Source: Sporosalibacterium faouarense (lineage in GTDB: Bacteria; Bacillota; Clostridia; Tissierellales; VENL01). Taken from it: DNA of 61,019 bases. Made by a program: the position numbers and the translations under genes. Within the stretch, counting starts at the first letter, position 1, and the number at the start of each line of letters is the position of its first letter. Location: positions 1 through 61,019 of the forward strand of contig NZ_JAETGO010000004.1 in assembly GCF_016765695.1 (NCBI RefSeq), given 5' to 3'. This document shows, one piece after another, positions 1 to 61,019 of the stretch. The notes below the pieces were generated by a model, which searched no databases, was not told the DNA's origin, and saw nothing but the letters and a program-made list of their open reading frames with translations.

Positions 1-59
1 AGGTGGAGTGGAGTCTCCATCTGAAGCCCCGATGTTCTGCTTGAGCAGAACGAGTTCAC
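1..59 (+). mobile_element. Probable right end of an IS200/IS605-family (TnpB-type) element, truncated by the window edge
   Basis: A perfect 7-bp hairpin (GTTCTGC, loop TTGA, GCAGAAC, 34-51) sits just before GAGTTCAC (52-59), preceded by GAAGCCCC (23-30). This arrangement of GAAGCC, subterminal hairpin and terminal AGTTCAC is typical of the right ends of IS200/IS605 and IS1341-type elements, where it also forms the 3' part of the TnpB guide RNA. No transposase or tnpB is visible because the window starts here. The family call is pattern recognition only. Confidence 0.45.
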
Positions 60-110
60 TGATAGGTAAAAAAATAAAAGTATAAAATCATTATATGAGG
101 GGGTATATTT

Positions 111-626
111 ATGAAGTTTAAGGATATGAGTATTAAGATATCAAGTAATACTAGATTGGCATATATAGCTATGTTAATTGCATTATCAGCCGTAGGGTCA
201 TTGATTAAAATTCAAGGTAGTATAGCCTTTGATTCAATGCCAGGATTTTTTGCTGCTTTATTTTTAGGACCAGTGGCGGGGGCCTTAGTAGCTGGGATAG
301 GTCATTTTCTTTCAGCATTAACCAGTGGATTTCCATATACATTGCCTATGCATTTAATTGTGGCAGCCGAGATGGCATTATTTGCTTTTATATTTGGTTG
401 GGTTTATAGAAGAAGTAATGGAATAATAGCTTCAATAGTTGCAACAATTCTAAATGGTCCAGTTGCAGCTTTAGTTGTTGTGCCTACATCAATATTTTTT
501 GGATTACCGTTTAATGGTTGGCCTTTATTTTATCTTCTTTTACCGACACTAACTATAGCATCTGCTGCTAATGTTATACTTGCATATGTTGTTTATAAGG
601 GCATTAATAGAAGGATGATAAAGTAA
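111..626 (+). CDS. cblT: ECF transporter S component, probable alpha-ribazole transporter (CblT-like)
   Basis: This 171-residue, very hydrophobic protein has about six membrane segments and small-residue helices such as GPVAGALVAGIGHFL (about 53-67), as in substrate-binding S components of energy-coupling factor transporters. A GAGGGGG ribosome site precedes the ATG. S components recruit a shared EcfA/A'/T module encoded elsewhere; none is in this window apart from the dedicated CbiMNQO. The substrate is inferred from the cblS-like kinase about 1 kb downstream: in Listeria and Geobacillus CblT imports alpha-ribazole and CblS phosphorylates it, supplying the lower ligand nucleoside of cobalamin. 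No cobalamin riboswitch is seen in the 110 bases before it, unlike the B12 operons further on. Another vitamin substrate remains possible. Confidence 0.7.
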   Translation: MKFKDMSIKISSNTRLAYIAMLIALSAVGSLIKIQGSIAFDSMPGFFAALFLGPVAGALVAGIGHFLSALTSGFPYTLPMHLIVAAEMALFAFIFGWVYRRSNGIIASIVATILNGPVAALVVVPTSIFFGLPFNGWPLFYLLLPTLTIASAANVILAYVVYKGINRRMIK

Positions 627-668
627 AGTTGTAGAACTCTAAGGTGTATCCATTGGAAATATTAAGTA

Positions 669-1136
669 TTATTCATTATCAGAATACTTAATATTTCCAG
701 TATTATATTCTATTAAGATTGTTTTGTTTTTATTATCTCTTATGTACCAATAAACACCCTCAGATATGTTCTGAGACATTCCTTCTATGTTAGCTATGTA
801 AGTTAGCTGAATATCTTTAACGTTTTCAATACCTTTTTTATGAGCTATTTTCAATGCATTTTCTTTTGAAATTCCTTGCTCTAGGCTAACTGAGTGAACT
901 ACTTTATAACTAATCCAAACTGCTTTCTTTTCGTCTTTGTAATCTTTCCCAATTACACACCTATAAATTGGTCCTGTAGTTGTCGTACTAATTTCTTGTA
1001 TACTATTAACTTCTCCTGTAATTATTGCTAAACCTCCTGCTAACGGTTTAGGTAATAACCTAGTAAAATAAACATATATACTTAAGAATCCAATAATAAT
1101 TATAAGTGTAAAAATTATAAACTTTGACTTTTTCAC
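669..1136 (-). CDS. Membrane-anchored hypothetical protein with a TseB/YpmB-like (PepSY-related) domain
   Basis: The 155-residue product starts with a basic residue cluster and one hydrophobic segment (about 5-26), so it is probably anchored with its bulk outside. The C-terminal half has a GISKENALKIAHKKG helix (about 89-103) followed by a YWYIRDN strand and a final YNTGNI turn (about 144-149), which resembles the second domain of Bacillus YpmB/TseB (DUF5590), related to PepSY domains. YpmB homologues are of similar length (about 160). The gene runs opposite to its neighbours and separates cblT from cblS. Function is unknown; the domain resemblance is from memory and moderate. Confidence 0.55.
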   Translation of the reverse strand: MKKSKFIIFTLIIIIGFLSIYVYFTRLLPKPLAGGLAIITGEVNSIQEISTTTTGPIYRCVIGKDYKDEKKAVWISYKVVHSVSLEQGISKENALKIAHKKGIENVKDIQLTYIANIEGMSQNISEGVYWYIRDNKNKTILIEYNTGNIKYSDNE

Positions 1137-1180
1137 TTTAAAGACCAGCCTCCAATTTTAACTAGATTTAATTTGATTAC

Positions 1181-1411
1181 TTGTTTAATATTTTACTCAA
1201 TATATTATCACGTCAAGCTTTATACCAATCATTATCAAGCAAATTTAAATTTTTATATTTAGTTGCTGGAGGCATAATGCTTATTGAATGGATACTTTTT
1301 CTATCACAAGTATATTTATCTCCCATTATTAATTTTATATTTTATTACATTATATTTCAAATATGTATTTTATTTCTATACAGAAACTTAATATTATATT
1401 GTTTTAACTGA
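1181..1411 (+). CDS. Doubtful small membrane ORF
   Basis: This 76-codon frame opens with TTG and encodes two or three strongly hydrophobic stretches, but no ribosome binding site precedes it and the first 20 residues do not look like a designed N-terminus. It could be a real small membrane protein, the remnant of a larger one, or a chance frame in AT-rich DNA, where hydrophobic codons are common. The bases from 1412 to 1628 hold no other gene; a TATAAT-like element lies near 1485. Confidence 0.2.
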   Translation: MFNILLNILSRQALYQSLSSKFKFLYLVAGGIMLIEWILFLSQVYLSPIINFIFYYIIFQICILFLYRNLILYCFN

Positions 1412-1628
1412 CTTATTTTAAAGTTATTGTGTTATAGAGTGTACTGGCACAATTTTTATTTTTATATACTCACTAGAGTATTTTGATATAATATCATTAA
1501 GATGATTAATTTGTAGGTTTAAATTAATCTGAAAAGCTCAAATAACTAGTAAAGAGGAGTTACTTATAATAAAAAAGTTTAGGTTTTAAAGAAATTACTA
1601 ATTAAGTAGATAAAAAAGGAGCATTTAC

Positions 1629-2375
1629 ATGTATAAGGCAGAGAAATATAGGGATTTAACCTTTATTGATATAAATAATAATCAAACAATGGTGATAGCC
1701 TGTGATTCATGTGGTAGTATTGGAGATAAAGAAAATGATATTGTTAAAACTGACCCAGAGACAGTAGGCTATTTTACATTACGAGTACCCTTGATGGAGA
1801 TTCTTGCTATTGGTGCGAATCCTGTTACAATAACGAATACTCTATCGGTGGAAATGGATAATACAGGAAAGGGAATTATAAAAGGTATACAGAAAGCATT
1901 AAGGCCATTAAACATATCGGATGATATTATAATCACAGGTAGCACTGAGGAAAATTTTCCTGCATCGGTAACTGGAATTGGTATAACAGTTATTGGCATG
2001 ATAGATAAGGATAATTGGAGAAAACCTGAAACTAAGGCAGGTAATTTAATAGTCGTAGTTGGGATGCCTAAAGTGGGACAAGAAGTATTAGAAGATAAAG
2101 AACAAACAATACTATCACCTTCAATTATAAATGAATTAAGAACAATCAAAGGAATCGGAGAAATTGTTCCAGCTGGCTCTAAAGGTCTTATACATGAAAT
2201 AAAAGAAATTTCAAGAATGAGCAATCTTAAATATACTTTGAAGAATAATTCTATAGATATACATAAAACTGCTGGACCCGCCACCTGTGGGATTATTACT
2301 CTAAACAAAGAATCTTTTGAAGAAGTTAGAAAAGTATGCAACATACCATTTAGTGTTATTGGAGAATTTTATTAG
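1629..2375 (+). CDS. cblS: AIR synthase-related protein, probable alpha-ribazole kinase (CblS-like)
   Basis: The 248-residue protein has the fold signature of the PurM/AIR-synthase-like superfamily: an early acidic motif CDSCGSIGDKEND (about 26-38), a mid-protein SVEMDNTGKGIIKGIQ segment (about 75-90) and glycine-rich stretches such as VTGIGITVIG (about 114-123). CblS enzymes of Listeria and Geobacillus are short AIR-synthase relatives that phosphorylate alpha-ribazole to alpha-ribazole phosphate for the lower loop of cobalamin, bypassing CobT. A clear AAAAGGAG site precedes the ATG. The CblT-like transporter upstream and the B12 genes downstream support this job. Unlike in Listeria, the pair is not one operon, because a reverse-strand gene lies between. 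Other roles within the superfamily cannot be excluded from sequence alone. Confidence 0.72.
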   Translation: MYKAEKYRDLTFIDINNNQTMVIACDSCGSIGDKENDIVKTDPETVGYFTLRVPLMEILAIGANPVTITNTLSVEMDNTGKGIIKGIQKALRPLNISDDIIITGSTEENFPASVTGIGITVIGMIDKDNWRKPETKAGNLIVVVGMPKVGQEVLEDKEQTILSPSIINELRTIKGIGEIVPAGSKGLIHEIKEISRMSNLKYTLKNNSIDIHKTAGPATCGIITLNKESFEEVRKVCNIPFSVIGEFY

Positions 2376-2392
2376 GAAAGGAATATCTTATA

Positions 2393-2596
2393 ATGATAAA
2401 AATATTTATTTCGATACTACTATTTATTTTATTGTGCGTAGTATCTTTTATTGTAAGAATGAAATCAGAAATAAGTTTCTTCTACAGTAAAAAAGAAGAT
2501 GATAATTCAAAAAAGAAACTACAGAAGCTATATATTTTTCAAGGAATCATACTTATTATCTTTATAGTTTGGTTACTAATTATGAAATATTGGTAA
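2393..2596 (+). CDS. Small two-helix membrane protein, hypothetical
   Basis: This 67-residue protein has two hydrophobic helices (about 2-22 and 48-64) joined by a charged, lysine-rich loop (about 33-45). A GGAAAGGA site 5-10 bases before the ATG and the 17-base gap from the cblS stop suggest co-translation with cblS. The next ORF (2781) has the same helix-basic loop-helix layout and may be a distant paralogue. No family is recognised and no function is assigned. Confidence 0.5.
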   Translation: MIKIFISILLFILLCVVSFIVRMKSEISFFYSKKEDDNSKKKLQKLYIFQGIILIIFIVWLLIMKYW

Positions 2597-2780
2597 TTAA
2601 AGAAATTCTATATTTGAAAACTTCAATTTTTTGTAAGACTAATTTTGACTACGACCTAGAAAGTTGGTTTTTTCTTGAAATCAATAATTAGGGCACGTAA
2701 TACTGGAGCTAAGAATGTATAATCTAACATAAAATTTTAGTTAATATAAAATTTCTTAAATTTTCAAATGGGGGTTTAAA

Positions 2781-2999
2781 ATGCAGAAGTTTTTTATTTA
2801 TTTAGGAGGTATCTTTATTTTATTAGCCATAACTGCTAAAGGGATTGTTGAAACTTTTATTTTAAGTAGAATCTTCTCAAAAGGCAAAAATAATAAAGAT
2901 GAAAAAAGAAAAAGAATTATATTTAAAGTAAGAGTATTTCAGACTATATTTGCAATGACAGGAGCTATCATTCTATTTATTGTTATGATAACTCTTTAA
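2781..2999 (+). CDS. Small two-helix membrane protein, hypothetical
   Basis: The 72-residue product has helices at about 4-24 and 51-71 separated by a strongly basic stretch (SKGKNNKDEKRKRIIFK, about 34-50). A GGGGG run about 7 bases before the ATG acts as ribosome site. Layout and length match the protein at 2393-2596, with a 184-base gap that holds nothing recognisable. It ends just before the promoter of riboswitch 1. Function unknown. Confidence 0.45.
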   Translation: MQKFFIYLGGIFILLAITAKGIVETFILSRIFSKGKNNKDEKRKRIIFKVRVFQTIFAMTGAIILFIVMITL

Positions 3000-3006
3000 C
3001 CCTATA

Positions 3007-3035
3007 TTGACATTAAAAATCATTAATGATATATT
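3007..3035 (+). promoter_or_regulatory. Sigma-A type promoter for the riboswitch 1 operon
   Basis: TTGACA (3007-3012) and TATATT (3030-3035) are separated by exactly 17 bases. The predicted start, about 3042, lies just before the cobalamin riboswitch. Confidence 0.7.
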
Positions 3036-3052
3036 CATAATACAATTAAATA

Positions 3053-3230
3053 TTGAGGCTGTTGGTGCAATCTTATTTTTGGATTGCTTAAAAGGGAAGT
3101 TTGGTGAAATTCCAACATGGTCCCGCCACTGTAATGGATAGAATCTCATTTATACCACTGTGCTAATAGCATGGGAAGGTGTGAGATTTGTTATTCTTAA
3201 GTCAGGAGACCTGCCAATAGTAACAATGCT
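3053..3230 (+). promoter_or_regulatory. Cobalamin riboswitch 1
   Basis: The conserved core is present in order: TTTGGTGAAATTCCAACA (about 3102-3119), CCCGCCACTGTAA (3122-3134), TGGGAAGGTG (about 3172-3181) and GTCAGGAGACCTGCC (3201-3215). These are the B12-box elements of adenosylcobalamin riboswitches, which turn expression off when the cofactor is abundant. Two intrinsic terminators follow, so control is probably by transcription termination. The genes governed are a putative dicarboxylate exporter, sucC, sucD and a YitT gene. Confidence 0.95.
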
Positions 3231-3307
3231 GTTTTATTACTCACGAGGATGAGGAGGTGTTATTTGTAAGTAGAGATTAATCATACTCTACTATATATCA
3301 ATAATGC

Positions 3308-3334
3308 CCTTTCTATGTCTAGAAAGGTTTTTTT
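3308..3334 (+). terminator. Intrinsic terminator, first of two behind riboswitch 1
   Basis: Stem CCTTTCTA / TAGAAAGG with loop TGTC, followed by seven T. It lies about 80 bases after the riboswitch core and before any gene, so it is probably the ligand-controlled terminator. Confidence 0.8.
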
Positions 3335-3358
3335 GTTATGAAATAACTCATGTGTAAA

Positions 3359-3386
3359 ACTCAGCTAATATTAGCTGAGTTTTTTT
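3359..3386 (+). terminator. Second tandem intrinsic terminator, directly before the ribosome site
   Basis: A perfect 22-base palindrome (3359-3380, arms ACTCAGCTAAT / ATTAGCTGAGT) runs into a T tract. It ends only a few bases before the GGAGG of the next gene, so transcripts reading past the first terminator meet a second stop immediately before translation starts. Confidence 0.75.
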
Positions 3387-3402
3387 ATTGGAGGTATTAG
3401 AT

Positions 3403-4581
3403 TTGAACATTACAGACTTAATTTCAAACCCACTTTTACTTATGGCTTCTAGTATATTTCTAGGACAACTGGTTGGACGATTGCACTACAAAAATATTAA
3501 ATTAGGAAGCTCAGGAGGATTATTTGTAGGTATTGTAATAAGCTATTTTGTTACTAAATATCTACAAATGCAAGATAGTGATTCTATAATGCTAGATGGT
3601 CAGTTTATACCAAAGGAAATATTTACATTAAGCCTTATAGGATTTATTGCATCGGTAGGATTATTAGCATCAAAAAATATCAGAAGTACTATAAAAGATA
3701 ATGGATATAGGTTTATGATTTTAGCATTCACCATAACCTCCACTGGAGCTTTATCTACATGGTTGTTTATCAAATTATTATTTGGTGACTTAAAAATCAG
3801 TATTATTGGAACATATGTAGGAGCTTTAACTAGTTCACCAGGTTTAGCTACTGCTATTGAATCGGCAAGGGAGTTAATGGGGAGCAGTGAAGCGATGGTA
3901 GGGCTAGGCTACTCAATTTCATATATACCAGGAGTTATAATTGTAATTTTATTTGTACAACTATTAGGAAAATTTCAAGGTGAAGATAAGTATGTAAGAA
4001 AAGGGAAGAAGCAGGAAATAAGCAAAGGTTTCAAGGAAGTCAACTTTAGTATCATTTCCTTCTGCCTTGTTTGTCTAGTGGGAATCATCATTGGGAAGAT
4101 AAAAATATATTTAGGAAGCTATCTAGGAAATTTTTCTCTAGGATCAACGGGAGGAGTACTTATTAGTGCGTTAGTTCTAGGGGATATAAGGAAAATAGGA
4201 TTTTTAAATTTTAATATGAATAAGGGGCAATTAGGTGTGGTTAGAGATATATCCCTTAATATGTTTCTTTCCATAGTTGGGTTGAACTATGGATATAATG
4301 CATTGAATCTAATCGGTACATCGGGAGCACAGCTATTAGTAGTAGGTGGAGTCACAGCAACTATTAGTATATTTATGGGGTATATAGTTGGTAGGAAGCT
4401 ATTGAAGTTACAAAACATATATTTGGTTGGAGGTATATGTGGAGGAATGACCAGCACACCTGGCTTAGCTGCTTCTATAGAAGCCTTTGATAGCGATGAT
4501 GTTACGGTAGGGTATGGAGCTACATATCCCTTTGCATTATTTTTTATGATTTTATTTACTAGTATTTTATTCAAAATATAA
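3403..4581 (+). CDS. AspT/YidE/YbjL-type (AAEx family) transporter, putative succinate or dicarboxylate exporter
   Basis: The 392-residue membrane protein has two homologous halves, each with the AAEx-family hallmark: [14 protein letters not shown] (about 142-155) and [14 protein letters not shown] (about 348-361). About ten hydrophobic segments are visible. The family includes the aspartate:alanine exchanger AspT and the succinate exporter SucE of Corynebacterium glutamicum. The cytosolic TrkA_C domains found between the halves of longer members are absent. The start chosen is TTG at 3403, eight bases after GGAGG; a TTG at 3388 overlaps that site and is unlikely. It is the first gene after cobalamin riboswitch 1 and lies 16 bases before sucC. 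Succinate as substrate is inferred from that context; aspartate or another dicarboxylate is possible. Confidence 0.75.
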
Positions 4582-4597
4582 GATGGGAGGTCTATTA

Positions 4598-5758
4598 ATG
4601 AACATACATGAATATCAAGCTAAAGAACTATTGAGAAAGTATAACATATCAGTACCTAAAGGTGAAGTTATAAACAAGATGGAGGATGCTGAAATGGCTG
4701 CTTGGAAAATAGAAAGTGATATAGCAGTTGTAAAGGCTCAAATCCATGCTGGTGGAAGGGGAAAAGCAGGTGGAATAAAGGTAGCAAAGAGTATAGATGA
4801 AGTCAAGGCTTATTCAAAAGAGATATTAGGTAAAAAACTAGTTACCCACCAAACTGGCCCTGAAGGAAAGGAAGTTAAAACCCTTTTAATTGAAGAGGGT
4901 TGCGATATTGAAAAAGAGTATTATTTGGGAATTACTTTGGATAGAGAAGCTTCAAGATTGACGATGATAGCCTCTGAAGAAGGTGGAACTGAGATCGAGG
5001 AAGTAGCAGATAAAAGCCCTGAGAAAATATTCAAAGAAGTTATAGATCCAGTGGTAGGATTAGCTGAATATCAGGCACGAAGACTATGCTTTAATATTAA
5101 CATACCAACGAAACTAATTAACGATACAGTAAACCTTATGATGAACCTATATCAATGCTTTATGGAAAAGGATTGCTCTTTAGCTGAGATTAATCCATTA
5201 GTTGTAACGGGAGACAATAGGGTTATGGCCCTAGATGCTAAATTAAATTTTGATGAAAATAGTTTATATAGAAATAAAGATATATTGGAGTATAGAGACC
5301 TAGATGAAGAGGATGAAAAGGAAGTAGAGGCTTCTGAACATGGATTATCATACATCTCTCTTGATGGTAATATTGGTTGCATGGTAAATGGAGCTGGGCT
5401 AGCAATGGCAACGATGGATATTATTAAGTTTTATGGAGGAGAGCCTGCTAATTTTCTAGATGTTGGAGGCGGAGCGTCAGAAGAAAAAGTAACTAATGCA
5501 TTTAAAATAATCTTATCTGATGATAGAGTAAAAGGCATATTCGTTAATATATTCGGCGGAATAATGAAATGCAATGTAATTGCTAAAGGAATAGTTAAAG
5601 CAGCTAAGGAGGTTAATTTAACAGTTCCTTTAGTAGTAAGATTAGAAGGTACAAATGTTTCTTTAGGTAAGGAGATCCTTGACGATTCTGACATAAATAT
5701 AATAACAGTAACATCAATGGATGAAGGTGCAAAAAAAGTAGTAGAGCTAATAAAATAG
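4598..5758 (+). CDS. sucC: Succinate-CoA ligase, beta subunit
   Basis: SucC is the nucleotide- and succinate-binding subunit of succinyl-CoA synthetase, which interconverts succinyl-CoA and succinate with formation of ATP or GTP. The 386 residues match the family length (about 388). An N-terminal ATP-grasp region carries GGRGKAGG (about 52-59), and the C-terminal ligase domain has [15 protein letters not shown] and NIFGGI. ATG at 4598 is chosen because GGGAGG lies seven bases upstream and the protein then begins MNIHEYQAK, as in the family. sucD follows 16 bases later. The pair sits behind a cobalamin riboswitch together with a dicarboxylate transporter, an unusual setting for a citric-acid-cycle enzyme. 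No other cycle gene is in the window. Confidence 0.95.
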
Positions 5759-5774
5759 AAAGGTGGGGACAAAA

Positions 5775-6677
5775 ATGAGTATTTGGGTAGATAAAAATAC
5801 AAAATTAATTGTGCAAGGTATAACCGGAAAGACAGCTCAATATCATACAAAACAGATGTTAGAATACGGAACTAAAATAGTTTCAGGAGTTACTCCCGGG
5901 AAAGGTGGTACAAAAGTAGAGGATGTCCCTGTATTTGATACTGTAGAGCAGGCAGTTATTGAAACTCAAGCTACAGCTTCTGTAATATATGTACCAGCGA
6001 AATTTGCAGCAGATGCCATACTAGAGGCAGTAGATGCTGGATTAGATATGGTTATATGTATAACAGAACACATTCCTATAAACGATATGATAAAAGTTAA
6101 AAGATATATGGAAGGCAAAAAGACTCGATTAATTGGACCTAATTGTCCAGGTATTATAACACCAGGAGAATGCAAAATTGGTATCATGCCTGGATATATA
6201 CACAAAGAAGGAAGAATAGGTGTTGTTTCCCGTTCTGGTACTTTAACATATGAAGCTGTTCATCAATTAACTGAAAAGGGAATAGGTCAATCTACAGCCG
6301 TTGGAATTGGAGGAGATCCTGTTAATGGTACAGATTTCGTAGATGTATTAAAGGCATTTAATGAGGATGAGAATACCGATGCAGTTGTTATGATTGGCGA
6401 AATAGGTGGAACTGCTGAGGAAAAAGCATCTCTATGGATTAAAGAAAATATGAAAAAGCCGGTAGTTGGTTTTATAGGAGGACAAACGGCACCTAAAGGA
6501 AAACGAATGGGCCATGCAGGAGCTATTATTTCTGGCGGAAAAGGGACAGCTGATGAAAAGATAAAAACCATGAAAAATTGTGGAATTTCTGTTGCAGAAA
6601 ATCCTGCAGTCATCGGAAAAGCTCTAGCAAAGGCTCTAAAGGATAATAATTTATGGAGGGCTGAGTATGAGGATTAA
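5775..6677 (+). CDS. sucD: Succinate-CoA ligase, alpha subunit
   Basis: SucD binds CoA and carries the phosphohistidine of succinyl-CoA synthetase. The 300-residue protein has the N-terminal CoA-binding Rossmann motif [15 protein letters not shown] (about 15-29) and the active-site histidine in [12 protein letters not shown] at residue 247, the same position as in E. coli SucD. ATG at 5775 follows AGGTGGGG; a GTG at 5763 lies inside that site and is rejected. It forms the heterodimer with SucC from the gene just upstream and overlaps the YitT gene downstream by 11 bases, so the operon is translationally linked. All key residues look intact. Confidence 0.96.
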
Positions 6678-7515
6678 TATTGAGAGATTTATTCTTATTA
6701 ATATAGGTATATTGACTATGGCCGTAGGATTATACTATTTCTTAATTCCTGCTAATCTTGCAGTAGGTGGAGTTACAGGATTAGCCATGGTTATAAACAA
6801 AGTTTTCCCTGTTATTCCAATAGGGATTATAATGACTATATCAAATATTATTCTTTTTGCCCTTGCCTTTCTAATAATAGGTAAGGAATTCGGTGGCTAT
6901 ACAATATATTCAAGCTTTCTTTTGTCCGGGGTGATATATTTATTTGAAGTTATAAGTCCTATGGATAAGCCAATAATTGATGATATAATGATAAATTTAA
7001 TCTATGGGATTATAATCCAAGGAATTGGTATGGCTATAATTTTCTATCAAAACTCTTCCACAGGGGGAACTGATATTATAGCAAAGATTATAAATAAGTT
7101 TACCCATTTAGATATAGGAAAGGCCTTGCTTTCAGCCGATTTTATTATCACTATATTTGCAGGACTAACCTTTGGTGCTAAGCTTGGATTATATGCATTA
7201 TTAGGAGTTATTATCAATGCCTATGTAATAGATAATGTTATCGCAGGATTTAGTAAAAAAATGAATATTATGATTATAAGTGATAAAAAAGAAGAAATAA
7301 ACCAGTATATAATTAAGACCATAAATAGGGGAACTACTCTATATTATGCCGATGGCGGTTTTTCTAAAAAGAAGAAAAATATAATAAATACTGTCGTATC
7401 TAGGAAGCAATATATTAAAATTAAGCATTACGTTCAAAATATTGATCCAGATGCTTTTATAACAGTTGGGTTTGTCCATGAAGTATTAGGAGAAGGTTTT
7501 AACTTTAGTAAGTAG
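6667..7515 (+). CDS. YitT family membrane protein (DUF161 + DUF2179)
   Basis: The 282-residue protein begins with five or six membrane helices (about 5-200) typical of the YitT/DUF161 family, including [11 protein letters not shown] (about 34-44) and [13 protein letters not shown] (about 129-141), followed by a soluble DUF2179 domain (about 210-275). No transported substrate is firmly known for the family. The ATG lies inside sucD, so it is co-translated with the riboswitch 1 operon, and its expression should follow B12 status. A strong terminator closes the operon 15 bases after the stop. A role in moving a metabolite linked to the exporter and SucCD is a guess. Confidence 0.85.
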
Positions 7516-7529
7516 GGTAAATGAATTTT

Positions 7530-7576
7530 AAAATGCCTCCCTATAAGATGTGTAAATCTTATAGGGAGGCATTTTC
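7530..7576. terminator. Bidirectional intrinsic terminator
   Basis: A perfect 20-bp stem (arms 7530-7549 and 7556-7575) with a six-base loop, flanked by A-rich and T-rich ends, lies between the convergent YitT and spoVB-like genes and can serve both. Confidence 0.85.
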
Positions 7577-7588
7577 ATTAGTTAATAT

Positions 7589-9112
7589 TTATACTTTTAT
7601 ATCGAGTGGATTTGCTTTTAGAAAAATAAGCAGTCCAATATAAGAAATAAAATAGATTAAAATCGTGAAAATCGTTGTATTATTAATCGGTATATTCCAA
7701 CTCGTTGAAAAATTAGAATAAAGAAAAGTTAGAATAGTCGTAATTAAAATAGATATTCCTATTTTAGAAAAGAATATAAAATCTGTAAAGGTAGAGCGTA
7801 AATATCTGTGTAATACTGTCATATCAAAAAGAAAAACTATTATAGGTGATAATATAAATCCAATAAAATATCCATTAACACCATATCTAGGATTACTTAT
7901 AAGAAATACTATACAAAATAATTGAAAAGCTATTCCTATTATACGATGTACAGTGGCCCTAACCTGCTTGCCAATACCATAAAGAATTCCAGAAAAGATA
8001 TGTTGAATAGCCAGAAAAACCATACCGCAAGACATGATTTTTATATATTTTGCTGCATGGATATCATTGTATAATAAAACACTAAGGGGATGTGAATGAA
8101 TAAAGAAAACTATCATAGTGGGTAATGTAATAATAAATGTGATTCTTATGGATAAAGTTATATTGATCTTAATGTCCTTATAGTTTTTTAAATGAGATTG
8201 ATTTGATAAATTAGGAATAATATTAATTACTAAAGCCGATGTAACAATATAGGGTAGGTATACAAGGGGCATGCCCATTCCCATAATTCTACCTAATGTT
8301 TCAATAGACTGGGATTGAGATAAGCCAGCTTCTAAGAGGCTTTTGGGAATCAATATTGTATTCAATGATTGAGAAGCGACACTTACAAAGCCTAAAATAG
8401 TTAAAGGTGTGGCAATTTTAATTATTTTTAGCACAATGGATTTAAAAGAATCCTTACTATATATTGCTAGTCCAGTATCTCTTGTGTTTTTCTTATAAAT
8501 AGACAACAAATAGATTAAATCAAAAAACTCTCCTATGCTAATTCCAAATATGGCAATTTTGCATGAGGTATAAGGAGATACAGGATGTATATAAAATAGT
8601 ATAAAAATAATTATTATAAAACGCCCGATGTGTTCAATTATTTCTGAAAAACCAGCTTGAGCCATTTTATTTAACCCATAGAGATAACCCCTTAATACTG
8701 ATGTTAGGGACAATATAGGTATAGCTGGAATAGAAACATAAATTAATGATAAAAGTCTTTCATTATTATATATATTAATACTTATATGTTTTGAAGTAAC
8801 AATTAATATAAGGGCTAAAATAAAGGAAATTATTAGTGTCAGCAGAATCGTAGCATTGACAGTTACTGTTACATCATAATTACTATTTCTTGATTTAGCT
8901 TTTGAAACTAATTTAGAAACAGCAGTTGGAATGCCAGCAGTTGTAACCATTAGAAACATCATAAGAATAGGATTGACTAGATAAAATAGACCGATTGCTT
9001 CTGCTCCAATCATTCTAGATAAGGTTATATCATAGCTTAGACTCAGCATCCTTACGATTAAACTAGAAGTAGCAAGAATAATAGTACCATAAATAAATTT
9101 TGAATTCTTCAA
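7589..9112 (-). CDS. spoVB: Polysaccharide-export type flippase of the SpoVB/MurJ (MOP) family
   Basis: A 507-residue integral membrane protein with about 14 hydrophobic helices. The N-terminus (GTIILATSSLIVRMLSLSYD, about 9-28, then RMIGAEAIGLFYL) matches the stage V sporulation protein B group of the MATE-like MOP superfamily, which moves lipid-linked glycan precursors across the membrane; in Bacillus, SpoVB is needed for spore cortex peptidoglycan. The length fits SpoVB (about 518). An AGGTGATT-type site precedes the ATG on the reverse strand. It is monocistronic and divergent from riboswitch 2. Clostridia often carry several SpoVB paralogues, so the exact role is less certain than the family. 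Confidence 0.8.
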   Translation of the reverse strand: MKNSKFIYGTIILATSSLIVRMLSLSYDITLSRMIGAEAIGLFYLVNPILMMFLMVTTAGIPTAVSKLVSKAKSRNSNYDVTVTVNATILLTLIISFILALILIVTSKHISINIYNNERLLSLIYVSIPAIPILSLTSVLRGYLYGLNKMAQAGFSEIIEHIGRFIIIIFILFYIHPVSPYTSCKIAIFGISIGEFFDLIYLLSIYKKNTRDTGLAIYSKDSFKSIVLKIIKIATPLTILGFVSVASQSLNTILIPKSLLEAGLSQSQSIETLGRIMGMGMPLVYLPYIVTSALVINIIPNLSNQSHLKNYKDIKINITLSIRITFIITLPTMIVFFIHSHPLSVLLYNDIHAAKYIKIMSCGMVFLAIQHIFSGILYGIGKQVRATVHRIIGIAFQLFCIVFLISNPRYGVNGYFIGFILSPIIVFLFDMTVLHRYLRSTFTDFIFFSKIGISILITTILTFLYSNFSTSWNIPINNTTIFTILIYFISYIGLLIFLKANPLDIKV

Positions 9113-9232
9113 AGAATCACCTCATAAAAAAATGTTGCTAATTCTATAAATATTAGTGGGAAATCCAAATATGATAAAATATAATTTATCGTTAAGGAAA
9201 AAAGAATAATAAGATTTTCATTCTATATGACA

Positions 9233-9261
9233 TTGATACTGTTTAAGAAATAGGATAGAAT
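9233..9261 (+). promoter_or_regulatory. Probable sigma-A promoter for the riboswitch 2 operon
   Basis: TTGATA (9233-9238) and TAGAAT (9256-9261) with a 17-base spacer, about 40 bases before the riboswitch. Confidence 0.55.
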
Positions 9262-9299
9262 GTAATAGAAAAGAGTTACTTAAAAATAATTTAATACTA

Positions 9300-9472
9300 T
9301 ACCTATCTAGGTTCTTTGAGATAATCTCAAGGATTAATAGGGAATCGGGTGAAAATCCCGAACGGTCCGGCCACTGTAAGTGGGGAGGGATTCTTTATAT
9401 GTCACTGGTTTATTACTGGGAAGGCAAAGAATCAACTAAGATCCACAAGTCAGGAGACCTGCCTAGATAGAT
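9300..9472 (+). promoter_or_regulatory. Cobalamin riboswitch 2
   Basis: Core elements in order: GGGAATCGGGTGAAAATCCC (9340-9359), CGGCCACTGTAAG, CTGGGAAGG (about 9416-9424) and AAGTCAGGAGACCTGCC (9448-9464). The closing stem P1 is clear: CTATCTAG (9303-9310) with CTAGATAG (9463-9470). It controls the chelatase operon starting with cbiK. Confidence 0.95.
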
Positions 9473-9556
9473 TTGCATAAAACCTTCCAGGAAAAGGTAG
9501 AGAGCAATATAATATATGTATGGATTCTAGCTTAAAATTTTACATATAGATATTTA

Positions 9557-9585
9557 GCCCTGACTTTTGGAAGTCAGGGCTTTTA
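9557..9585 (+). terminator. Intrinsic terminator behind riboswitch 2
   Basis: Stem GCCCTGACTT / AAGTCAGGGC (9557-9566, 9571-9580), loop TTGG, then TTTT. It lies between the riboswitch and cbiK, as expected for transcription-level control. Confidence 0.85.
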
Positions 9586-9627
9586 ATATACAAAAATTTA
9601 ACTAAGAGAATGAGGAGGATACAAATA

Positions 9628-10404
9628 ATGAAAAAAGGGATACTTGTAGTTAGCTTTGGAACTAGCTATGAAAACACAAGAAAAGCATGTATAGAGAGTG
9701 TGGAAAAGAGAATAGAGAAAGAATTTCCTAAAAGTGAAGTCAGAAGAGCATTTACGTCTAATATAATAATAAACAAATTGAAGAAAAGAGATAGCTTAAT
9801 AATTGATACTCCAGAACAAGCTTTAAATAAGATGAAAAATGAAGGGTTTGATGAAGTTATTATTCAGCCAACCCATATAATTCCTGGTAAGGAATATGAA
9901 GAAATAGTGGAAACTGTAAAAGCTTTTAAGGATTCATTTGAAAAAGTAACTATGGGAAGACCATTATTAACTATGAATAAAGATTATAAGATCGCTGTAG
10001 ATGCATTAAAGGATCAATTACCAGATATGAAAGAAAATGAAGCTGTTTTATTAATGGGTCATGGTACATATCATCATGCCAACGCATGCTACTCATGCTT
10101 ACAAAGTGTAATCAATGATGAGGAATTAAATCTCTTTGTTGGTACAGTTGAGGGATATCCAGAATTGGATGATATAATCCCTAAGTTAAATAAGGCTAAT
10201 ATAAATGAGGTTACTTTAATGCCATTTATGCTTGTGGCAGGGGACCATGCAGTAAATGATTTAGTTGGAGAAGAGGATTCATGGAAAAGTATCCTAGAAG
10301 AGCAAGGATTTAAGGTGAAGGTACACATGAGTGGTCTAGGAGAAAACCCAAAATATCAAGATATATATGTAAACCACGTTTATGATGCTATGAAAGAACT
10401 ATAA
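9628..10404 (+). CDS. cbiK: Sirohydrochlorin cobaltochelatase CbiK
   Basis: CbiK inserts Co(II) into sirohydrochlorin, the committed step of anaerobic corrin synthesis. The 258-residue protein matches the family length (264 in Salmonella). The two metal-binding histidines are in place: H145 in LLMGHGTYHH and H207 in VAGDHAVND, the positions known for Salmonella CbiK. It begins KKGILVVSFGTSYENTR. ATG at 9628 follows GAGGAGG; the upstream ATG at 9610 lies before that site. No signal peptide is present, so this is a cytosolic form rather than the periplasmic variant of sulfate reducers. It heads the riboswitch 2 operon, with a ferredoxin 36 bases downstream. The window also encodes CbiX, which catalyses the same reaction. 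Confidence 0.93.
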   Translation: MKKGILVVSFGTSYENTRKACIESVEKRIEKEFPKSEVRRAFTSNIIINKLKKRDSLIIDTPEQALNKMKNEGFDEVIIQPTHIIPGKEYEEIVETVKAFKDSFEKVTMGRPLLTMNKDYKIAVDALKDQLPDMKENEAVLLMGHGTYHHANACYSCLQSVINDEELNLFVGTVEGYPELDDIIPKLNKANINEVTLMPFMLVAGDHAVNDLVGEEDSWKSILEEQGFKVKVHMSGLGENPKYQDIYVNHVYDAMKEL

Positions 10405-10440
10405 GAAAATATATTAAGGGAGTACAGGGGGAATATTGAA

Positions 10441-10785
10441 ATGAAAGATTTTATAGAAGGGGTATGGCATCCCGTTATAGATGAAGATAAATGTACCAAT
10501 TGTGATTTTTGCTATGAGTTTTGTCCAAAGGGAGTATATACTAAGGATAATGAAAAGGTAGTAGTAGAAAATCCCAGTAGCTGTGTAGATGGTTGTCATG
10601 GATGTGAATGGCAATGTCCAAGTGGAGCTATTAGATTTCCAGAGCCTATTACTAAGGAATATGTGACTAAGGTAATAAGATGGAGTAAGAAGAAAAATAA
10701 AGAGGTTTCAAGTAAGTTTTTAGATTATGTTTTGAAAAATCAAATAATAGAGGAATGTGAAATTAATAGAGAAACTAAGGCTTAA
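10441..10785 (+). CDS. Two-cluster 4Fe-4S ferredoxin in the cobaltochelatase operon
   Basis: A 114-residue protein with two cysteine clusters: C-x2-C-x2-C-x3-CP (CTNCDFCYEFCP, about 19-30) and an off-standard C-x3-C-x2-C-x3-CP (CVDGCHGCEWQCP, about 49-61). A charged C-terminal helix of about 40 residues follows. Both clusters probably bind 4Fe-4S and act as a low-potential electron carrier. Its place between cbiK and the Mg-chelatase-type ATPase genes suggests a redox step in metal insertion or corrinoid handling, but the partner is not known. The ribosome site is GGGGG before the ATG. Co-transcription with cbiK is likely given the short gap. Confidence 0.85.
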   Translation: MKDFIEGVWHPVIDEDKCTNCDFCYEFCPKGVYTKDNEKVVVENPSSCVDGCHGCEWQCPSGAIRFPEPITKEYVTKVIRWSKKKNKEVSSKFLDYVLKNQIIEECEINRETKA

Positions 10786-10829
10786 TGAGATTTAATATAT
10801 AAAACTAGAAATTAATTGGAGGTTCAAGG

Positions 10830-11873
10830 ATGAAAAAAACGATTTTCCCATTCACTGCTATAATTGCACAAGAACGAATGAAGAGGGCCTTAATATTAAA
10901 TGCGATAAACCCTAAAATTGGAGGACTTCTTATTCGAGGAGAGAAAGGAACTGCTAAATCTACAGCTGTAAGGGCTTTAGCTGATTTGCTTCCTGTTTTT
11001 GATACTGTAGAAGGATGTAGATTTAACTGTAATCCCCATGAAACAAACAACTTATGCAGAGAATGTGAAGAAAAGCTTAAAGTAAATGAAGAAGTTAAAG
11101 TAGAAAAAAGAAATATGAAAGTAGTAGAGCTCCCTGTAAGTGCAACGGAGGATAGAGTTGTAGGAACCATAGATATTGAACATGCATTGAAAAATGGTGA
11201 AAAGAAATTTGAAGTTGGAATTTTAGCCCAAGGGAATAGAAATATACTTTATGTGGATGAAGTGAATTTATTAGATGATCATATAGTGGACGTGCTTTTG
11301 GATGCAGCGGCAATGGGAGTTAATACTGTTGAGAGAGAAGGAGTATCCTATGCCCATCCTTCAAATTTTGTATTAGTAGGAACCATGAATCCTGAAGAAG
11401 GAGATCTTCGTCCCCAGTTTATTGATAGATTTGGATTATCTGTAGAGGTAATGGGAGAAGAAAATGTGAAGGATAGAATGAATGTAATAAAAAGAAGATT
11501 AGAATATGAAAGAGATCCAATCGCCTTTTGTGAAAAATTTAAAGAAGAACAGAATAACTTAACGAATACTATATTAAAGGCAAAAGAAAATTTACAGGAT
11601 GTTAAAATATCTGATCAAGTACTGGAGCTAATAGCTTTAATATCAATAACATTAGAGGTTGATGGTCATAGAGCAGATATTACTATGATAAAAACTGCTT
11701 TAACTATTGCCACTTTAGAGGGCAGAAAAGAAGTAGAATTTAAAGATGTGAAGGAAGCAGCAAATTTAGTTTTTCCCCACCGATTGAGAAAAAGACCATT
11801 TGATCAAGGAAAGGCTCTGTCAAATACTTTAGATGAGGTTGTGGAAAGATGCAGAGAGCAAGTAAGCATGTAG
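10830..11873 (+). CDS. Magnesium chelatase-type AAA+ ATPase (ChlI/BchI-like), cobaltochelatase small subunit
   Basis: The 347-residue AAA+ protein has Walker [10 protein letters not shown] (37-45), Walker [14 protein letters not shown] (about 136-148) and the [17 protein letters not shown] sensor region, all characteristic of BchI/ChlI. It has a four-cysteine insertion, C-x3-C-x8-C-x2-C (C63, C67, C76, C79), between Walker A and Walker B, which could bind zinc or an iron-sulfur cluster. BchI-type rings drive metal insertion by the large subunit (BchH or CobN). The gene overlaps the next one, a second ATPase with a von Willebrand domain, by 25 bases, and the large subunit gene follows. Regulation by riboswitch 2 implies a role with cobalt rather than magnesium. 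Confidence 0.9.
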
Positions 11874-13777
11874 TTTTTAATAATAAATGTCCCTATCCCT
11901 TTACTGCCATTGTTGGAAAGGATGCAGTTAAAAAAGCTATTATGATGAATGTGATAAATCCAAAGGTAGGAGGAGTTTTGATAGTAGGAGAGAAGGGAAC
12001 TGCTAAATCTACTTTAGTTAGAAGCTTTGGTCAGATATTACCTGAAATAGAAATAATAAATCTTCCCTTAAACATATCTGAGGATAGATTGATAGGAAGT
12101 CTAGACCTGAAATATGCTGTAGAAAAGGGAGAGAAAAGACTTGAGACAGGTCTTCTACATCAAGCCCACGGAAACATATTATATGTGGATGAAGTTAATC
12201 TCCTTAGTAGAGGTATTGGCAACATGATTTTAGATGTATGGTCCAGTGGTGTTAATACTATAGAGCGGGAAGGAATGTCATATAGCCATCGAGCTAATTT
12301 CACTTTAATAGGAACAATGAATCCCGAAGAAGGGCTGCTATCAACAAGTTTCTTAGATAGATTTGGTCTTTATGTTGAAGTTAAAGGTGAGAGGGATGTT
12401 ATTAATAGATTAGAAATTATGAAAAGAAGAATGGAGTATGAATCAAATCCAGAAAGCTTCTATGATAAATATAAGGATAGTTCATTAGATTTAAGAGAAA
12501 AAATAATAAGGGCTAAAGAGATCATTAAAGAAGTTAAAGTTTCTAAGGAAATATTAAAGGCTAGTGTTGAATTATGCAAAGCTTCAAGATCCATAGGCCA
12601 TAGGGGAGATATTTACTTGGTAGAAGCAGCTAAGGCTATTGCTTCGTTAGAGGACAGAAAAGAAGTAGAGTTTTCTCATTTAAAAGAAGCAGCCAAATTT
12701 GTATTGCCCCATAGAATTATGGAACCAAGGGAAAAGCCACAGGAAGAATCTGAAGAGAAAAGAAACAATAACGAATCAAATAATGAGAATAACAATCAGA
12801 ATCCGCAAGAAAATCAGTCTAGAGAAATTGATAACAATGAATCTAAACACATTGAAGAAGAAAATAAATTGGATATAGATAGTGATTATCAATCTACTCA
12901 TGAAAATAAAGACTTAGAAAATAAAAGCAAAACAATTATGGAAGATATATCTGATATAGGCTCAATATTCAATGTAAAGGATATTGATATACAGATTAAT
13001 GATACCATCATCAGAAAGGGAAGTGGAAGAAGGAGTAAAACACTTACTGGAATGACCCAAGGTAGGTATATAAAGGCTGTTATTCCCAAAGGCAAGCCAA
13101 AGGATATAGCCATAGATGCTACACTGAGAACATCTGCTTTATACCAAAAGCAACGGGGGAGGAAGGATAAGCTAATAATCAAGGAAAGTGATTTTAGGAA
13201 AAAGGTAAGGGAAAAAAGAACAGGAAATACATTGCTCTTCGTTGTAGATGGAAGTGGATCTATGGGAGCGAAAAAAAGGATGAAAGCTGTGAAAGGGGCT
13301 ATAGTTTCCCTTTTAATGGATGCATATCAAAAGAGGGATAAAGTAGGTATGATTACCTTTAGGGGAGATTCCGCTGAGGAAATGCTCCAAGTAACTAGAA
13401 GTGTTGATTTTGCAAAAGACAAGTTAAAGGATCTTCCCACTGGAGGCAGAACTCCTTTAAGTGCTGGACTTATTAAAGGTTATCAAATTCTAAGGTCAAC
13501 TATGCTTAAAGATAAAGACACCATACCGGTCTTAGTACTAATTACCGATGGAAAGGCGAACAATGCCCTTGGATTAGGTGATCCTGTGGAAGAAGCAATT
13601 AGTATATGTCAAGATATATCGCAAAAAGGAATTAAGGCATTAGTAATTGATACAGAATCTGGATTTATACAAATGGGCTTAGCTAAGGAAGTAGCCAAGG
13701 CCTTAGATGCACAGTACTATAAGCTTGAAGAGCTTAAGGATGAAAATATAGAGAGGGTAGTTAGAAATATTTTGTAA
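11849..13777 (+). CDS. ChlI/ChlD-type fusion subunit: AAA+ ATPase plus von Willebrand A domain
   Basis: The 642 residues comprise an AAA+ domain (1-300; Walker [10 protein letters not shown] at 47-55, Walker [12 protein letters not shown]), a low-complexity Asn/Glu/Gln linker (about 300-365) and a VWA domain with a MIDAS site DGSGSMG (about 466-472) and later [10 protein letters not shown]. This is the BchD/CobT-like platform subunit, here with an apparently intact Walker A, whereas classical ChlD proteins often have degraded ATPase sites. The AAA+ domain is a close paralogue of the preceding gene but lacks its cysteine insertion. The start at 11849 overlaps the upstream gene, indicating coupled synthesis of the two ring components. 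cobN begins 16 bases downstream. Confidence 0.9.
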
Positions 13778-13793
13778 GGTGGAGGTGGGATAA

Positions 13794-16700
13794 ATGAAAA
13801 TAACTATTGCGACCGTTAGTTCATCTGCAACTAATGATATATCTAAGACATATAAAGACTTTAGATTAAAGTACTTAGATACCATGGACCTAAAATTATA
13901 TTATTGTGCAGAAGACTATAGGGAGGAAAATATCAATAGCATTTATGATAGTATTGTAGAGTCTGATTTAACAATTTTAGACTTAATGGGAACCCCTGAT
14001 AATCTACTAGATACTATAGAAAAGGCCTGTAGGAAAACAAAAGGCTTTATAGTACCCTATGGTGGAAATAATAAAGAAATTCATTCTTTATTAAAGCTCG
14101 GTTTAATTACTGGTAATGATATGTCTGGTAGAAATAATAGAAGAAGTATGAGGGCTACTAATCAAGCTAAAATTGATAAGACTAATCCTAAATTTAAGGA
14201 TATGAAAAACTATAAAAAGATAAACGACTATATCAAGAGTGGAGGAGCAGAAAACATAACTAATCTTTTCCTCTTATTATTAAGGGATTACGGTAATGTT
14301 AAAGATATCCCAAAACCTGAAGAACCTATTAAGTTAACAGAGATGTCTATATTTGATCCTAAAACTAGCAAAGAATATAAGGAATTTAAGGAGTATGCAA
14401 AAAACTATGGATATGATAAAGACAAACCAATAGTAGCGTTGCTGTTTTATGGACATAACTATCCTACTAGAACTACGGACTGCATAGCTGAATTTGAAGG
14501 AAAAATAAAGCCATTTGCAAATGTATTGCCCATAGCCTTTCCTAGATCTGCCAGTAGAGATATAGATAAACTAAAAGAACTTTTAATTGTAGATGGAAGA
14601 AAGGTAGACTTAATATTAAACTTTACATCATTTAGATTGGGAGCTGGACCTATGGGTGGTAAGCCCCAAGAAGCTATAGATATGTTAGAAGAGCTGGATG
14701 CACCTATGCTCCACCCTATGATAATGTCTAGAAGAACTGAAAAGGAATGGCTTGAATCTCCTCAGGGAATCACATCATCAGAATTTTTAATATCAGTTAT
14801 GTTACCGGAACTTGATGGAGCCATAGAAACAATACCTATTGCAGCTATGGAAACAACAGGATTAGATAATGAATTAAACATAGAGTTTAAAAGTGCAAGG
14901 TTGATAGAGGAAAGAGCCGATAGAATAGCCCACAGAGTTAAAAATTGGTTAAAATTAAAGGGAAAGATAAATAAAGAAAAAAAGGTAGCTATAATCTGTT
15001 ATAATTATCCCCCGGGAGAGGATAATATTTTTGGCGGAGCATTCTTAAACACTTTTCAGTCTATTGAAAATATATTATTTGCTTTAAAAAAAGAAAATTA
15101 TAATACAGAAGCCCTAACAAAAGAAGAGTTAATGGATACATTTACTGCAGGGAAGATAGTTAATTCAGGAAGATGGGCATCTGAAAAAGGAAATCAACAC
15201 TTTATAAAATATAATAGTGATAAATATGTTAAGGAATTAAATAGTAAGTCTTGGAAGGGAGAAATTACAGAACAATGGGGACATCCCCCTGGTGAAATTA
15301 TGTCTGACGAGGATGATTTCCTAATCCCGGGTGTAGCATTAGGAAATGTCTTTTTAGGATTACAGCCTACCAGAGGACTTCATGAAGACCAAGACAAGGT
15401 ATACCATGATAAACAACTATTGCCCCATCATCAATATGTTGCTTTCTATAAATGGATAAAGGAAGAGTTTAAGGCAGATGTTATAATTCATGTGGGAACC
15501 CATGGAACTTTAGAGTTCTTAAATGGAAAGGAATGCGGTATGTCTGGAGGTTGTATGCCTGATAATTTAATTGGTGATATCCCCCATTTATATTTATATT
15601 ACTGTGGAAATCCTGCTGAATCAATGATTGCAAAAAGAAGATCCCATGGAACCATTATTAGCTATTCTTCACCACCCTTTGTAGAAAGTGAGCTGTATGG
15701 TGAATATTCCAATATTGAGGCATTAATATCTCAATATTATGAATCTGAGCGGTTGGATACTAGTAGATGTAAGCAAATAAAAGAGCAGATATTTACTAAG
15801 GCTAAGGAAGTTAATCTTTCTTTTGATGATATGGAAGATATTGAAAAGGAGCTATATAGGCTTAAAAGATCCTTAATTCCAAAGGGGTTACATATTTTTG
15901 GCAAAGGATATAGCTCTGAGGAAGCAAAGGACTTTGCTAAATTTGTAATGAGGTATGATAGAGGAGAGGTTAAGTCACTAAAAAGAGTGGCAGCAGAAGC
16001 CAAGGACTTAAACTATGATGATATATTAGAGGATAATGATATAGAAAAAATGGAACTCCTTGAAGAAGAGGCTAATAAAGCATTAGAAAGCTATTTCCAA
16101 GCAGGAAATATCAAGGACGAATATAGAAGTACCCTTGAATATGGACTAAGGGCTGGGGAATATAGTAAAAAAACCTTTGAATTAGAAAATTTGATTAAGG
16201 CATTGAATGGAAGCTATATTCCAGCAAGGCTGGCGGGAGATATGATAAGAAATATAGATGTTCTTCCTTCGGGATTCAACCTCTATCAATTTGACCCAAG
16301 GATGGTTCCAAGCGACGTTGCCATAGATCGGGGAAGGAAAATAGCCCAAAATACAATTAATCAGTATGTAGAAAACCATGGAATATATCCAAAGAGCACA
16401 GCAGTGGTTTTATGGGGGCTATCCACATCTAGAACCCAAGGAGAAACCCTAGGTCAAATACTGGGATATTTGGGAGTAAGAGTTAAGAATAGAGATAATA
16501 TCTATAAGCCAGTATATGAAGTGATACCCTATGAAGAGCTAGGTAGACCACGTATTGATGTAGTTATAAATATGTGTGGATTTTTTAGAGATATGTTTCC
16601 GAATATGATTGATGAATTAAATGATATTTTTAAGATGATATCCTTATTGGATGAATCCCATGATGAAAATTATTTTAAAGCTAATACTCAAATGATTTAT

Positions 16701-17471
16701 AATAAGCTAATTAGTGAAGGATATGAAGAATCAGAAGCTAGAGAATTGTCCTATGCAAGATTATTTGGACCTGGAGAAGGGGAATACGGGACTAAGGTAG
16801 CTAAACTAATTGAAACAAAAAATTGGGAGGATGAGTCTAGTCTAGGACAAAGATATGTAGATAGCTTAAAGCATGTATATACAAAGAACTTTAGGGGGAG
16901 GAAAGCAGAGGATTTATTAAATACAAACCTAAAATCAGTAGATATTGTTTCTCAAATAAGGAGCAATCATGAATATGAGGTTACAGATTTAGACCACTAT
17001 TATGAATACTTCGGAGGATTATCTAAATCTGTAGAGATGGCTAAAGGACAAAGAGCAGAGGTGTTTATCACCGATACAACCAATGAAGTGGTAGAAACTG
17101 AAACAGTGGATAAATCCATTGCTAGAGGGGTTAGAACAAGGGTTTTAAATCCTAAGTGGATCAATGAAATGCTTAAGCATGATTATCATGGAGCCCAGAA
17201 AATATACGATAGATTTGAGAATATGTTGGGTCTAGCTGCAACCACTGGTAAAGTAGACAATTGGATATTCAGCGAGATGCATAATAAATATGTTAATGAT
17301 GAAGAGATGAAGGATAGATTAAAGGAAAATAATAAATGGGCATATCTATCAATGGTTGAAATATTATTTGAATGTAATAAAAGAGGATATTGGGATGCTA
17401 CCGACGATGAATTAAAGGAGCTACAGAAAACATATTTAGAGTTGGAAGGAGATATAGAAGAATACTTATAA
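13794..17471 (+). CDS. cobN: CobN/BchH-type cobaltochelatase large subunit
   Basis: The 1225-residue protein has the length of CobN (about 1275) and BchH (about 1200) and keeps family motifs such as HVGTHGTLEFLNGKE (about 568-582) and YYCGNPAESMIAKRRSHG (about 602-619). In the aerobic B12 pathway CobN with two ATPase subunits inserts cobalt into hydrogenobyrinate a,c-diamide. That substrate should not arise here, because the window encodes the anaerobic route in which cobalt goes in first. The cobN-type complex may therefore serve metal-free corrinoids that are taken up, another tetrapyrrole, or simply back up CbiK/CbiX. A GGTGGAGG site precedes the ATG. It is the last gene of the riboswitch 2 operon and ends 36 bases before the next promoter. 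Metal specificity is inferred from regulation and neighbours. Confidence 0.88.
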   Translation: MKITIATVSSSATNDISKTYKDFRLKYLDTMDLKLYYCAEDYREENINSIYDSIVESDLTILDLMGTPDNLLDTIEKACRKTKGFIVPYGGNNKEIHSLLKLGLITGNDMSGRNNRRSMRATNQAKIDKTNPKFKDMKNYKKINDYIKSGGAENITNLFLLLLRDYGNVKDIPKPEEPIKLTEMSIFDPKTSKEYKEFKEYAKNYGYDKDKPIVALLFYGHNYPTRTTDCIAEFEGKIKPFANVLPIAFPRSASRDIDKLKELLIVDGRKVDLILNFTSFRLGAGPMGGKPQEAIDMLEELDAPMLHPMIMSRRTEKEWLESPQGITSSEFLISVMLPELDGAIETIPIAAMETTGLDNELNIEFKSARLIEERADRIAHRVKNWLKLKGKINKEKKVAIICYNYPPGEDNIFGGAFLNTFQSIENILFALKKENYNTEALTKEELMDTFTAGKIVNSGRWASEKGNQHFIKYNSDKYVKELNSKSWKGEITEQWGHPPGEIMSDEDDFLIPGVALGNVFLGLQPTRGLHEDQDKVYHDKQLLPHHQYVAFYKWIKEEFKADVIIHVGTHGTLEFLNGKECGMSGGCMPDNLIGDIPHLYLYYCGNPAESMIAKRRSHGTIISYSSPPFVESELYGEYSNIEALISQYYESERLDTSRCKQIKEQIFTKAKEVNLSFDDMEDIEKELYRLKRSLIPKGLHIFGKGYSSEEAKDFAKFVMRYDRGEVKSLKRVAAEAKDLNYDDILEDNDIEKMELLEEEANKALESYFQAGNIKDEYRSTLEYGLRAGEYSKKTFELENLIKALNGSYIPARLAGDMIRNIDVLPSGFNLYQFDPRMVPSDVAIDRGRKIAQNTINQYVENHGIYPKSTAVVLWGLSTSRTQGETLGQILGYLGVRVKNRDNIYKPVYEVIPYEELGRPRIDVVINMCGFFRDMFPNMIDELNDIFKMISLLDESHDENYFKANTQMIYNKLISEGYEESEARELSYARLFGPGEGEYGTKVAKLIETKNWEDESSLGQRYVDSLKHVYTKNFRGRKAEDLLNTNLKSVDIVSQIRSNHEYEVTDLDHYYEYFGGLSKSVEMAKGQRAEVFITDTTNEVVETETVDKSIARGVRTRVLNPKWINEMLKHDYHGAQKIYDRFENMLGLAATTGKVDNWIFSEMHNKYVNDEEMKDRLKENNKWAYLSMVEILFECNKRGYWDATDDELKELQKTYLELEGDIEEYL

Positions 17472-17506
17472 ATATAAAATTCCTCTATTATGAATATCAG
17501 TATTTG

Positions 17507-17535
17507 TTGACAATCCCAATTTGCTTAATTATAAT
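17507..17535 (+). promoter_or_regulatory. Consensus sigma-A promoter of the btuFCD-cbi operon
   Basis: TTGACA (17507-17512) and TATAAT (17530-17535), a perfect match on both hexamers with a 17-base spacer, just before riboswitch 3. Confidence 0.85.
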
Positions 17536-17559
17536 TAAGTTAGAAAAGATAAGAATTTT

Positions 17560-17735
17560 CTTTATAAAATACAAGTGAATATGTAGTAGGGAAGTTGGTG
17601 AAAATCCAACACGGGGCCGCCACTGTAAAGGGGAGCGTGTTGCAAATACCACTGTTTATTATAGCTATTATTAGCTTTTAATAGATGGGAAGGTGCAATA
17701 ACGTATCGAACCTAAGTCAGGACACCTATTATCCG
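17560..17735 (+). promoter_or_regulatory. Cobalamin riboswitch 3 (slightly divergent 3' box)
   Basis: The core is recognisable: GGGAAGTTGGTGAAAATCC (17589-17607), GGCCGCCACTGTAA (about 17615-17628), GATGGGAAGGTG (about 17684-17695) and AAGTCAGGACACCTATTA (17714-17731). The last box differs from the other three copies (GGACACC for GGAGACC, and CTATTA for CTGCC), and no clear P1 closing stem is seen. A following hairpin (GCTCA, loop CGAGCC, TGAGC, about 17740-17755) may be the partner of the kissing loop. The terminator at 17785 supports control by attenuation of btuF and downstream genes. Confidence 0.9.
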
Positions 17736-17784
17736 ATTATGCTCACGAGCCTGAGCATGCGTAGTAGGATAATTGTGTAATTGT

Positions 17785-17809
17785 GCCCAGCTTAATGCTG
17801 GGCTTTTTT
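17785..17809 (+). terminator. Intrinsic terminator behind riboswitch 3
   Basis: Stem GCCCAGC / GCTGGGC (17785-17791, 17797-17803) followed by six T. The remaining 170 bases up to btuF hold nothing further that is recognisable. Confidence 0.85.
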
Positions 17810-17979
17810 ATTTGTTAGTGACTCGAGTTATATTATTTATAAAATTTTAAGGGACTGATCATTCCTTAAGACGAAAAACTATAGGATAAAAAAGTGTTAG
17901 TTACTTAAGAATGTTAGTTTCAAGGGGAAAAAGTGAAAATATGCAGTTTAACTAATTAAATTAAGGGAGGAAATAATCA

Positions 17980-19026
17980 ATGAAAAAGATTTTAGTTTTT
18001 AGCATAATTTTATGTATGGCTTTAACTATGTTTGTAGGATGTACTGGCGATGAAAGCAATGAAACATCTCAAGTGGGAAATAATGACGTAAATGACAATA
18101 ACAATAATAGTGAAAATAATGAGGATACAACTAATGAGTTTAATGTTTTAGTGGATCAAGTTGAGGTTAATGATGATTCAGTTACTTTTATTGATGCAAT
18201 GGACAAGGAAGTTACTATAGAGAAAAATCCTCAAAAGGTTATTTGTCTATATAATTCATACTTAGACCTATGGTATGATGCCGGTGGAGAAGTAATAGGA
18301 AGAATAGAGAGTAGATCTAAGGTGCCAGAAGGGGCCATGGATGCAGAAGTGGTTGGAAGTATGACAGCTCCAAATATGGAAAAAATCATATCTATGGAGC
18401 CAGATCTACTAATATTAAGACCTGGTATGCAGGGTCATAGTGAGATTATTCCAATATTGGAGGAGAATGAAATTCCATATTTAGCTATTGAATATGATAA
18501 CTTTAATCAGTATCTATATGTGACTAAAATATTCACTGAAATTAACGGAAGAGATGATCTATATGAAAAGAATGGAGCTGAGATTAGTAACAAAGTTAAA
18601 GAATTAGTTGATAAAGCACCTAGAGATGAAGAGCCAACTGTATTATTAATGTTTGCATCTACAAGAAGTGTGACCGTAAAACTTCCTAACACTTTCGTTG
18701 GCGATATGCTACAAGATTTAGGAGCTAAAAATATAGCATATGATGCTCAATTGACAGATGAGGAAATGGAAGTATTTAGTATGGAAAAAGTAATAGAAAG
18801 AGATCCAAATTTTATACTTGTACAAACAATGGGCGATGTAGAGGAAATTAAAGAAAAGCTTATAGAAGATGTTGAATCAAATCCAGCATGGAGCTCTTTA
18901 ACAGCTGTTAAAGAGGGAAGATATATTTTCCTACCTAAGGATTTATACCTTTACAAACCAAATGCTCAATACGCTGAAGCTTATCAGGGGTTAGCAGAGA
19001 TTTTATATCCAGATACTTTCAAGTAA
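17980..19026 (+). CDS. btuF: Corrinoid ABC transporter substrate-binding lipoprotein (BtuF-like)
   Basis: A 348-residue extracellular lipoprotein: a hydrophobic signal (1-20) with lipobox FVGC and acylated Cys21, then an Asn/Glu-rich tether (about 24-50) and a TroA/FecB-type periplasmic-binding fold, starting with the VICLYNSYLDLWYDAGG region (about 87-103). The family binds cobalamin, haem or siderophores. Position directly behind a cobalamin riboswitch and before FecCD permease and ATPase genes makes cobalamin or another corrinoid the likely ligand. A GGGAGG site precedes the ATG. A GC-rich hairpin separates it from btuC, which may give more binding protein than permease. Confidence 0.88.
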   Translation: MKKILVFSIILCMALTMFVGCTGDESNETSQVGNNDVNDNNNNSENNEDTTNEFNVLVDQVEVNDDSVTFIDAMDKEVTIEKNPQKVICLYNSYLDLWYDAGGEVIGRIESRSKVPEGAMDAEVVGSMTAPNMEKIISMEPDLLILRPGMQGHSEIIPILEENEIPYLAIEYDNFNQYLYVTKIFTEINGRDDLYEKNGAEISNKVKELVDKAPRDEEPTVLLMFASTRSVTVKLPNTFVGDMLQDLGAKNIAYDAQLTDEEMEVFSMEKVIERDPNFILVQTMGDVEEIKEKLIEDVESNPAWSSLTAVKEGRYIFLPKDLYLYKPNAQYAEAYQGLAEILYPDTFK

Positions 19027-19049
19027 TATAAACAGCTTTAAATATGAAA

Positions 19050-19076
19050 TCACCTCTCCCTTTGGGAGAGGTATTT
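19050..19076 (+). other. Intercistronic stem-loop between btuF and btuC
   Basis: Arms ACCTCTCCC and GGGAGAGGT with loop TTT (about 19052-19072), extended by flanking GAAAT/ATTTC. It lacks a proper T tract, so it is more likely a partial terminator or an mRNA-stabilising hairpin that raises BtuF over BtuCD than a full stop. Confidence 0.55.
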
Positions 19077-19108
19077 CAAATATACATCTACTATAAAGGA
19101 TGATAAAA

Positions 19109-20119
19109 ATGGAAATGGCTAAAAGTAAAACTAACCATAAAAAAAAGGTAATTATTATTATAATTTTATTTTTTGTTTGCATAGGTAGCTTTTTTGTTAG
19201 TGTAGGAAAGGGTTCTTTAGATATTAGCTTTGATAAAGTAATTAAAGCTATATTTATAGAAAAGGATACTGTTAATCATCAAATCATATGGAATATTAGA
19301 TTACCTAGGACATTAGTGGCTGCCCTTGTTGGAATTTGCCTAGCAATCTCTGGGGCTATTCTTCAAGGAGTTATGAGAAATCCCTTGGCAGCACCAAATA
19401 TAATTGGAGTTTCCTCGGGAGCTGGACTTATGGCCTATATTATATTAATACTATTTCCCAAATACTATTATTTAGTACCTGTAGGAGCATTTGTAGGCGC
19501 TCTATTTGCAACCCTATTGATATATTTATTGGCGTGGAGAAATGGAGTTAGTCCAATGAGATTAATCCTTGCTGGAGTTGCAGTATCTTCTCTTTTAGGT
19601 GCAGGAATTAGCTCATTAATGACCTTATTTCCTGACAAGGTAGCTGGAGCAGTGGGATTTATGGTAGGGGGATTATCAGCTAGAACATGGCCAGATTTTA
19701 ATATGCTATGGCCCTATGCAACACTTGGCATACTATTGACATTTCTGTTTCCAAAAAAACTTAACATACTTATGCTTGGAGATGAAATTGCAACCGGCTT
19801 AGGATTACATGTGGAGAGAACAAGAATGATGTTTATAGTATTTGCTGCTCTATTAGCAGCAAGTGCAGTAAGTGTAGTAGGATTATTAGGTTTTGTGGGC
19901 TTAATAGTACCCCATACAGCTAGATTGATTATTGGATCTGACTATAGATATTTATTACCATCAACAGCTTTATTAGGAGCTTCAGTGGTTATGATTTGTG
20001 ATACTATAGCTAGACTAGTCTTTGATCCAGTGGAAATACCTGTAGGTATAGTTATGTCATTATTAGGGGCTCCCTTTTTCTTATTCTTGTTAAGAGAAAG
20101 GAGGAGTATGGAACGATGA
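19109..20119 (+). CDS. btuC: Corrinoid ABC transporter permease (FecCD/BtuC family)
   Basis: The 336-residue protein has about ten membrane helices and FecCD-family landmarks: RLPRTLVAALVG (about 69-80), GAILQGVMRNPLAAPNIIG (about 87-105) and the cytoplasmic coupling loop GDEIATGLGLHVERTR (about 224-239), which contacts the ATPase. It forms the homodimeric channel that receives corrinoid from BtuF. ATG at 19109 is chosen because AAGGA lies eight bases upstream; the ATG at 19100 overlaps that site. Its stop overlaps the btuD start (ATGA), so the two are translationally coupled. Confidence 0.9.
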   Translation: MEMAKSKTNHKKKVIIIIILFFVCIGSFFVSVGKGSLDISFDKVIKAIFIEKDTVNHQIIWNIRLPRTLVAALVGICLAISGAILQGVMRNPLAAPNIIGVSSGAGLMAYIILILFPKYYYLVPVGAFVGALFATLLIYLLAWRNGVSPMRLILAGVAVSSLLGAGISSLMTLFPDKVAGAVGFMVGGLSARTWPDFNMLWPYATLGILLTFLFPKKLNILMLGDEIATGLGLHVERTRMMFIVFAALLAASAVSVVGLLGFVGLIVPHTARLIIGSDYRYLLPSTALLGASVVMICDTIARLVFDPVEIPVGIVMSLLGAPFFLFLLRERRSMER

Positions 20120-20901
20120 TTATAGAAACTAAGGATGTTTCTTTAAAATATGATAGTAAAGAAATAGTAAAGGATTTAAATATAACTATTAAGAAAGGTG
20201 AAATAGTTAGCATTATAGGACCCAATGGCTGTGGAAAATCAACTATATTAAAGTCATTATCAAGATATTTAAAACCCTCCAATGGTAAGATTTTTTTAGA
20301 TGGTGAAGATATACAGAAAATAGATAACAAGAAAGCAGCTAAAAAAATAGCTATTCTACCTCAAGTAAGAAATGTGCCTAATGATTTTACTGTAGAGACC
20401 TTGGTTTCCTACGGCAGATATCCCCATTTGGGATTTGGCAATAGACTGAGAAAGAAGGATTTTGAAATTATTGATTGGGCTATTAATAAAACTGGAATGG
20501 ATAATTTGAAAACTAGAACTGTAGGGACTCTATCGGGAGGAGAACAGCAAAGGGCATGGATAGCTATGGCTCTAGCCCAAAAGCCTGAGGTATTAATCCT
20601 TGATGAACCTACTACCTTTTTAGATATTTCTTATCAGCTAGAGATATTAGAACTGGTGAAGGAATTAAATAGAACCTTGAACTTAACAATTATTATGGTC
20701 CTTCATGATATAAATCAAGCTATACGTTATTCCCACACAATATATGTAATTAAAGAGGGAAATGTATATGGCTATGGAGATGCTAAAGAATTAATTGATT
20801 TGGAGCTACTTAAAAATGTATTCCGTATAGATGCCGATGCTTTGGAGGATCGTACAAATGGATGTCCATACTATATTCCCCAAAAGATGACATCACGTTA
20901 A
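20116..20901 (+). CDS. btuD: Corrinoid ABC transporter ATP-binding protein (BtuD-like)
   Basis: A 261-residue ABC ATPase with Walker A GPNGCGKST (35-43), Q-loop LPQVRNVP, signature LSGGEQQR (about 138-145), Walker B VLILDEPTTFLD and switch histidine in VLHDINQA. Sequence style and size match FecE/BtuD ATPases for metal-chelate uptake. It starts on the 4-base overlap with btuC. The 123 bases before cbiA contain no terminator or riboswitch, so btuFCD and the cbi genes are probably one long transcript under riboswitch 3. Confidence 0.92.
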   Translation: MIIETKDVSLKYDSKEIVKDLNITIKKGEIVSIIGPNGCGKSTILKSLSRYLKPSNGKIFLDGEDIQKIDNKKAAKKIAILPQVRNVPNDFTVETLVSYGRYPHLGFGNRLRKKDFEIIDWAINKTGMDNLKTRTVGTLSGGEQQRAWIAMALAQKPEVLILDEPTTFLDISYQLEILELVKELNRTLNLTIIMVLHDINQAIRYSHTIYVIKEGNVYGYGDAKELIDLELLKNVFRIDADALEDRTNGCPYYIPQKMTSR

Positions 20902-21024
20902 GGCAGAAAATTATTCTAGACTTTTCTATCTTCATTTATTAAGAACGTATATTATTTTTAAATGTAAACCATAGAATTAAAATTTTTTTAAAAATTTTTC
21001 AGTTTAGGAAGAAGGACGATAAAT

Positions 21025-22395
21025 ATGAGTAGAATTATGATAGCTGGTACAGCCAGTGGAGTAGGGAAAACAACCATAAGTCTTGGAATCATGGCTGCCC
21101 TAACTAAGAGAAATAAGAGGGTATCCCCATATAAGGTAGGGCCTGATTATATAGATCCAGGCTTTCACAAATTTGTTACAGGGAATCCATCCCATAATTT
21201 AGATAGCTGGTTACTAAAGGAAAATACGATAAAGTACTTGTTTAAGAAAAATATGAAGAATAAGGATATAGGAATTATTGAAGGGGTAATGGGATTATAC
21301 GATGGCTTCGGAACGGAAAGGGATCAAGGTAGTTCTGCCCATGTATCTAAGATATTAGATACTCCTGTAATATTAGTTATAGATGGAAAGGCTATGTCCT
21401 CCAGTGCAGCAGCTATGGTATTAGGATATAAGATGTATGATCACCATGTAGATATAAAGGGAGTTATTATCAATAATGTATCTGGAAAAGTTCATTATGA
21501 TTTACTGAGATGTGCTATTGAAAGGGATATAAAGGTACCATGCTTGGGATATCTTCCATCAAACCTAAATGTGGCAATAAATAGTAGACATCTTGGACTT
21601 ATACCAGCTGAAGAAATAGAGAATCTAAGGACAAAAATAGACGAATTGGCTAATATGATAGAAGAACATATAGACCTAGACAAGGTACAAGAAATCGCAG
21701 CCTCAGTAGAAGAAATTGAAGAGGTTGAAAATCCTATCAAAGGCTATGATGGAATCGGACAGGGATTAAGAGTTGGTGTGGCAATGGATAAAGCTTTTAG
21801 CTTTTATTATGACGATAGTTTAAATCTTATGAAAGAATTAGGAATAGAACTGGTGCCTTTTAGTCCTATTAAAGATAATGATTTGCCCCAGAATGTAGAT
21901 GGAATATACCTAGGTGGGGGATTTCCAGAAGTATTTGCCAAAGAGCTTGAAGAGAATAAAAACTTTAGAAATAATCTTAAAAAGCATTTAGAAAATGGAC
22001 TTCCTGCCTATGGAGAATGTGGTGGTCTAATGTATTTAACCAATAGCATCGAGGATTTAGAAGGGAATAATTATAAGATGGTTGGTTTTATACCAACTGA
22101 TAGTAAAATGACTAAGAGGCTTCAACGATTTGGATATGTAAATATAAGCATTAATAATGAAATAGATACTAAAGGACATGAATTCCATAGATCAATGATA
22201 GAGGACAATGAAAATCTTGAATATGTATACCAAGTGTATAAAATCAGAAATGGAGAGGTTAAGAAACAATGGAAGTGTGGAGTGCATAGGAGAAACACTT
22301 TAGCTGGATATGCTCATATCCACTTCTATAGTAATATTGATTTTCTAATAAAGCTGATAAATATAATGAAGGATTACAAAAACTCTAAGAAATAA
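21025..22395 (+). CDS. cbiA: Cobyrinate a,c-diamide synthase CbiA
   Basis: CbiA amidates the a and c side chains of cobyrinate using glutamine and ATP. The 456-residue enzyme has the DTBS-like N-terminal domain with AGTASGVGKTT (about 5-15) and DYIDPGFH, and a C-terminal class I glutaminase-like domain with YLGGGFPE and the nucleophile loop YGECGGLMYL (about 331-340). Length agrees with family members (about 450-460). A GGAAGAAGGA site precedes the ATG. It is the last chemical step encoded in this window, yet it is the first cbi gene; the next amidation enzyme, CbiP, is not present here. Confidence 0.95.
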   Translation: MSRIMIAGTASGVGKTTISLGIMAALTKRNKRVSPYKVGPDYIDPGFHKFVTGNPSHNLDSWLLKENTIKYLFKKNMKNKDIGIIEGVMGLYDGFGTERDQGSSAHVSKILDTPVILVIDGKAMSSSAAAMVLGYKMYDHHVDIKGVIINNVSGKVHYDLLRCAIERDIKVPCLGYLPSNLNVAINSRHLGLIPAEEIENLRTKIDELANMIEEHIDLDKVQEIAASVEEIEEVENPIKGYDGIGQGLRVGVAMDKAFSFYYDDSLNLMKELGIELVPFSPIKDNDLPQNVDGIYLGGGFPEVFAKELEENKNFRNNLKKHLENGLPAYGECGGLMYLTNSIEDLEGNNYKMVGFIPTDSKMTKRLQRFGYVNISINNEIDTKGHEFHRSMIEDNENLEYVYQVYKIRNGEVKKQWKCGVHRRNTLAGYAHIHFYSNIDFLIKLINIMKDYKNSKK

Positions 22396-22404
22396 GGATA
22401 TTTT

Positions 22405-22494
22405 ATGCAAGATTATATGCTTGTGGCTTCGTTATTTATTATTTTACAGAATTATGTCTTTTACAAGAGATATCCAAGAACTTTACTAAACTAA
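22405..22494 (+). CDS. Possible 29-residue membrane micro-protein between cbiA and cbiC
   Basis: ATG at 22405 follows TAAGGA by about six bases and opens a 29-codon frame with one hydrophobic helix (about 4-19) and a basic tail (FYKRYPRTLLN). It fills the otherwise unexplained gap between cbiA and cbiC. Such short frames arise by chance in AT-rich DNA; conservation is needed to accept it. Confidence 0.2.
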   Translation: MQDYMLVASLFIILQNYVFYKRYPRTLLN

Positions 22495-22527
22495 AAATAT
22501 ATAAGAACAATGAAAGGAAGTGGAGAA

Positions 22528-23151
22528 TTGAAACATATTAAAGATCCAGTAGAGATAGAAAGAAAGAGTTTTGAAATTATAACGGAAGAGTTGGGAGAAA
22601 AGAATCAACGCTTTGATGAAAAAACTGGAAAGGTCGTTAAGAGGGTAATACATACTACGGCAGATTTTGAATATGCAGATTTACTGGAAATCCATCCCCA
22701 TGCTATAGAAAATGGAATGGATGCCTTAAAAAAAGGAAGCAATATTTATGCAGACACTCAAATGGTTCGTTCAGGAATAAATAAGAGAAGACTGGGAGAA
22801 CTTGGTGGACAAATATGTAACTTTGTCCATGAGGAAAGTGTCTTCATTGAAGCTAAGGAAAGGGAAATTACTAGATCCATGGTTTCAATAGAAAGGGCTT
22901 GTAAAGATGAAAAGATAAAAATCTTTGTCATAGGAAATGCTCCAACTGCTTTATTTACTCTTATTAAGTTAATAGAAGAAGGAATGGATAAACCAGACTT
23001 AATAGTTGGTGTACCCGTAGGATTTGTTGGTGCAGCAGAATCTAAAGAAGCCCTTAGAAAGCTAGATGTACCATATATAATAACAAGGGGCAGAAAAGGT
23101 GGAAGTGGCGTTGCAGCTTCTATAATCAATGCTCTTTTGTATATGATTTAG
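22528..23151 (+). CDS. cbiC: Cobalt-precorrin-8 methylmutase CbiC
   Basis: CbiC moves the C11 methyl group to C12, turning cobalt-precorrin-8 into cobyrinate. The 207-residue product opens with KHIKDPVEIERKSFEII, the classic CbiC/CobH N-terminus, and contains DTQMVRSGINKRRL (about 76-89) and VGVPVGFVGAAESKE (about 160-174). The start is taken as TTG at 22528, with AAAGGAAG about eight bases upstream; an in-frame ATG at 22510 has no ribosome site and would add six residues. cbiD begins after a 134-base gap that holds nothing recognised. Confidence 0.93.
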   Translation: MKHIKDPVEIERKSFEIITEELGEKNQRFDEKTGKVVKRVIHTTADFEYADLLEIHPHAIENGMDALKKGSNIYADTQMVRSGINKRRLGELGGQICNFVHEESVFIEAKEREITRSMVSIERACKDEKIKIFVIGNAPTALFTLIKLIEEGMDKPDLIVGVPVGFVGAAESKEALRKLDVPYIITRGRKGGSGVAASIINALLYMI

Positions 23152-23285
23152 AGGTGAGAATTTATAACTATAGGGCAATTTCTTCAGGTAAACAGAGGCT
23201 ATACAATGTTCTCAGATAATGAATATTTCCTATAAGTTTTTTGTTTTTGTAAAAGTAGAGAGTTTGAATAGAATTGAGGGATTAA

Positions 23286-24434
23286 ATGAATACTTTTAAA
23301 GGAAAAAAGCTAGATAAATTCGTTACCAAGGGTGGAAAAAAACTTAGATACGGATATACTACAGGCTCTTGTGCAGCTGCAGCTGCTAAGGCAGGAGTAA
23401 TAATGTTGTTCTCAGGCAAATCAATCTCCACGATAGAAATAGATACTCCAATGGGGTGGGAGCTAGAGCTTCCAGTTGAAGATTCAGTTATAGATGACAA
23501 ATTTGCCAGCTGCTGTATTGTAAAGGATAGTGGAGATGACCCCGATGTAACCCATAGCATAAGGATATATGCAAGGGTTGAAGAAAGTAATGAAATTGGA
23601 GTTGAGATAACTGGAGGAGAGGGAATAGGAAGAGTAACCAAGGCTGGACTAGCTGTTTCTCCTGGGAATTATGCTATTAACCCTGCACCAATGAGAATGA
23701 TTGTAGATCAAATAAAAAAAGTACTCCCCAATAACAAAGGGGTCAAGGTAACGATATATTCTCCCGAAGGAAAAGAGATAGCTAAAAAGACATTTAATTC
23801 TAGATTAGGAATAGAAGGGGGCATATCTATCCTTGGAACTACTGGCATTGTTGAGCCCATGTCCGAGGAGGCAATGAAGGAATCCTTGGCATTGGAGATA
23901 TCAATGATAAAGGAAAGGGGAATAAAAAGGATAATATTTGTTCCTGGAAACTATGGAAGAGATTTCACCTTCTCTATACTATCACAAGAAAAGACAGAGG
24001 ATATAACTGTGAAGACCAGTAATTATATTGGATATATGCTAGACAAGGCTAAGGAATATGGTATAGAAGAAATATTTATAATTGGGCATATTGGAAAGAT
24101 GATTAAAGTGGCAGGGGGAATATTTCATACTCATAGTAAAATGGCCGATGGTAGAATGGAAATTCTTGCAGCTAATTGTGGCTATTTAGGATGCTCTCAC
24201 AGTCTTATTAAAAAGATTATGGAAAGCATAACAACCGACGAAGCAATTGGATATATAAAGGAAGAAATAGGCTATGAGGTCTTTAAGTTAATTGCTGATA
24301 AGATTAGTGAAAAATGCAAAATAAGAACCTATGATGACATTGAGATTGGAACTTTAGTTTTTTCTCAACAATATGGAGAATTAGGAATATGCCATACTGG
24401 TAGAAGGATTTTGGAGGAGTTACGAAATGAATAA
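23286..24434 (+). CDS. cbiD: Cobalt-precorrin-5B C1-methyltransferase CbiD
   Basis: CbiD methylates C1 of cobalt-precorrin-5B in the anaerobic pathway, using S-adenosylmethionine. The 382-residue protein has the hallmark RYGYTTGSCAAAAAKA (about 21-36), a later GGEGIGRVTKAGL and the VPGNYGRDF motif. Length is typical (about 370-380). The presence of CbiD, together with CbiG, marks this as the oxygen-independent route. It overlaps cbiE by eight bases. Confidence 0.95.
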   Translation: MNTFKGKKLDKFVTKGGKKLRYGYTTGSCAAAAAKAGVIMLFSGKSISTIEIDTPMGWELELPVEDSVIDDKFASCCIVKDSGDDPDVTHSIRIYARVEESNEIGVEITGGEGIGRVTKAGLAVSPGNYAINPAPMRMIVDQIKKVLPNNKGVKVTIYSPEGKEIAKKTFNSRLGIEGGISILGTTGIVEPMSEEAMKESLALEISMIKERGIKRIIFVPGNYGRDFTFSILSQEKTEDITVKTSNYIGYMLDKAKEYGIEEIFIIGHIGKMIKVAGGIFHTHSKMADGRMEILAANCGYLGCSHSLIKKIMESITTDEAIGYIKEEIGYEVFKLIADKISEKCKIRTYDDIEIGTLVFSQQYGELGICHTGRRILEELRNE

Positions 24435-25050
24435 AATAAAAATAGTAGGATTAGGGCCTGGACATCGAAGTTATATAATACCAAAGGGCAAAAAAGCTAT
24501 TGATGAATCGGATATAGTTGTGGGAGCTAAACGGAATTTACAAAGTTTAGATTTAAGGGGAAAGGAAAGTCTTCCTATTACAAGTAAGCTTGATGAGGTA
24601 GTAGACTATATTAAAAGTAATTATCTTGAGAAAAAAATAGCAGTTATAGTATCGGGAGATACTGGTTTTTATAGTTTTTTAAGGTATCTTAAAAAGCATT
24701 TCTCCGTTGATCAAATAGAAGTGATTCCAGGAATAAGCTCTATGCAATACATGTTTTCTGCAATAGGTGAAACATGGGATGATGCTTATATAGCCAGTCT
24801 CCATGGTAGAGAAATGAACTTTATTGAGAAGGTAAAGAAATACAAGAAGATAGGTCTTCTTACTGATAAAAATTGGACACCTCAAAAAATCGCCGAAAAA
24901 CTATCACAAGAAGGGCTAAATAATAGGACTATATATATAGGTGAAAATCTTTCCTATGATAATGAGAAGATATCAAGGATGAATATAGAGGAAGCTAAGG
25001 ATGCAAATGATTTCGATATATGTGTGGTGGTGATTGTTGATGAAGACTAA
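24427..25050 (+). CDS. cbiE: Cobalt-precorrin-7 C5-methyltransferase CbiE
   Basis: A 207-residue SAM-dependent tetrapyrrole methylase with the family glycine motif VGLGPGHRSYI (about 6-16), SGDTGFYSFL (about 77-86) and PGISSMQYM. CbiE methylates C5, while the adjacent CbiT methylates C15 and decarboxylates. In many genomes the two are fused as CobL; here they are separate genes overlapping by 11 bases. GGAGG lies a few bases before the ATG. Confidence 0.92.
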   Translation: MNKIKIVGLGPGHRSYIIPKGKKAIDESDIVVGAKRNLQSLDLRGKESLPITSKLDEVVDYIKSNYLEKKIAVIVSGDTGFYSFLRYLKKHFSVDQIEVIPGISSMQYMFSAIGETWDDAYIASLHGREMNFIEKVKKYKKIGLLTDKNWTPQKIAEKLSQEGLNNRTIYIGENLSYDNEKISRMNIEEAKDANDFDICVVVIVDED

Positions 25051-25633
25051 ATGGAATTATAGGACACCGGGTATTCCAGATAAATTTTTCATTAGGGGAA
25101 AAGTTCCAATGACAAAGGAAGAGGTTAGAGCTGTAACCCTTAGTAAACTTAGATTAAAATCAGATGACATAATTGTGGATATTGGAGCTGGTACTGGTTC
25201 AATTTCCATAGAATGTGCTTTGATAGCAGAGGACGGACTGGTATATGCTGTGGAAAGGAAAGAAGAAGGGATAAAGCTTATAAAGGAAAATTCACAAATT
25301 TTTGAGATTGATAATATTGAAATAATACAGGGAATAGCCCCTGAAATTTTAAAGGAAGTCCCTAAGGTTGATAAGGTAATCGTTGGAGGAAGCGGAGGAA
25401 AATTAAAGGAAATATTTCAATGGCTTGAACTTAGTCTAGTAGAAAGTGGAAGGTTGGTTATGAACTTTATAACTTTAGAAAATATGTATAGAGCTATAGA
25501 ACTATTGAAAGAAAACGGATTTAAGGATATTGATGTGACTCAATTATTTGTTTCTAAGGGCCGAAGCATAGCCAATTTAACAATGATGGAAGGTCATAAT
25601 CCAGTTTATATAATTTCAGCAGTCAAGGAGTGA
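25040..25633 (+). CDS. cbiT: Cobalt-precorrin-6B C15-methyltransferase (decarboxylating) CbiT
   Basis: The 197-residue Rossmann methyltransferase has motif I VDIGAGTGSISIECA (about 45-59) and the CbiT N-terminal GIPDKFFIRGKVPMTKEEVR (about 10-29). It adds the C15 methyl and removes the C12 acetate carboxyl. ATG at 25040 is preferred over TTG codons at 25034 and 25037 inside cbiE. The start lies within cbiE, so both products are coupled. Confidence 0.93.
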   Translation: MKTKWNYRTPGIPDKFFIRGKVPMTKEEVRAVTLSKLRLKSDDIIVDIGAGTGSISIECALIAEDGLVYAVERKEEGIKLIKENSQIFEIDNIEIIQGIAPEILKEVPKVDKVIVGGSGGKLKEIFQWLELSLVESGRLVMNFITLENMYRAIELLKENGFKDIDVTQLFVSKGRSIANLTMMEGHNPVYIISAVKE

Positions 25634-25640
25634 TTTGATT

Positions 25641-26342
25641 ATGGGAAAATTTTACGGCATAGGAGTCGGGCCAGGAGATCCAGAGTTAATAACTATAAAA
25701 GCCATAAAGACCTTGGGAAATATGGATATGGTCATATGCCCCGAGGCTAAAAAGGATAAGGGAAGCATAGCTTTTAGTATAGCTAAGGAATATTTAAAGG
25801 AGAATATAGAGCTTTTATATCTTACTTTTCCCATGACCCATGATAAAGAGGTTCTTAAGGAGAAGTGGAGAGAGAACGCTTTAATAATAAAAGAACAGTT
25901 GAACAATGGTAAGAATATAGGATTTATAACCATAGGTGACCCTATGGTATTTAGTACATATATGTATCTTCTACCCCACTTAAAGAAGGAAGGAATAGAA
26001 ATAGAAACTATTCCTGGAATCACTTCATTTTGTGCAGTGGCAAGTAAAGTAAATATTCCTTTATCGGCTGGAGATGAGACCTTAGGTATATTACCCCTAA
26101 TGAAGGATTGTAATAATCTAGATAAAATGTTAGATGACTATGATAACCTCATAATTATGAAGGCATCCCATAATAGTGCTAAGATGGCAGACAAGCTTGA
26201 AGAAAAGGGATATAGGGATAAATTCGTTATGGTATCTAGATGCGGCACCGATAAAGAAGAAATAGCCTATGATATTGACAGATTAAAGGAAGAAAAGGTT
26301 CATTATCTTTCTACATTAATAGTGAAAAAGAAAGGTATATAA
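25641..26342 (+). CDS. cbiL: Cobalt-precorrin-2 C20-methyltransferase CbiL
   Basis: A 233-residue tetrapyrrole methylase with GVGPGDPELITIKAIKTL (about 7-24), CPEAKKDKGSIAFSIA and the GDPMVFSTYMYL loop (about 98-109), a combination characteristic of CbiL/CobI. It methylates C20 to form cobalt-precorrin-3, the first step after cobalt insertion. ATG at 25641 is ten bases after AAGGAG and gives the usual N-terminus; a TTG at 25635 is less likely. Confidence 0.94.
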   Translation: MGKFYGIGVGPGDPELITIKAIKTLGNMDMVICPEAKKDKGSIAFSIAKEYLKENIELLYLTFPMTHDKEVLKEKWRENALIIKEQLNNGKNIGFITIGDPMVFSTYMYLLPHLKKEGIEIETIPGITSFCAVASKVNIPLSAGDETLGILPLMKDCNNLDKMLDDYDNLIIMKASHNSAKMADKLEEKGYRDKFVMVSRCGTDKEEIAYDIDRLKEEKVHYLSTLIVKKKGI

Positions 26343-26366
26343 ATGTAATAAAAGGGATGTGATAAA

Positions 26367-27149
26367 ATGGCAATTCAACAACAGGATTACTATAATAAAG
26401 TATATTTTATTGGAGCAGGCCCAGGAGACCCTGACCTTATAACAGTTAAAGGTAGAAAGATAGTTGAGGAAGCTGATGTAGTTGTGTATGCAGGCTCTTT
26501 GGTAAATCCTAAGATTATAGAGTGCAGAAAAGAAGATAGTCAATTGTATAATAGTGCGGGAATGGACTTAGATGAAATAATTGAAGTAATGAAGAAAGGT
26601 ATACAGGAAGGTAAGATAGTAGCCAGAGTTCATACAGGAGATCCAAGTATTTATGGCGCTATTAGGGAACAGATGGATAAGCTTAAAGAATTAGAAATAG
26701 ATTTTGAGGTAGTTCCTGGAGTAAGTTCTTTTGTTGCATCGGCAGCAGCATTAAAAAAAGAATTTACATTACCTAATGTTTCACAAACGGTAATATGCAC
26801 CAGACTGGAAGGAAGAACGCCTGTACCAAAGGAAGAAAGTCTTGATTCTTTAGCATCCCATAGAGCATCTATGGCTATTTTCCTATCGGTTCATATGATA
26901 GGAGATGTGGTTAATAAGCTTAAAAAACACTATAGAGAAGACACTCCTATAGCGGTAGTTCAAAGAGCTACATGGGAGGATGAAAAAATTGTTACAGGGA
27001 CCCTTATGGACATAGAGGAAAAGGTTAAAGAAGCTAACATAACTAAGACTGCTCAAATTTTAGTTGGAGATTTCCTAGGAAATGAATATAGTCTTTCAAA
27101 GCTTTATGATAAGAGTTTTAGTCACGGTTATAGGAGTGGAAAAGAGTGA
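26367..27149 (+). CDS. cbiF: Cobalt-precorrin-4 C11-methyltransferase CbiF
   Basis: The 260-residue enzyme has GAGPGDPDLITVKGRK (about 13-28), VHTGDPSIYGAIREQ (about 87-101) and the VICTRLEGRTPVP segment, which together identify CbiF/CobM. It methylates C11 to give cobalt-precorrin-5A. AAAAGGGATGTG precedes the ATG by several bases. Its last bases overlap the GTG start of cbiG by four. Confidence 0.95.
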   Translation: MAIQQQDYYNKVYFIGAGPGDPDLITVKGRKIVEEADVVVYAGSLVNPKIIECRKEDSQLYNSAGMDLDEIIEVMKKGIQEGKIVARVHTGDPSIYGAIREQMDKLKELEIDFEVVPGVSSFVASAAALKKEFTLPNVSQTVICTRLEGRTPVPKEESLDSLASHRASMAIFLSVHMIGDVVNKLKKHYREDTPIAVVQRATWEDEKIVTGTLMDIEEKVKEANITKTAQILVGDFLGNEYSLSKLYDKSFSHGYRSGKE

Positions 27150-28231
27150 AATGGGCAATTGTAACATTAACCAAAGGGGCATTAAATCAAGGAAAGATAA
27201 TACAAAAAAAGATAAAAAATGAAAACCAAGTACAAGTTGAAGAAGTTCATATCTATACATCTACTAAGTGGGAAGGTAATGATTCCTATAGGATTGAAGG
27301 TGGATTCTCCGATTTCGTAGGAAGGATTTTTTATAAATACGATATGATTCTTTTTATTATGGCATCTGGAATAGTTGTTAGGTCGATTTCTAAATATATT
27401 CAACATAAATCCAAGGACCCAGGAATTCTTGTAATGGATGAAGGAGCTTCCTTTGTTATAAGCTTACTTTCTGGACATTTAGGAAGGGCAAATGAAGGGG
27501 CTAAAATTGTAGCCAGCTTGATAGGAGCTCAATCGGTAATAACTACTGCTTCCGATGTTAAGGGAACAATGGCCGTAGATACAATGGCAATGAAATTAAA
27601 TTGTGAAATCGAAGATTTTGATGATGCAAAGGAAATAACCTCCCTTATAGTTAATGATGAAAGAGTTGGGATAATTTCAGATATCAGAATCAATCTAGAT
27701 TTGCCTCAAGATATAATAGAAATTTCCAGTGAGACTAAGGATAGGCATTTAGAAGATATAAATGGCATGATATATATTACCAATAAGAAAAGTATAGAAG
27801 ATAAAAGGGTTAGAACTTTTAATCTACCTAGTGTTATCCTTATACCTAAGAATATAATTATAGGCATTGGCTGTAGAAAAAATATTCCAGGAAAGAAAAT
27901 AATCGAAGCTATAGATGAAGCCCTTGAAAAATTAAATATAAATAAGGGTAGCATTAAAACAATCTCAACTGTTGATATAAAGAAGAATGAGAGCGGAATA
28001 AAGGAAGCCAGTGAGCATTTTGATTGTGGACTTGAAATCATTGATAGACAGGAGATATCAATGATTGAGGATAAGTTCAAAACATCTGAATTTGTTAAAA
28101 AGACCATTGGCGTTGGAGCTGTATGTGAGCCTTGTGGATATATATCATCAAATGCAGGTAAATGCTTGCTTAGAAAAACAGCAGTAGATGGAATAACATT
28201 ATCAATATGGGAGGAGAAAATTAATGGGTAA
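27146..28231 (+). CDS. cbiG: Cobalt-precorrin-5A hydrolase CbiG
   Basis: CbiG opens the delta-lactone of cobalt-precorrin-5A, releasing acetaldehyde; it occurs only in the anaerobic pathway. The 361-residue protein has the N-terminal region with MASGIVVRSI (about 72-81), SLLSGHLGRANEGAK (about 109-123) and a C-terminal GIGCRKNIPGKKIIEAI (about 239-255). GTG start on a 4-base overlap with cbiF; eight-base overlap with cbiH downstream. Confidence 0.95.
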   Translation: MKWAIVTLTKGALNQGKIIQKKIKNENQVQVEEVHIYTSTKWEGNDSYRIEGGFSDFVGRIFYKYDMILFIMASGIVVRSISKYIQHKSKDPGILVMDEGASFVISLLSGHLGRANEGAKIVASLIGAQSVITTASDVKGTMAVDTMAMKLNCEIEDFDDAKEITSLIVNDERVGIISDIRINLDLPQDIIEISSETKDRHLEDINGMIYITNKKSIEDKRVRTFNLPSVILIPKNIIIGIGCRKNIPGKKIIEAIDEALEKLNINKGSIKTISTVDIKKNESGIKEASEHFDCGLEIIDRQEISMIEDKFKTSEFVKKTIGVGAVCEPCGYISSNAGKCLLRKTAVDGITLSIWEEKING

Positions 28232-28955
28232 AATATATGTAGTTGGTCTTGGTCCAGGGGATAAGGAGCATATGTCTCCAGCAGCAACTGCTGCCATATT
28301 AAAATCTAACGTGATTATAGGCTATAAAACCTATATAGATCTAATTGAAGAGTTGGTGAAAGATAAAGAAATTCTTTCATCGGGGATGAGAAAGGAAATA
28401 GATAGATGCGAAACAGCCCTATCCTATGCAGAAGAAGGTAAAGTTGTTTCTTTAATAAGTAGTGGAGATCCTGGAGTATATGGTATGGCAGGAGCAATGC
28501 TAGAAGTTGTACATAAAAAAGAAAGTACAGTCGAAGTTGAGATAGTACCAGGAATTACTGCAGCGAATGCAGCAGCATCAAGCATAGGAGCTCCTTTAAT
28601 GCATGACTATACAGTTATAAGTCTAAGTGATTTATTAACTGATTGGGAGCTAATAAAAAAGAGAATCCATTGTGCTGGGGAAGGGGATTTTATAGTGGCA
28701 TTATATAATCCTAAGAGCATGGGAAGACAAACCCATATTGAAGTAGCGAGGGAAATTCTTCTTAAATATAAATCCAAGGATACTCCAGTAGGAATAGTAA
28801 GAAACGCTAAAAGGCAAGGAGAAAGCGCTGTATTAACTACCCTTGATAAAATGTTAGATGAAAATATTGATATGTTAACTACTGTTATTATAGGTAATTC
28901 CAATTCATTCATTGAAAATAATAAAATGATAACTCCCAGGGGGTATAATGTGTGA
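28224..28955 (+). CDS. cbiH: Cobalt-precorrin-3 C17-methyltransferase (ring-contracting) CbiH
   Basis: The 243-residue tetrapyrrole methylase has VGLGPGDKEHMSPAA (about 5-19), ISSGDPGVYGMAGAMLE (about 78-94) and VALYNPKSMGRQTH, typical of CbiH/CobJ. It methylates C17 and contracts the ring, giving cobalt-precorrin-4. GGGAGGAGAA precedes the ATG, and the stop overlaps the cbiJ GTG by four bases. Confidence 0.95.
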   Translation: MGKIYVVGLGPGDKEHMSPAATAAILKSNVIIGYKTYIDLIEELVKDKEILSSGMRKEIDRCETALSYAEEGKVVSLISSGDPGVYGMAGAMLEVVHKKESTVEVEIVPGITAANAAASSIGAPLMHDYTVISLSDLLTDWELIKKRIHCAGEGDFIVALYNPKSMGRQTHIEVAREILLKYKSKDTPVGIVRNAKRQGESAVLTTLDKMLDENIDMLTTVIIGNSNSFIENNKMITPRGYNV

Positions 28956-29722
28956 TATTAGTATTGTCAGGAACCAAGGATGGAAGAAATATAGTAGAGC
29001 TTCTTCTGACAAAGGGGCATAGAGTAATTGCCACAACTGCCACAGAATATGGAGGGAAGCTATATAATTCCCATAATAACTTGAAGGTTATTTCACAAAA
29101 GCTAAATCATATGGAAATGAAGGAGCTCATCATTTCAAATGGAATCAATCTAGTCATAGATGCCACCCATCCCTATGCTCAAGAGGTATCAAAAAATATA
29201 ATTGAAGCTGTAAAGCTAACTAATATACCTTATTTTAGATATGAGAGAAAGGATGCTATATTTGAGGATGTTATAGTATGTCCAAGCTTTACGGAAGCAG
29301 CCCAATGGTTGAAGAACAAGAAGGGGAACGTCTTATTAACTATAGGAAGTAATCACTTAGAAGTCTTTACTTCAGAAGTTAATTTAAAAAGACTTTATGC
29401 TAGAGTTCTCCCCACTGTAAATGTAATGGAAAAATGTGAAGACCTAGGCCTTTTACCTAGACAAATTATAGCCATACAAGGCCCATTTTCTAAGGAATTT
29501 AATAAGGTCATATATAATAAATATGATATAAAATATATGGTAACTAAGGATAGTGGAGATATAGGAGGAACTAGGGAAAAAATCCTTGTAGCTCAAGAGC
29601 TAGGAATAGAAGTGTTATTGGTAGAAAGACCAAAACTAGAGTATGGTAAATATGGTAAGGTCATAGATGAAATTAATAAGCTAATAGAAGAGATAGAGAA
29701 TCAAAGGGATTCTTTAGTATAG
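28952..29722 (+). CDS. cbiJ: Cobalt-precorrin-6A reductase CbiJ
   Basis: CbiJ reduces cobalt-precorrin-6A to 6B with a nicotinamide cofactor. The 256-residue protein starts ILVLSGTKDGRNIVELL (about 2-18), has LVIDATHPYAQEVSKNI (about 67-83) and ends with the KYMVTKDSGDIGGTREK segment (about 191-207), all characteristic of CobK/CbiJ. It starts at GTG on a 4-base overlap. An 82-base gap with no recognised element separates it from cbiX. Confidence 0.93.
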   Translation: MILVLSGTKDGRNIVELLLTKGHRVIATTATEYGGKLYNSHNNLKVISQKLNHMEMKELIISNGINLVIDATHPYAQEVSKNIIEAVKLTNIPYFRYERKDAIFEDVIVCPSFTEAAQWLKNKKGNVLLTIGSNHLEVFTSEVNLKRLYARVLPTVNVMEKCEDLGLLPRQIIAIQGPFSKEFNKVIYNKYDIKYMVTKDSGDIGGTREKILVAQELGIEVLLVERPKLEYGKYGKVIDEINKLIEEIENQRDSLV

Positions 29723-29804
29723 CTTCGTAAAGTAGAGCAATGCATACAAGAAGAATTATGGAATTTTGATAAATATATGACATAAATAGAAGGAGTGGTT
29801 TTAA

Positions 29805-30170
29805 ATGACAAAAGCATTATTAATAGTCGGACATGGAAGTAGGTCTAAGGATGCCCAGGAGACATTTAATAAAATGGTGGAATTAGTAAGAGAAAAATCT
29901 TCATATACTATTGTAGAAGGTGCCCATATGGAGATTTGCGGTCCATCAATAGAAGAAGTTGTAGAAAATCTAGTAAAAGAGGAAGTAAGAGAAATCCTAA
30001 TGGTTCCATATTTCTTATACGAAGGAATACATATAAAGCAGGATATACCTAATCTAATAGGTAAAATATCTGAAAAGTACGATGGTATAAAAATCAAGCT
30101 GGGAAGACCTATTGGAGTTGAGCCTATGTTGGCAGACATTTTAATTAGTAGAGCAGAGGAGTTGTCTTAG
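29805..30170 (+). CDS. cbiX: Short-form sirohydrochlorin cobaltochelatase CbiX
   Basis: The 121-residue protein is a CbiX(S)-type half-length chelatase, which acts as a homodimer. The two metal-handling histidines are visible: H10 in IVGHGSRSKD and H76 in YEGIHIKQDIP. It ends the riboswitch 3 operon and is 30 bases from the next riboswitch. The reaction is the same as that of CbiK at 9628: cobalt insertion into sirohydrochlorin. Related short chelatases (CfbA, SirB) can insert nickel or iron, so an alternative metal is possible. AGAAGGAG precedes the ATG. Confidence 0.88.
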   Translation: MTKALLIVGHGSRSKDAQETFNKMVELVREKSSYTIVEGAHMEICGPSIEEVVENLVKEEVREILMVPYFLYEGIHIKQDIPNLIGKISEKYDGIKIKLGRPIGVEPMLADILISRAEELS

Positions 30171-30199
30171 TAGCAGAATTAAACAGATTAAATAAAATT

Positions 30200-30372
30200 T
30201 AATAGTTATTAAGGTGCTTTGTAATAGAAGCTAAGAGGGAAAGAGGTGAAAATCCTCTACAGCCCCCGCTACTGTAAGTAGGATGAAATCTTCTATATCC
30301 ACTGGGAAACCGGGAAGGAGAAGAGAGTAAATTAAACTATGAGTCAGGAGACCTGCCTTAATAATATTTATT
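30200..30372 (+). promoter_or_regulatory. Cobalamin riboswitch 4
   Basis: Core elements: GGGAAAGAGGTGAAAATCC (30237-30255), CCCCGCTACTGTAAG (30264-30278), CCGGGAAGGAG and GAGTCAGGAGACCTGCC (30341-30357). P1 pairs TTATTAAGG (about 30206-30214) with CCTTAATAA (30356-30364). It precedes the cobalt transporter cbiMNQO, a classic target. Confidence 0.95.
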
Positions 30373-30422
30373 ATTGATACTTCGGAGGGAGGTGTTAGAT
30401 ATGTAGGGTTCTTATTGGGTTC

Positions 30423-30461
30423 ACACATAGATTGCATTAACTCCATCTATGTGTTTTTTTG
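30423..30461 (+). terminator. Intrinsic terminator behind riboswitch 4
   Basis: Stem ACACATAGAT / ATCTATGTGT (30423-30432, 30445-30454) with a 12-base loop, followed by seven T. Confidence 0.85.
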
Positions 30462-30493
30462 TTTTTATAATACTATAAAAGGGAGGAATTCTA

Positions 30494-31228
30494 ATGAAGA
30501 AGTACAATAAGTATTTTCTAGTTACCGCGTCATTACTAATATTAATAACTCCAAGTTTTGCCCATGCTATGCATATCATGGAGGGGTTCTTACCACCTGT
30601 ATGGGCTGCAGTTTGGGGAGTAGTAGCTTTACCATTTGTAATTAAAGGATTTATGAATGTAAATAAAATTGTGAAAGAAGAGCCTAATAAGAAGCTTTTA
30701 TTAGCTCTAGTGGGAGCTTTTGTTTTTATTCTTTCAGCATTAAAGCTACCATCGGTTACAGGAAGCTGTTCTCATCCTACAGGAGTAGGATTAGGTGCAA
30801 TTTTATTTGGTCCAACTGTTATGAGTGCTTTAGGAATTATAGTGCTATTATTTCAAGCAATATTCCTAGCCCATGGAGGTTTAACAACCTTAGGTGCTAA
30901 TACTTTTTCTATGGCAATAATAGGTCCTCTTGTAGCCTATGGGATTTATAAGCTTCTTAAAAAGCAAGGAACTAAGGGAGGAGTTGCAGTATTCTTAGCG
31001 GCTACATTGGGAGATTTAGCTACTTATGTAGTTACATCAATACAGCTGGCACTAGCCCATCCCGATGCTACTAATGGAGTAATGGCATCAATGGTTGAGT
31101 TTTTATCAATTTTTGCTCTAACTCAAATACCAATCGCTATAGCAGAAGGATTATTAACTGTAATAGTATATAATTTATTAGTTGAATATAAAAAAGAAGG
31201 GGGAAATTTAATTGAAAACCTTCAATAA
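30494..31228 (+). CDS. cbiM: Cobalt ECF transporter substrate-binding component CbiM
   Basis: CbiM is the S component of the cobalt ECF importer. The 244-residue protein has a signal-like first helix (about 5-25) and then [15 protein letters not shown] (about 25-39); the exposed Met-His motif after processing forms the metal site in CbiM/NikM. Further helices include [20 protein letters not shown], the family's central motif. Nickel (CbiM/NikM cannot be separated securely by sequence) is an alternative, but the cobalamin riboswitch favours cobalt. It overlaps cbiN by 17 bases. Confidence 0.95.
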
Positions 31229-31502
31229 GAACTTAATATTAATAGCTTTACTAATAATAATGGTTATAGTTCCATTGGCAATTAATAAGAATGCTGAATT
31301 TGGAGGAGCAGATGGAGAGGCCGAAGGGGTTATTGTAGAAGTTTCACCGAACTATGAACCATGGTTTAGCTCCATTTGGGAACCACCAAGTGGAGAAATT
31401 GAAAGCTTATTATTTGCTCTTCAGGCTGCCTTAGGAGCAGGAATTATTGCTTACTATTTTGGTTTTATGAAGGGAAAAAGAAATAGTGCTGATAATAGAT
31501 AA
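31212..31502 (+). CDS. cbiN: Cobalt transporter accessory protein CbiN
   Basis: A 96-residue protein with two membrane helices (about 7-23 and 66-88) and an extracytoplasmic loop containing [11 protein letters not shown] and [22 protein letters not shown]-type sequence, as in CbiN, which promotes metal loading of CbiM. TTG start 31212 behind GAAGGGGG, inside cbiM. Its end overlaps cbiQ by 17 bases. Confidence 0.93.
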
Positions 31503-32166
31503 GTATGCCTATACCAATAGGTTAAGAAGTACTAATCCTATGCTAAAGACTTATATAGGATTAACTCTATTAATCTTAGCAATATTAACAGAAACATTCT
31601 ATATTCATATTGTAATTATTTTAACAATGGCATCTACAGTTACTGTAATAGCTAGAATTCCAATAAAAAACTATATAAAAATCTTATTTTTACCATTAAC
31701 ATTTGCAGCTTTAAGTGTTATAGCTATACTCATATCCTTTTCAAAGGATGATATTAGCTATCTTTGGGGATTTAGTATATCTAATATAAAAGTTTTTATA
31801 ACAATTGAAAGTCTAAGAGCAGCGAGGATTCTATTTTTTAGAGCCTTTGCTGCTCTAAGCTCTACATTATTTATAGTTTTAACTACTCCGATGGAGCAAC
31901 TAATATATGTACTAAAAAAGCATAAAATACCTAGAATATTTATAGAGATGTCTATACTAATTTATAGATTTATATTTATCTTTTTAAAGGAATCTAAGGA
32001 GATTTATTATGCTCAAGAGTTAAGGTTTGGGTACATTAATTTAAGAAATTCATACAAATCATTATCTTCATTAATTGTAGCTTTATTTACTAGAATAATG
32101 ATAAGGTACGAAGAAATGGAAACAGCTTTGATAAGTAAGAATTTTGATAAAGAATTTTATCTATAG
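31486..32166 (+). CDS. cbiQ: Cobalt ECF transporter transmembrane component CbiQ
   Basis: The 226-residue membrane protein is the T component that couples the ATPase to CbiM. It has four or more helices (about 22-125), the conserved coupling stretch RAARILFFRAFAALSSTLF (about 109-127), and a C-terminal AQELRFGYINLRNS region (about 178-191) that touches CbiO. GTG start within cbiN. It precedes cbiO by eight bases. Confidence 0.92.
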   Translation: MLIIDKYAYTNRLRSTNPMLKTYIGLTLLILAILTETFYIHIVIILTMASTVTVIARIPIKNYIKILFLPLTFAALSVIAILISFSKDDISYLWGFSISNIKVFITIESLRAARILFFRAFAALSSTLFIVLTTPMEQLIYVLKKHKIPRIFIEMSILIYRFIFIFLKESKEIYYAQELRFGYINLRNSYKSLSSLIVALFTRIMIRYEEMETALISKNFDKEFYL

Positions 32167-32174
32167 GTGATTAT

Positions 32175-32987
32175 ATGTTGAAAACTAATAATTTAAAATA
32201 TATATATGAAGATGGAACTATCGCATTAAAAAACATAACTATAGACTTAAACGTGGGAAATATTATAGGTATAATAGGCTCTAATGGGTCAGGGAAGACA
32301 ACTCTCTTTCTAAATTTATTAGGCATATTAAAACCAACAGAAGGAGAAATTTATTTAGGTATAGATAAATATAGGTATAATAAGAAGTTTTTAGTAAATC
32401 TAAGAAAATCCGTTGGAATAGTTTTTCAAAATCCTGATAGACAAATATTTTATTCAAAGGTCTATGATGATATTGCATTTGGACTAAGGAATCTAGGATA
32501 TGATGAGGATGAAGTCAAAGAAAGAGTAGATAGGGCATTAAAGAAGGTGGATGGAGAAGATTTTAAGGATAAACCTGTTCACTTCCTAAGCTATGGGCAG
32601 AAGAAAAGGGTGGCCATAGCAGGAGTCCTAGCCATGGATAATGAAGTAATATTTTTTGATGAACCAACTGCAGGATTAGATCCAGATATGGAAAGAAGAA
32701 TGATAGAAATTCTAAAGGGAATATCCAACGAAGGCAAAAAAATTGTAATTGCCAGTCATGATATGAATTTGATATATAGAATCTGTGATTATGGATATGT
32801 ACTAAATAGAGGAGAAATATTAGCATCTGATAAAATAGAAAAAGTATTTTTGATGGATGATATATTAGAAAAAGCTAAGCTCGCTGAACCTTGGCTGGTT
32901 AAGCTACATAAGAATTTAGAAATCCCTCTTTTTAAAAAGGAAGAAGAACTCTATAGTTATTGGAAAAATAATAAAAACCCTAGCTAG
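32175..32987 (+). CDS. cbiO: Cobalt ECF transporter ATPase CbiO
   Basis: A 270-residue ABC ATPase with Walker A GSNGSGKTT (35-43), Q-loop VFQNPDRQIF, signature LSYGQKKRVAIA (about 136-147), Walker B VIFFDEPTAGLDPD and the switch histidine in ASHDMNLI. The LSYGQ signature variant is common in EcfA/CbiO proteins. As the only ATPase of the cluster it should work as a homodimer. A terminator starts at its 3' end. Confidence 0.95.
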   Translation: MLKTNNLKYIYEDGTIALKNITIDLNVGNIIGIIGSNGSGKTTLFLNLLGILKPTEGEIYLGIDKYRYNKKFLVNLRKSVGIVFQNPDRQIFYSKVYDDIAFGLRNLGYDEDEVKERVDRALKKVDGEDFKDKPVHFLSYGQKKRVAIAGVLAMDNEVIFFDEPTAGLDPDMERRMIEILKGISNEGKKIVIASHDMNLIYRICDYGYVLNRGEILASDKIEKVFLMDDILEKAKLAEPWLVKLHKNLEIPLFKKEEELYSYWKNNKNPS

Positions 32988-33011
32988 GACTAGTCCTTAC
33001 TAGGGTTTTTA
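32973..33011. terminator. Bidirectional terminator after cbiO
   Basis: AAAAACCCTAG (32973-32983) pairs with CTAGGGTTTTT (33000-33010), with a small inner hairpin. It lies between the convergent cbiO and flavodoxin genes and overlaps the cbiO stop region. Confidence 0.75.
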
Positions 33012-33020
33012 TAGAGAATA

Positions 33021-33446
33021 CTATTTTCCTAATTCTTGACCTAAGCTTTTGCATTTGTTTATTCCATCTTCCTCAGGAGTTAAATGAATAATCAATCCTT
33101 CTCCGATTAGGTTAGCACCATACCCATTCATTCTCTCCACCCAATCTATCATCCATTCACCATCGCCCCAATCATATGAGCCGAATAGAGCAACGGGCTT
33201 TCCTGATACTACATCTGAAAGAGATTCTACAAAGGGTTCCATAAAGCTCTCTTCTAAGACTTCAGCCCCCATAGAAGGACAACCTAATGCCACTGCATCT
33301 GCGTTAACTACATCCTCTTTTGATGCATCTTCAACTCTCAATATTCTAACTTCATTATCATTTATGTTTGCCCCATCTGCTAAAGCATTTGCCATTAACT
33401 CAGTATTTCCAGTTCCACTCCAATAGATTACCACAACTTTTTTCAC
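33021..33446 (-). CDS. Flavodoxin
   Basis: The 141-residue protein begins KKVVVIYWSGTGNTELMANAL (residues 2-22; the phosphate-binding loop for FMN is SGTGNTE) and contains GCPSMGAEVLEE and SYDWGDGEWMIDWVERM, matching clostridial short-chain flavodoxins. GTG at 33446 is chosen because GAGGGA lies six bases upstream on the reverse strand; longer in-frame starts lack such a site. Flavodoxin replaces ferredoxin as electron carrier when iron is scarce. It lies 117 bases behind a gene with two Fur boxes in its promoter, so iron control of both is likely. Confidence 0.9.
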   Translation of the reverse strand: MKKVVVIYWSGTGNTELMANALADGANINDNEVRILRVEDASKEDVVNADAVALGCPSMGAEVLEESFMEPFVESLSDVVSGKPVALFGSYDWGDGEWMIDWVERMNGYGANLIGEGLIIHLTPEEDGINKCKSLGQELGK

Positions 33447-33563
33447 ATATATCCCTCTTTTCATAATAATTTGTTTATATAGATGAGTAATATGCACATT
33501 ATAGGTTTATATAAAATTAAAATCCTATGATTAACTTATGCAAATTTCTCAAATGTAAGCATT

Positions 33564-34160
33564 TTATGTATATGCCAATATAGTGTCTATTCCACTACAA
33601 GCTAAAATATTTTTCACTCTAAATTTTGCATTTAAGAATTCATTATATCTTTTATCTGATAATGTTGAATCTCCATACACTCTCCAACCTTTAACCTTAG
33701 TGAGCTTTAAAGATGGATGACCAATAAATCCCATAACATCCTTTAAAGGATATCCAAGGAAAATTCCAATCTCATCAGGAATAGTTCCACCTTTCATTTT
33801 TTCAATAATATAATTTAGATAGGACTCTAAACTATAAGCTTTAGGATAGCCTATACTTATAAGAAATTTATTATTTCTCTTATCTATTAATACAGAATCA
33901 AGAGATTTTGGTGTGTAAAAGAGTATTTTCGTGCTTTTTTCATTATAGCGAAAAATCTTAAAAGAAATTTTCCTGCAATCCTTAAAGAAAAAGCGTATTT
34001 TACTAATTTTATCAGCTATATTTACATCATTCTTAGGAAAGCTAAGAATTTCAGCTGGTTTAACCCCCAAAATAACTGGCCCTAACGTTTGAATAAGCCA
34101 ATTAATATAATCATCATCAGTCTGTTTAAAGCAAATTCTAGTATTCATTTCCTTAATCAT
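33564..34160 (-). CDS. DUF3793 family protein
   Basis: The 198-residue soluble protein matches DUF3793, a family of unknown function common in anaerobic Firmicutes. Recognisable parts are the early LGPVILGVKPAEIL, a central ISIGYPKAYSLESYLNYII and the GIFLGYPLKDVMGFIGH segment (about 131-147). ATG at 34160 is preferred since GGAAAGGGG precedes it; an upstream ATG (34241) would lie within the Fur-box promoter. The promoter (TTGACA, 17 bases, TAATAT) is flanked by two near-perfect Fur sites, and a flavodoxin gene follows in the same direction. That ties the family to iron limitation, possibly haem or iron handling; its activity is unknown. Confidence 0.85.
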   Translation of the reverse strand: MIKEMNTRICFKQTDDDYINWLIQTLGPVILGVKPAEILSFPKNDVNIADKISKIRFFFKDCRKISFKIFRYNEKSTKILFYTPKSLDSVLIDKRNNKFLISIGYPKAYSLESYLNYIIEKMKGGTIPDEIGIFLGYPLKDVMGFIGHPSLKLTKVKGWRVYGDSTLSDKRYNEFLNAKFRVKNILACSGIDTILAYT

Positions 34161-34189
34161 AAGATGACCCCTTTCCTCCCTCTCTATAT

Positions 34190-34208
34190 GATAACGATAA
34201 TCACTATC
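34190..34208. promoter_or_regulatory. Fur box, downstream copy
   Basis: GATAACGATAATCACTATC matches 17 of 19 positions of the consensus GATAATGATAATCATTATC. It covers the region just after the predicted transcription start of the DUF3793 gene. Confidence 0.8.
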
Positions 34209-34212
34209 ATTT

Positions 34213-34241
34213 ATATTATCAAACGCTTTGCCGATTGTCAA
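34213..34241 (-). promoter_or_regulatory. Sigma-A promoter of the DUF3793-flavodoxin unit
   Basis: On the reverse strand TTGACA (34241-34236) and TAATAT (34218-34213) are 17 bases apart. The -35 element overlaps the upstream Fur box. Confidence 0.75.
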
Positions 34242-34255
34242 TGATAATCATTATC
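34237..34255. promoter_or_regulatory. Fur box, upstream copy overlapping the -35 element
   Basis: GTCAATGATAATCATTATC matches 17 of 19 positions of the Fur consensus, with an intact ATGATAATCAT centre. Confidence 0.85.
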
Positions 34256-34423
34256 AATTAACCAAAGAAATAAAATTATGGAAAAAGCATATCATTTGAT
34301 GAAGGAATATTGTTTACTTTTCAAGAATTGAATAAATATAGAAAGAAAAATTAGAAATTAGAATTTTAAATAATAAATAATAAAGAATGATAAATCAAAG
34401 CTCATTTGAAGAGGTGTGACAAG

Positions 34424-36604
34424 ATGGATTTAAAATCAATATTAAAAAAATATTTTGGATATGATGAATTTAGAAAAGGACAACAGGAATTGATAGAGGC
34501 AACTGTTAATGGTAGAGACGTTTTAGGCATAATGCCCACAGGCGGCGGTAAGTCGTTATGCTATCAGTTACCAGCTATGGCCATTGATGGAGTAACAATA
34601 GTTGTATCTCCATTGATTTCTTTAATGAAGGATCAAGTGGATGCTTTAAATGAAATAGGTATAAGTGCTACCTATATAAACAGCACACAGACATATGAAG
34701 AATTAACAAATGTATTTAATGATATCTCAAGAGAAAAATATAAAATAGTTTATGTGGCACCGGAAAGGTTAAGTGTACCGTCCTTTCTTAATCTTATTAA
34801 ATATATAAAGATTTCTTTTATTGCAATTGATGAGGCCCATTGTATAAGTCAGTGGGGTCACGATTTTAGGCCAAGCTATTTAGAGATACCAAAATTTATA
34901 GAATCTATAAATCCTAGGCCACCAGTATCAGCCTTTACTGCTACAGCCACAAAACAGATAGTTGAAGAAATTAAACGTCTTATAGGACTAAACAATCCAG
35001 TGGAAGAAATAACAGGTTTTGATAGACCGAATCTATACTATCAAGTTTTAAAAGTAAGTAAGAAATTTAAGCATTTATTAGAGTATTTAAACTCTAGTTA
35101 TGAGGACCAATCTGGAATAATATACTGTGCTACTAGGAAAACAGTTGAGTCGGTGGCAAAAAAGTTAGAAGAAGAGGGTTTCTCAGCTGTAGCCTATCAT
35201 GGAGGTATGAGAGCCGAGGATAGGCAGAGAAATCAAGATGACTTTATATTAGGAAATAAGAAAATTATAGTTGCAACTAATGCATTTGGAATGGGGATAG
35301 ACAAGCCTGACGTAAGATTTGTTATCCATTACAATATGCCTAAAAATATGGAAGCCTATTACCAAGAAGCAGGAAGGGCAGGAAGAGACGGAGAAAAAAG
35401 TGATTGTATTCTAATGTATTCACCTGCAGATATTGTAAAGCAGAAACTAATTATTCAAAGTAATACTTTTGATGAAGGCAGACAAGAAATACTATATAAA
35501 AATCTTCAATATCTGATTGATTATTGTAATACTAATGATTGTCTTAGAAATGAAATACTAAATTATTTTGGGGAGAGGACAAACAAGGAAAATTGTCAAA
35601 ACTGCAGTAATTGTCTAGATGAATCTGAAATGGTAGATATAACAATAGAGGCTCAGAAAATATTGTCATGCATATACCGTTTAAATCAAAGGTATGGAGT
35701 TAATACAGTTATTCAGGTCTTAAGGGGTTCAAGAAATAAAAGATTATTGGAAGCTAGACTTGATAATGTATCAACCTATGGAATAATGAAGGACTACAGC
35801 AATCATGTGATTAGAGAGATAATAATGACTCTAACCTCAAAAGGATATGCTCAAATAACTGCTGATAAATATCCAATACTCAAGTTAACTGAAAAATCAA
35901 AGATGATACTTAAGGGAAAGACTCAAGTATTTCATAAAAAGGACTTAATTCATAATAAGGCAGATGTAGATAAAAAAGATATGAAGAGTGATAGTTCAGT
36001 TTCATCCTATGATAAAGGGTTATTTGAGGAACTAAGGGAATTAAGGTTGGAAAGAGCAACAGAAAAAGGGGTACCACCATATGTTATTTTCCATGATAGA
36101 GCATTAAAGGAAATGGCAGCATATATCCCTAAAGACAAAGAGTCTTTCTTAGAGATAAAGGGTGTTGGAGATAAAAAATATGAAAGTTATGGAGAAGAGT
36201 TTATTAAATTGATTGAGGAATATTGTAAAATAAATGATATTAAGCCATTAGGTAATAGAAATAAAAATAATCAATCAATGAGTGAAGTTTTGGATAGTAA
36301 CAATCCAAATTTAGATAGATATGAATTAACATATAATCTTTATTTAAAAGATATATCATTACAAGAGATATCTGAAAAAAGAGGATTTACAAAGGCAACT
36401 ATTATTAAGCATTTAAAAAGATGTGAAGATAAAGGTAAAGATGTTAACTGGTCAAAATTCATAGATGATATGGAAATAGAAGAAATGATAATAGATAAAA
36501 TAGAAGAATTAGGGAATGAAAGTTTAAAGACTATAAAAGATGCGTTACCAGAAAATATAACATATGAAGATATACACTTAGTTATTTATAAACATAATAT
36601 ATAG
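34424..36604 (+). CDS. recQ: ATP-dependent DNA helicase RecQ
   Basis: A 726-residue 3'-5' DNA helicase for recombinational repair. Visible domains: SF2 helicase core with Walker A PTGGGKSLC (about 38-46) and IDEAHCISQWGHDFRPSY (about 139-156); motif VI QEAGRAGRDG (about 317-326); a four-cysteine zinc site (CNTNDC, then CQNCSNC, about 368-400); a winged-helix RQC domain; an HRDC domain (about 540-610); and a C-terminal HTH_40-type region (about 630-720). ATG at 34424 follows GAGGTGTG; an upstream TTG at 34406 is rejected. It diverges from the Fur-controlled unit. All key motifs are intact. Confidence 0.94.
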   Translation: MDLKSILKKYFGYDEFRKGQQELIEATVNGRDVLGIMPTGGGKSLCYQLPAMAIDGVTIVVSPLISLMKDQVDALNEIGISATYINSTQTYEELTNVFNDISREKYKIVYVAPERLSVPSFLNLIKYIKISFIAIDEAHCISQWGHDFRPSYLEIPKFIESINPRPPVSAFTATATKQIVEEIKRLIGLNNPVEEITGFDRPNLYYQVLKVSKKFKHLLEYLNSSYEDQSGIIYCATRKTVESVAKKLEEEGFSAVAYHGGMRAEDRQRNQDDFILGNKKIIVATNAFGMGIDKPDVRFVIHYNMPKNMEAYYQEAGRAGRDGEKSDCILMYSPADIVKQKLIIQSNTFDEGRQEILYKNLQYLIDYCNTNDCLRNEILNYFGERTNKENCQNCSNCLDESEMVDITIEAQKILSCIYRLNQRYGVNTVIQVLRGSRNKRLLEARLDNVSTYGIMKDYSNHVIREIIMTLTSKGYAQITADKYPILKLTEKSKMILKGKTQVFHKKDLIHNKADVDKKDMKSDSSVSSYDKGLFEELRELRLERATEKGVPPYVIFHDRALKEMAAYIPKDKESFLEIKGVGDKKYESYGEEFIKLIEEYCKINDIKPLGNRNKNNQSMSEVLDSNNPNLDRYELTYNLYLKDISLQEISEKRGFTKATIIKHLKRCEDKGKDVNWSKFIDDMEIEEMIIDKIEELGNESLKTIKDALPENITYEDIHLVIYKHNI

Positions 36605-36820
36605 TTTAGTTGGAGATATGTTGATTTTAACTTATAGATTAATAATATGACAAATTAATTTGAAGCAATTGGTAGGATGATTCTTCCTAAGAGATATTTA
36701 AAAGAGGATTCTAATAGTTTATATAGAAAATCAAATATGTAGGAAAATAAATATAATTATGAAATCAAACTAAGAAATTTAGTCAGGATATTTTGGGGAG
36801 TTATGATAAAGGAGAAGAAT

Positions 36821-37588
36821 ATGATTAAGAATAAATTTTTAATGGCTTTAATTATAGTATTATTATGTTTTTTTATAATATTATTGATAAATTGGGCTCC
36901 GAGTAGTAGTACATTGGACAATAATATTGATAAAGTAAAGGTTGATGAAGAAAAAGTACATAGCATAAATCACAATAAAGTTTTTCAAGAAATGTTTCCA
37001 AATAGCCAATATCCATATGGAGAATTTGAAGCTATTGACAACAATATAATTAGAATGTATAGAGATGATAAGAATCACTACGATGATTTTTCTATAGAGA
37101 ATATTATTTATGATAAGTTTATAGAGAGTAAGAATGAATATTTAGTAATCATTAGAAAGCTCAATACTAGTCACCAAGAGGGACTTTACAAGGTATTCAT
37201 GGGAATCTTTGATTTAGAAACTAATACGCTTATAAGTCCTGTTCATGATATTAGTTCAGATCAAGGTGACTTTGGATTTTTTAAGGGTAAGGAAAAAACC
37301 TACATTATGTTTGTCGGAAGTACAACTTATAATGGATGGGAAGAGTACTATGGTGATTTATATGACGTAACTAGAAATGATTGGAAAAATGTTTTGCCTA
37401 AGGATAATAAATTTTGGGAGAATAAAAGAGCTCTAATCTCCAAGGATGGACTTATTATATATAAGAGAGAAATTGTAGGAAGGGATAATGGAGCAGTTAT
37501 ACCAGATTATAGGTTTGTTTATGATTATGAAATGATATGGGATGAATTAAAATCTAACTTTACTATTGAGAAAAACAAGAAAATATAA
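36821..37588 (+). CDS. Membrane-anchored extracellular hypothetical protein
   Basis: The 255-residue protein has one N-terminal hydrophobic helix (about 7-26) and then a long soluble part rich in aromatic and charged residues, with no cysteines or lipobox. No family is recognised; the repeated strand-turn pattern (KEKTYIMFVGSTTYNGWEEY region) suggests a beta-rich exported domain. The start is ATG 36821, seven bases after AAAGGAG; an ATG at 36803 lies before this site. It stands alone between recQ and an alkyltransferase-like gene, with 217 featureless bases upstream. Confidence 0.6.
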   Translation: MIKNKFLMALIIVLLCFFIILLINWAPSSSTLDNNIDKVKVDEEKVHSINHNKVFQEMFPNSQYPYGEFEAIDNNIIRMYRDDKNHYDDFSIENIIYDKFIESKNEYLVIIRKLNTSHQEGLYKVFMGIFDLETNTLISPVHDISSDQGDFGFFKGKEKTYIMFVGSTTYNGWEEYYGDLYDVTRNDWKNVLPKDNKFWENKRALISKDGLIIYKREIVGRDNGAVIPDYRFVYDYEMIWDELKSNFTIEKNKKI

Positions 37589-37626
37589 AAGTAACAAGAA
37601 AGTAATGTTAGAAAGAAGGGATATAA

Positions 37627-37941
37627 ATGACAGCATTTACAGCAAAGGTAATAAAAATCATAAAAAATATTCCCAAAGGAAAGGTAATGACCTATGGTCA
37701 AATTGCTGCTGAAGCAGGCAGTCCTAGAGGTGCAAGGCAGGTGGTAAGGGTATTACATTCTATGAGTGATAAATATCAGCTGCCCTGGCATAGGGTTGTA
37801 AATAGAAATGGAGAAATATCTCTAAAAGGCGAGAACTACCATATTCAAAAGCAGCTTTTAGATGAAGAGGGAGTTTGTTTTAGGGATGGGAGGATAGATT
37901 TGGGGAGATATTTAAATAGAAGTTATAATTTGCTAAATTAG
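37627..37941 (+). CDS. Alkyltransferase-like protein (ATL, MGMT family without the acceptor cysteine)
   Basis: The 104-residue protein is the DNA-binding half of O6-alkylguanine-DNA alkyltransferase: IPKGKVMTYGQIAAEAG (about 15-31), GARQVVRVL recognition helix and a PWHRVVNRNG motif (about 58-67). True MGMT enzymes have PCHR; here tryptophan replaces the alkyl-accepting cysteine, as in E. coli YbaZ/ATL1. It should therefore bind alkylated guanine and flag it for nucleotide excision repair rather than repair it. GAAAGAAGGG lies before the ATG. Confidence 0.9.
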   Translation: MTAFTAKVIKIIKNIPKGKVMTYGQIAAEAGSPRGARQVVRVLHSMSDKYQLPWHRVVNRNGEISLKGENYHIQKQLLDEEGVCFRDGRIDLGRYLNRSYNLLN

Positions 37942-37973
37942 CAATTAGTCACGGAGTTTTCCTAGACCTTATT

Positions 37974-38207
37974 TTACATGGTAATAGCACTTAAAAAATA
38001 GAGTACAATAATTAGCACACAAATAATTATTCCAATAATCGAAGTGAGTTTAGCAAACTCGATAGCTTCTTTACTTGGTTCAAGATCTTCATTCTTAAAC
38101 TGCCATCTACGACCAAATTTTATAAATTTTTCTGGATACTTTATTTGATAAACAAGCAAAACTATCATAGGTAAGAAAACCATAAACACTACTATGAAAC
38201 CTGCCAT
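37974..38207 (-). CDS. Small membrane protein, DUF6199-like
   Basis: A 77-residue protein with helices at about 3-21 and 52-74, joined by a loop with KFGRRWQFKNEDLEPSKEA (about 30-48). The RWxFK...EPS pattern resembles DUF6199 membrane proteins of Firmicutes; function is unknown. On the reverse strand AAGGGGG precedes the ATG. It converges with the ATL gene. Confidence 0.6.
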   Translation of the reverse strand: MAGFIVVFMVFLPMIVLLVYQIKYPEKFIKFGRRWQFKNEDLEPSKEAIEFAKLTSIIGIIICVLIIVLYFLSAITM

Positions 38208-38470
38208 TTTAATCCCCCTTAAATATTTAATAATTTCAATTAAGCAAAACTTGTTTTAAAATTCTAACATTATCTATCCTTAAAATCTCATATATGAGTA
38301 AGGCTATATCTAGTTGTGCATATGTTAATATTTTACTATATGTAAATCATATCATACATAACTATAAATGATGTGGAATTTTATGGAATAATCTAGTATG
38401 CTTGAATTGAGAAGGAGAATATTTCTTTTGTGCAACAAAGCCATATTAAAAATAAGGTGTTGATTATTTT

Positions 38471-38704
38471 ATGTATACGAAAAAAGCAAGAACAATTCTA
38501 ATTATACTTACCCTTGCGGTAACTATTTTAGCTCTATTAAATCTTGACAATAAACTTTTTGTGACTTTACCAATATTAATAGCGATAATGATACAAACCT
38601 ATTCAATCTTAAAGAATAAAAATAGTAAAAAGCTAGATATATTAATGATTTTACCATTGATATTAGCAGTTGTAGTTCTTGTTGTTTCTCATTTTAATAA
38701 TTAA
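38471..38704 (+). CDS. Small membrane protein, hypothetical
   Basis: A 77-residue protein with two or three hydrophobic segments (about 8-24, 28-45, 54-74) and a basic KNKNSKK loop. No family is recognised. The ribosome site is weak (AAGGTGTTGAT, about 15 bases upstream). A strong terminator directly downstream supports it being transcribed. Confidence 0.45.
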   Translation: MYTKKARTILIILTLAVTILALLNLDNKLFVTLPILIAIMIQTYSILKNKNSKKLDILMILPLILAVVVLVVSHFNN

Positions 38705-38714
38705 ATTTAAAAAA

Positions 38715-38748
38715 GGCTTTCAGAGAATAAAATCTGAAAGCTTTTTTT
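38715..38748 (+). terminator. Intrinsic terminator
   Basis: Stem GCTTTCAGA / TCTGAAAGC (38716-38724, 38733-38741) followed by seven T. Confidence 0.85.
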
Positions 38749-38968
38749 AAAATGAAACAATAGACCTAATATTATGATTCTACTCTTCTTTACTTAAGGC
38801 TCTCATATGTTTTCAATGTGTAACAATTTCCTGTATTTTTAAAGAATAATAGATTGTCATAGATAAATATAATTTTAAATCTTTCTGTTTTACTATATTA
38901 AATATTAATTCATTGTTTGGTAATTTTTGTTAAATTTGTACAACATATATAATTAAAAAGAAAGAAAT

Positions 38969-39195
38969 TTATAAAAAAATGTCAATACCATTAATAAAAA
39001 AAGCAATTAAGGGTTCAAGAATTCTTATATATTGATGTTTATGTATTTCATCAGTAAGGATAACGGTTATGAGTTGTGTTATTCCAGCTAATAATAGATC
39101 AGCATGAAGAGTTTTTTTATTTTTAGTTTTATGTCTGTAATGCAGAAACTTTCTTTAAAGTGATTAACCGATTGTTCCAGGATAGAATCTTAACA
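38969..39195 (-). pseudogene. Remnant of a TetR-like regulator C-terminus
   Basis: On the reverse strand a frame ending at 38969 encodes an alpha-helical tail (LHADLLLAGITQLITVILTD and EIHKHQYIRILEPLIAFFI). A second frame just upstream (about 39150-39192, DSILEQSVNHFKESF) continues it after a frameshift. The amphipathic helices resemble C-terminal domains of TetR-type regulators, but the DNA-binding part cannot be traced. The rest of the 1.1-kb stretch from 38749 to 39792 has no gene, only two large hairpins. Confidence 0.35.
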
Positions 39196-39366
39196 TAGGA
39201 TGTATTTAAATACTTTTTGTTGGTTGTACTATGTTTTATATATTTAAATAAGACCTTGTTTAAGTTCTCCTGTTTTTATTTTAGCATCACCCCTTTGATT
39301 TCAAGGGAATTTAGAGTTTTTGTAGATGAAATAATAGTTGTATAGGAGAAAAAAATTTAATTATGA

Positions 39367-39416
39367 TAAAAAGTATGCATCGAGATTCCTGTGGGATTTC
39401 GGTGCATACTTTTTAT
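39367..39416. terminator. Large bidirectional terminator-like hairpin
   Basis: AAAAAGTATGCATCGA (about 39368-39383) pairs with TCGGTGCATACTTTTT (about 39400-39415), one G-T pair in 16, with A-rich and T-rich flanks. It probably terminated the decayed neighbour genes. Confidence 0.65.
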
Positions 39417-39611
39417 TGACAAGAGATTTGAAATATTTTCTAAAGATATTTGTATTAAATGCTTCAGTTAACTAAATACAATAAATTTCGATATGGATTT
39501 TGTTAAATAAAAATTGTATTATTTATATATAATAATAGACAAATGTTCTTAAATAGCAAACATAAATGAAGATTATAAGTACTAAAAACACATTATATTA
39601 TTTACTAATAG

Positions 39612-39668
39612 AAATAACAATTACTAAATTTAATTATTGAATATAATTAAATTTAGTAATTGTTATTT
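39612..39668. repeat. Perfect 26-bp inverted repeat with five-base loop
   Basis: Arms 39612-39637 and 39643-39668 are exact reverse complements around TGAAT, and consist almost only of A and T. There is no nearby gene end on either strand. It could be a hairpin-type miniature element, a relic terminator or a structured regulatory site. Confidence 0.8.
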
Positions 39669-39792
39669 AGGGACTATATTTGATATTTTAATAAGTAGAA
39701 TATAAGGAAAACGATTGCTTAACATTAAAATGATATTTTATAAAACTAATTTGAATTTTTATGTTAAAGAAAAAAATTGAAAGGAGGGTTTT

Positions 39793-40426
39793 ATGTATAA
39801 TTATCACGAAGGATATCAAAGAGTGTTGGGACCAGATATTGACGGACTAGATGACAAAGTAAATAGAATAACAATGTGTTCCATAGAAAGATATCCTTAA
39901 TCTATCAGGAGAGACTATAATAGTTACTAGCAGTGTTATAGGATTGGGACCATGTGTAGTTAATAGATCAGTATAAGCAGGAGCAAATATTGTAACTGTT
40001 GACGTTTCAGTAGAATTTACCACAAATGAATTTGGGGGAATTGACATATTAGTTAGTAATGCGTAAATATGGAATTATAAAATATTATCACAAACAACAG
40101 AAAAATTTTATCACATAATAATTAATGTTAATTTGAAAGGTGCTATGTTTTTGATAAAAGAAGTTGTAAATAAAATGAAAATTCAAAGTAAAGGTAGAAA
40201 AATAATAAACGCAGTCTCTGTTGCAGAACTTTCTGAAGAAGCTATTCCTGTAATGTATAATTATGTAGCATCTAGGTCAGGTTTAATTACTTTAACAAAT
40301 TTTTTTATAAAAAGATTTAAAACTACAAGGGATAAATATAAATTGTGTTATTCCAGGGGGACTATAACTCCAAGAGCAATAAATACCCTTGTAATTGAAA
40401 AAGTTAAAGGAATAGTAAAAAAATAG
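39793..40426 (+). pseudogene. Broken short-chain dehydrogenase/reductase
   Basis: A good ribosome site (AAGGAGGG) and ATG at 39793 open a frame that stops after 35 codons. Shifted frames then continue with LSGETIIVTSSVIGLG (a damaged cofactor-binding loop), FGGIDILVSNA (the conserved NNAG region), NVNLKGAMFLIKEVV and a catalytic-type YNYVASRSGLITLTN (Y-x3-K altered to Y-x3-R). There are in-frame stops near 39975 and 40063, at least one frameshift, and about 50 residues missing in the middle. It is no longer able to make an enzyme. It lies directly upstream of an intact OFA-type transporter, with which it may once have formed an operon. Confidence 0.75.
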
Positions 40427-40437
40427 GGGGAGAAAAT

Positions 40438-41691
40438 ATGGAAAATAGAGCTCGTAACACTTTTATTGGAGCTATTATAATGACAATATGTTCGATTGGT
40501 TCTTATATGGCTATACCTGTTTATATAGTACCGCTTATGGAAAAATTAAAAGTTGGAGTTGGGCAAATAACACTAATGTTTACTTTTGCTGCAGCTGGAA
40601 GCTTAGCAACATCCTTACTAATGGGAACATTGGTAAAAAAGTTTAGTATTAAAAAGCTTGTTATGATAGCAGGAATATTAATAGGTAGTTTTTTTATAGT
40701 ATTAGGGTATTCCAATAGTATCTTAATTATTTATGCACTAGCGGTATTGTTTGGATTTAGTACTATAGTAGGAGGTTTTGCCACTGCACAAACAGAAATT
40801 AATTGGTGGTATGCAACAGGAACTGGAAAGCGAATAGGGTATTTAAGTACTGCTGTAGGACTTGGTGGAATGGTATTTCCCGTAGCAGTAGCTAAGCTTA
40901 TAGAGATATTTGGTTTGCGAATTGCAGCATCTGGACAAGGGATTTTTATTGGAGGCATAATCATACTGATTGGCGTATTTGTATTATCTGAAGAACCAGA
41001 TAAATACGGTCTTAAGCCTGTAGGTTATGAAGAAAATGAAGAATTAAATAAAAAAGAAAATACAAGTGGACAGACAAAGTCTAGTCTTACTATAAAACAA
41101 ATAGCTACTAAGCCACAATTCTGGTTCATACTAATTTCGATTGTATTGATTTCTACAGCTAGTACAGGATTTAATAATAATGCTTCAGCTTTATATCAAA
41201 GCAAGGGTATAGATGCAGTAAAAGCAGCACTATTGATATCTATTATGAGCGGTGTTAATTTTATTACAGCACCATTGTATGGTATCCTCATGGATAAAAT
41301 AGGATATATTAAGGCAACAACACTTTATGGATTAATAGTAGCTGGTATATTTTTCGGTTCAACACTCCTATATGGCTTCGTAGGAGGAGTTATCATAGCA
41401 GCATTGATGGCATTCAAGACATTTAATAGTATGCTTGGACCAATTACATTACCAAAACTATTTGGGCGTAAAGAGGCTGCAAGTCTAGTCGGTTTTACAA
41501 CTGCAGCCCAAAGTGTTGGAACAATGATAGGAGCACCTTTAGCAGGTTTTATGTTTGATGCAACAGGTACATATGACACATGGATGATTACTGGTGGGGT
41601 TTTGACTGTAGTTACTGTATTGCTTGTAATCATTGGTAATCGAAATAAGGGGGATGCAAACATAAAGCAACAGGCAAGAACAGCTGAATAA
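40438..41691 (+). CDS. MFS transporter, oxalate/formate antiporter (OFA) type
   Basis: The 417-residue protein has 12 predicted membrane helices and a cytoplasmic loop of charged residues between helices 6 and 7 (about 185-220). The N-terminal pattern and the NWWYATGTGKRIG segment (about 122-134) fit the OFA family of organic-acid antiporters. The substrate is unknown. It lies 11 bases behind the broken dehydrogenase gene, with GGGGGAG as ribosome site, and appears intact. A 25-base palindrome follows the stop. Confidence 0.8.
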   Translation: MENRARNTFIGAIIMTICSIGSYMAIPVYIVPLMEKLKVGVGQITLMFTFAAAGSLATSLLMGTLVKKFSIKKLVMIAGILIGSFFIVLGYSNSILIIYALAVLFGFSTIVGGFATAQTEINWWYATGTGKRIGYLSTAVGLGGMVFPVAVAKLIEIFGLRIAASGQGIFIGGIIILIGVFVLSEEPDKYGLKPVGYEENEELNKKENTSGQTKSSLTIKQIATKPQFWFILISIVLISTASTGFNNNASALYQSKGIDAVKAALLISIMSGVNFITAPLYGILMDKIGYIKATTLYGLIVAGIFFGSTLLYGFVGGVIIAALMAFKTFNSMLGPITLPKLFGRKEAASLVGFTTAAQSVGTMIGAPLAGFMFDATGTYDTWMITGGVLTVVTVLLVIIGNRNKGDANIKQQARTAE

Positions 41692-41712
41692 ATAATTATT
41701 GAGTAAAACATA

Positions 41713-41737
41713 TATGAGGTGGGATTCCCACCTCATA
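41713..41737. terminator. Palindrome after the OFA transporter, terminator-like
   Basis: TATGAGGTGGGA and TCCCACCTCATA (41713-41724, 41726-41737) are perfect reverse complements around one T. There is no T tract, so termination is uncertain. Confidence 0.5.
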
Positions 41738-41790
41738 TTATAAATAGAGCAGATATTTCCTTTTTATTTCTCTTCTTAGATTTTCTATCT

Positions 41791-42048
41791 TTACCTTGCA
41801 TTAATCCACAATTCATCCGTTTCTTCAAGCGGTACTTTTGTTTCTTTGTCTCCAATTAACTTTACTTTCTTATCTAACTCAAATTCTCTATTCTCTTTTT
41901 CATTAATTCTTTCCCTTAAACTTCGTATTAAATTCCAAATTCCCTAAGACTTATGTTTTGCCATTTCAGTTACTTTATCTGTAGCTTTTCTATATACTTC
42001 ATTAATAGTAGAATAATAAGTATCTAATCTATATATAATAAATTGCAT
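41791..42048 (-). pseudogene. Amber-interrupted small hypothetical gene
   Basis: On the reverse strand an ATG at 42048 opens an 85-codon frame that is continuous except for one TAG at 41946-41944. The two parts (34 and 50 residues) both look coding: charged helices such as STINEVYRKATDKVTEMAKH and RSLRERINEKENREFELDKK. A good ribosome site is not seen. It is most simply a recently decayed gene; no family is recognised. Confidence 0.45.
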
Positions 42049-42127
42049 AAAATTGGTAGCAATAGTCAAAATTCTATTACACTTGTGATAAAATTAGAAC
42101 TATACAAGCCAATATGGAGGAGATATA

Positions 42128-42739
42128 ATGATGAAAAAGAAGATACTTTTTGGGACAACCAATCCATCTAAGCTTAACAGAATACGCAATATAGTTAGAG
42201 AATTACCCCTTAAAATTATTAGTTTAAAGGATTTAGATATTGAAATCGAGGCTGATGAAGATGGTAATGATGTACACGAAAACGCTTATCAAAAAGCTTT
42301 GACATACTATAAAGAAAGTAAAATTCCAACTGTATCTATAGACTCAGGGCTTTATATAGATAAATTTTCAGAGGACAAGCAGCCAGGAATATTTGTAAGA
42401 AGAATAAATGGTAAAAAAGCAACTGATGAAGAAATGTTTGAGTACTATAGAGATGAGTTAATAAAAGTAGGAGGGAAAAGCGAAGGGAAGTGGATATCAT
42501 CAATTACTTTTGTTTTAGACGAAGACAGAACTATTAAGCATGAAGTAATTGAAGAAAGACTTTTTATTGACAGACCCAGTCCAATAAAAAAGAAAGGATT
42601 ACCCTTGAGCAGTTTAGCCATAGATAAAACATTTAATAAATATGTATCTGAAATAACTGAGGAAGAGAGAACAAAGCTACAAGAAAAGACTGACAAAGAG
42701 ATATTTAATATGTTTAAGAAAGTTTCAGAAGAGATTTAA
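42128..42739 (+). CDS. HAM1/RdgB-like non-canonical purine NTP pyrophosphatase, divergent
   Basis: The 203-residue protein begins with ILFGTTNPSKLNRIRNIV (about 5-22), the nucleotide-binding signature of the HAM1 family, and has a SIDSGLYID motif (about 71-79) in place of the canonical DDSGLxVD. It should hydrolyse ITP/XTP-type or related NTPs to clean the pool. Divergence in the core loops may mean a different nucleotide. It is followed closely by a deformylase and a NUDIX gene, forming a small same-strand housecleaning group. GGAGGAG precedes the ATG. Confidence 0.8.
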   Translation: MMKKKILFGTTNPSKLNRIRNIVRELPLKIISLKDLDIEIEADEDGNDVHENAYQKALTYYKESKIPTVSIDSGLYIDKFSEDKQPGIFVRRINGKKATDEEMFEYYRDELIKVGGKSEGKWISSITFVLDEDRTIKHEVIEERLFIDRPSPIKKKGLPLSSLAIDKTFNKYVSEITEEERTKLQEKTDKEIFNMFKKVSEEI

Positions 42740-42750
42740 AAAGGGGGAAT

Positions 42751-43245
42751 ATGATGTCAATTAAGAAAATATTATTACTAGGAAATCCTCAATTGTATAA
42801 GGTATCGGAAGAAGTACATAGAGAAGAGCTAGATAATATAAAAAGAATAGTCCAAAACTTACATGACACCATGATGGAATTTAGAAGAAAATATGGTGTA
42901 GGTAGAGCAATAGCTGCGCCACAAATAGGTGAAATGAAAAGAGTAATATATATGAATATAGAGAATCCAGAGGTTTTTATTAATCCTAAAATGATTTTTG
43001 AGGATGACGATACTATTGAATTGTGGGACGATTGCATGAGCTTTCCTCAGCTTATTGTAAAGGTAAAAAGATATAAGAAAGCTCGAATAGAATATAGGGA
43101 TTTGGAATGGAACAAGAAGGCCATGGAGTTAGAAGGAGATTTGGCAGAGCTATTACAGCATGAATATGATCACCTTGATGGTATTTTAGCAGTGGCTAGG
43201 GCTATTAACGATAAATCTTTTGCAATAAAAAACCATGAAGAATAG
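42751..43245 (+). CDS. def: Peptide deformylase, off-consensus
   Basis: The 164-residue protein has the three deformylase motifs in order, with deviations: GVGRAIAAPQIG (about 49-60) instead of GxGLAAPQ, WDDCMSFP (about 91-98) instead of EGCLS, and the intact metal site QHEYDHLDG (about 134-142). The metal ligands Cys and two His and the catalytic Glu are present, so it is probably active, perhaps as a second deformylase with altered substrate preference. It follows the HAM1-like gene by 11 bases and precedes the NUDIX gene by 28. Confidence 0.85.
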   Translation: MMSIKKILLLGNPQLYKVSEEVHREELDNIKRIVQNLHDTMMEFRRKYGVGRAIAAPQIGEMKRVIYMNIENPEVFINPKMIFEDDDTIELWDDCMSFPQLIVKVKRYKKARIEYRDLEWNKKAMELEGDLAELLQHEYDHLDGILAVARAINDKSFAIKNHEE

Positions 43246-43273
43246 ATGAAGGCTAGTAAAGGGGCGTTAGAAA

Positions 43274-43693
43274 ATGATAGAAGTTAAGTTTTACGATGAT
43301 GATACCGTAAGGGAAGGCAAATTGAAGTTTGCAGTTATTATGGCAAAATACAATCAACAATGGATTATGGTACGACATAGAGAAAGGAATACTTGGGAAA
43401 TTCCTGGTGGACATATCGAGAAAAATGAGAAATCAAAAGAAGCAGCAGCAAGAGAGCTTAAGGAAGAAACCGGGGCCCTTGACTTTGAAATAGTGCCAAT
43501 ATGTATATATTCAGTATCAAGAGATGGAGGAGAAGAAAGCTACGGTAAGCTATTTTATGCTAAAATATTCGAAATCGGAAAATTACCAGATAGTGAGATA
43601 TGTGAAATAAAACTCACAGACACAATTACAGGTGACTTAACTTACCCAGAAATACAGCCTAAGCTTGCTAAACGTGTTATTCAGGTTATATAA
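43274..43693 (+). CDS. NUDIX hydrolase
   Basis: The 139-residue protein contains a complete Nudix box, GHIEKNEKSKEAAARELKEE followed by TGA (about 46-68), which fits the G-x5-E-x7-RE-x2-EE-x-G pattern. The family hydrolyses nucleoside diphosphates linked to another group; the substrate is not predictable here. It is the third gene of the cluster with the HAM1-like and deformylase genes. Confidence 0.9.
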   Translation: MIEVKFYDDDTVREGKLKFAVIMAKYNQQWIMVRHRERNTWEIPGGHIEKNEKSKEAAARELKEETGALDFEIVPICIYSVSRDGGEESYGKLFYAKIFEIGKLPDSEICEIKLTDTITGDLTYPEIQPKLAKRVIQVI

Positions 43694-43841
43694 ATAAAGT
43701 AACTAGATAGATTACTTCAATACATTTAGCTGAAATATAACTAATATAATGGTGAAGAGATCAAATTAATATGTAAAGAATGTTTATAAGATATTAGGGT
43801 ATTAAATTGAATAATTATATTTAGTAAGGAGGCAGAGCATT

Positions 43842-44138
43842 ATGAAAAAAAGGATTGTAATGGTATTATTAATTAGTGTATTGGCGGGCATACTTTTAAC
43901 TGGGTGTATTCCAGGGGATGATAGCTATAGTGCAAATGATCCAGCAAACTTTTTATCTGGTGTATGGCACGGATGGATTGCGCCTATATCATTAATTATT
44001 TCTCTATTTAATCATGATATACAAATATATGAGCCAATTAATACTGGCTGGTGGTATGACTTTGGATTTTATATTGCAATAATAAGTGGTTTCGGAGGAA
44101 TTTCATTAAGTAGAAAGAAAAGAAAATCTAGAGACTAA
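43842..44138 (+). CDS. Small lipoprotein with a C-terminal membrane helix, hypothetical
   Basis: The 98-residue protein has a signal peptide with lipobox LLTGC (Cys22), a short exposed region with tryptophans (GVWHGWIAP), and later hydrophobic segments (about 46-58 and 73-88) ending in a basic tail (SRKKRKSRD). Small proteins of this layout occur widely in bacteria; function unknown. AAGGAGG precedes the ATG. csaA follows 11 bases later. Confidence 0.6.
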   Translation: MKKRIVMVLLISVLAGILLTGCIPGDDSYSANDPANFLSGVWHGWIAPISLIISLFNHDIQIYEPINTGWWYDFGFYIAIISGFGGISLSRKKRKSRD

Positions 44139-44149
44139 GGAGTGGAACA

Positions 44150-44479
44150 ATGGCAACTATAGATGATTTTAGTAAGTTAGATATTAGGGTTGGAGAGATA
44201 ATAGAGGTTGAAGATTTCCCCAAGGCAAGAAATCCAAGTTATAAATTAAAAGTTGATTTTGGTGAAGAAATAGGTATTAAAAGGTCCAGTGCACAAATAA
44301 CTGATTTGTATTCCAAAGAAGAGCTAGTAGGAAAAAAAGTTTTAGGAATAGTAAATTTTCCACCAAGAAACATAGCAGGATTTCAGTCTGAAGTGTTAGT
44401 TTTGGGAACATATTCAAAGGATGGTGTAATACTTATAACTTCTGACAAAGAAGCTGATAAGGGAGATAAGCTTGGGTAA
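44150..44479 (+). CDS. csaA: CsaA-type tRNA-binding domain protein
   Basis: The 109-residue protein is a single OB-fold tRNA-binding domain: FSKLDIRVGEIIEVEDFP (about 7-24) and a late NFPPRNIAGFQSEVLVLG (about 69-86) are typical of CsaA, a chaperone-like protein with export-related activity in Bacillus. Normal length for CsaA (110). AAGGAGTGG precedes the ATG. A hairpin terminator follows. Confidence 0.9.
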   Translation: MATIDDFSKLDIRVGEIIEVEDFPKARNPSYKLKVDFGEEIGIKRSSAQITDLYSKEELVGKKVLGIVNFPPRNIAGFQSEVLVLGTYSKDGVILITSDKEADKGDKLG

Positions 44480-44505
44480 AAGTAGAATAGGATTTATGAA
44501 TAAAA

Positions 44506-44545
44506 AAACTGTCCATATATTTTTAATATGGATAGTTTCTTTATT
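44506..44545 (+). terminator. Intrinsic terminator after csaA
   Basis: AAACTGTCCATAT (44506-44518) pairs with ATATGGATAGTTT (44526-44538), followed by CTTTATT. Confidence 0.7.
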
Positions 44546-44646
44546 GTGGTGTAGTTATTGATTTGAAGTTATATTAGAGATTCATATAAATAATTACTTC
44601 ATATTGCAGTATCATAGTATGCGATATTTATTAATTAGTCTTTTTT

Positions 44647-45255
44647 TCATTTGTCACCAAATATAAAATTAATTTTTCGTTTTATACCTTCACAGCATTC
44701 GTCAAAGGCAACATCTTCAGAATATATATATAAAGCATACTCAAAGAATAAGGCACTATAGATTAATTCAATAGCCTCTTTAGTATCAAAATCTTCATCT
44801 AAAACCCTTTTATCTTTTAAGTCATTCAATAAATCTTTTAACTTAAGCATAATTTTATAATCAAGACTTACCAGCTTATGTAGGAAATTAGGATTTGACT
44901 TAAAGCTATTAAGGGATGCCAATAAAAGCTCACGCATAATCTTTTTACTAAACAAATCCAGTTTCTTTACATACTTATAGATAATATTATATACAGCATT
45001 AGAAACACCCTTATTTAAATCTATCATTTCATCAAATTGCATATCATTATTAATGTCAAATTCTTCCTTCATGGCAGCGATAAATATATCTGATTTTGAA
45101 TTATAATAATTGTATACGGTACCTACACCAATTTCTGCCCTTTGTGCAATTTCTTCGGTAGTACACTCTTCATAACCATTTTCCTTAAATAATTCCTTTG
45201 AAGCTTCAAGAATTTTTTTTCTAGTTAACTCTTTTTTCTTACTACGTAGTCCCAT
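44647..45255 (-). CDS. TetR/AcrR family transcriptional regulator
   Basis: The 202-residue protein has an N-terminal TetR helix-turn-helix (about 8-55: TRKKILEASKELFKENGYEE, then TTEEIAQRAEIGVGTVYNYY) and a helical ligand-binding domain. No obvious target transporter is adjacent on the same side; the CsxC-like gene to the right is divergent. A GTGAAT...ATTCAC inverted pair lies just upstream of its start (45274-45302). Its ligand is unknown. Confidence 0.88.
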   Translation of the reverse strand: MGLRSKKKELTRKKILEASKELFKENGYEECTTEEIAQRAEIGVGTVYNYYNSKSDIFIAAMKEEFDINNDMQFDEMIDLNKGVSNAVYNIIYKYVKKLDLFSKKIMRELLLASLNSFKSNPNFLHKLVSLDYKIMLKLKDLLNDLKDKRVLDEDFDTKEAIELIYSALFFEYALYIYSEDVAFDECCEGIKRKINFIFGDK

Positions 45256-45273
45256 AATAATACCCCCTAAAAA

Positions 45274-45302
45274 GTGAATTTATTTATTATGAACACATTC
45301 AC
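45274..45302. promoter_or_regulatory. Candidate operator of the TetR-type regulator
   Basis: GTGAAT (45274-45279) and ATTCAC (45297-45302) form an inverted pair, and TGAA-CACA-TTCA (45290-45301) is a tighter palindrome within it, 20-50 bases upstream of the regulator start. Confidence 0.4.
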
Positions 45303-45449
45303 ATTTTATACCCATAAAATTAATTTGTCAATTAATAAATAAAATCTATAAAATATGTAACCAAACTTGTGTCGGGGCATAGTATGTACTAGGATTTGGA
45401 CAACAGATCTAATTCAACTAATATTAATAAATGGGGGAGTTGAAAATAT

Positions 45450-46301
45450 ATGGCTAAAAATGGGAAAGCTTCAGTTTCTAATGTAGAGGTTTCTCTAAAT
45501 AATGTTCAAAGTAAAGCAAATGCAAATAGTGAAAGCAACAATAATATTTTAAATCATAGAGATTATTGTGCAGATGTACACGGTGGAACAGTAGAATCCT
45601 GTGATAACATTTCAACAGATATTACGCCAATAACTAGCGGAGTAGTGGCTAAAATACCAGTAGTTTTATCAGAGTTCACAGTAAGAATTGCTATAAATTC
45701 AAAAATTGAATTACCTGAACCCGCTATAGAGATAAAGAATATTAAGAAAAGAGTAAAAATAACTCAATGCTTATTACTTCAAAACACCAATGTGCTATTT
45801 ATAAAAGGATTTATAAGAAAGAACATTGATTACTCAACTAGAGATTGCTCAAATAAAAAGGCTATATGTGGCGACATCCATCATTGTACTGTAGATGTAC
45901 CTTTCCAATGTACTACTATAGTTGCATTTAATGGAACCACTCCAGCACCTGTAGTAACTAATACTCAATCAGAATTTGAATATTTTAGAAGACAAGAATT
46001 ACCAAGAGAATTTGCAGAAAAAGATAAGCTATTAGCTGGAGATTTATCAGAATATAATCAAATGAGTACTGAAAATCTTAATGAGCTTCCTTTCTGTGAG
46101 TTAATTAGTTCAAGAATAGTTGAATTTGATGAGTACTTGAATAGAACTCCAATATATAAACCACATGCACCATTTGAAGAAAAAGAATTTGAAGAAATAG
46201 AAGAAAAAATGGTAGTATTCTTAACCCTTAAACTTCTTCAAAATCGTCAAGTTGCAATTGGTTCTATAGGGGGAATTGTAAGGCCTTGTGAAGATTGTTA
46301 A
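45450..46301 (+). CDS. CsxC-like spore/exosporium protein, cysteine-rich
   Basis: The 283-residue soluble protein begins with an Asn/Ser-rich stretch (about 1-35) and has a core with IPVVLSEFTVRIAINSKIEL, EIKNIKKRVKITQCLLLQNT, FIKGFIRKNIDY and VDVPFQCTTIVAFNG. This arrangement matches, from memory, the CsxC family of clostridial exosporium proteins and related spore proteins. About ten cysteines are spread along it (including the C-terminal PCEDC), compatible with cross-linking in a spore outer layer. GGGGGAG precedes the ATG at about 12 bases. A paralogue follows. The family name is moderately sure; a structural spore role is inferred. Confidence 0.6.
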   Translation: MAKNGKASVSNVEVSLNNVQSKANANSESNNNILNHRDYCADVHGGTVESCDNISTDITPITSGVVAKIPVVLSEFTVRIAINSKIELPEPAIEIKNIKKRVKITQCLLLQNTNVLFIKGFIRKNIDYSTRDCSNKKAICGDIHHCTVDVPFQCTTIVAFNGTTPAPVVTNTQSEFEYFRRQELPREFAEKDKLLAGDLSEYNQMSTENLNELPFCELISSRIVEFDEYLNRTPIYKPHAPFEEKEFEEIEEKMVVFLTLKLLQNRQVAIGSIGGIVRPCEDC

Positions 46302-46316
46302 AGATATAGTTTTTAA

Positions 46317-46346
46317 GAACATCTGTCTGCTTAGACGGATGTTTTT
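46317..46346 (+). terminator. Intrinsic terminator after the first CsxC-like gene
   Basis: AACATCTGTCT / AGACGGATGTT with loop GCTT, then TTT. It indicates the two paralogues are separate transcripts. Confidence 0.75.
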
Positions 46347-46430
46347 AATTATATTAACTTATTTTATGAGATGAACTAAAGTACTAATATTAGCATAAAA
46401 TATATTATATTACTGTATTTTTATGTACTA

Positions 46431-47231
46431 ATGGTGAAGGAGTTGATAATAGAATTGAAGGAGCATAGTAAATCAATGAAATATAAAAAAGAACCTAAGG
46501 TTAGCAGTAAAATTTTAGGCGATTGTGTAAGCACTATAGAGAGCATAGATGCTTATCTAGATGATATAATAGTTGAAGTACCAGTTGTTTTAGCTAAATT
46601 CATATTATTTATTAGTTTAAGTTCATATGTTATGATGCCTGATGGAACAAGTAAAATTAAAGATATTTCTAATAATTTGAAGATAACTAAAAGCATTTTA
46701 ATGCCTAATACCAATATTGTTTTTATTGATGGTATTATAAATAAAAAGATATCATACTATACTTTTCTACCTTCTGGAGTAATAGGGGATACTCAAACGA
46801 GAAAGCAATATAAGATTAATATTCCTTTTGAATGTGTCGCTGATATTATTTTTAATGGGGATAAACCTTTACCTATAGTTGAATCTAGCGAAGTGGAAAC
46901 AAACTATTATAGTAATTCTAAAGGTGGAAGAAATTATTATATAGATGATAGTTTTCTAGAATCGGATTCAAAAACAAGGAGTAAAATATCAAATATATAC
47001 TTTAATAAATCACCATATTGTGAAATAATAAAATCTGACATAGTAAGTAATAATGAATTGATAAAAAATAAAAAGATTCATAATATTAGCAAACCCCTTG
47101 GAATATTAGAATTGACAGAAATTAGAAGCGAAATGGTTGTTGAAATAACTATGAGGATAGTACAAGATAAGAATGTAGCTATAAGTGGAGATGAAGCTTC
47201 TAGGAAAGAAATTGATAAAAATGATACTTAA
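46431..47231 (+). CDS. CsxC-like paralogue, cysteine-poor
   Basis: The 266-residue frame repeats the architecture of the gene upstream: VEVPVVLAKFILFISLSSYV, KIKDISNNLKITKSILMPNT, IDGIINKKISYY, INIPFECVADIIFNGD and SEMVVEITMRIVQDKNVAI align with matching parts. Only three cysteines remain. The first codon is uncertain: ATG 46431 has no ribosome site, while TTG 46455 and ATG 46476 lie 12-13 bases after GAAGGAG copies. CATAAAATA at 46394-46402 resembles a sporulation-type -10 element, but no matching -35 is evident. Probably a second spore-surface protein that has diverged. Confidence 0.55.
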   Translation: MVKELIIELKEHSKSMKYKKEPKVSSKILGDCVSTIESIDAYLDDIIVEVPVVLAKFILFISLSSYVMMPDGTSKIKDISNNLKITKSILMPNTNIVFIDGIINKKISYYTFLPSGVIGDTQTRKQYKINIPFECVADIIFNGDKPLPIVESSEVETNYYSNSKGGRNYYIDDSFLESDSKTRSKISNIYFNKSPYCEIIKSDIVSNNELIKNKKIHNISKPLGILELTEIRSEMVVEITMRIVQDKNVAISGDEASRKEIDKNDT

Positions 47232-47239
47232 AATTAAAT

Positions 47240-47280
47240 AAGGAAGGTACTGAACTCAGATGAGAACATTACCTTCCTTA
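47240..47280 (+). terminator. Hairpin, probable terminator after the CsxC-like paralogue
   Basis: AAGGAAGGTA and TACCTTCCTT form a perfect 10-bp stem around a 20-base loop, followed by a weak T-containing tail. Confidence 0.5.
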
Positions 47281-47378
47281 TACTTACATTATATCATACT
47301 AAAAATTTGAAAAAAAGTCTTATGTTTCAAGAATCCTTCCTATATAATAGAAACACTATCTTTTAGGGAGGGGTTTTA

Positions 47379-48575
47379 TTGAAAAAAGGCATCAGAGACA
47401 AGAATATCATAATGTTGTTCATAGGGGGATTTATATCTAACATTGGTGACATGATGTATAATTTAGCTTTAACTATAACATTGTACACAGCATCTCAATC
47501 TATAACTCCAGTTGCAATAATGTTTTTGGCAAGGGGAGTTTTAAGAATTCCTATTCAATATTTATCTGGTATTTTGGCAGATAATTTCAACAGAAAGTAT
47601 ATTATAATAGTTACAAATATTATTAGTGTTCCTGTAGCTTTGTCTCTAGTTTTAATGAATAAAGGGAGTCTGTGGATAGGATATGTGGTTGCATTTTTAT
47701 TACAATCTTTAAATGATATAGACATATGTTCAGAAAACTCTATATTACCTGAGTTAGTTAAAAAAGAAGAATTAGCCGAAGTAAATTCAATATTTTCAGT
47801 TTTAGGGAAAATAGCGATATTCATATCACCTGCTCTAGCTGGTCTTTTATACAAATCATATGGTACAACAAGTATTTTTATAATTAATTCACTAACTTTT
47901 CTAATAGCTGGTCTAGCATTTACTTTAATAAAGTATATTCCACAAAATACTATTGGATCAAACAAAAGCAATATTCTAGCTTCTGGATTTAAAGGTTTTA
48001 AATTAATTAAATCTTATGGTTCAGTAATTCTTATATTTATAGTGATGAGCAGCTTCTCTCTATTAGGTATGATGTATGAGGTAATGAAGGTAGCAGTATC
48101 AGATATTAATTTAGGACTTGGAGCTGATGGAATTATATACTTTGGCTATGCCCTTGCGATAGGAGGTTTAGTATCTCCTTTGATAGTAAAATTCATAAAG
48201 AAAAAAGAAATTAATATATTCATAGTAGCATCATTAGTTGTGGCATTTACTTACATAGTATGGAGTAGCACACATAATATTTATATTTCCTTCATCATTC
48301 TTATAATAGCTGGATTGTTTAAAAGTATCCAAGGAATATACTCTACAACAATAATTCAAAAGGACATATCTAATCAATATATAGGAAGGATATTTGCATT
48401 ATATAAAATGATATTGACTTTAACTGCCATGATTGGTATTTCTCTTTCGCCAATACTCTACAGGTTTATTGGAATAAGGTATATCTTCCTATTGTTTAGC
48501 TTGCTAGCTATTTTATTATCATCATTTGCCTTGGTTTATAATATGAAAAAAAATACTATTAAAATTACGAATTAA
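47379..48575 (+). CDS. MFS transporter, exporter type
   Basis: The 398-residue protein has 12 predicted helices and the MFS landmark FLARGVLRIPIQYLSGILAD (about 49-68) with NFNRKYIIIVTN after it. The overall pattern (GGFISNIGDMMYNLALTI at the N-terminus) fits drug/siderophore-type exporters such as the enterobactin exporter group. TTG start behind GGGAGGGG. Substrate unknown; it is monocistronic. Confidence 0.8.
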   Translation: MKKGIRDKNIIMLFIGGFISNIGDMMYNLALTITLYTASQSITPVAIMFLARGVLRIPIQYLSGILADNFNRKYIIIVTNIISVPVALSLVLMNKGSLWIGYVVAFLLQSLNDIDICSENSILPELVKKEELAEVNSIFSVLGKIAIFISPALAGLLYKSYGTTSIFIINSLTFLIAGLAFTLIKYIPQNTIGSNKSNILASGFKGFKLIKSYGSVILIFIVMSSFSLLGMMYEVMKVAVSDINLGLGADGIIYFGYALAIGGLVSPLIVKFIKKKEINIFIVASLVVAFTYIVWSSTHNIYISFIILIIAGLFKSIQGIYSTTIIQKDISNQYIGRIFALYKMILTLTAMIGISLSPILYRFIGIRYIFLLFSLLAILLSSFALVYNMKKNTIKITN

Positions 48576-48669
48576 TTATGTGAGTAAATCAAAGCCCAGA
48601 TGAAATCTTGTAAAAATATATTTAATTTGTAAATATTCAATTTTTAAAAACAAAAAGGTGGTGAAATAT

Positions 48670-49236
48670 GTGAGAAAAATATATGGGACTGATAGGTTAA
48701 TTCTTAAAACCTTTACAAATTCATTTAAAGAAGCACAAGCTGTTTTGAATTTTTATGAAAGGAATAGAGAGTTTTTTAAACCCTGGGAACCCTTAAGAGA
48801 TGAAGAATTTTATAAGCTTGAAAATAGAAGGGACATATTATCATGGGAATTAAATTCTATGAGAAGAAAAGAGAGCATAAGATTATGGATATTTGATAAA
48901 AATGATACTAAATTTGAAGATATTATGGGGATGGTTAGCCTTACTAATATCATAAGGGGAGCTTTTCAATCATGTTTTCTAGGCTATGCTATGGATAAGG
49001 ATGCTATTAATAAAGGATATGCTACAGAGGCAATTGGAAAGGCCATAGAAATCGGTTTTAATGAGCTTAATCTACATAGAATAGAAGCAAATATAATGCC
49101 TAAGAATAAGGCATCTTTAAGAGTTGCAGAAAAGCTTGGGCTTCAAAATGAAGGATTAGCTAAAAATTACTTGAAGATTAATGGTGAATGGGAAGACCAT
49201 ATTCATATGGTAATATTAAATGAAAAAATGGAGTAA
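48670..49236 (+). CDS. GNAT family N-acetyltransferase (RimJ/RimL type)
   Basis: The 188-residue protein opens GTDRLILKTF and has LGYAMDKDAINKGYATEAIG (about 107-126) followed by GFNELNLHRIEANIMPKNKASLRV-type sequence, the standard acetyl-CoA-binding core of RimJ/RimL N-terminal acetyltransferases. GTG at 48670 is selected: AAAGGTGGT is seven bases upstream, while GTG codons at 48658 and 48661 lie within that site. Likely acetylates the N-terminus of a protein; the target is unknown. Confidence 0.88.
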   Translation: MRKIYGTDRLILKTFTNSFKEAQAVLNFYERNREFFKPWEPLRDEEFYKLENRRDILSWELNSMRRKESIRLWIFDKNDTKFEDIMGMVSLTNIIRGAFQSCFLGYAMDKDAINKGYATEAIGKAIEIGFNELNLHRIEANIMPKNKASLRVAEKLGLQNEGLAKNYLKINGEWEDHIHMVILNEKME

Positions 49237-49263
49237 ATGGGTAAAAACCATTTGCTCCATTTT
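49230..49263. terminator. Bidirectional terminator
   Basis: GGAGTAAATGG (49230-49240) and CCATTTGCTCC (49248-49258) pair with one mismatch, followed by ATTTTC. It overlaps the stop of the acetyltransferase gene and faces the convergent ridA-like gene. Confidence 0.7.
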
Positions 49264-49315
49264 CTTATACTCAATAGAATTGATTATACTTTCAAAAATC
49301 CTTTAGAAGCTATTC

Positions 49316-49696
49316 TTATATTATTGCTACAGCTTCAATCTCAACATTTCCATCTAGTGGTAATCTTGCTACCTCAACGCAAGCTCTAGCTGGTTTATGC
49401 TCATTGAAGAATTCTCCGTAAACTTCATTAATATCCCCGAATTGATTCATATCTTTTATGTATATATTAACCTTAACTACATCTGTTAATGAAGCACCAC
49501 CTTCAGCTAATACTTCCTTCAAGTTTGTTAAAGACATTCTAGCTTCACTTTTAATATCATCTTGAACAAGCTTTCCAGTTTCAGGATTAATAGCTAACTG
49601 ACCAGATGTATATATCATGTTTCCAGCCTTCATACCTTGTGAGTAAGGACCTATAGCCTTTGGTGCTTTTTCAGTTGAAATTACTACCTTTTCCAT
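49316..49696 (-). CDS. ridA: RidA family enamine/imine deaminase
   Basis: The 126-residue protein has all marks of RidA/YjgF: the N-terminal APKAIGPYSQGMKAGN (about 11-26), YTSGQLAINPETG and the C-terminal PARACVEVARLPLDGNVEIE (about 102-121), with the carboxylate-binding Arg in the RAC motif. It hydrolyses reactive 2-aminoacrylate-type enamines produced by PLP enzymes. GGAGGGA precedes the ATG on the reverse strand. Confidence 0.93.
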   Translation of the reverse strand: MEKVVISTEKAPKAIGPYSQGMKAGNMIYTSGQLAINPETGKLVQDDIKSEARMSLTNLKEVLAEGGASLTDVVKVNIYIKDMNQFGDINEVYGEFFNEHKPARACVEVARLPLDGNVEIEAVAII

Positions 49697-49926
49697 ATTT
49701 ATCCCTCCAGTTAATAGTTCAACATAATTTATTTATTCAAGAATATTTTACCACTATTTTTATGGCGAGTAAAACTAATTTGAAAATTAAAGATGGAAAA
49801 ATCCTATTATCAGCTATTAATTTAGATATATCTAATGTTAAGTTAATGACGGTCTAGTACTTTAAATGTATATTTAGCAGGAAATGTATTTATTTATAAG
49901 AAAACAAGGCATACTATTTTAATAAT

Positions 49927-49990
49927 AGAGTGAACTGCTCATCACTTGCCTGCGCAGAAGAGGTGGCTTCTAGTATTTTATACTAGAACT
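49927..49990 (-). mobile_element. Possible solo right end of an IS200/IS605-type element
   Basis: Read on the reverse strand, a hairpin (CTAGTATAAAATACTAG) is followed by GAAGCCACCTCTTCTG and then GAGCAGTTCAC. That is the order GAAGCC, imperfect hairpin, AGTTCAC seen in IS605/TnpB-type right ends and at the left edge of this window. No transposase or tnpB is nearby, so it would be an orphan end. The rest of the 427 bases between ridA and the next gene holds nothing else recognisable. Confidence 0.35.
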
Positions 49991-50123
49991 TTTCCTGTTT
50001 TCAAGAATTGTGCCTTTGATATTTTATAGTTAAAGTTTTAAATAGGAAGCTCATAACGATTAAAAAAATGAAAAAAAGTGGTATAATTTAGAATATATAA
50101 AAAAGGGAGATTGAGGTGACATT

Positions 50124-51911
50124 TTGAAGAAAAGAATAGATGAGAACATAAATGATATAAACGAAAATACAGTTAAAAAGCATCAAATTATTTCTTACAC
50201 GATATTGGCAATTACAGGTTTAATATTCTTTATTTTTGTTAATTTAGGTATGAAGGTTAATGAAAGCTACTACTTAGGGAATGTATTGATTATACCAGGA
50301 TTATTTTTGTTTTTCAAAGCTAATAAACACTATAAAACTCTTCAAAGAGTTATGTATCTAAAGGAGCAATGGGGGAAGTCACAAAAACAAAATAAAAAGA
50401 AAAAGGCCTCCACACTATATAATCATTTAAGCAATAAAGGCAATGAAGGATTTCTTGATGATCAGACTTGGCATGACTTAAATATGGATAATATATTTTA
50501 TAAGCTTAATCGAACCCATTCTACACCAGGGAGAGAGGTTTTATATAAAATGCTAAGAAAACCATTATTTGATGCTGACAAACTAAATGCTAGAGCAAAA
50601 CAAATAAATAAATTTCAAGAAAATGAAAGTTTAAGAATCAGAACTCAATTGATTCTTATGAATTTAGGAATTGATTCATCATTTAATGCTACTGATTTCC
50701 TTTGGGAAGAAGTGCCGAAGCCTAGTAAATTTAGATATATATTTCTCTTAATGTCAATTTTAGCTATAGCAGCTATAGGGCAAATATTCTTTACTGGGAT
50801 TAAAGGAGCTATTTTAATATTACCTGTCTATTTAATCAATCTTTTTGTACACAATTATATGAGTCGTAGATACTCCCATAAGATTCCTACTATAAGCTAT
50901 ATAAATGCTATTATTAACTCTGGAATAGATATGAGTAAAATAAAATCTGATGAGTTAGTTGAACATGTAGATATACTTAAAGAATGTACAAATAAGACAA
51001 AGAAGATATTAAAAAAGACAATTTTTCTAAAGAAACAGCTTTATAATGATATCACTGATATAATGTATGAATATTTTAAAATATTCTTCCTGTTAGAAGT
51101 CAATAGCTTTAATGCTGCCATTAGTGATATAAATAAGAATATTAATGAGATAAGGAATATATATTTAACCTTGGGAGAAATAGATGCCCTTCAATCAATT
51201 GCATCCTATAGGACTGATATTGAAAACTATTGTGAGCCAGAATTTAATGATAATAAAGTATTGCATATAGAAGAGGGTGTTAATCCTTTAATAGAAAAGC
51301 CAGTAGCAAACTCTATAGATATAAACCAGAAAGGCATTTTGATAACCGGATCAAATATGGCTGGCAAATCAACCTTTTTAAGGACTGTAGGAGTAAATGT
51401 AGTATTTGCCCAAACCATATGTACATGCTTAGCATCTAAATATAGAGGAAAGTTATATAATATATTAACATCTATAAGCCAAACCGATGATTTGACTAAG
51501 GGTAAAAGCTTCTATTTCACTGAATCTGAACGAATACGTAGAATGATAGAATTATCAAATAGAGAGTATCCAACTCTATGTATTGTGGATGAAATGCTTT
51601 CAGGAACTAATTCCATGGAGCGGGTAAATGCATCAGAAGAAATCCTTAGATACATGATTAAGAGAAATGTTTTAGTAATAGTGGCTACCCATGATTTGGA
51701 TTTGGCAAAGAGACTATATAATGATTACAAATGCTATTATTTTAATGATAATGTTACCAAAGAAGGTTTAGACTTTGACTATAGTATAAAAGAAGGTATA
51801 GCAGTTACCTCAAATGCTATAAAACTTTTAGATTATTTAGGATATCCTGAAGAAATAGTAGCAAAAGCTAAAGAAAAGGTTGCTCATAATATGGAGAGAT
51901 TTGGAAGTTAG
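50124..51911 (+). CDS. Membrane-anchored MutS-like ATPase
   Basis: The 595-residue protein joins membrane helices to a MutS-type ABC ATPase. Two N-terminal hydrophobic helices (about 23-41 and 52-65) and two more at about 205-245 flank a lever/clamp-like helical region, and the C-terminus has Walker A ITGSNMAGKST (about 406-416), ISQTDDLTKGKSFYFTE, Walker B LCIVDEMLSGTN and ATHDLDLA. The DNA mismatch-recognition domain of MutS is missing. Proteins of this class are annotated as MutS-related in Firmicutes with no established role; a membrane site argues against ordinary mismatch repair. TTG start behind GAGGTGAC. Confidence 0.85.
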   Translation: MKKRIDENINDINENTVKKHQIISYTILAITGLIFFIFVNLGMKVNESYYLGNVLIIPGLFLFFKANKHYKTLQRVMYLKEQWGKSQKQNKKKKASTLYNHLSNKGNEGFLDDQTWHDLNMDNIFYKLNRTHSTPGREVLYKMLRKPLFDADKLNARAKQINKFQENESLRIRTQLILMNLGIDSSFNATDFLWEEVPKPSKFRYIFLLMSILAIAAIGQIFFTGIKGAILILPVYLINLFVHNYMSRRYSHKIPTISYINAIINSGIDMSKIKSDELVEHVDILKECTNKTKKILKKTIFLKKQLYNDITDIMYEYFKIFFLLEVNSFNAAISDINKNINEIRNIYLTLGEIDALQSIASYRTDIENYCEPEFNDNKVLHIEEGVNPLIEKPVANSIDINQKGILITGSNMAGKSTFLRTVGVNVVFAQTICTCLASKYRGKLYNILTSISQTDDLTKGKSFYFTESERIRRMIELSNREYPTLCIVDEMLSGTNSMERVNASEEILRYMIKRNVLVIVATHDLDLAKRLYNDYKCYYFNDNVTKEGLDFDYSIKEGIAVTSNAIKLLDYLGYPEEIVAKAKEKVAHNMERFGS

Positions 51912-51916
51912 CATAA

Positions 51917-51957
51917 TGTGATATATCTCACTTTATTTTATGGTATATATCACATTA
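51917..51957. promoter_or_regulatory. Paired CRP/FNR-like sites
   Basis: TGTGATATATCTCACT (51917-51932) fits TGTGA-N6-TCACT, and about 10 bases on, the reverse complement of TGTGATATATACC lies at 51942-51954. Together they make a 9-bp perfect inverted repeat, GTGATATAT / ATATATCAC. A TATAAT (51976-51981) follows, putting the second copy near -40 of the ferredoxin gene downstream, as for an activator of the CRP/FNR superfamily. Confidence 0.5.
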
Positions 51958-52016
51958 ATAAACTCAATATCCCCTTATAATAAAGATAACAATAAATATT
52001 AAAGGGGTGCTAAGAA

Positions 52017-52793
52017 ATGGCGATAAGAGAAATTGTTAAAATAAATGAAGAAAAATGTAACGGATGCGGATTATGTGTACCAGGTTGTGCAGAAGGGGCT
52101 ATTAAGATAGTAGACGGAAAGGCTAAACTAATTGCAGATAATCTTTGTGATGGAATTGGAAACTGTATAGGACATTGCCCTCAGGATGCTATTGAGGTTA
52201 TCAGAAGGGAAGCAGATGAATTTGATGAAGAGGCTGTTGATAAACATTTAAGTTCTACAAAGAAAAAGGCTCAACCAGCTAATACAGGCGTACAAAAAAT
52301 GGGTCATGGCGGTCATGGACATGGTGGACATAACGGAGGATGCCCAGGTAGTAGAGCAATGTCTATAAATAGAACTAGCAATAAGCAAGGATCAACAGTA
52401 TCATCGGAAGACATAGAGGTAAAAATTAAACCTCAACTAAATCAATGGCCAGTGCAATTAAAACTTGTACCAGAGTCAGCACCATATTTAGATGGTAGAG
52501 ACTTACTTGTAACTGCCGATTGTGTACCATTTGCTTATCCTAACTATCATTTAGATTTACTTAAAGGTAAATCAGTAGTTATAGGGTGTCCAAAGCTAGA
52601 TGATGTACAATTTTATATTGAAAAACTAACTAATATGCTTAAAATAAATGATATAAAAAATGTCACCGTTGCCCATATGGAAGTTCCATGTTGTAGTGGA
52701 ATAGTAATGGCAGTAGATGAAGCGGTAAAGAGATCTGGAAAAGATATAAATGTTGAGAAAGTTAAGATAAAAATAAATGGAGAAAGAGAATAG
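52017..52793 (+). CDS. Two-cluster 4Fe-4S protein with histidine/glycine-rich linker
   Basis: The 258 residues have an N-terminal ferredoxin domain (CNGCGLCVPGC at about 14-24 and a second cluster C-x5-C-x3-CP, about 43-55), a linker with MGHGGHGHGGHNGGCPGSR (about 96-114) and a C-terminal domain (about 150-250) with conserved cysteines in TADCVPFAYPNYH, VIGCPKLDD and VPCCSGIVMAVDEA. The layout is common in anaerobic Firmicutes and is annotated simply as a 4Fe-4S binding protein. It may sense or relay redox state, and the linker may bind metal. AAAGGGGTG precedes the ATG; CRP/FNR-like sites lie upstream. Confidence 0.8.
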   Translation: MAIREIVKINEEKCNGCGLCVPGCAEGAIKIVDGKAKLIADNLCDGIGNCIGHCPQDAIEVIRREADEFDEEAVDKHLSSTKKKAQPANTGVQKMGHGGHGHGGHNGGCPGSRAMSINRTSNKQGSTVSSEDIEVKIKPQLNQWPVQLKLVPESAPYLDGRDLLVTADCVPFAYPNYHLDLLKGKSVVIGCPKLDDVQFYIEKLTNMLKINDIKNVTVAHMEVPCCSGIVMAVDEAVKRSGKDINVEKVKIKINGERE

Positions 52794-52807
52794 TATTATA
52801 GCAAATC

Positions 52808-52836
52808 GACTCAAGGAAAGCCTTGGGTCTTTTTTT
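52808..52836 (+). terminator. Intrinsic terminator
   Basis: GACTCAAGG (52808-52816) pairs with CCTTGGGTC (52821-52829), loop AAAG, followed by seven T. Confidence 0.85.
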
Positions 52837-53034
52837 ATGCCATTTATTAGTTGACTTTTTTCCGAATCAATTAGAAGAAATATGCCATAGAAACATACAT
52901 GAAATGGATAAATAACTTATATAAATGTAATAAAGATAAAAATTGGAGAATACATTTTTTAATACAAGCTAAAAAAATAGTTCATAATTTCCTAATTATG
53001 GTATTAAAAAACTAAAAAGATAAGGATGGTAGAT

Positions 53035-55155
53035 GTGGAGTTAAATCAAAGAAAAATTGATATACTTCAAAAGCTAAGAAGACGTAAAGATTTTATTAAG
53101 GTAGAAGACCTTGCTAAAGAATATAAGGTGACTAACAGGACAATAAGATATGACTTAGATAAGATAGAGGAATTTTTAGTCAAGAATGGCTTTCACTACT
53201 TACAAAAGGAACATAAAAAAGGTGTAAAGCTATCTAAATCTAAAAGGATAGAGGAATTTATAGATAAGTTTATTAATTCGAAAACTCCTTATAGATATTT
53301 TTATTCAAAGGATGAGAGATTTAAAGTGATGATAGTTAAATTATTACAGTCTAGTGATCCCTTAAGTATAAGTTATTTTGAAAAGCTTTTATACATATCA
53401 AGAAATACAGTGTTGAAGGAATTAGATTTAATAGAGATGTGGCTAAAAAACAGAGGACTAGAGTTAATTAGAAAACCTAGAGTTGGAATCTTTATAGATG
53501 GAGAGGAAATAAACAAAAGAAAGGCTATTATAGAAGTGACAAGTGAAAGCATTTCTATAGAAGATATATATAGCTATATAAATCAGAAAATGGCCCAGAA
53601 CAAAATTAATAGTCTACAATTCGATGTACTTTTTTCAGAAATAGATATTAATTTTTTAAATGATTTAATTCTATATTCAGAAATTCAGCTAAAAAGGGAA
53701 TTTAGTGATAGAGCCTACAGTAATCTTTTAACCCATTTAGCCCTTATGATTAAGAGGATATTATTGCAAAAGCATATATATTTGCCTGATTTGAATGAGG
53801 AATCACTAGAGGAATCAAAGGAATATTTTGTAGCTAAGGAGATTATTAAAAGAATTGAAGGAAAATACAAGATAGAGGTACCAGAGGTTGAAATATATTA
53901 TATATCAATACATTTGCTTGGAGCTAAAACTCTTAAATACAACGGAGTTCTGGAAGACGATCTATATGAAGTAGCGAAAAAGATGACAGAGGGAATTGAA
54001 GAAATATATAATGTGTCTTTTGAAAATAAGAACAAAATAATTATAGGATTGGTAGTACACTTGAGACCAGCTATATATAGAATTAAATACAATCTTAAAC
54101 TCTCTAATCCTCTCTATAATGAAATTATTAATAATTATAGAGATTTATTTCTAAATACTAAATTAGTTATTAGAAATCTAGAAAAATACATTGGTACAAA
54201 AATTAGTAATCAAGAAATAGCTTATATAACATTACATTTTGGAGCAGCTCTAGAGTATGCTAGTGAAAGCAAAGTCAATAGAACCAGAGTAATTGTAGTT
54301 TGTGGCACAGGAATTGGAACTTCCAATATGATTGCCTCTCAGTTAGAAAAGGAATTTGATATTGAGATAGTCGATACAGTATCTAGTAGAAATATTAAAG
54401 AGATTGAAAAAAGCAAATATGATTTGATTATTAGTACTGTTGATATACCTGAGATTGAAGGCAACACATTTATTAAGATTAGTCCCCTATTGCTCAAGGG
54501 TGATTATGAGAAGCTAAAAAGCACCTTAGTATCTAAAAGTAACTTTAGCAATCATTATGATGACACTTTAATAAATAGATTACTCAGAGTAGTTGAAAAA
54601 TACTGTGACATTAAAGACAGATTACAATTAGAATATGAGTTTATGTATGAATTGAAGGCTAGTAAGCATGAAATACATCAGAAGGGAAAGGTTTATATGC
54701 TAAATGATTTATTGAAAAGAGATGTAATCAATCTTAATGTATCCTGTAATGACTGGAAGCAAGCAATTGATAAGTCTACTCATCTATTAATAGCAAAAGG
54801 ATATATAGAAGAGTCATATAGAGAAGCTATATATGACAATTTTAAAGAAATGGGACCTTATATGGTGGTAGGACCTGGAATAGTTCTGGCTCATGCTAGA
54901 CCTGAAAACGGTGTCAATAAACTTTGTATGAGCTTAATTACATTAAAGGAGCCGGTGGACTTTGGACATAAAGAAAATGATCCCATAAAGCTAGTTATTA
55001 CATTTGCAGCCCAGGATAATGAAAGTCATTTAAAGGCCTTATCTCAATTGATGGAGCTCCTGATGAACACTGAGGATTTAGAAACAATTATGAACTGTAA
55101 AGATAAAGAAAGAGTACTATCTATAATCAGAAAATATTCCAGTAATAGTGAATAA
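53035..55155 (+). CDS. BglG/MtlR-type PTS regulator with PRD, EIIB and EIIA domains
   Basis: The 706-residue transcription activator has an N-terminal HTH (about 1-60), a second winged helix (about 90-150), two PTS regulation domains (about 170-390) with phosphorylatable histidines in NLLTHLALMIKR, YISIHLLGAKT, VVHLRPAIYRI and YITLHFGAALE, an EIIB-like domain with Cys423 (VVCGTGIGTSN) and a C-terminal EIIA domain with His620 (LAHARPENGV). Such regulators are phosphorylated by HPr and the cognate transporter and thus report sugar supply. GTG at 53035 follows AAGGAT; the ATG at 53026 overlaps it. The ascorbate-type EIIB and EIIC genes follow, and no separate EIIA gene exists in the cluster, so the EIIA domain may also supply phosphate to EIIB. 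Confidence 0.9.
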   Translation: MELNQRKIDILQKLRRRKDFIKVEDLAKEYKVTNRTIRYDLDKIEEFLVKNGFHYLQKEHKKGVKLSKSKRIEEFIDKFINSKTPYRYFYSKDERFKVMIVKLLQSSDPLSISYFEKLLYISRNTVLKELDLIEMWLKNRGLELIRKPRVGIFIDGEEINKRKAIIEVTSESISIEDIYSYINQKMAQNKINSLQFDVLFSEIDINFLNDLILYSEIQLKREFSDRAYSNLLTHLALMIKRILLQKHIYLPDLNEESLEESKEYFVAKEIIKRIEGKYKIEVPEVEIYYISIHLLGAKTLKYNGVLEDDLYEVAKKMTEGIEEIYNVSFENKNKIIIGLVVHLRPAIYRIKYNLKLSNPLYNEIINNYRDLFLNTKLVIRNLEKYIGTKISNQEIAYITLHFGAALEYASESKVNRTRVIVVCGTGIGTSNMIASQLEKEFDIEIVDTVSSRNIKEIEKSKYDLIISTVDIPEIEGNTFIKISPLLLKGDYEKLKSTLVSKSNFSNHYDDTLINRLLRVVEKYCDIKDRLQLEYEFMYELKASKHEIHQKGKVYMLNDLLKRDVINLNVSCNDWKQAIDKSTHLLIAKGYIEESYREAIYDNFKEMGPYMVVGPGIVLAHARPENGVNKLCMSLITLKEPVDFGHKENDPIKLVITFAAQDNESHLKALSQLMELLMNTEDLETIMNCKDKERVLSIIRKYSSNSE

Positions 55156-55190
55156 TTATGCAGAAATAAATGTGGAAAGGGGGAAATACA

Positions 55191-55472
55191 GTGAAAATAC
55201 TTGTAGCTTGTGGTAGTGGACTAGGTAGTAGCTTTATGATTGAAATGAACATAAGGAAGATTATTAAAGAGCTAGGTGTGGAGGCAGAAGTAAGCCATAC
55301 AGATTTAAGCACTGCAAAAAGTGAAAAAGCGGATATTTATGTGGGAACTAGGGATATTGCTGACCAGCTAATAGGATTAGGAGGAGAGGTTATATCGCTA
55401 AAAAGTATGATAGACTTTGATGAACTAAAGGATAAGCTAAAGAGTGGTTTAGGGAAAAAGGGACTTATATAA
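55191..55472 (+). CDS. ulaB: PTS ascorbate-type EIIB component
   Basis: The 93-residue protein begins KILVACGSGLGSSFMIEMN, the UlaB/SgaB-type EIIB phosphocysteine loop with Cys7, and ends in a lysine-rich tail. It accepts phosphate from EIIA and passes it to the substrate in EIIC. GTG at 55191 follows AAAGGGGGAA; upstream frame codons lack a site. It is 35 bases downstream of the regulator gene and 23 bases before EIIC. Substrate class is by homology: ascorbate or a related sugar acid or pentose derivative. Confidence 0.88.
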   Translation: MKILVACGSGLGSSFMIEMNIRKIIKELGVEAEVSHTDLSTAKSEKADIYVGTRDIADQLIGLGGEVISLKSMIDFDELKDKLKSGLGKKGLI

Positions 55473-55495
55473 AAATAATAAAGGGGGAGTGTTAA

Positions 55496-56755
55496 ATGTT
55501 AGATTTAATTCTTGACATTCTTAGTGTGCCTGCAATTTTAGTAGGTTTAATCGCATTAATAGGTCTAGTAGTTCAGAAGAAGCCATCATCAGATGTTTTT
55601 AAAGGAACTATAAAAACAATATTAGGTTTTTTAGTTCTTAGTGGAGGTGCTGCTATAGCAGTTGATGCTTTGGGACATTTTGGAGTTATGTTCCAAGAGG
55701 CATTCAATGTTCAAGGGGTTGTACCTCACAATGAAGCGGTTGTAGCAATGGCATTGGAAAAATTCGGAACCAGTACAGCACTTATTATGGCTTTTGGTAT
55801 GTTAGCGAATATTTTAATTGCAAGATTTACAAAGTTAAAATATATATTCTTAACAGGACATCATACACTTTATATGGCTTGTATGATAGCTGTAATATTA
55901 GTAGTTGGTGGACTTGAAGGAACTGTATTAATTATCGTAGGTTCTATATTATTAGGTCTTGTAATGGCATTATTCCCAGCGATAGCCCATCCAACGATGA
56001 AAAAAATCACTGGAACAGATGATGTGGCCTTTGGTCACTTTGGAACAGTAGGGTATGTGCTTTCAGCTTGGGTTGGTAAATTAGTAGGTAAGAACTCTAA
56101 GTCAACGGAAGAAATGAAGTTCCCTAAGGGCTTAGGTTTCTTAAGAGATAGCTCAGTGGCAGTTGCCATAGTTATGGGACTTTTCTACATTGTAGTAGCT
56201 ATAGCTAGTGGAAAAACATTTGTTGAAGAGTTAAGTGATGGTCAAAACTTTATTATTTTTGCCATTATTCAAGCAATTACCTTTGCCGGTGGAGTTTATA
56301 TAATTCTAGCAGGTGTAAGGTTAATATTAGCCGAAATAATTCCTGCATTTAAAGGTATATCAGAAAAAATAGTACCCGATGCTAAGCCAGCACTGGATTG
56401 TCCAGTAGTATTCCCTTATGCACCTAATGCTGTCCTTATTGGATTTTTATCAAGTTTTCTTGGTGGAATAGTTGGTATGCTTGTTCTTATAGGGATGAAA
56501 GCAACAATAATTCTTCCAGGTGTTGTTCCTCATTTCTTCTGTGGAGCAACTGCAGGGGTATTCGGTAACGCTACAGGTGGTAAGCGAGGAGCATTTTTAG
56601 GAGCATTTGCCCATGGATTACTTATAACATTCTTACCAGTACTATTAATGCCAGTATTAGGAGACCTGGGATTTGCTAATACAACATTCAGTGATGCCGA
56701 TTTTGGTGTAGTAGGTATAATCCTAGGAAATATCATTAAAATTTTTGTTCATTAA
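55496..56755 (+). CDS. ulaA: PTS ascorbate-type EIIC transporter (UlaA/SgaT family)
   Basis: The 419-residue protein has about ten membrane helices and UlaA-family landmarks: VGLIALIGLVVQKK (about 17-30) near the N-terminus, LTGHHTLYMACM (about 120-131), DDVAFGHFGTVGY (about 174-186) and a late VPHFFCGATAGVFGNATGG (about 344-362). Length is close to or slightly below the E. coli protein (465). It binds and moves the substrate that EIIB phosphorylates. GGGGGAG precedes the ATG. A terminator separates it from the transketolase genes. Confidence 0.9.
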   Translation: MLDLILDILSVPAILVGLIALIGLVVQKKPSSDVFKGTIKTILGFLVLSGGAAIAVDALGHFGVMFQEAFNVQGVVPHNEAVVAMALEKFGTSTALIMAFGMLANILIARFTKLKYIFLTGHHTLYMACMIAVILVVGGLEGTVLIIVGSILLGLVMALFPAIAHPTMKKITGTDDVAFGHFGTVGYVLSAWVGKLVGKNSKSTEEMKFPKGLGFLRDSSVAVAIVMGLFYIVVAIASGKTFVEELSDGQNFIIFAIIQAITFAGGVYIILAGVRLILAEIIPAFKGISEKIVPDAKPALDCPVVFPYAPNAVLIGFLSSFLGGIVGMLVLIGMKATIILPGVVPHFFCGATAGVFGNATGGKRGAFLGAFAHGLLITFLPVLLMPVLGDLGFANTTFSDADFGVVGIILGNIIKIFVH

Positions 56756-56762
56756 ATAGCTT

Positions 56763-56791
56763 AAAGGGTAGATTCTTATCTACCCTTTTTA
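56763..56791 (+). terminator. Intrinsic terminator after EIIC
   Basis: AAAGGGTAGAT (56763-56773) pairs perfectly with ATCTACCCTTT (56778-56788), followed by T. Read-through to the transketolase genes is possible. Confidence 0.75.
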
Positions 56792-56917
56792 AATAGAGGA
56801 GAGATAAAAGAGGTGTATAGTAAGCTAAAGAAATTCTTATTATTTGAGTATATTCTGAAATGAGAGAAAGCAAACGTATATATCATATATATATAAATGA
56901 AATAAGAATGGAGGGGT

Positions 56918-57757
56918 ATGATGAAGTGTAATGAGATTAAAGAGTTAAAAAAAGTAGCTCTGTCAGTTAGAAGGGACTGTATAGAAGTTCAAAAGTTAGT
57001 TGGATCAGGACATCTAGGAGGATCTTTTTCAGTGGTCGAGCTATTGACCTATCTTTACTTCAGTAGAATGGATATTGATCCTAAAATGCCACTGAAGAAA
57101 AATAGAGATGTATTAATACTTAGTAAAGGTCATGCATCTTTAGCATATTATAGTATTCTTGCTAGAAGAGGTTTCTTTCCATTGGATGAACTAAAGACAT
57201 ATAGAAAGATAAACTCTAGGCTTCAAGGACATACACATATTGATGAACCACCAGGAGTTGAATGTAGTACTGGTTCTTTAGGTCAAGGATTATCCTATGG
57301 AATAGGTGTGGCTCTTGGATACAAAAAGGCCAATCTAGATAATAAGGTCTATGTTATCCTTGGAGATGGGGAAATTCAAGAGGGGCAGATATGGGAAGGA
57401 ATTATGCTACAAGGAAAGCTTCAGATGGATAACTTAATAACAATAATTGATAATAATAAAATACAACTAGATGACACTTGTGAAAATATTATGGGATATT
57501 ATAATCTAAAGGCTGTATTGCAAGGTTTTAACCACAATGTTATTGAGATAGATGGTAATAATTTTGAAGAGATCCACAAAGCAATTAATCAAATACAAGA
57601 AAATAAATCTAATATTATTATTGCTAATACTGTGAAAGGAAAAGGTGTATCATTTATGGAAAATGTAGTTGCTTGGCATGCTAAGAAGTTAGATGATGAA
57701 GAATACAATCTTTCTCTTAATGAATTAGATAATAGGGAGGTGCATCTAGATGAATAG
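56918..57757 (+). CDS. Transketolase, N-terminal (thiamine diphosphate-binding) subunit
   Basis: The 279-residue protein corresponds to the first half of transketolase: GSGHLGGSFSVVELLTYLYF (about 29-48), SKGHASLAYYSILARRG (about 70-86) and the TPP-binding GDGEIQEGQIWE (about 147-158). Split transketolases are normal in many anaerobes and archaea, so this is not a frameshift: the second half starts at its own ATG and ribosome site eight bases before this gene ends. Linked to an ascorbate-type PTS, it probably serves pentose phosphate metabolism of the imported sugar. Confidence 0.92.
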   Translation: MMKCNEIKELKKVALSVRRDCIEVQKLVGSGHLGGSFSVVELLTYLYFSRMDIDPKMPLKKNRDVLILSKGHASLAYYSILARRGFFPLDELKTYRKINSRLQGHTHIDEPPGVECSTGSLGQGLSYGIGVALGYKKANLDNKVYVILGDGEIQEGQIWEGIMLQGKLQMDNLITIIDNNKIQLDDTCENIMGYYNLKAVLQGFNHNVIEIDGNNFEEIHKAINQIQENKSNIIIANTVKGKGVSFMENVVAWHAKKLDDEEYNLSLNELDNREVHLDE

Positions 57758-58682
57758 CATGAAAGCACCTAGAGATGCATATGGTGAAATATTATTAGAG
57801 CTAGGGTCAGAAAATGAAAGAGTCTTTGTTTTAACAGCAGATTTAGCCTCATCAACTAAAACAGGATTATTTGCAAAGCAATTTCCAGATAGATTTTTAA
57901 ACGTAGGTATTGCTGAGCAGGATATGGTAGGGATAGCAGCAGGGTTATCTAGGGCAGGATTTGTACCAGTGTTTAGTACCTTTGCTTGTTTTGCACCGGG
58001 GCGTACCTATGATCAGATACGGCAATCTATTGCATATTCTAATGCTAATGTGAAAATTATATCCACTCATCCAGGCTTAAGTATTGGTATGGATGGTGCT
58101 ATACATCAGAGTTTAGATGATATTGCATTGACTAGGGAGTTACCTAATATGGTAGTATTAGCTCCATCTGATGAAATTGAGACTAGAGAAGCAGTGAAAA
58201 GTGCGATAGAGCATGAAGGACCAGTATATGTAAGGGTAGGAAGAAAGGAATGTCCTAAACTCTTAGATTCTAAATACAAATTTCAAATTGGAAAGGGATA
58301 TATTTTAAGAGAAGGCAAGGATATAACTCTTATAGGACATGGGTCCATGGTATCAGCAATAAATGAGGCTGCTGGTATTTTGGAGAGAGAAGGAATAAGT
58401 TCTAGAGTTATTTCTATGGCAAGTATAAAGCCAATAGACAGAGAATTGATTATAGAGTCTGCAAAAAAAACTAAAGGAATAGTAACTGCAGAGGACCATT
58501 TCCTATATGGAGGATTATATAGTGCAGTTTGTGAAGTAGTTTCGAGTGAATATCCTTGTATAGTTAAAGGAATAGCTGTTAATGATACTTTTGGAGAATC
58601 AGGCAAGCCAGAGGAATTATATACTAAGTATGGGTTGACAAAGGAACACATTATTAAGAAAGTATTTGAAATACTAGATTGA
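57750..58682 (+). CDS. Transketolase, C-terminal (pyrimidine-binding) subunit
   Basis: The 310 residues match the second half of transketolase: RDAYGEILLEL (about 7-17), FLNVGIAEQDMVGIAAGLSR (about 49-68), with the catalytic Glu of IAEQ, and FSTFACFAPGRTYDQIRQSI (about 74-93). It pairs with the upstream subunit, from which it is translated through an eight-base overlap. GGGAGG precedes the ATG. Confidence 0.92.
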   Translation: MNSMKAPRDAYGEILLELGSENERVFVLTADLASSTKTGLFAKQFPDRFLNVGIAEQDMVGIAAGLSRAGFVPVFSTFACFAPGRTYDQIRQSIAYSNANVKIISTHPGLSIGMDGAIHQSLDDIALTRELPNMVVLAPSDEIETREAVKSAIEHEGPVYVRVGRKECPKLLDSKYKFQIGKGYILREGKDITLIGHGSMVSAINEAAGILEREGISSRVISMASIKPIDRELIIESAKKTKGIVTAEDHFLYGGLYSAVCEVVSSEYPCIVKGIAVNDTFGESGKPEELYTKYGLTKEHIIKKVFEILD

Positions 58683-59049
58683 AAATAAGACTTTAAATAG
58701 AGCAATAAAGTAACGAAAGAGTAGATAAATACTTAAATATAGAAGCTTTAATTTTCGTAAAAATCCAACTTATAATTGTTTTTTGTAAATAATAAAATTA
58801 AATCTTTTATAAATTGTAACAAAAAGGGCTTAAGTTTTTGTAACTTAAGTCCTTTTTGATTGCTTTTTATTCTAATTGTGTTAGAATAAAGGATAGTGTG
58901 TATTATCGTAATTACTAGAAGTTAATCGAATTTTTACAGTTTATATATAGCAAGAAGTCAATTTATAGTATAATATATTCTAAAACCAGTTATAAAGTAG
59001 ACCGATTAGTGTAATTATAAACAAATATAATAAAAAAGGTAGGAGAAAA
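58683..59049. other. Intergenic region between transketolase and typA
   Basis: It contains an intrinsic terminator (58821-58857) and a TATAAT (58969-58974) that probably belongs to the typA promoter, though no good -35 is seen. No further gene, repeat or RNA is recognised. Confidence 0.6.
58821..58857 (+). terminator. Intrinsic terminator after the transketolase genes
   Basis: AAAAAGGGCTTAAGTT pairs with AACTTAAGTCCTTTTT (one G-T pair), loop TTTGT, ending in five T. Confidence 0.85.
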
Positions 59050-60870
59050 ATGAAAACAAAGAGAAACGATATCCGTAATATAGCAATAATTGCCCATGTT
59101 GATCATGGAAAAACAACACTAGTAGATCAGCTCTTAAGGCAAAGTGGTACTTTTAGAGAGAATCAAGTTGTTAGAGAAAGAGTAATGGATTCCAATGACA
59201 TAGAGAGAGAACGTGGAATTACAATACTTTCTAAAAACACTTCTGTTCACTATAATGATACAAAGATAAATATTATAGATACACCGGGCCATGCTGACTT
59301 CGGTGGAGAAGTCGAGCGCGTTCTAAAAATGGTTAATGGAGTAGTGCTAGTAGTAGATGCATTCGAAGGACCAATGCCTCAAACAAAATTTGTTCTAAGA
59401 AGAACACTAGAGCTTAATTTACCAGTTATAGTATGTATAAATAAAATAGATAGACCAGAGGCTAGGGCAGAAGCTGTTGTAGATGAAGTATTAGACTTAT
59501 TTATTGAATTAGGAGCAGGGGAAGATCAATTAGACTGCCCATTTGTTTATGCTTCGGCTAAGGAAGGAACTGCATCCCTTGACAGTGAGAAACAGGATGA
59601 AAACATGAAGTCTCTATTTGAAACTGTTATAGAATTTATTCCAGCTCCTGAGGGAGATGAAGAAGAGCCACTTCAAGTTCTAATATCTACTATTGACTAT
59701 AGTGAATATGTAGGTCGTATAGGAATTGGTAAGGTTGAAAGAGGAAGTATAAAGGTTAATGATAATACAGTTATAGTAAATGAGCACCATCCAGAAAAAA
59801 CTCAAAAAGTTAAAATAACTAATATATATGAATTTGAAGGATTGGAAAGAGTTAAGGTAGATGAAGCTAAGGTAGGAAGCATTATTGCTGTAACAGGAGT
59901 AGAAGGGATTCATATTGGAGATACAATTTGTGACCCTGAACATCCAGAGCCATTATCATTTGTTCAGATATCTGAACCAACATTATCTATGAGGTTCTCT
60001 GTAAATACAAGTCCTTTAGCTGGACGTGAAGGTGACTATGTAACTTCAAGACAGATTAGAGATAGATTGTTTAAAGAGTTAAATACAGATGTAAGCTTAA
60101 AGGTAGAAGAAACTGAGTCTCCCGATTCATTTAAAGTGTCAGGCAGAGGAGAATTACATTTATCTATACTTATAGAAAACATGAGAAGAGAAGGATATGA
60201 GTTCCAAGTTTCTAAGCCAGAAGTACTTTATAAAAATATTGATGGCAAGAAATATGAGCCTATGGAAAAAGTTACAATAGATGTTCCAGAGGAGTTCATG
60301 GGAGCAGTAATAGAGAAGCTTGGTACACGTAAAGGTGAAATGGTGAATATGGGTCAATCCAATGGTGGATATACTCGTCTTGAATTTTCAATTCCAGCAA
60401 GAGGTTTAATAGGATACCGTTCAGAGTTTATGACTGATACTAAGGGTAATGGAATATTGAACTCTATATTTGATGGATATGAACCATTTAAAGGTGAAAT
60501 ACCTAGACGTTCCTATGGTTCTTTAATTGCTTTTGAAAAAGGTAATGCCACAACTTATGGACTTTATAACGCTCAGGATAGAGGAAGTTTATTTATAACT
60601 CCTAATACTGAGGTGTATTCAGGAATGGTAGTTGGTATGAATCCTAAAGGATTAGATATGGAAATCAATGTTTGTAAGAAAAAACAGGTTTCAAATGTAA
60701 GAGCAGCAGGAAAAGACGAAGCCTTAAGACTTACACCACCAATTGAAATGAGTCTAGAAGATTGCTTAGAGTTTATAGAAAATGATGAGATTGTAGAAAT
60801 AACTCCTAAGAACTTAAGATTGAGAAAAAGTATTTTAGATAAACAAGCAAGGATGAGAGCTAATAGATAG
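59050..60870 (+). CDS. typA: Translational GTPase TypA/BipA
   Basis: The 606-residue ribosome-associated GTPase has G1 AHVDHGKTT (about 14-22), RGITI (about 57-61), [11 protein letters not shown] (about 77-87) and [11 protein letters not shown] (about 131-141), then EF-Tu-like domain II, EF-G-like domains III and V and the BipA C-terminal domain. Length is standard (about 607). TypA assists ribosome assembly and translation under stress and cold. GGTAGGAG precedes the ATG. A single-gene unit closed by a terminator, at whose T tract a group II intron begins. Confidence 0.96.
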
Positions 60871-60930
60871 AGTGTTAATATATACAATTACAAACTGAGA
60901 AATAAAGATGATCGATAGATATTGATGATA

Positions 60931-60963
60931 AAGAGTTATGGTTAAATCCATAGCTCTTTTTTT
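60931..60963 (+). terminator. Intrinsic terminator after typA
   Basis: AAGAGTTATGG (60931-60941) pairs with CCATAGCTCTT (60948-60958, one G-T pair), loop TTAAAT, followed by T. Confidence 0.88.
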
Positions 60964-60964
60964 G

Positions 60965-61019
60965 GTGTGCCCAGCATGGGCACAGTCTATAGGGTGAAAG
61001 TCCTGAACACCGAAGGTGA
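60965..61019 (+). mobile_element. 5' end of a group II intron, cut by the window edge
   Basis: The sequence begins GTGTGCCCAGCATGGGCAC, a typical bacterial group II intron 5' end (GUGYG boundary and domain I stem GTGTGCCC/GGGCAC), followed by AGGGTGAAAGTCCTGAAC, the conserved GUGAAAGUCC stretch. It lies one or two bases after the T tract of the typA terminator, the location favoured by group IIC introns, which insert behind intrinsic terminators. The reverse transcriptase and the 3' end would lie beyond the window. Confidence 0.85.

Follow-up and report, generated by a model that had tools for sequence, protein, structure and literature searches.

The ascorbate-type phosphotransferase system (PTS) encoded on a 61,019-nucleotide contig of Sporosalibacterium faouarense appears to energise its free EIIB from an EIIA domain carried by the operon's own transcriptional regulator, acting either alone or alongside another EIIA, a reading to which sequence comparison allows a probability of roughly 0.7. 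The contig (C24), analysed in its entirety and referred to below as the window, comes from a 99-contig draft genome that is 97% complete and 2% contaminated. The anatomy of the operon, the intact active sites of its PTS proteins and the comparative pattern expected of a functional EIIA were all directly observed, and the fused EIIA looks catalytically intact.

Organisation of the operon

All of the relevant features lie on the + strand. The first gene (53026..55155) encodes a PRD-type transcriptional regulator of UlaR2/MtlR architecture with a C-terminal EIIA, 709 residues in length when read from an ATG, with an alternative GTG start at 53035. It is followed by a free EIIB (55170..55472; 100 residues; nearest solved chain 3czc), the likely true start of which is a GTG at 55191 located after AAAGGGGG, by an ascorbate-type EIIC (55496..56755; 419 residues), and by the N-terminal (56918..57757) and C-terminal (57750..58682) halves of a transketolase, the second gene overlapping the first by 8 bases. 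The whole set spans 53026-58682, and its order of regulator (with EIIA), EIIB, EIIC, TktN and TktC, with no free EIIA, corresponds to the published description of the ula2 type.

Between the EIIC and transketolase genes a repeat search located a terminator-like hairpin (56763..56788), a perfect 11-bp stem with a T run at its end, the RNA fold of which was calculated at -14.9 kcal/mol (z -3.05, with 3 of 200 shuffled sequences folding equally well); a strict terminator scan did not flag it. Promoter scanning returned 22 candidates compared with 33.8 in shuffled sequence, and the streptococcal UlaR2 16-bp weight-matrix consensus, allowing up to 3 mismatches, had no match at the operon and one in the whole window (at 47311), against 3.3 expected by chance.

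Domains and active sites of the encoded proteins

The domain order of the regulator is HTH, HTH, PRD, PRD, EIIB-like, EIIA. Pfam placed an HTH_11 DNA-binding domain at residues 9-66 (53050..53223), followed by a Mga-type HTH at residues 91-165 (53296..53520) that scored marginally at 20.4 bits against a cut-off of 21.1. PRD1 and PRD2 together occupy approximately residues 205-408 (53638..54249) and contain His237, His296, His345 and His404; Pfam returned two stretches here, of which 319-408 is as given and the limits of PRD1 were set by us. The EIIB-like PTS_IIB domain (residues 421-477; 54286..54456; Pfam) includes Cys426 (codon 54301-54303), a residue present in all 34 of the full-length regulators compared. 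The PTS_EIIA_2 domain (residues 562-703; 54709..55134; Pfam E = 1.1e-39) contains the active-site His623 (codon 54892-54894) within the loop HARPE, and the second conserved EIIA histidine, His668 (codon 55027-55029). With its HTH, two histidine-bearing PRDs, EIIB-like cysteine and EIIA-like histidine, the protein possesses each of the features of an MtlR/UlaR2-type PRD activator.

The solved structures closest to the EIIA domain are 3oxp, 2oq3, 3bjv and 1a3a, and its predicted model superposed on 3oxp at 1.6 A with a TM-score of 0.93 (target length) and 44% identity. A model of the full-length regulator confirmed the domain folds, its pTM of 0.53 making the placement of the EIIA relative to the rest of the protein unreliable.

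The EIIC contains an EIIC-GAT domain (PF03611; E = 1.2e-151) and passes the curated NCBIfam model NF006919, 'PTS ascorbate transporter subunit IIC', at 607 bits against a cut-off of 380, and on these two grounds belongs to the PTS L-ascorbate family; the best-scoring model, NF009549, was not passed (662 versus 890). The free EIIB has both the PTS_IIB domain (PF02302; 62.9 bits, cut-off 23.6) and the P-loop cysteine that the same family calls for, Cys14 in the motif CGSGLGSS (codon 55209-55211), and scored 28.9 bits against the cut-off of 138 for the UlaB equivalog PRK10222. For the regulator EIIA the best model was the UlaC equivalog PRK10372, at 116.5 bits against a cut-off of 187, and the domain is therefore named ascorbate-type rather than UlaC.

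A first-pass annotation of the same DNA had recorded genes for both EIIB and EIIC, together with an intact EIIA His620 and an EIIB-like Cys423 in the regulator. All four were recovered, the EIIC with the backing of the curated model; the annotation began the regulator at the GTG at 53035, three codons on, so that its Cys423 and His620 become Cys426 and His623 when numbered from the ATG.

Other EIIAs in the genome

A profile search of the contigs returned eight EIIA_2 matches genome-wide, three of them free ORFs of 145-160 residues, a result that rules out the proposition that the genome encodes no other EIIA; within the window the sole match was that of the regulator. The free proteins are an ascorbate-type EIIA on contig C48, a galactitol-type on C50 and a fructose-type on C55. 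That on C48 (145 residues) immediately precedes the EIIB and EIIC of its own operon, is 39% identical to the regulator EIIA, and has the loop HSKPSE where the regulator has HARPE. An MtlR-like regulator on C77 contains a weak and altered EIIA (62.2 bits versus 139.5 for that of the window); this name was given by eye, as were the labels GntR, LevR/LacI-like, aldolase-, phosphotriesterase-, creatininase- and MtlA/MtlR-like, all of which were assigned with no family score. EI and HPr are also encoded in the genome.

Fused and free EIIAs at related loci

Related loci were drawn from 92 tree rows which, less three at contig edges and the outgroup from C48, left 88 for scoring, the window included. 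The EIIA was fused to the regulator in 30, free in 43, present in both forms in 6 and absent in 9. Three of these stand further off, with EIIC identities of 49-55%, and the named loci number 80, the highest-scoring of at least 558 relatives, so that the sample leans to close relatives. Clostridium sp. Cult3, Thermobrachium celere, Thermohalobacter and a locus in which regulator and EIIA have separated (G016) are among the relatives.

Of the 32 fused-only loci, among them the window, 31 retain the active-site loop H[AS]RP, the exception being L165 with HAQPDK. Where the locus also encodes a free EIIA, only 1 of 13 regulators has kept this loop, while the 13 free partners of these regulators all kept it. 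The rows are not fully independent, since L157 of the second sample is sister to L076 of the first, and L159 to L160; when phylogeny was controlled for, three independent pairs on supported branches remained (of these, an average of 2.6 agreed with the prediction, 0.4 were tied and 0 ran against it), too few for the association to reach significance. In the 28 full-length fused-only regulators the EIIA was the most conserved domain, with a mean pairwise identity of 48.7% compared with 26.8-41.3% for the other regions.

The nine loci with no EIIA, all from Pasteurellaceae, show that loci of this type do not all encode their own. In each of the six of these nine genomes that were searched whole, an ascorbate-type EIIA with the loop H[AS]RPE was located elsewhere beside a fused EIICB gene; this ula operon is the likely donor in those six genomes, where feeding in trans presumably therefore happens.

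In three further genomes (G049, G050 and G053), all drafts with completeness not stated and the last a metagenome bin, the regulator held the only ascorbate-type EIIA found at E 0.001 or better, the other EIIA_2 matches belonging to galactitol-type, fructose-type or sigma-54 (DagR/LevR-like) systems. In G050 a frame change divides the regulator. G051, the genome of L066, likewise returned few EIIA matches.

An EIIA that has outlived its regulator

In the close relative G016, the regulator has been cut down to a 93-residue PRD1 remnant and the transketolase has collapsed, and the EIIA persists as a free ORF of 149 residues, preceded by a ribosome-binding site of its own and lying next to an intact EIIB and EIIC. 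In the tree this EIIA is sister to the fused one of Clostridium sp. Cult3 (SH-aLRT 99). Comparison of these two loci, at dS values of 1.1-1.3 that are near saturation, gave dN/dS ratios of 0.030 for EIIA, 0.043 for EIIB, 0.050 for EIIC and 0.32 for the PRD remnant. The low EIIA ratio, similar to those of EIIB and EIIC, points to strong purifying selection. Intact regulators ranged from 0.02 to 0.21, and since the G016 value of 0.03 falls inside that range, and dS is near saturation, constraint on the G016 EIIA is best described as unbroken rather than increased. The remnant ratio exceeds that of PRD1 in the five computable intact pairs (0.08-0.19), and is not far above the 0.23-0.25 of two regulator pairs found beside a free EIIA; several other pairs gave no dN/dS owing to saturated synonymous sites.

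Proposed phosphorelay and alternative explanations

The loop pattern, the survival of the G016 EIIA and the three genomes where no ascorbate-type EIIA was found outside the regulator together indicate that the regulator is probably a working member of the phosphorelay. We infer both the phosphotransfers and their direction: phosphate would pass from PEP via EI and HPr to His623 of the regulator EIIA, from there to the cysteine of the free EIIB, and finally to the substrate, which EIIC would import as EIIB phosphorylates it. Phosphorylation of His623, and through it that of Cys426 (and of the PRDs), would then report transport flux. With substrate present, phosphate would be drained through EIIB, leaving the regulator dephosphorylated at these sites and the operon activated; with substrate absent, it would stay phosphorylated and inactive, the dephosphorylated form being taken as the active one by analogy with UlaR2 and MtlR.

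That the regulator EIIA phosphorylates the transporter EIIB had been the central proposal of the first-pass annotation, and has gained comparative backing from loop retention, domain conservation and G016, the transfer itself being a prediction from sequence. Its description of the regulator as holding the only EIIA is right for the operon and the window, and wrong for the genome, where C48 supplies a free ascorbate-type EIIA; of the finding it had named as decisive against it, a standalone ulaC-type EIIA elsewhere that phosphorylates this EIIB, the first half thus exists. Its stronger claim, that the regulator is an obligate member of the relay, presupposes that the genome encodes no second EIIA of this type and is not supported as it stands, because the C48 EIIA could substitute and the Pasteurellaceae loci evidently use an EIIA encoded elsewhere. 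That the regulator EIIA is the sole donor to EIIB in this genome is accordingly put at slightly under an even chance.

As a sub-case of donation by the regulator, the fused and C48 EIIAs might feed EIIB redundantly, placing the regulator in the relay without making it obligatory. The two domains are of the same type and 39% identical, and the 13 loci where a free EIIA accompanies the fused one demonstrate that the two arrangements can coexist; set against this, the fused loop has mostly been lost in those 13 loci, as if redundancy were short-lived, and the C48 EIIA does not have the HARPE loop usual beside such EIIB-EIIC pairs. Redundancy is considered rather unlikely here.

Marginally less probable again is that the fused EIIA is a sensor only, merely receiving or returning phosphate for control, with EIIB phosphorylated in trans, most likely by the C48 EIIA. 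An EIIA of the same type is indeed available in the genome, the Pasteurellaceae relatives with no local EIIA and an ascorbate-type one beside EIICB in all six genomes searched provide a precedent, and EIIA cross-talk is described for Bacillus subtilis (PMC6148471). However, a purely sensory role leaves unexplained the retention of the fused loop at loci with no free EIIA and its loss, in most cases, beside one, as well as the fact that the G016 EIIA has outlasted nearly the whole of its regulator, and it sits poorly with G049, G050 and G053, where the search turned up no second EIIA of ascorbate type. The draft state of the genome offers some scope for an overlooked free EIIA or an assembly error that conceals the real partner, but this is very improbable given that the fused-only arrangement recurs in 29 other loci among the 88 scored.

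Conventional schemes place PRD regulators at the end of the PTS, as proteins that the system reads but through which its traffic does not pass. Were the regulator indeed the donor, sensing would be inseparable from transport, a mutation silencing the sensor EIIA would also stop uptake, and deletion phenotypes (of ulaR2, for example) would mix transcriptional with catalytic defects. A broader proposition, offered tentatively and put at a little less than evens, is that a DNA-binding transcription factor serves as an indispensable catalytic member of the relay in a broad bacterial group, the EIIA having repeatedly moved between fused and free states and the regulator copy decaying once a free EIIA is present; transporter flux would then register immediately on the very regulator handing on the phosphate. 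The relatives identified, Clostridium sp. Cult3, Thermobrachium celere, Thermohalobacter and the G016 locus, bring the donor question within reach of ordinary laboratory organisms.

Comparison with known systems

In fold and active-site loop the regulator EIIA resembles the free L-ascorbate/mannitol-type EIIAs (UlaC, CmtB, 3oxp), but unlike these it is fused to a transcription factor, and its score does not reach the UlaC equivalog cut-off. MtlR is not needed as a donor, since the mannitol transporter comes with an EIIA of its own. The regulator shares with B. subtilis MtlR the succession of two HTHs, two PRDs, an EIIB-like cysteine and an EIIA-like histidine; the MtlR sites listed in PMC8560693 (His230, 289, 342, 399, Cys419, His599) have as counterparts, by order and spacing rather than by alignment, His237, 296, 345, 404, Cys426 and His623. 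According to PMC6148471, which also describes a B. subtilis strain devoid of every EIIA (KM455), B. subtilis MalP, NagP, SacP and TreP resemble the present transporter in having no EIIA of their own, but their experimentally established donors are glucose-family EIIAs, whereas the donor proposed here is that of the regulator.

The closest counterpart is the Streptococcus pneumoniae ula2 operon, SP2131-SP2127 (SPD_1961-1957), comprising ulaR2, ulaB2, ulaA2, tktN and tktC (PMC3302838). Compared by published description, the two share gene order, domain make-up, the lack of a dedicated EIIA and the presence of an EIIA in the regulator. Xylulose or ribulose has been put forward as the substrate of the pneumococcal system (PMC3302838), and either of these, or ascorbate, is a candidate for the present transporter. 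The two operons differ in that ula2 is reported as a single transcript (PMC4324149), whereas here a hairpin resembling a terminator intervenes between EIIC and tktN, and in that the published 16-bp consensus was not found at the present operon at up to 3 mismatches. UlaR2 is described as an activator in ascorbate (PMC4324149), and the suggestion that the ula2 PTS is energised by the EIIA of its regulator dates from 2012 (PMC3302838); a survey of the open-access literature, with most subscription papers outside its scope, found no experimental test of such donation. Both the arrangement and the donor idea are thus already known from the pneumococcal operon, and what is added here is the comparative evidence.

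Organisation of the operon and its regulator

The five-gene set, located at 53026-58682 on the forward strand of contig C24 (the window) of a 4.1 Mb genome in 99 contigs, comprises genes for a regulator (709 aa), a separate EIIB (100 aa), EIIC (419 aa) and a transketolase coded for by two half genes, all in the same orientation. The regulator contains an HTH_11 domain and a second, marginal HTH of the Mga type, then two PRDs, followed by an EIIB-like domain, which carries Cys426, and an EIIA_2 domain, which carries His623. Its frame opens at ATG 53026; the first-pass annotation, counting from GTG 53035, numbered these two residues Cys423 and His620. A hairpin at 56763-56788 (a perfect 11-bp stem plus T run), which folds better than shuffled sequences (z = -3.05), separates EIIC from the transketolase genes, the expression of which could thus be partly separate.

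A structure model of the regulator from 25 sequences (mean pLDDT 80.5, pTM 0.53) was confident for the EIIA domain, with connecting stretches at residues 503-511 and 546-554 having pLDDT values below 50. Foldseek matched the EIIA domain to 3oxp (an EIIA; 1.6 Å, TM 0.93 by target) and also to 3bjv, 2oq3 and 1a3a. For the front of the regulator the matches were AtxA, MgaSpn and 3sqn, a Mga-family protein of E. faecalis.

Other EIIAs in the genome

A profile search returned a single EIIA_2 match in the window, that of the regulator, and eight genome-wide, including a free ascorbate-type EIIA on contig C48; the earlier proposal that the regulator holds the only EIIA therefore stands for the operon and fails for the genome, in which EI and HPr are both encoded. 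The C48 locus (L014, 6063-11578) runs from a GntR-like regulator through the free EIIA (145 aa) and EIIB to EIIC-GAT, with an HPr-like gene further down. Its EIIA shares 39% identity with the EIIA domain in the window, and its top model was ascorbate EIIA at a score under the cut-off. This PTS is a second ascorbate-type one, followed also by phosphotriesterase-like, aldolase-like and creatininase-like genes (these names, like those of the GntR-like and HPr-like genes, assigned by eye), and the loop of its EIIA reads HSKPSE. The EIIA on C50 was nearest to the galactitol model, and a free EIIA on C55 passed the fructose model.

Four regulator-like long frames with EIIA_2 are present in the genome; the one in the window has the highest Pfam score, 139.5 bits, against 113.6, 85.6 and 62.2 bits for the other three. 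On contig C77 an MtlR-like regulator has an altered EIIA. Nearly the same MtlA-like piece occurs at the ends of C58 (L013, 1-955) and C77 (L017, 2820-3284), one running on into EIIA and the other stopping after EIIB, a pattern that either a duplicated mtlA or a break in the assembly would explain.

Location of EIIA across related loci

The collection of EIIC relatives covered 40 genomes belonging to the family or order of the source, 8 of which carry one with at least 79% identity, along with named genomes, which gave 80 loci, the best 80 of at least 558 relatives. The 88 loci scored, most of them from that best 80, included the window and three remoter homologues (49-55%); L079, L098 and L101, which lie at contig edges, and the C48 outgroup (L014) were left unscored. 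EIIA was part of the regulator at 30 loci, a separate gene at 43, present in both forms at 6 and missing from 9, and the EIIC tree required at least 13 changes of state versus 38 in shuffles, outgroup included.

All nine EIIA-less loci are Pasteurellaceae by name, a placement that was checked for Testudinibacter. Other Pasteurellaceae in the set had a free EIIA (L074, L092, L095). Six of the nine genomes with these loci were searched whole, and each encodes elsewhere an ascorbate-type EIIA with the loop H[AS]RPE, adjoining a fused EIICB gene as in an ula operon; no other result here argues as strongly that an EIIA can feed such a transporter in trans. At four Pasteurellaceae loci devoid of EIIA (L084, L087, L110, L130) a divergent LacI-like regulator, identified by eye, replaces the PRD regulator.

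Gene order was rearranged to regulator-TktN-TktC-free EIIA-EIIB-EIIC in L063, L068, L072, L076 and L157, the regulators of which have altered EIIA loops. Frame changes split the regulators of L065 (5550-7684) and L062 (1708-3794), the EIIA end being whole in each, as a result of either sequencing error or real fission. Clostridium ganghwense (L060) has a free EIIA-EIIB-EIIC set, and neither PRD regulator nor transketolase was found within its 17-kb locus.

Conservation of the active-site loop and EIIA domain

A counterpart of His623 was present in all 94 aligned EIIA sequences, and the residues following it varied with context. In the first sample H[AS]RP was kept in 30/30 fused-only loci, a figure confirmed on recounting, and in one of six regulators with an adjacent free EIIA (L070, HSRP), the others reading HAKP (L063), HGKL (L068), HTDI (L072), HIDM (L076) and HARY (L134); all six free partners kept the loop. 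A second sample of 391 genomes of the class, own included, was drawn after this pattern had been noticed, and yielded ten other genomes in which EIIC was matched with an E value no higher than 1e-120, every one with EIIA at the locus (2 fused, 1 free, 7 both). The loop was kept in 0/7 regulators with a free partner, 7/7 free partners and one of two fused-only regulators (the exception, L165, has HAQP), and the regulator's EIIA scored below its free partner in Pfam in all seven pairs. Pooling gave 31/32 fused-only versus 1/13 with a free partner (Fisher p = 6e-9, uncorrected for kinship); a kinship-aware test gave three independent contrasts on supported branches, none contrary, a number too small for significance.

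Across 28 full-length fused-only regulators, mean pairwise identity was highest for EIIA (48.7%), followed by PRD2 (41.3%), the EIIB-like domain (35.9%), the two HTHs (33.5 and 33.7%), PRD1 (28.7%) and the linker (26.8%). The ratio of EIIA identity to the window over the mean of the five other domains, linker excluded, was 1.10-1.91 in the 27 other fused-only regulators, and 0.85, 0.85, 0.96, 1.04, 1.18 and 1.46 in six with a free partner. Cys426 was conserved in 34/34, and the PRD1 histidines are not conserved in the Bacilli.

Survival of EIIA after regulator loss

In G016, a genome of the same order with 30 EIIA_2 matches, the locus (L050, 4262-7061) is in decay: it retains a 93-aa PRD1 piece of the regulator and a 119-aa transketolase remnant, while an EIIA ORF of 149 aa, served by an AAAGGGG site of its own, precedes intact EIIB and EIIC. 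The free EIIA is a fission product, since its closest grouping is with the regulator-fused EIIA of Clostridium sp. Cult3 (SH-aLRT 99), and the EIIC of the locus likewise groups with Cult3 (95). The dN/dS values against Cult3, rough because dS for EIIA, EIIB and EIIC (1.1-1.3) is near saturation, were 0.030 (EIIA), 0.043 (EIIB), 0.050 (EIIC) and 0.32 (PRD remnant); intact fused pairs gave 0.08-0.19 for PRD1 and 0.02-0.21 for EIIA (5/6 pairs computable). The low EIIA value therefore indicates that constraint was not relaxed upon loss of the rest of the regulator.

Genomes in which no alternative ascorbate-type donor was found

All EIIA_2 matches were inspected in the drafts of Clostridium sp. 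Cult3 (two), Thermobrachium celere (two) and a Thermoanaerobacterales bin (three), and no ascorbate-type EIIA besides the regulator's was found in them. The remaining matches are a galactitol-type EIIA adjoining EIIC-GAT in Cult3 and the bin, a fructose-type one adjoining fructose EIIBC in T. celere, and, in the bin, a further EIIA_2 inside a DagR/LevR-like sigma-54 regulator (best model DagR, under cut-off). The T. celere regulator gene is split by a frame change, its EIIA part being whole. The second of two matches in G027, a remoter relative, is an orphan ascorbate-type EIIA (L141, 4904-5374, contig C14; loop HARPE) with no PTS gene seen alongside; an iron-sulphur-type protein gene lies ~1.3 kb beyond it (by eye).

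Proposed role and comparison with known systems

The most economical account of these genomic comparisons is that the regulator's EIIA is a working phosphoryl donor to the transporter EIIB (probability about 0.7); that it is the sole donor in its own genome is a little less than an even prospect. The same phosphate would also set the state of the regulator, perhaps by way of Cys426.

The operon layout is that of pneumococcal ula2, a PTS for which Bidossi et al. (PMC3302838) suggested that the regulator's EIIA supplies the energy. Afzal et al. 2015 (PMC4324149) show that ascorbate-dependent activation of ula2 is the work of UlaR2; they also name comparable operons from further streptococci and note an extra IIA gene within the operon of strain G54. 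In a 2019 study (PMC6780617), ulaR2 deletion in two strains impaired growth of both in vitreous humor, a defect in which catalytic and transcriptional losses are not separable. No phosphotransfer test was found in the mainly open-access literature on the donor role. This kind of system is already known and the donor idea already in print (PMC3302838); the present comparison contributes evidence from evolution, together with a set of organisms suited to testing that idea.
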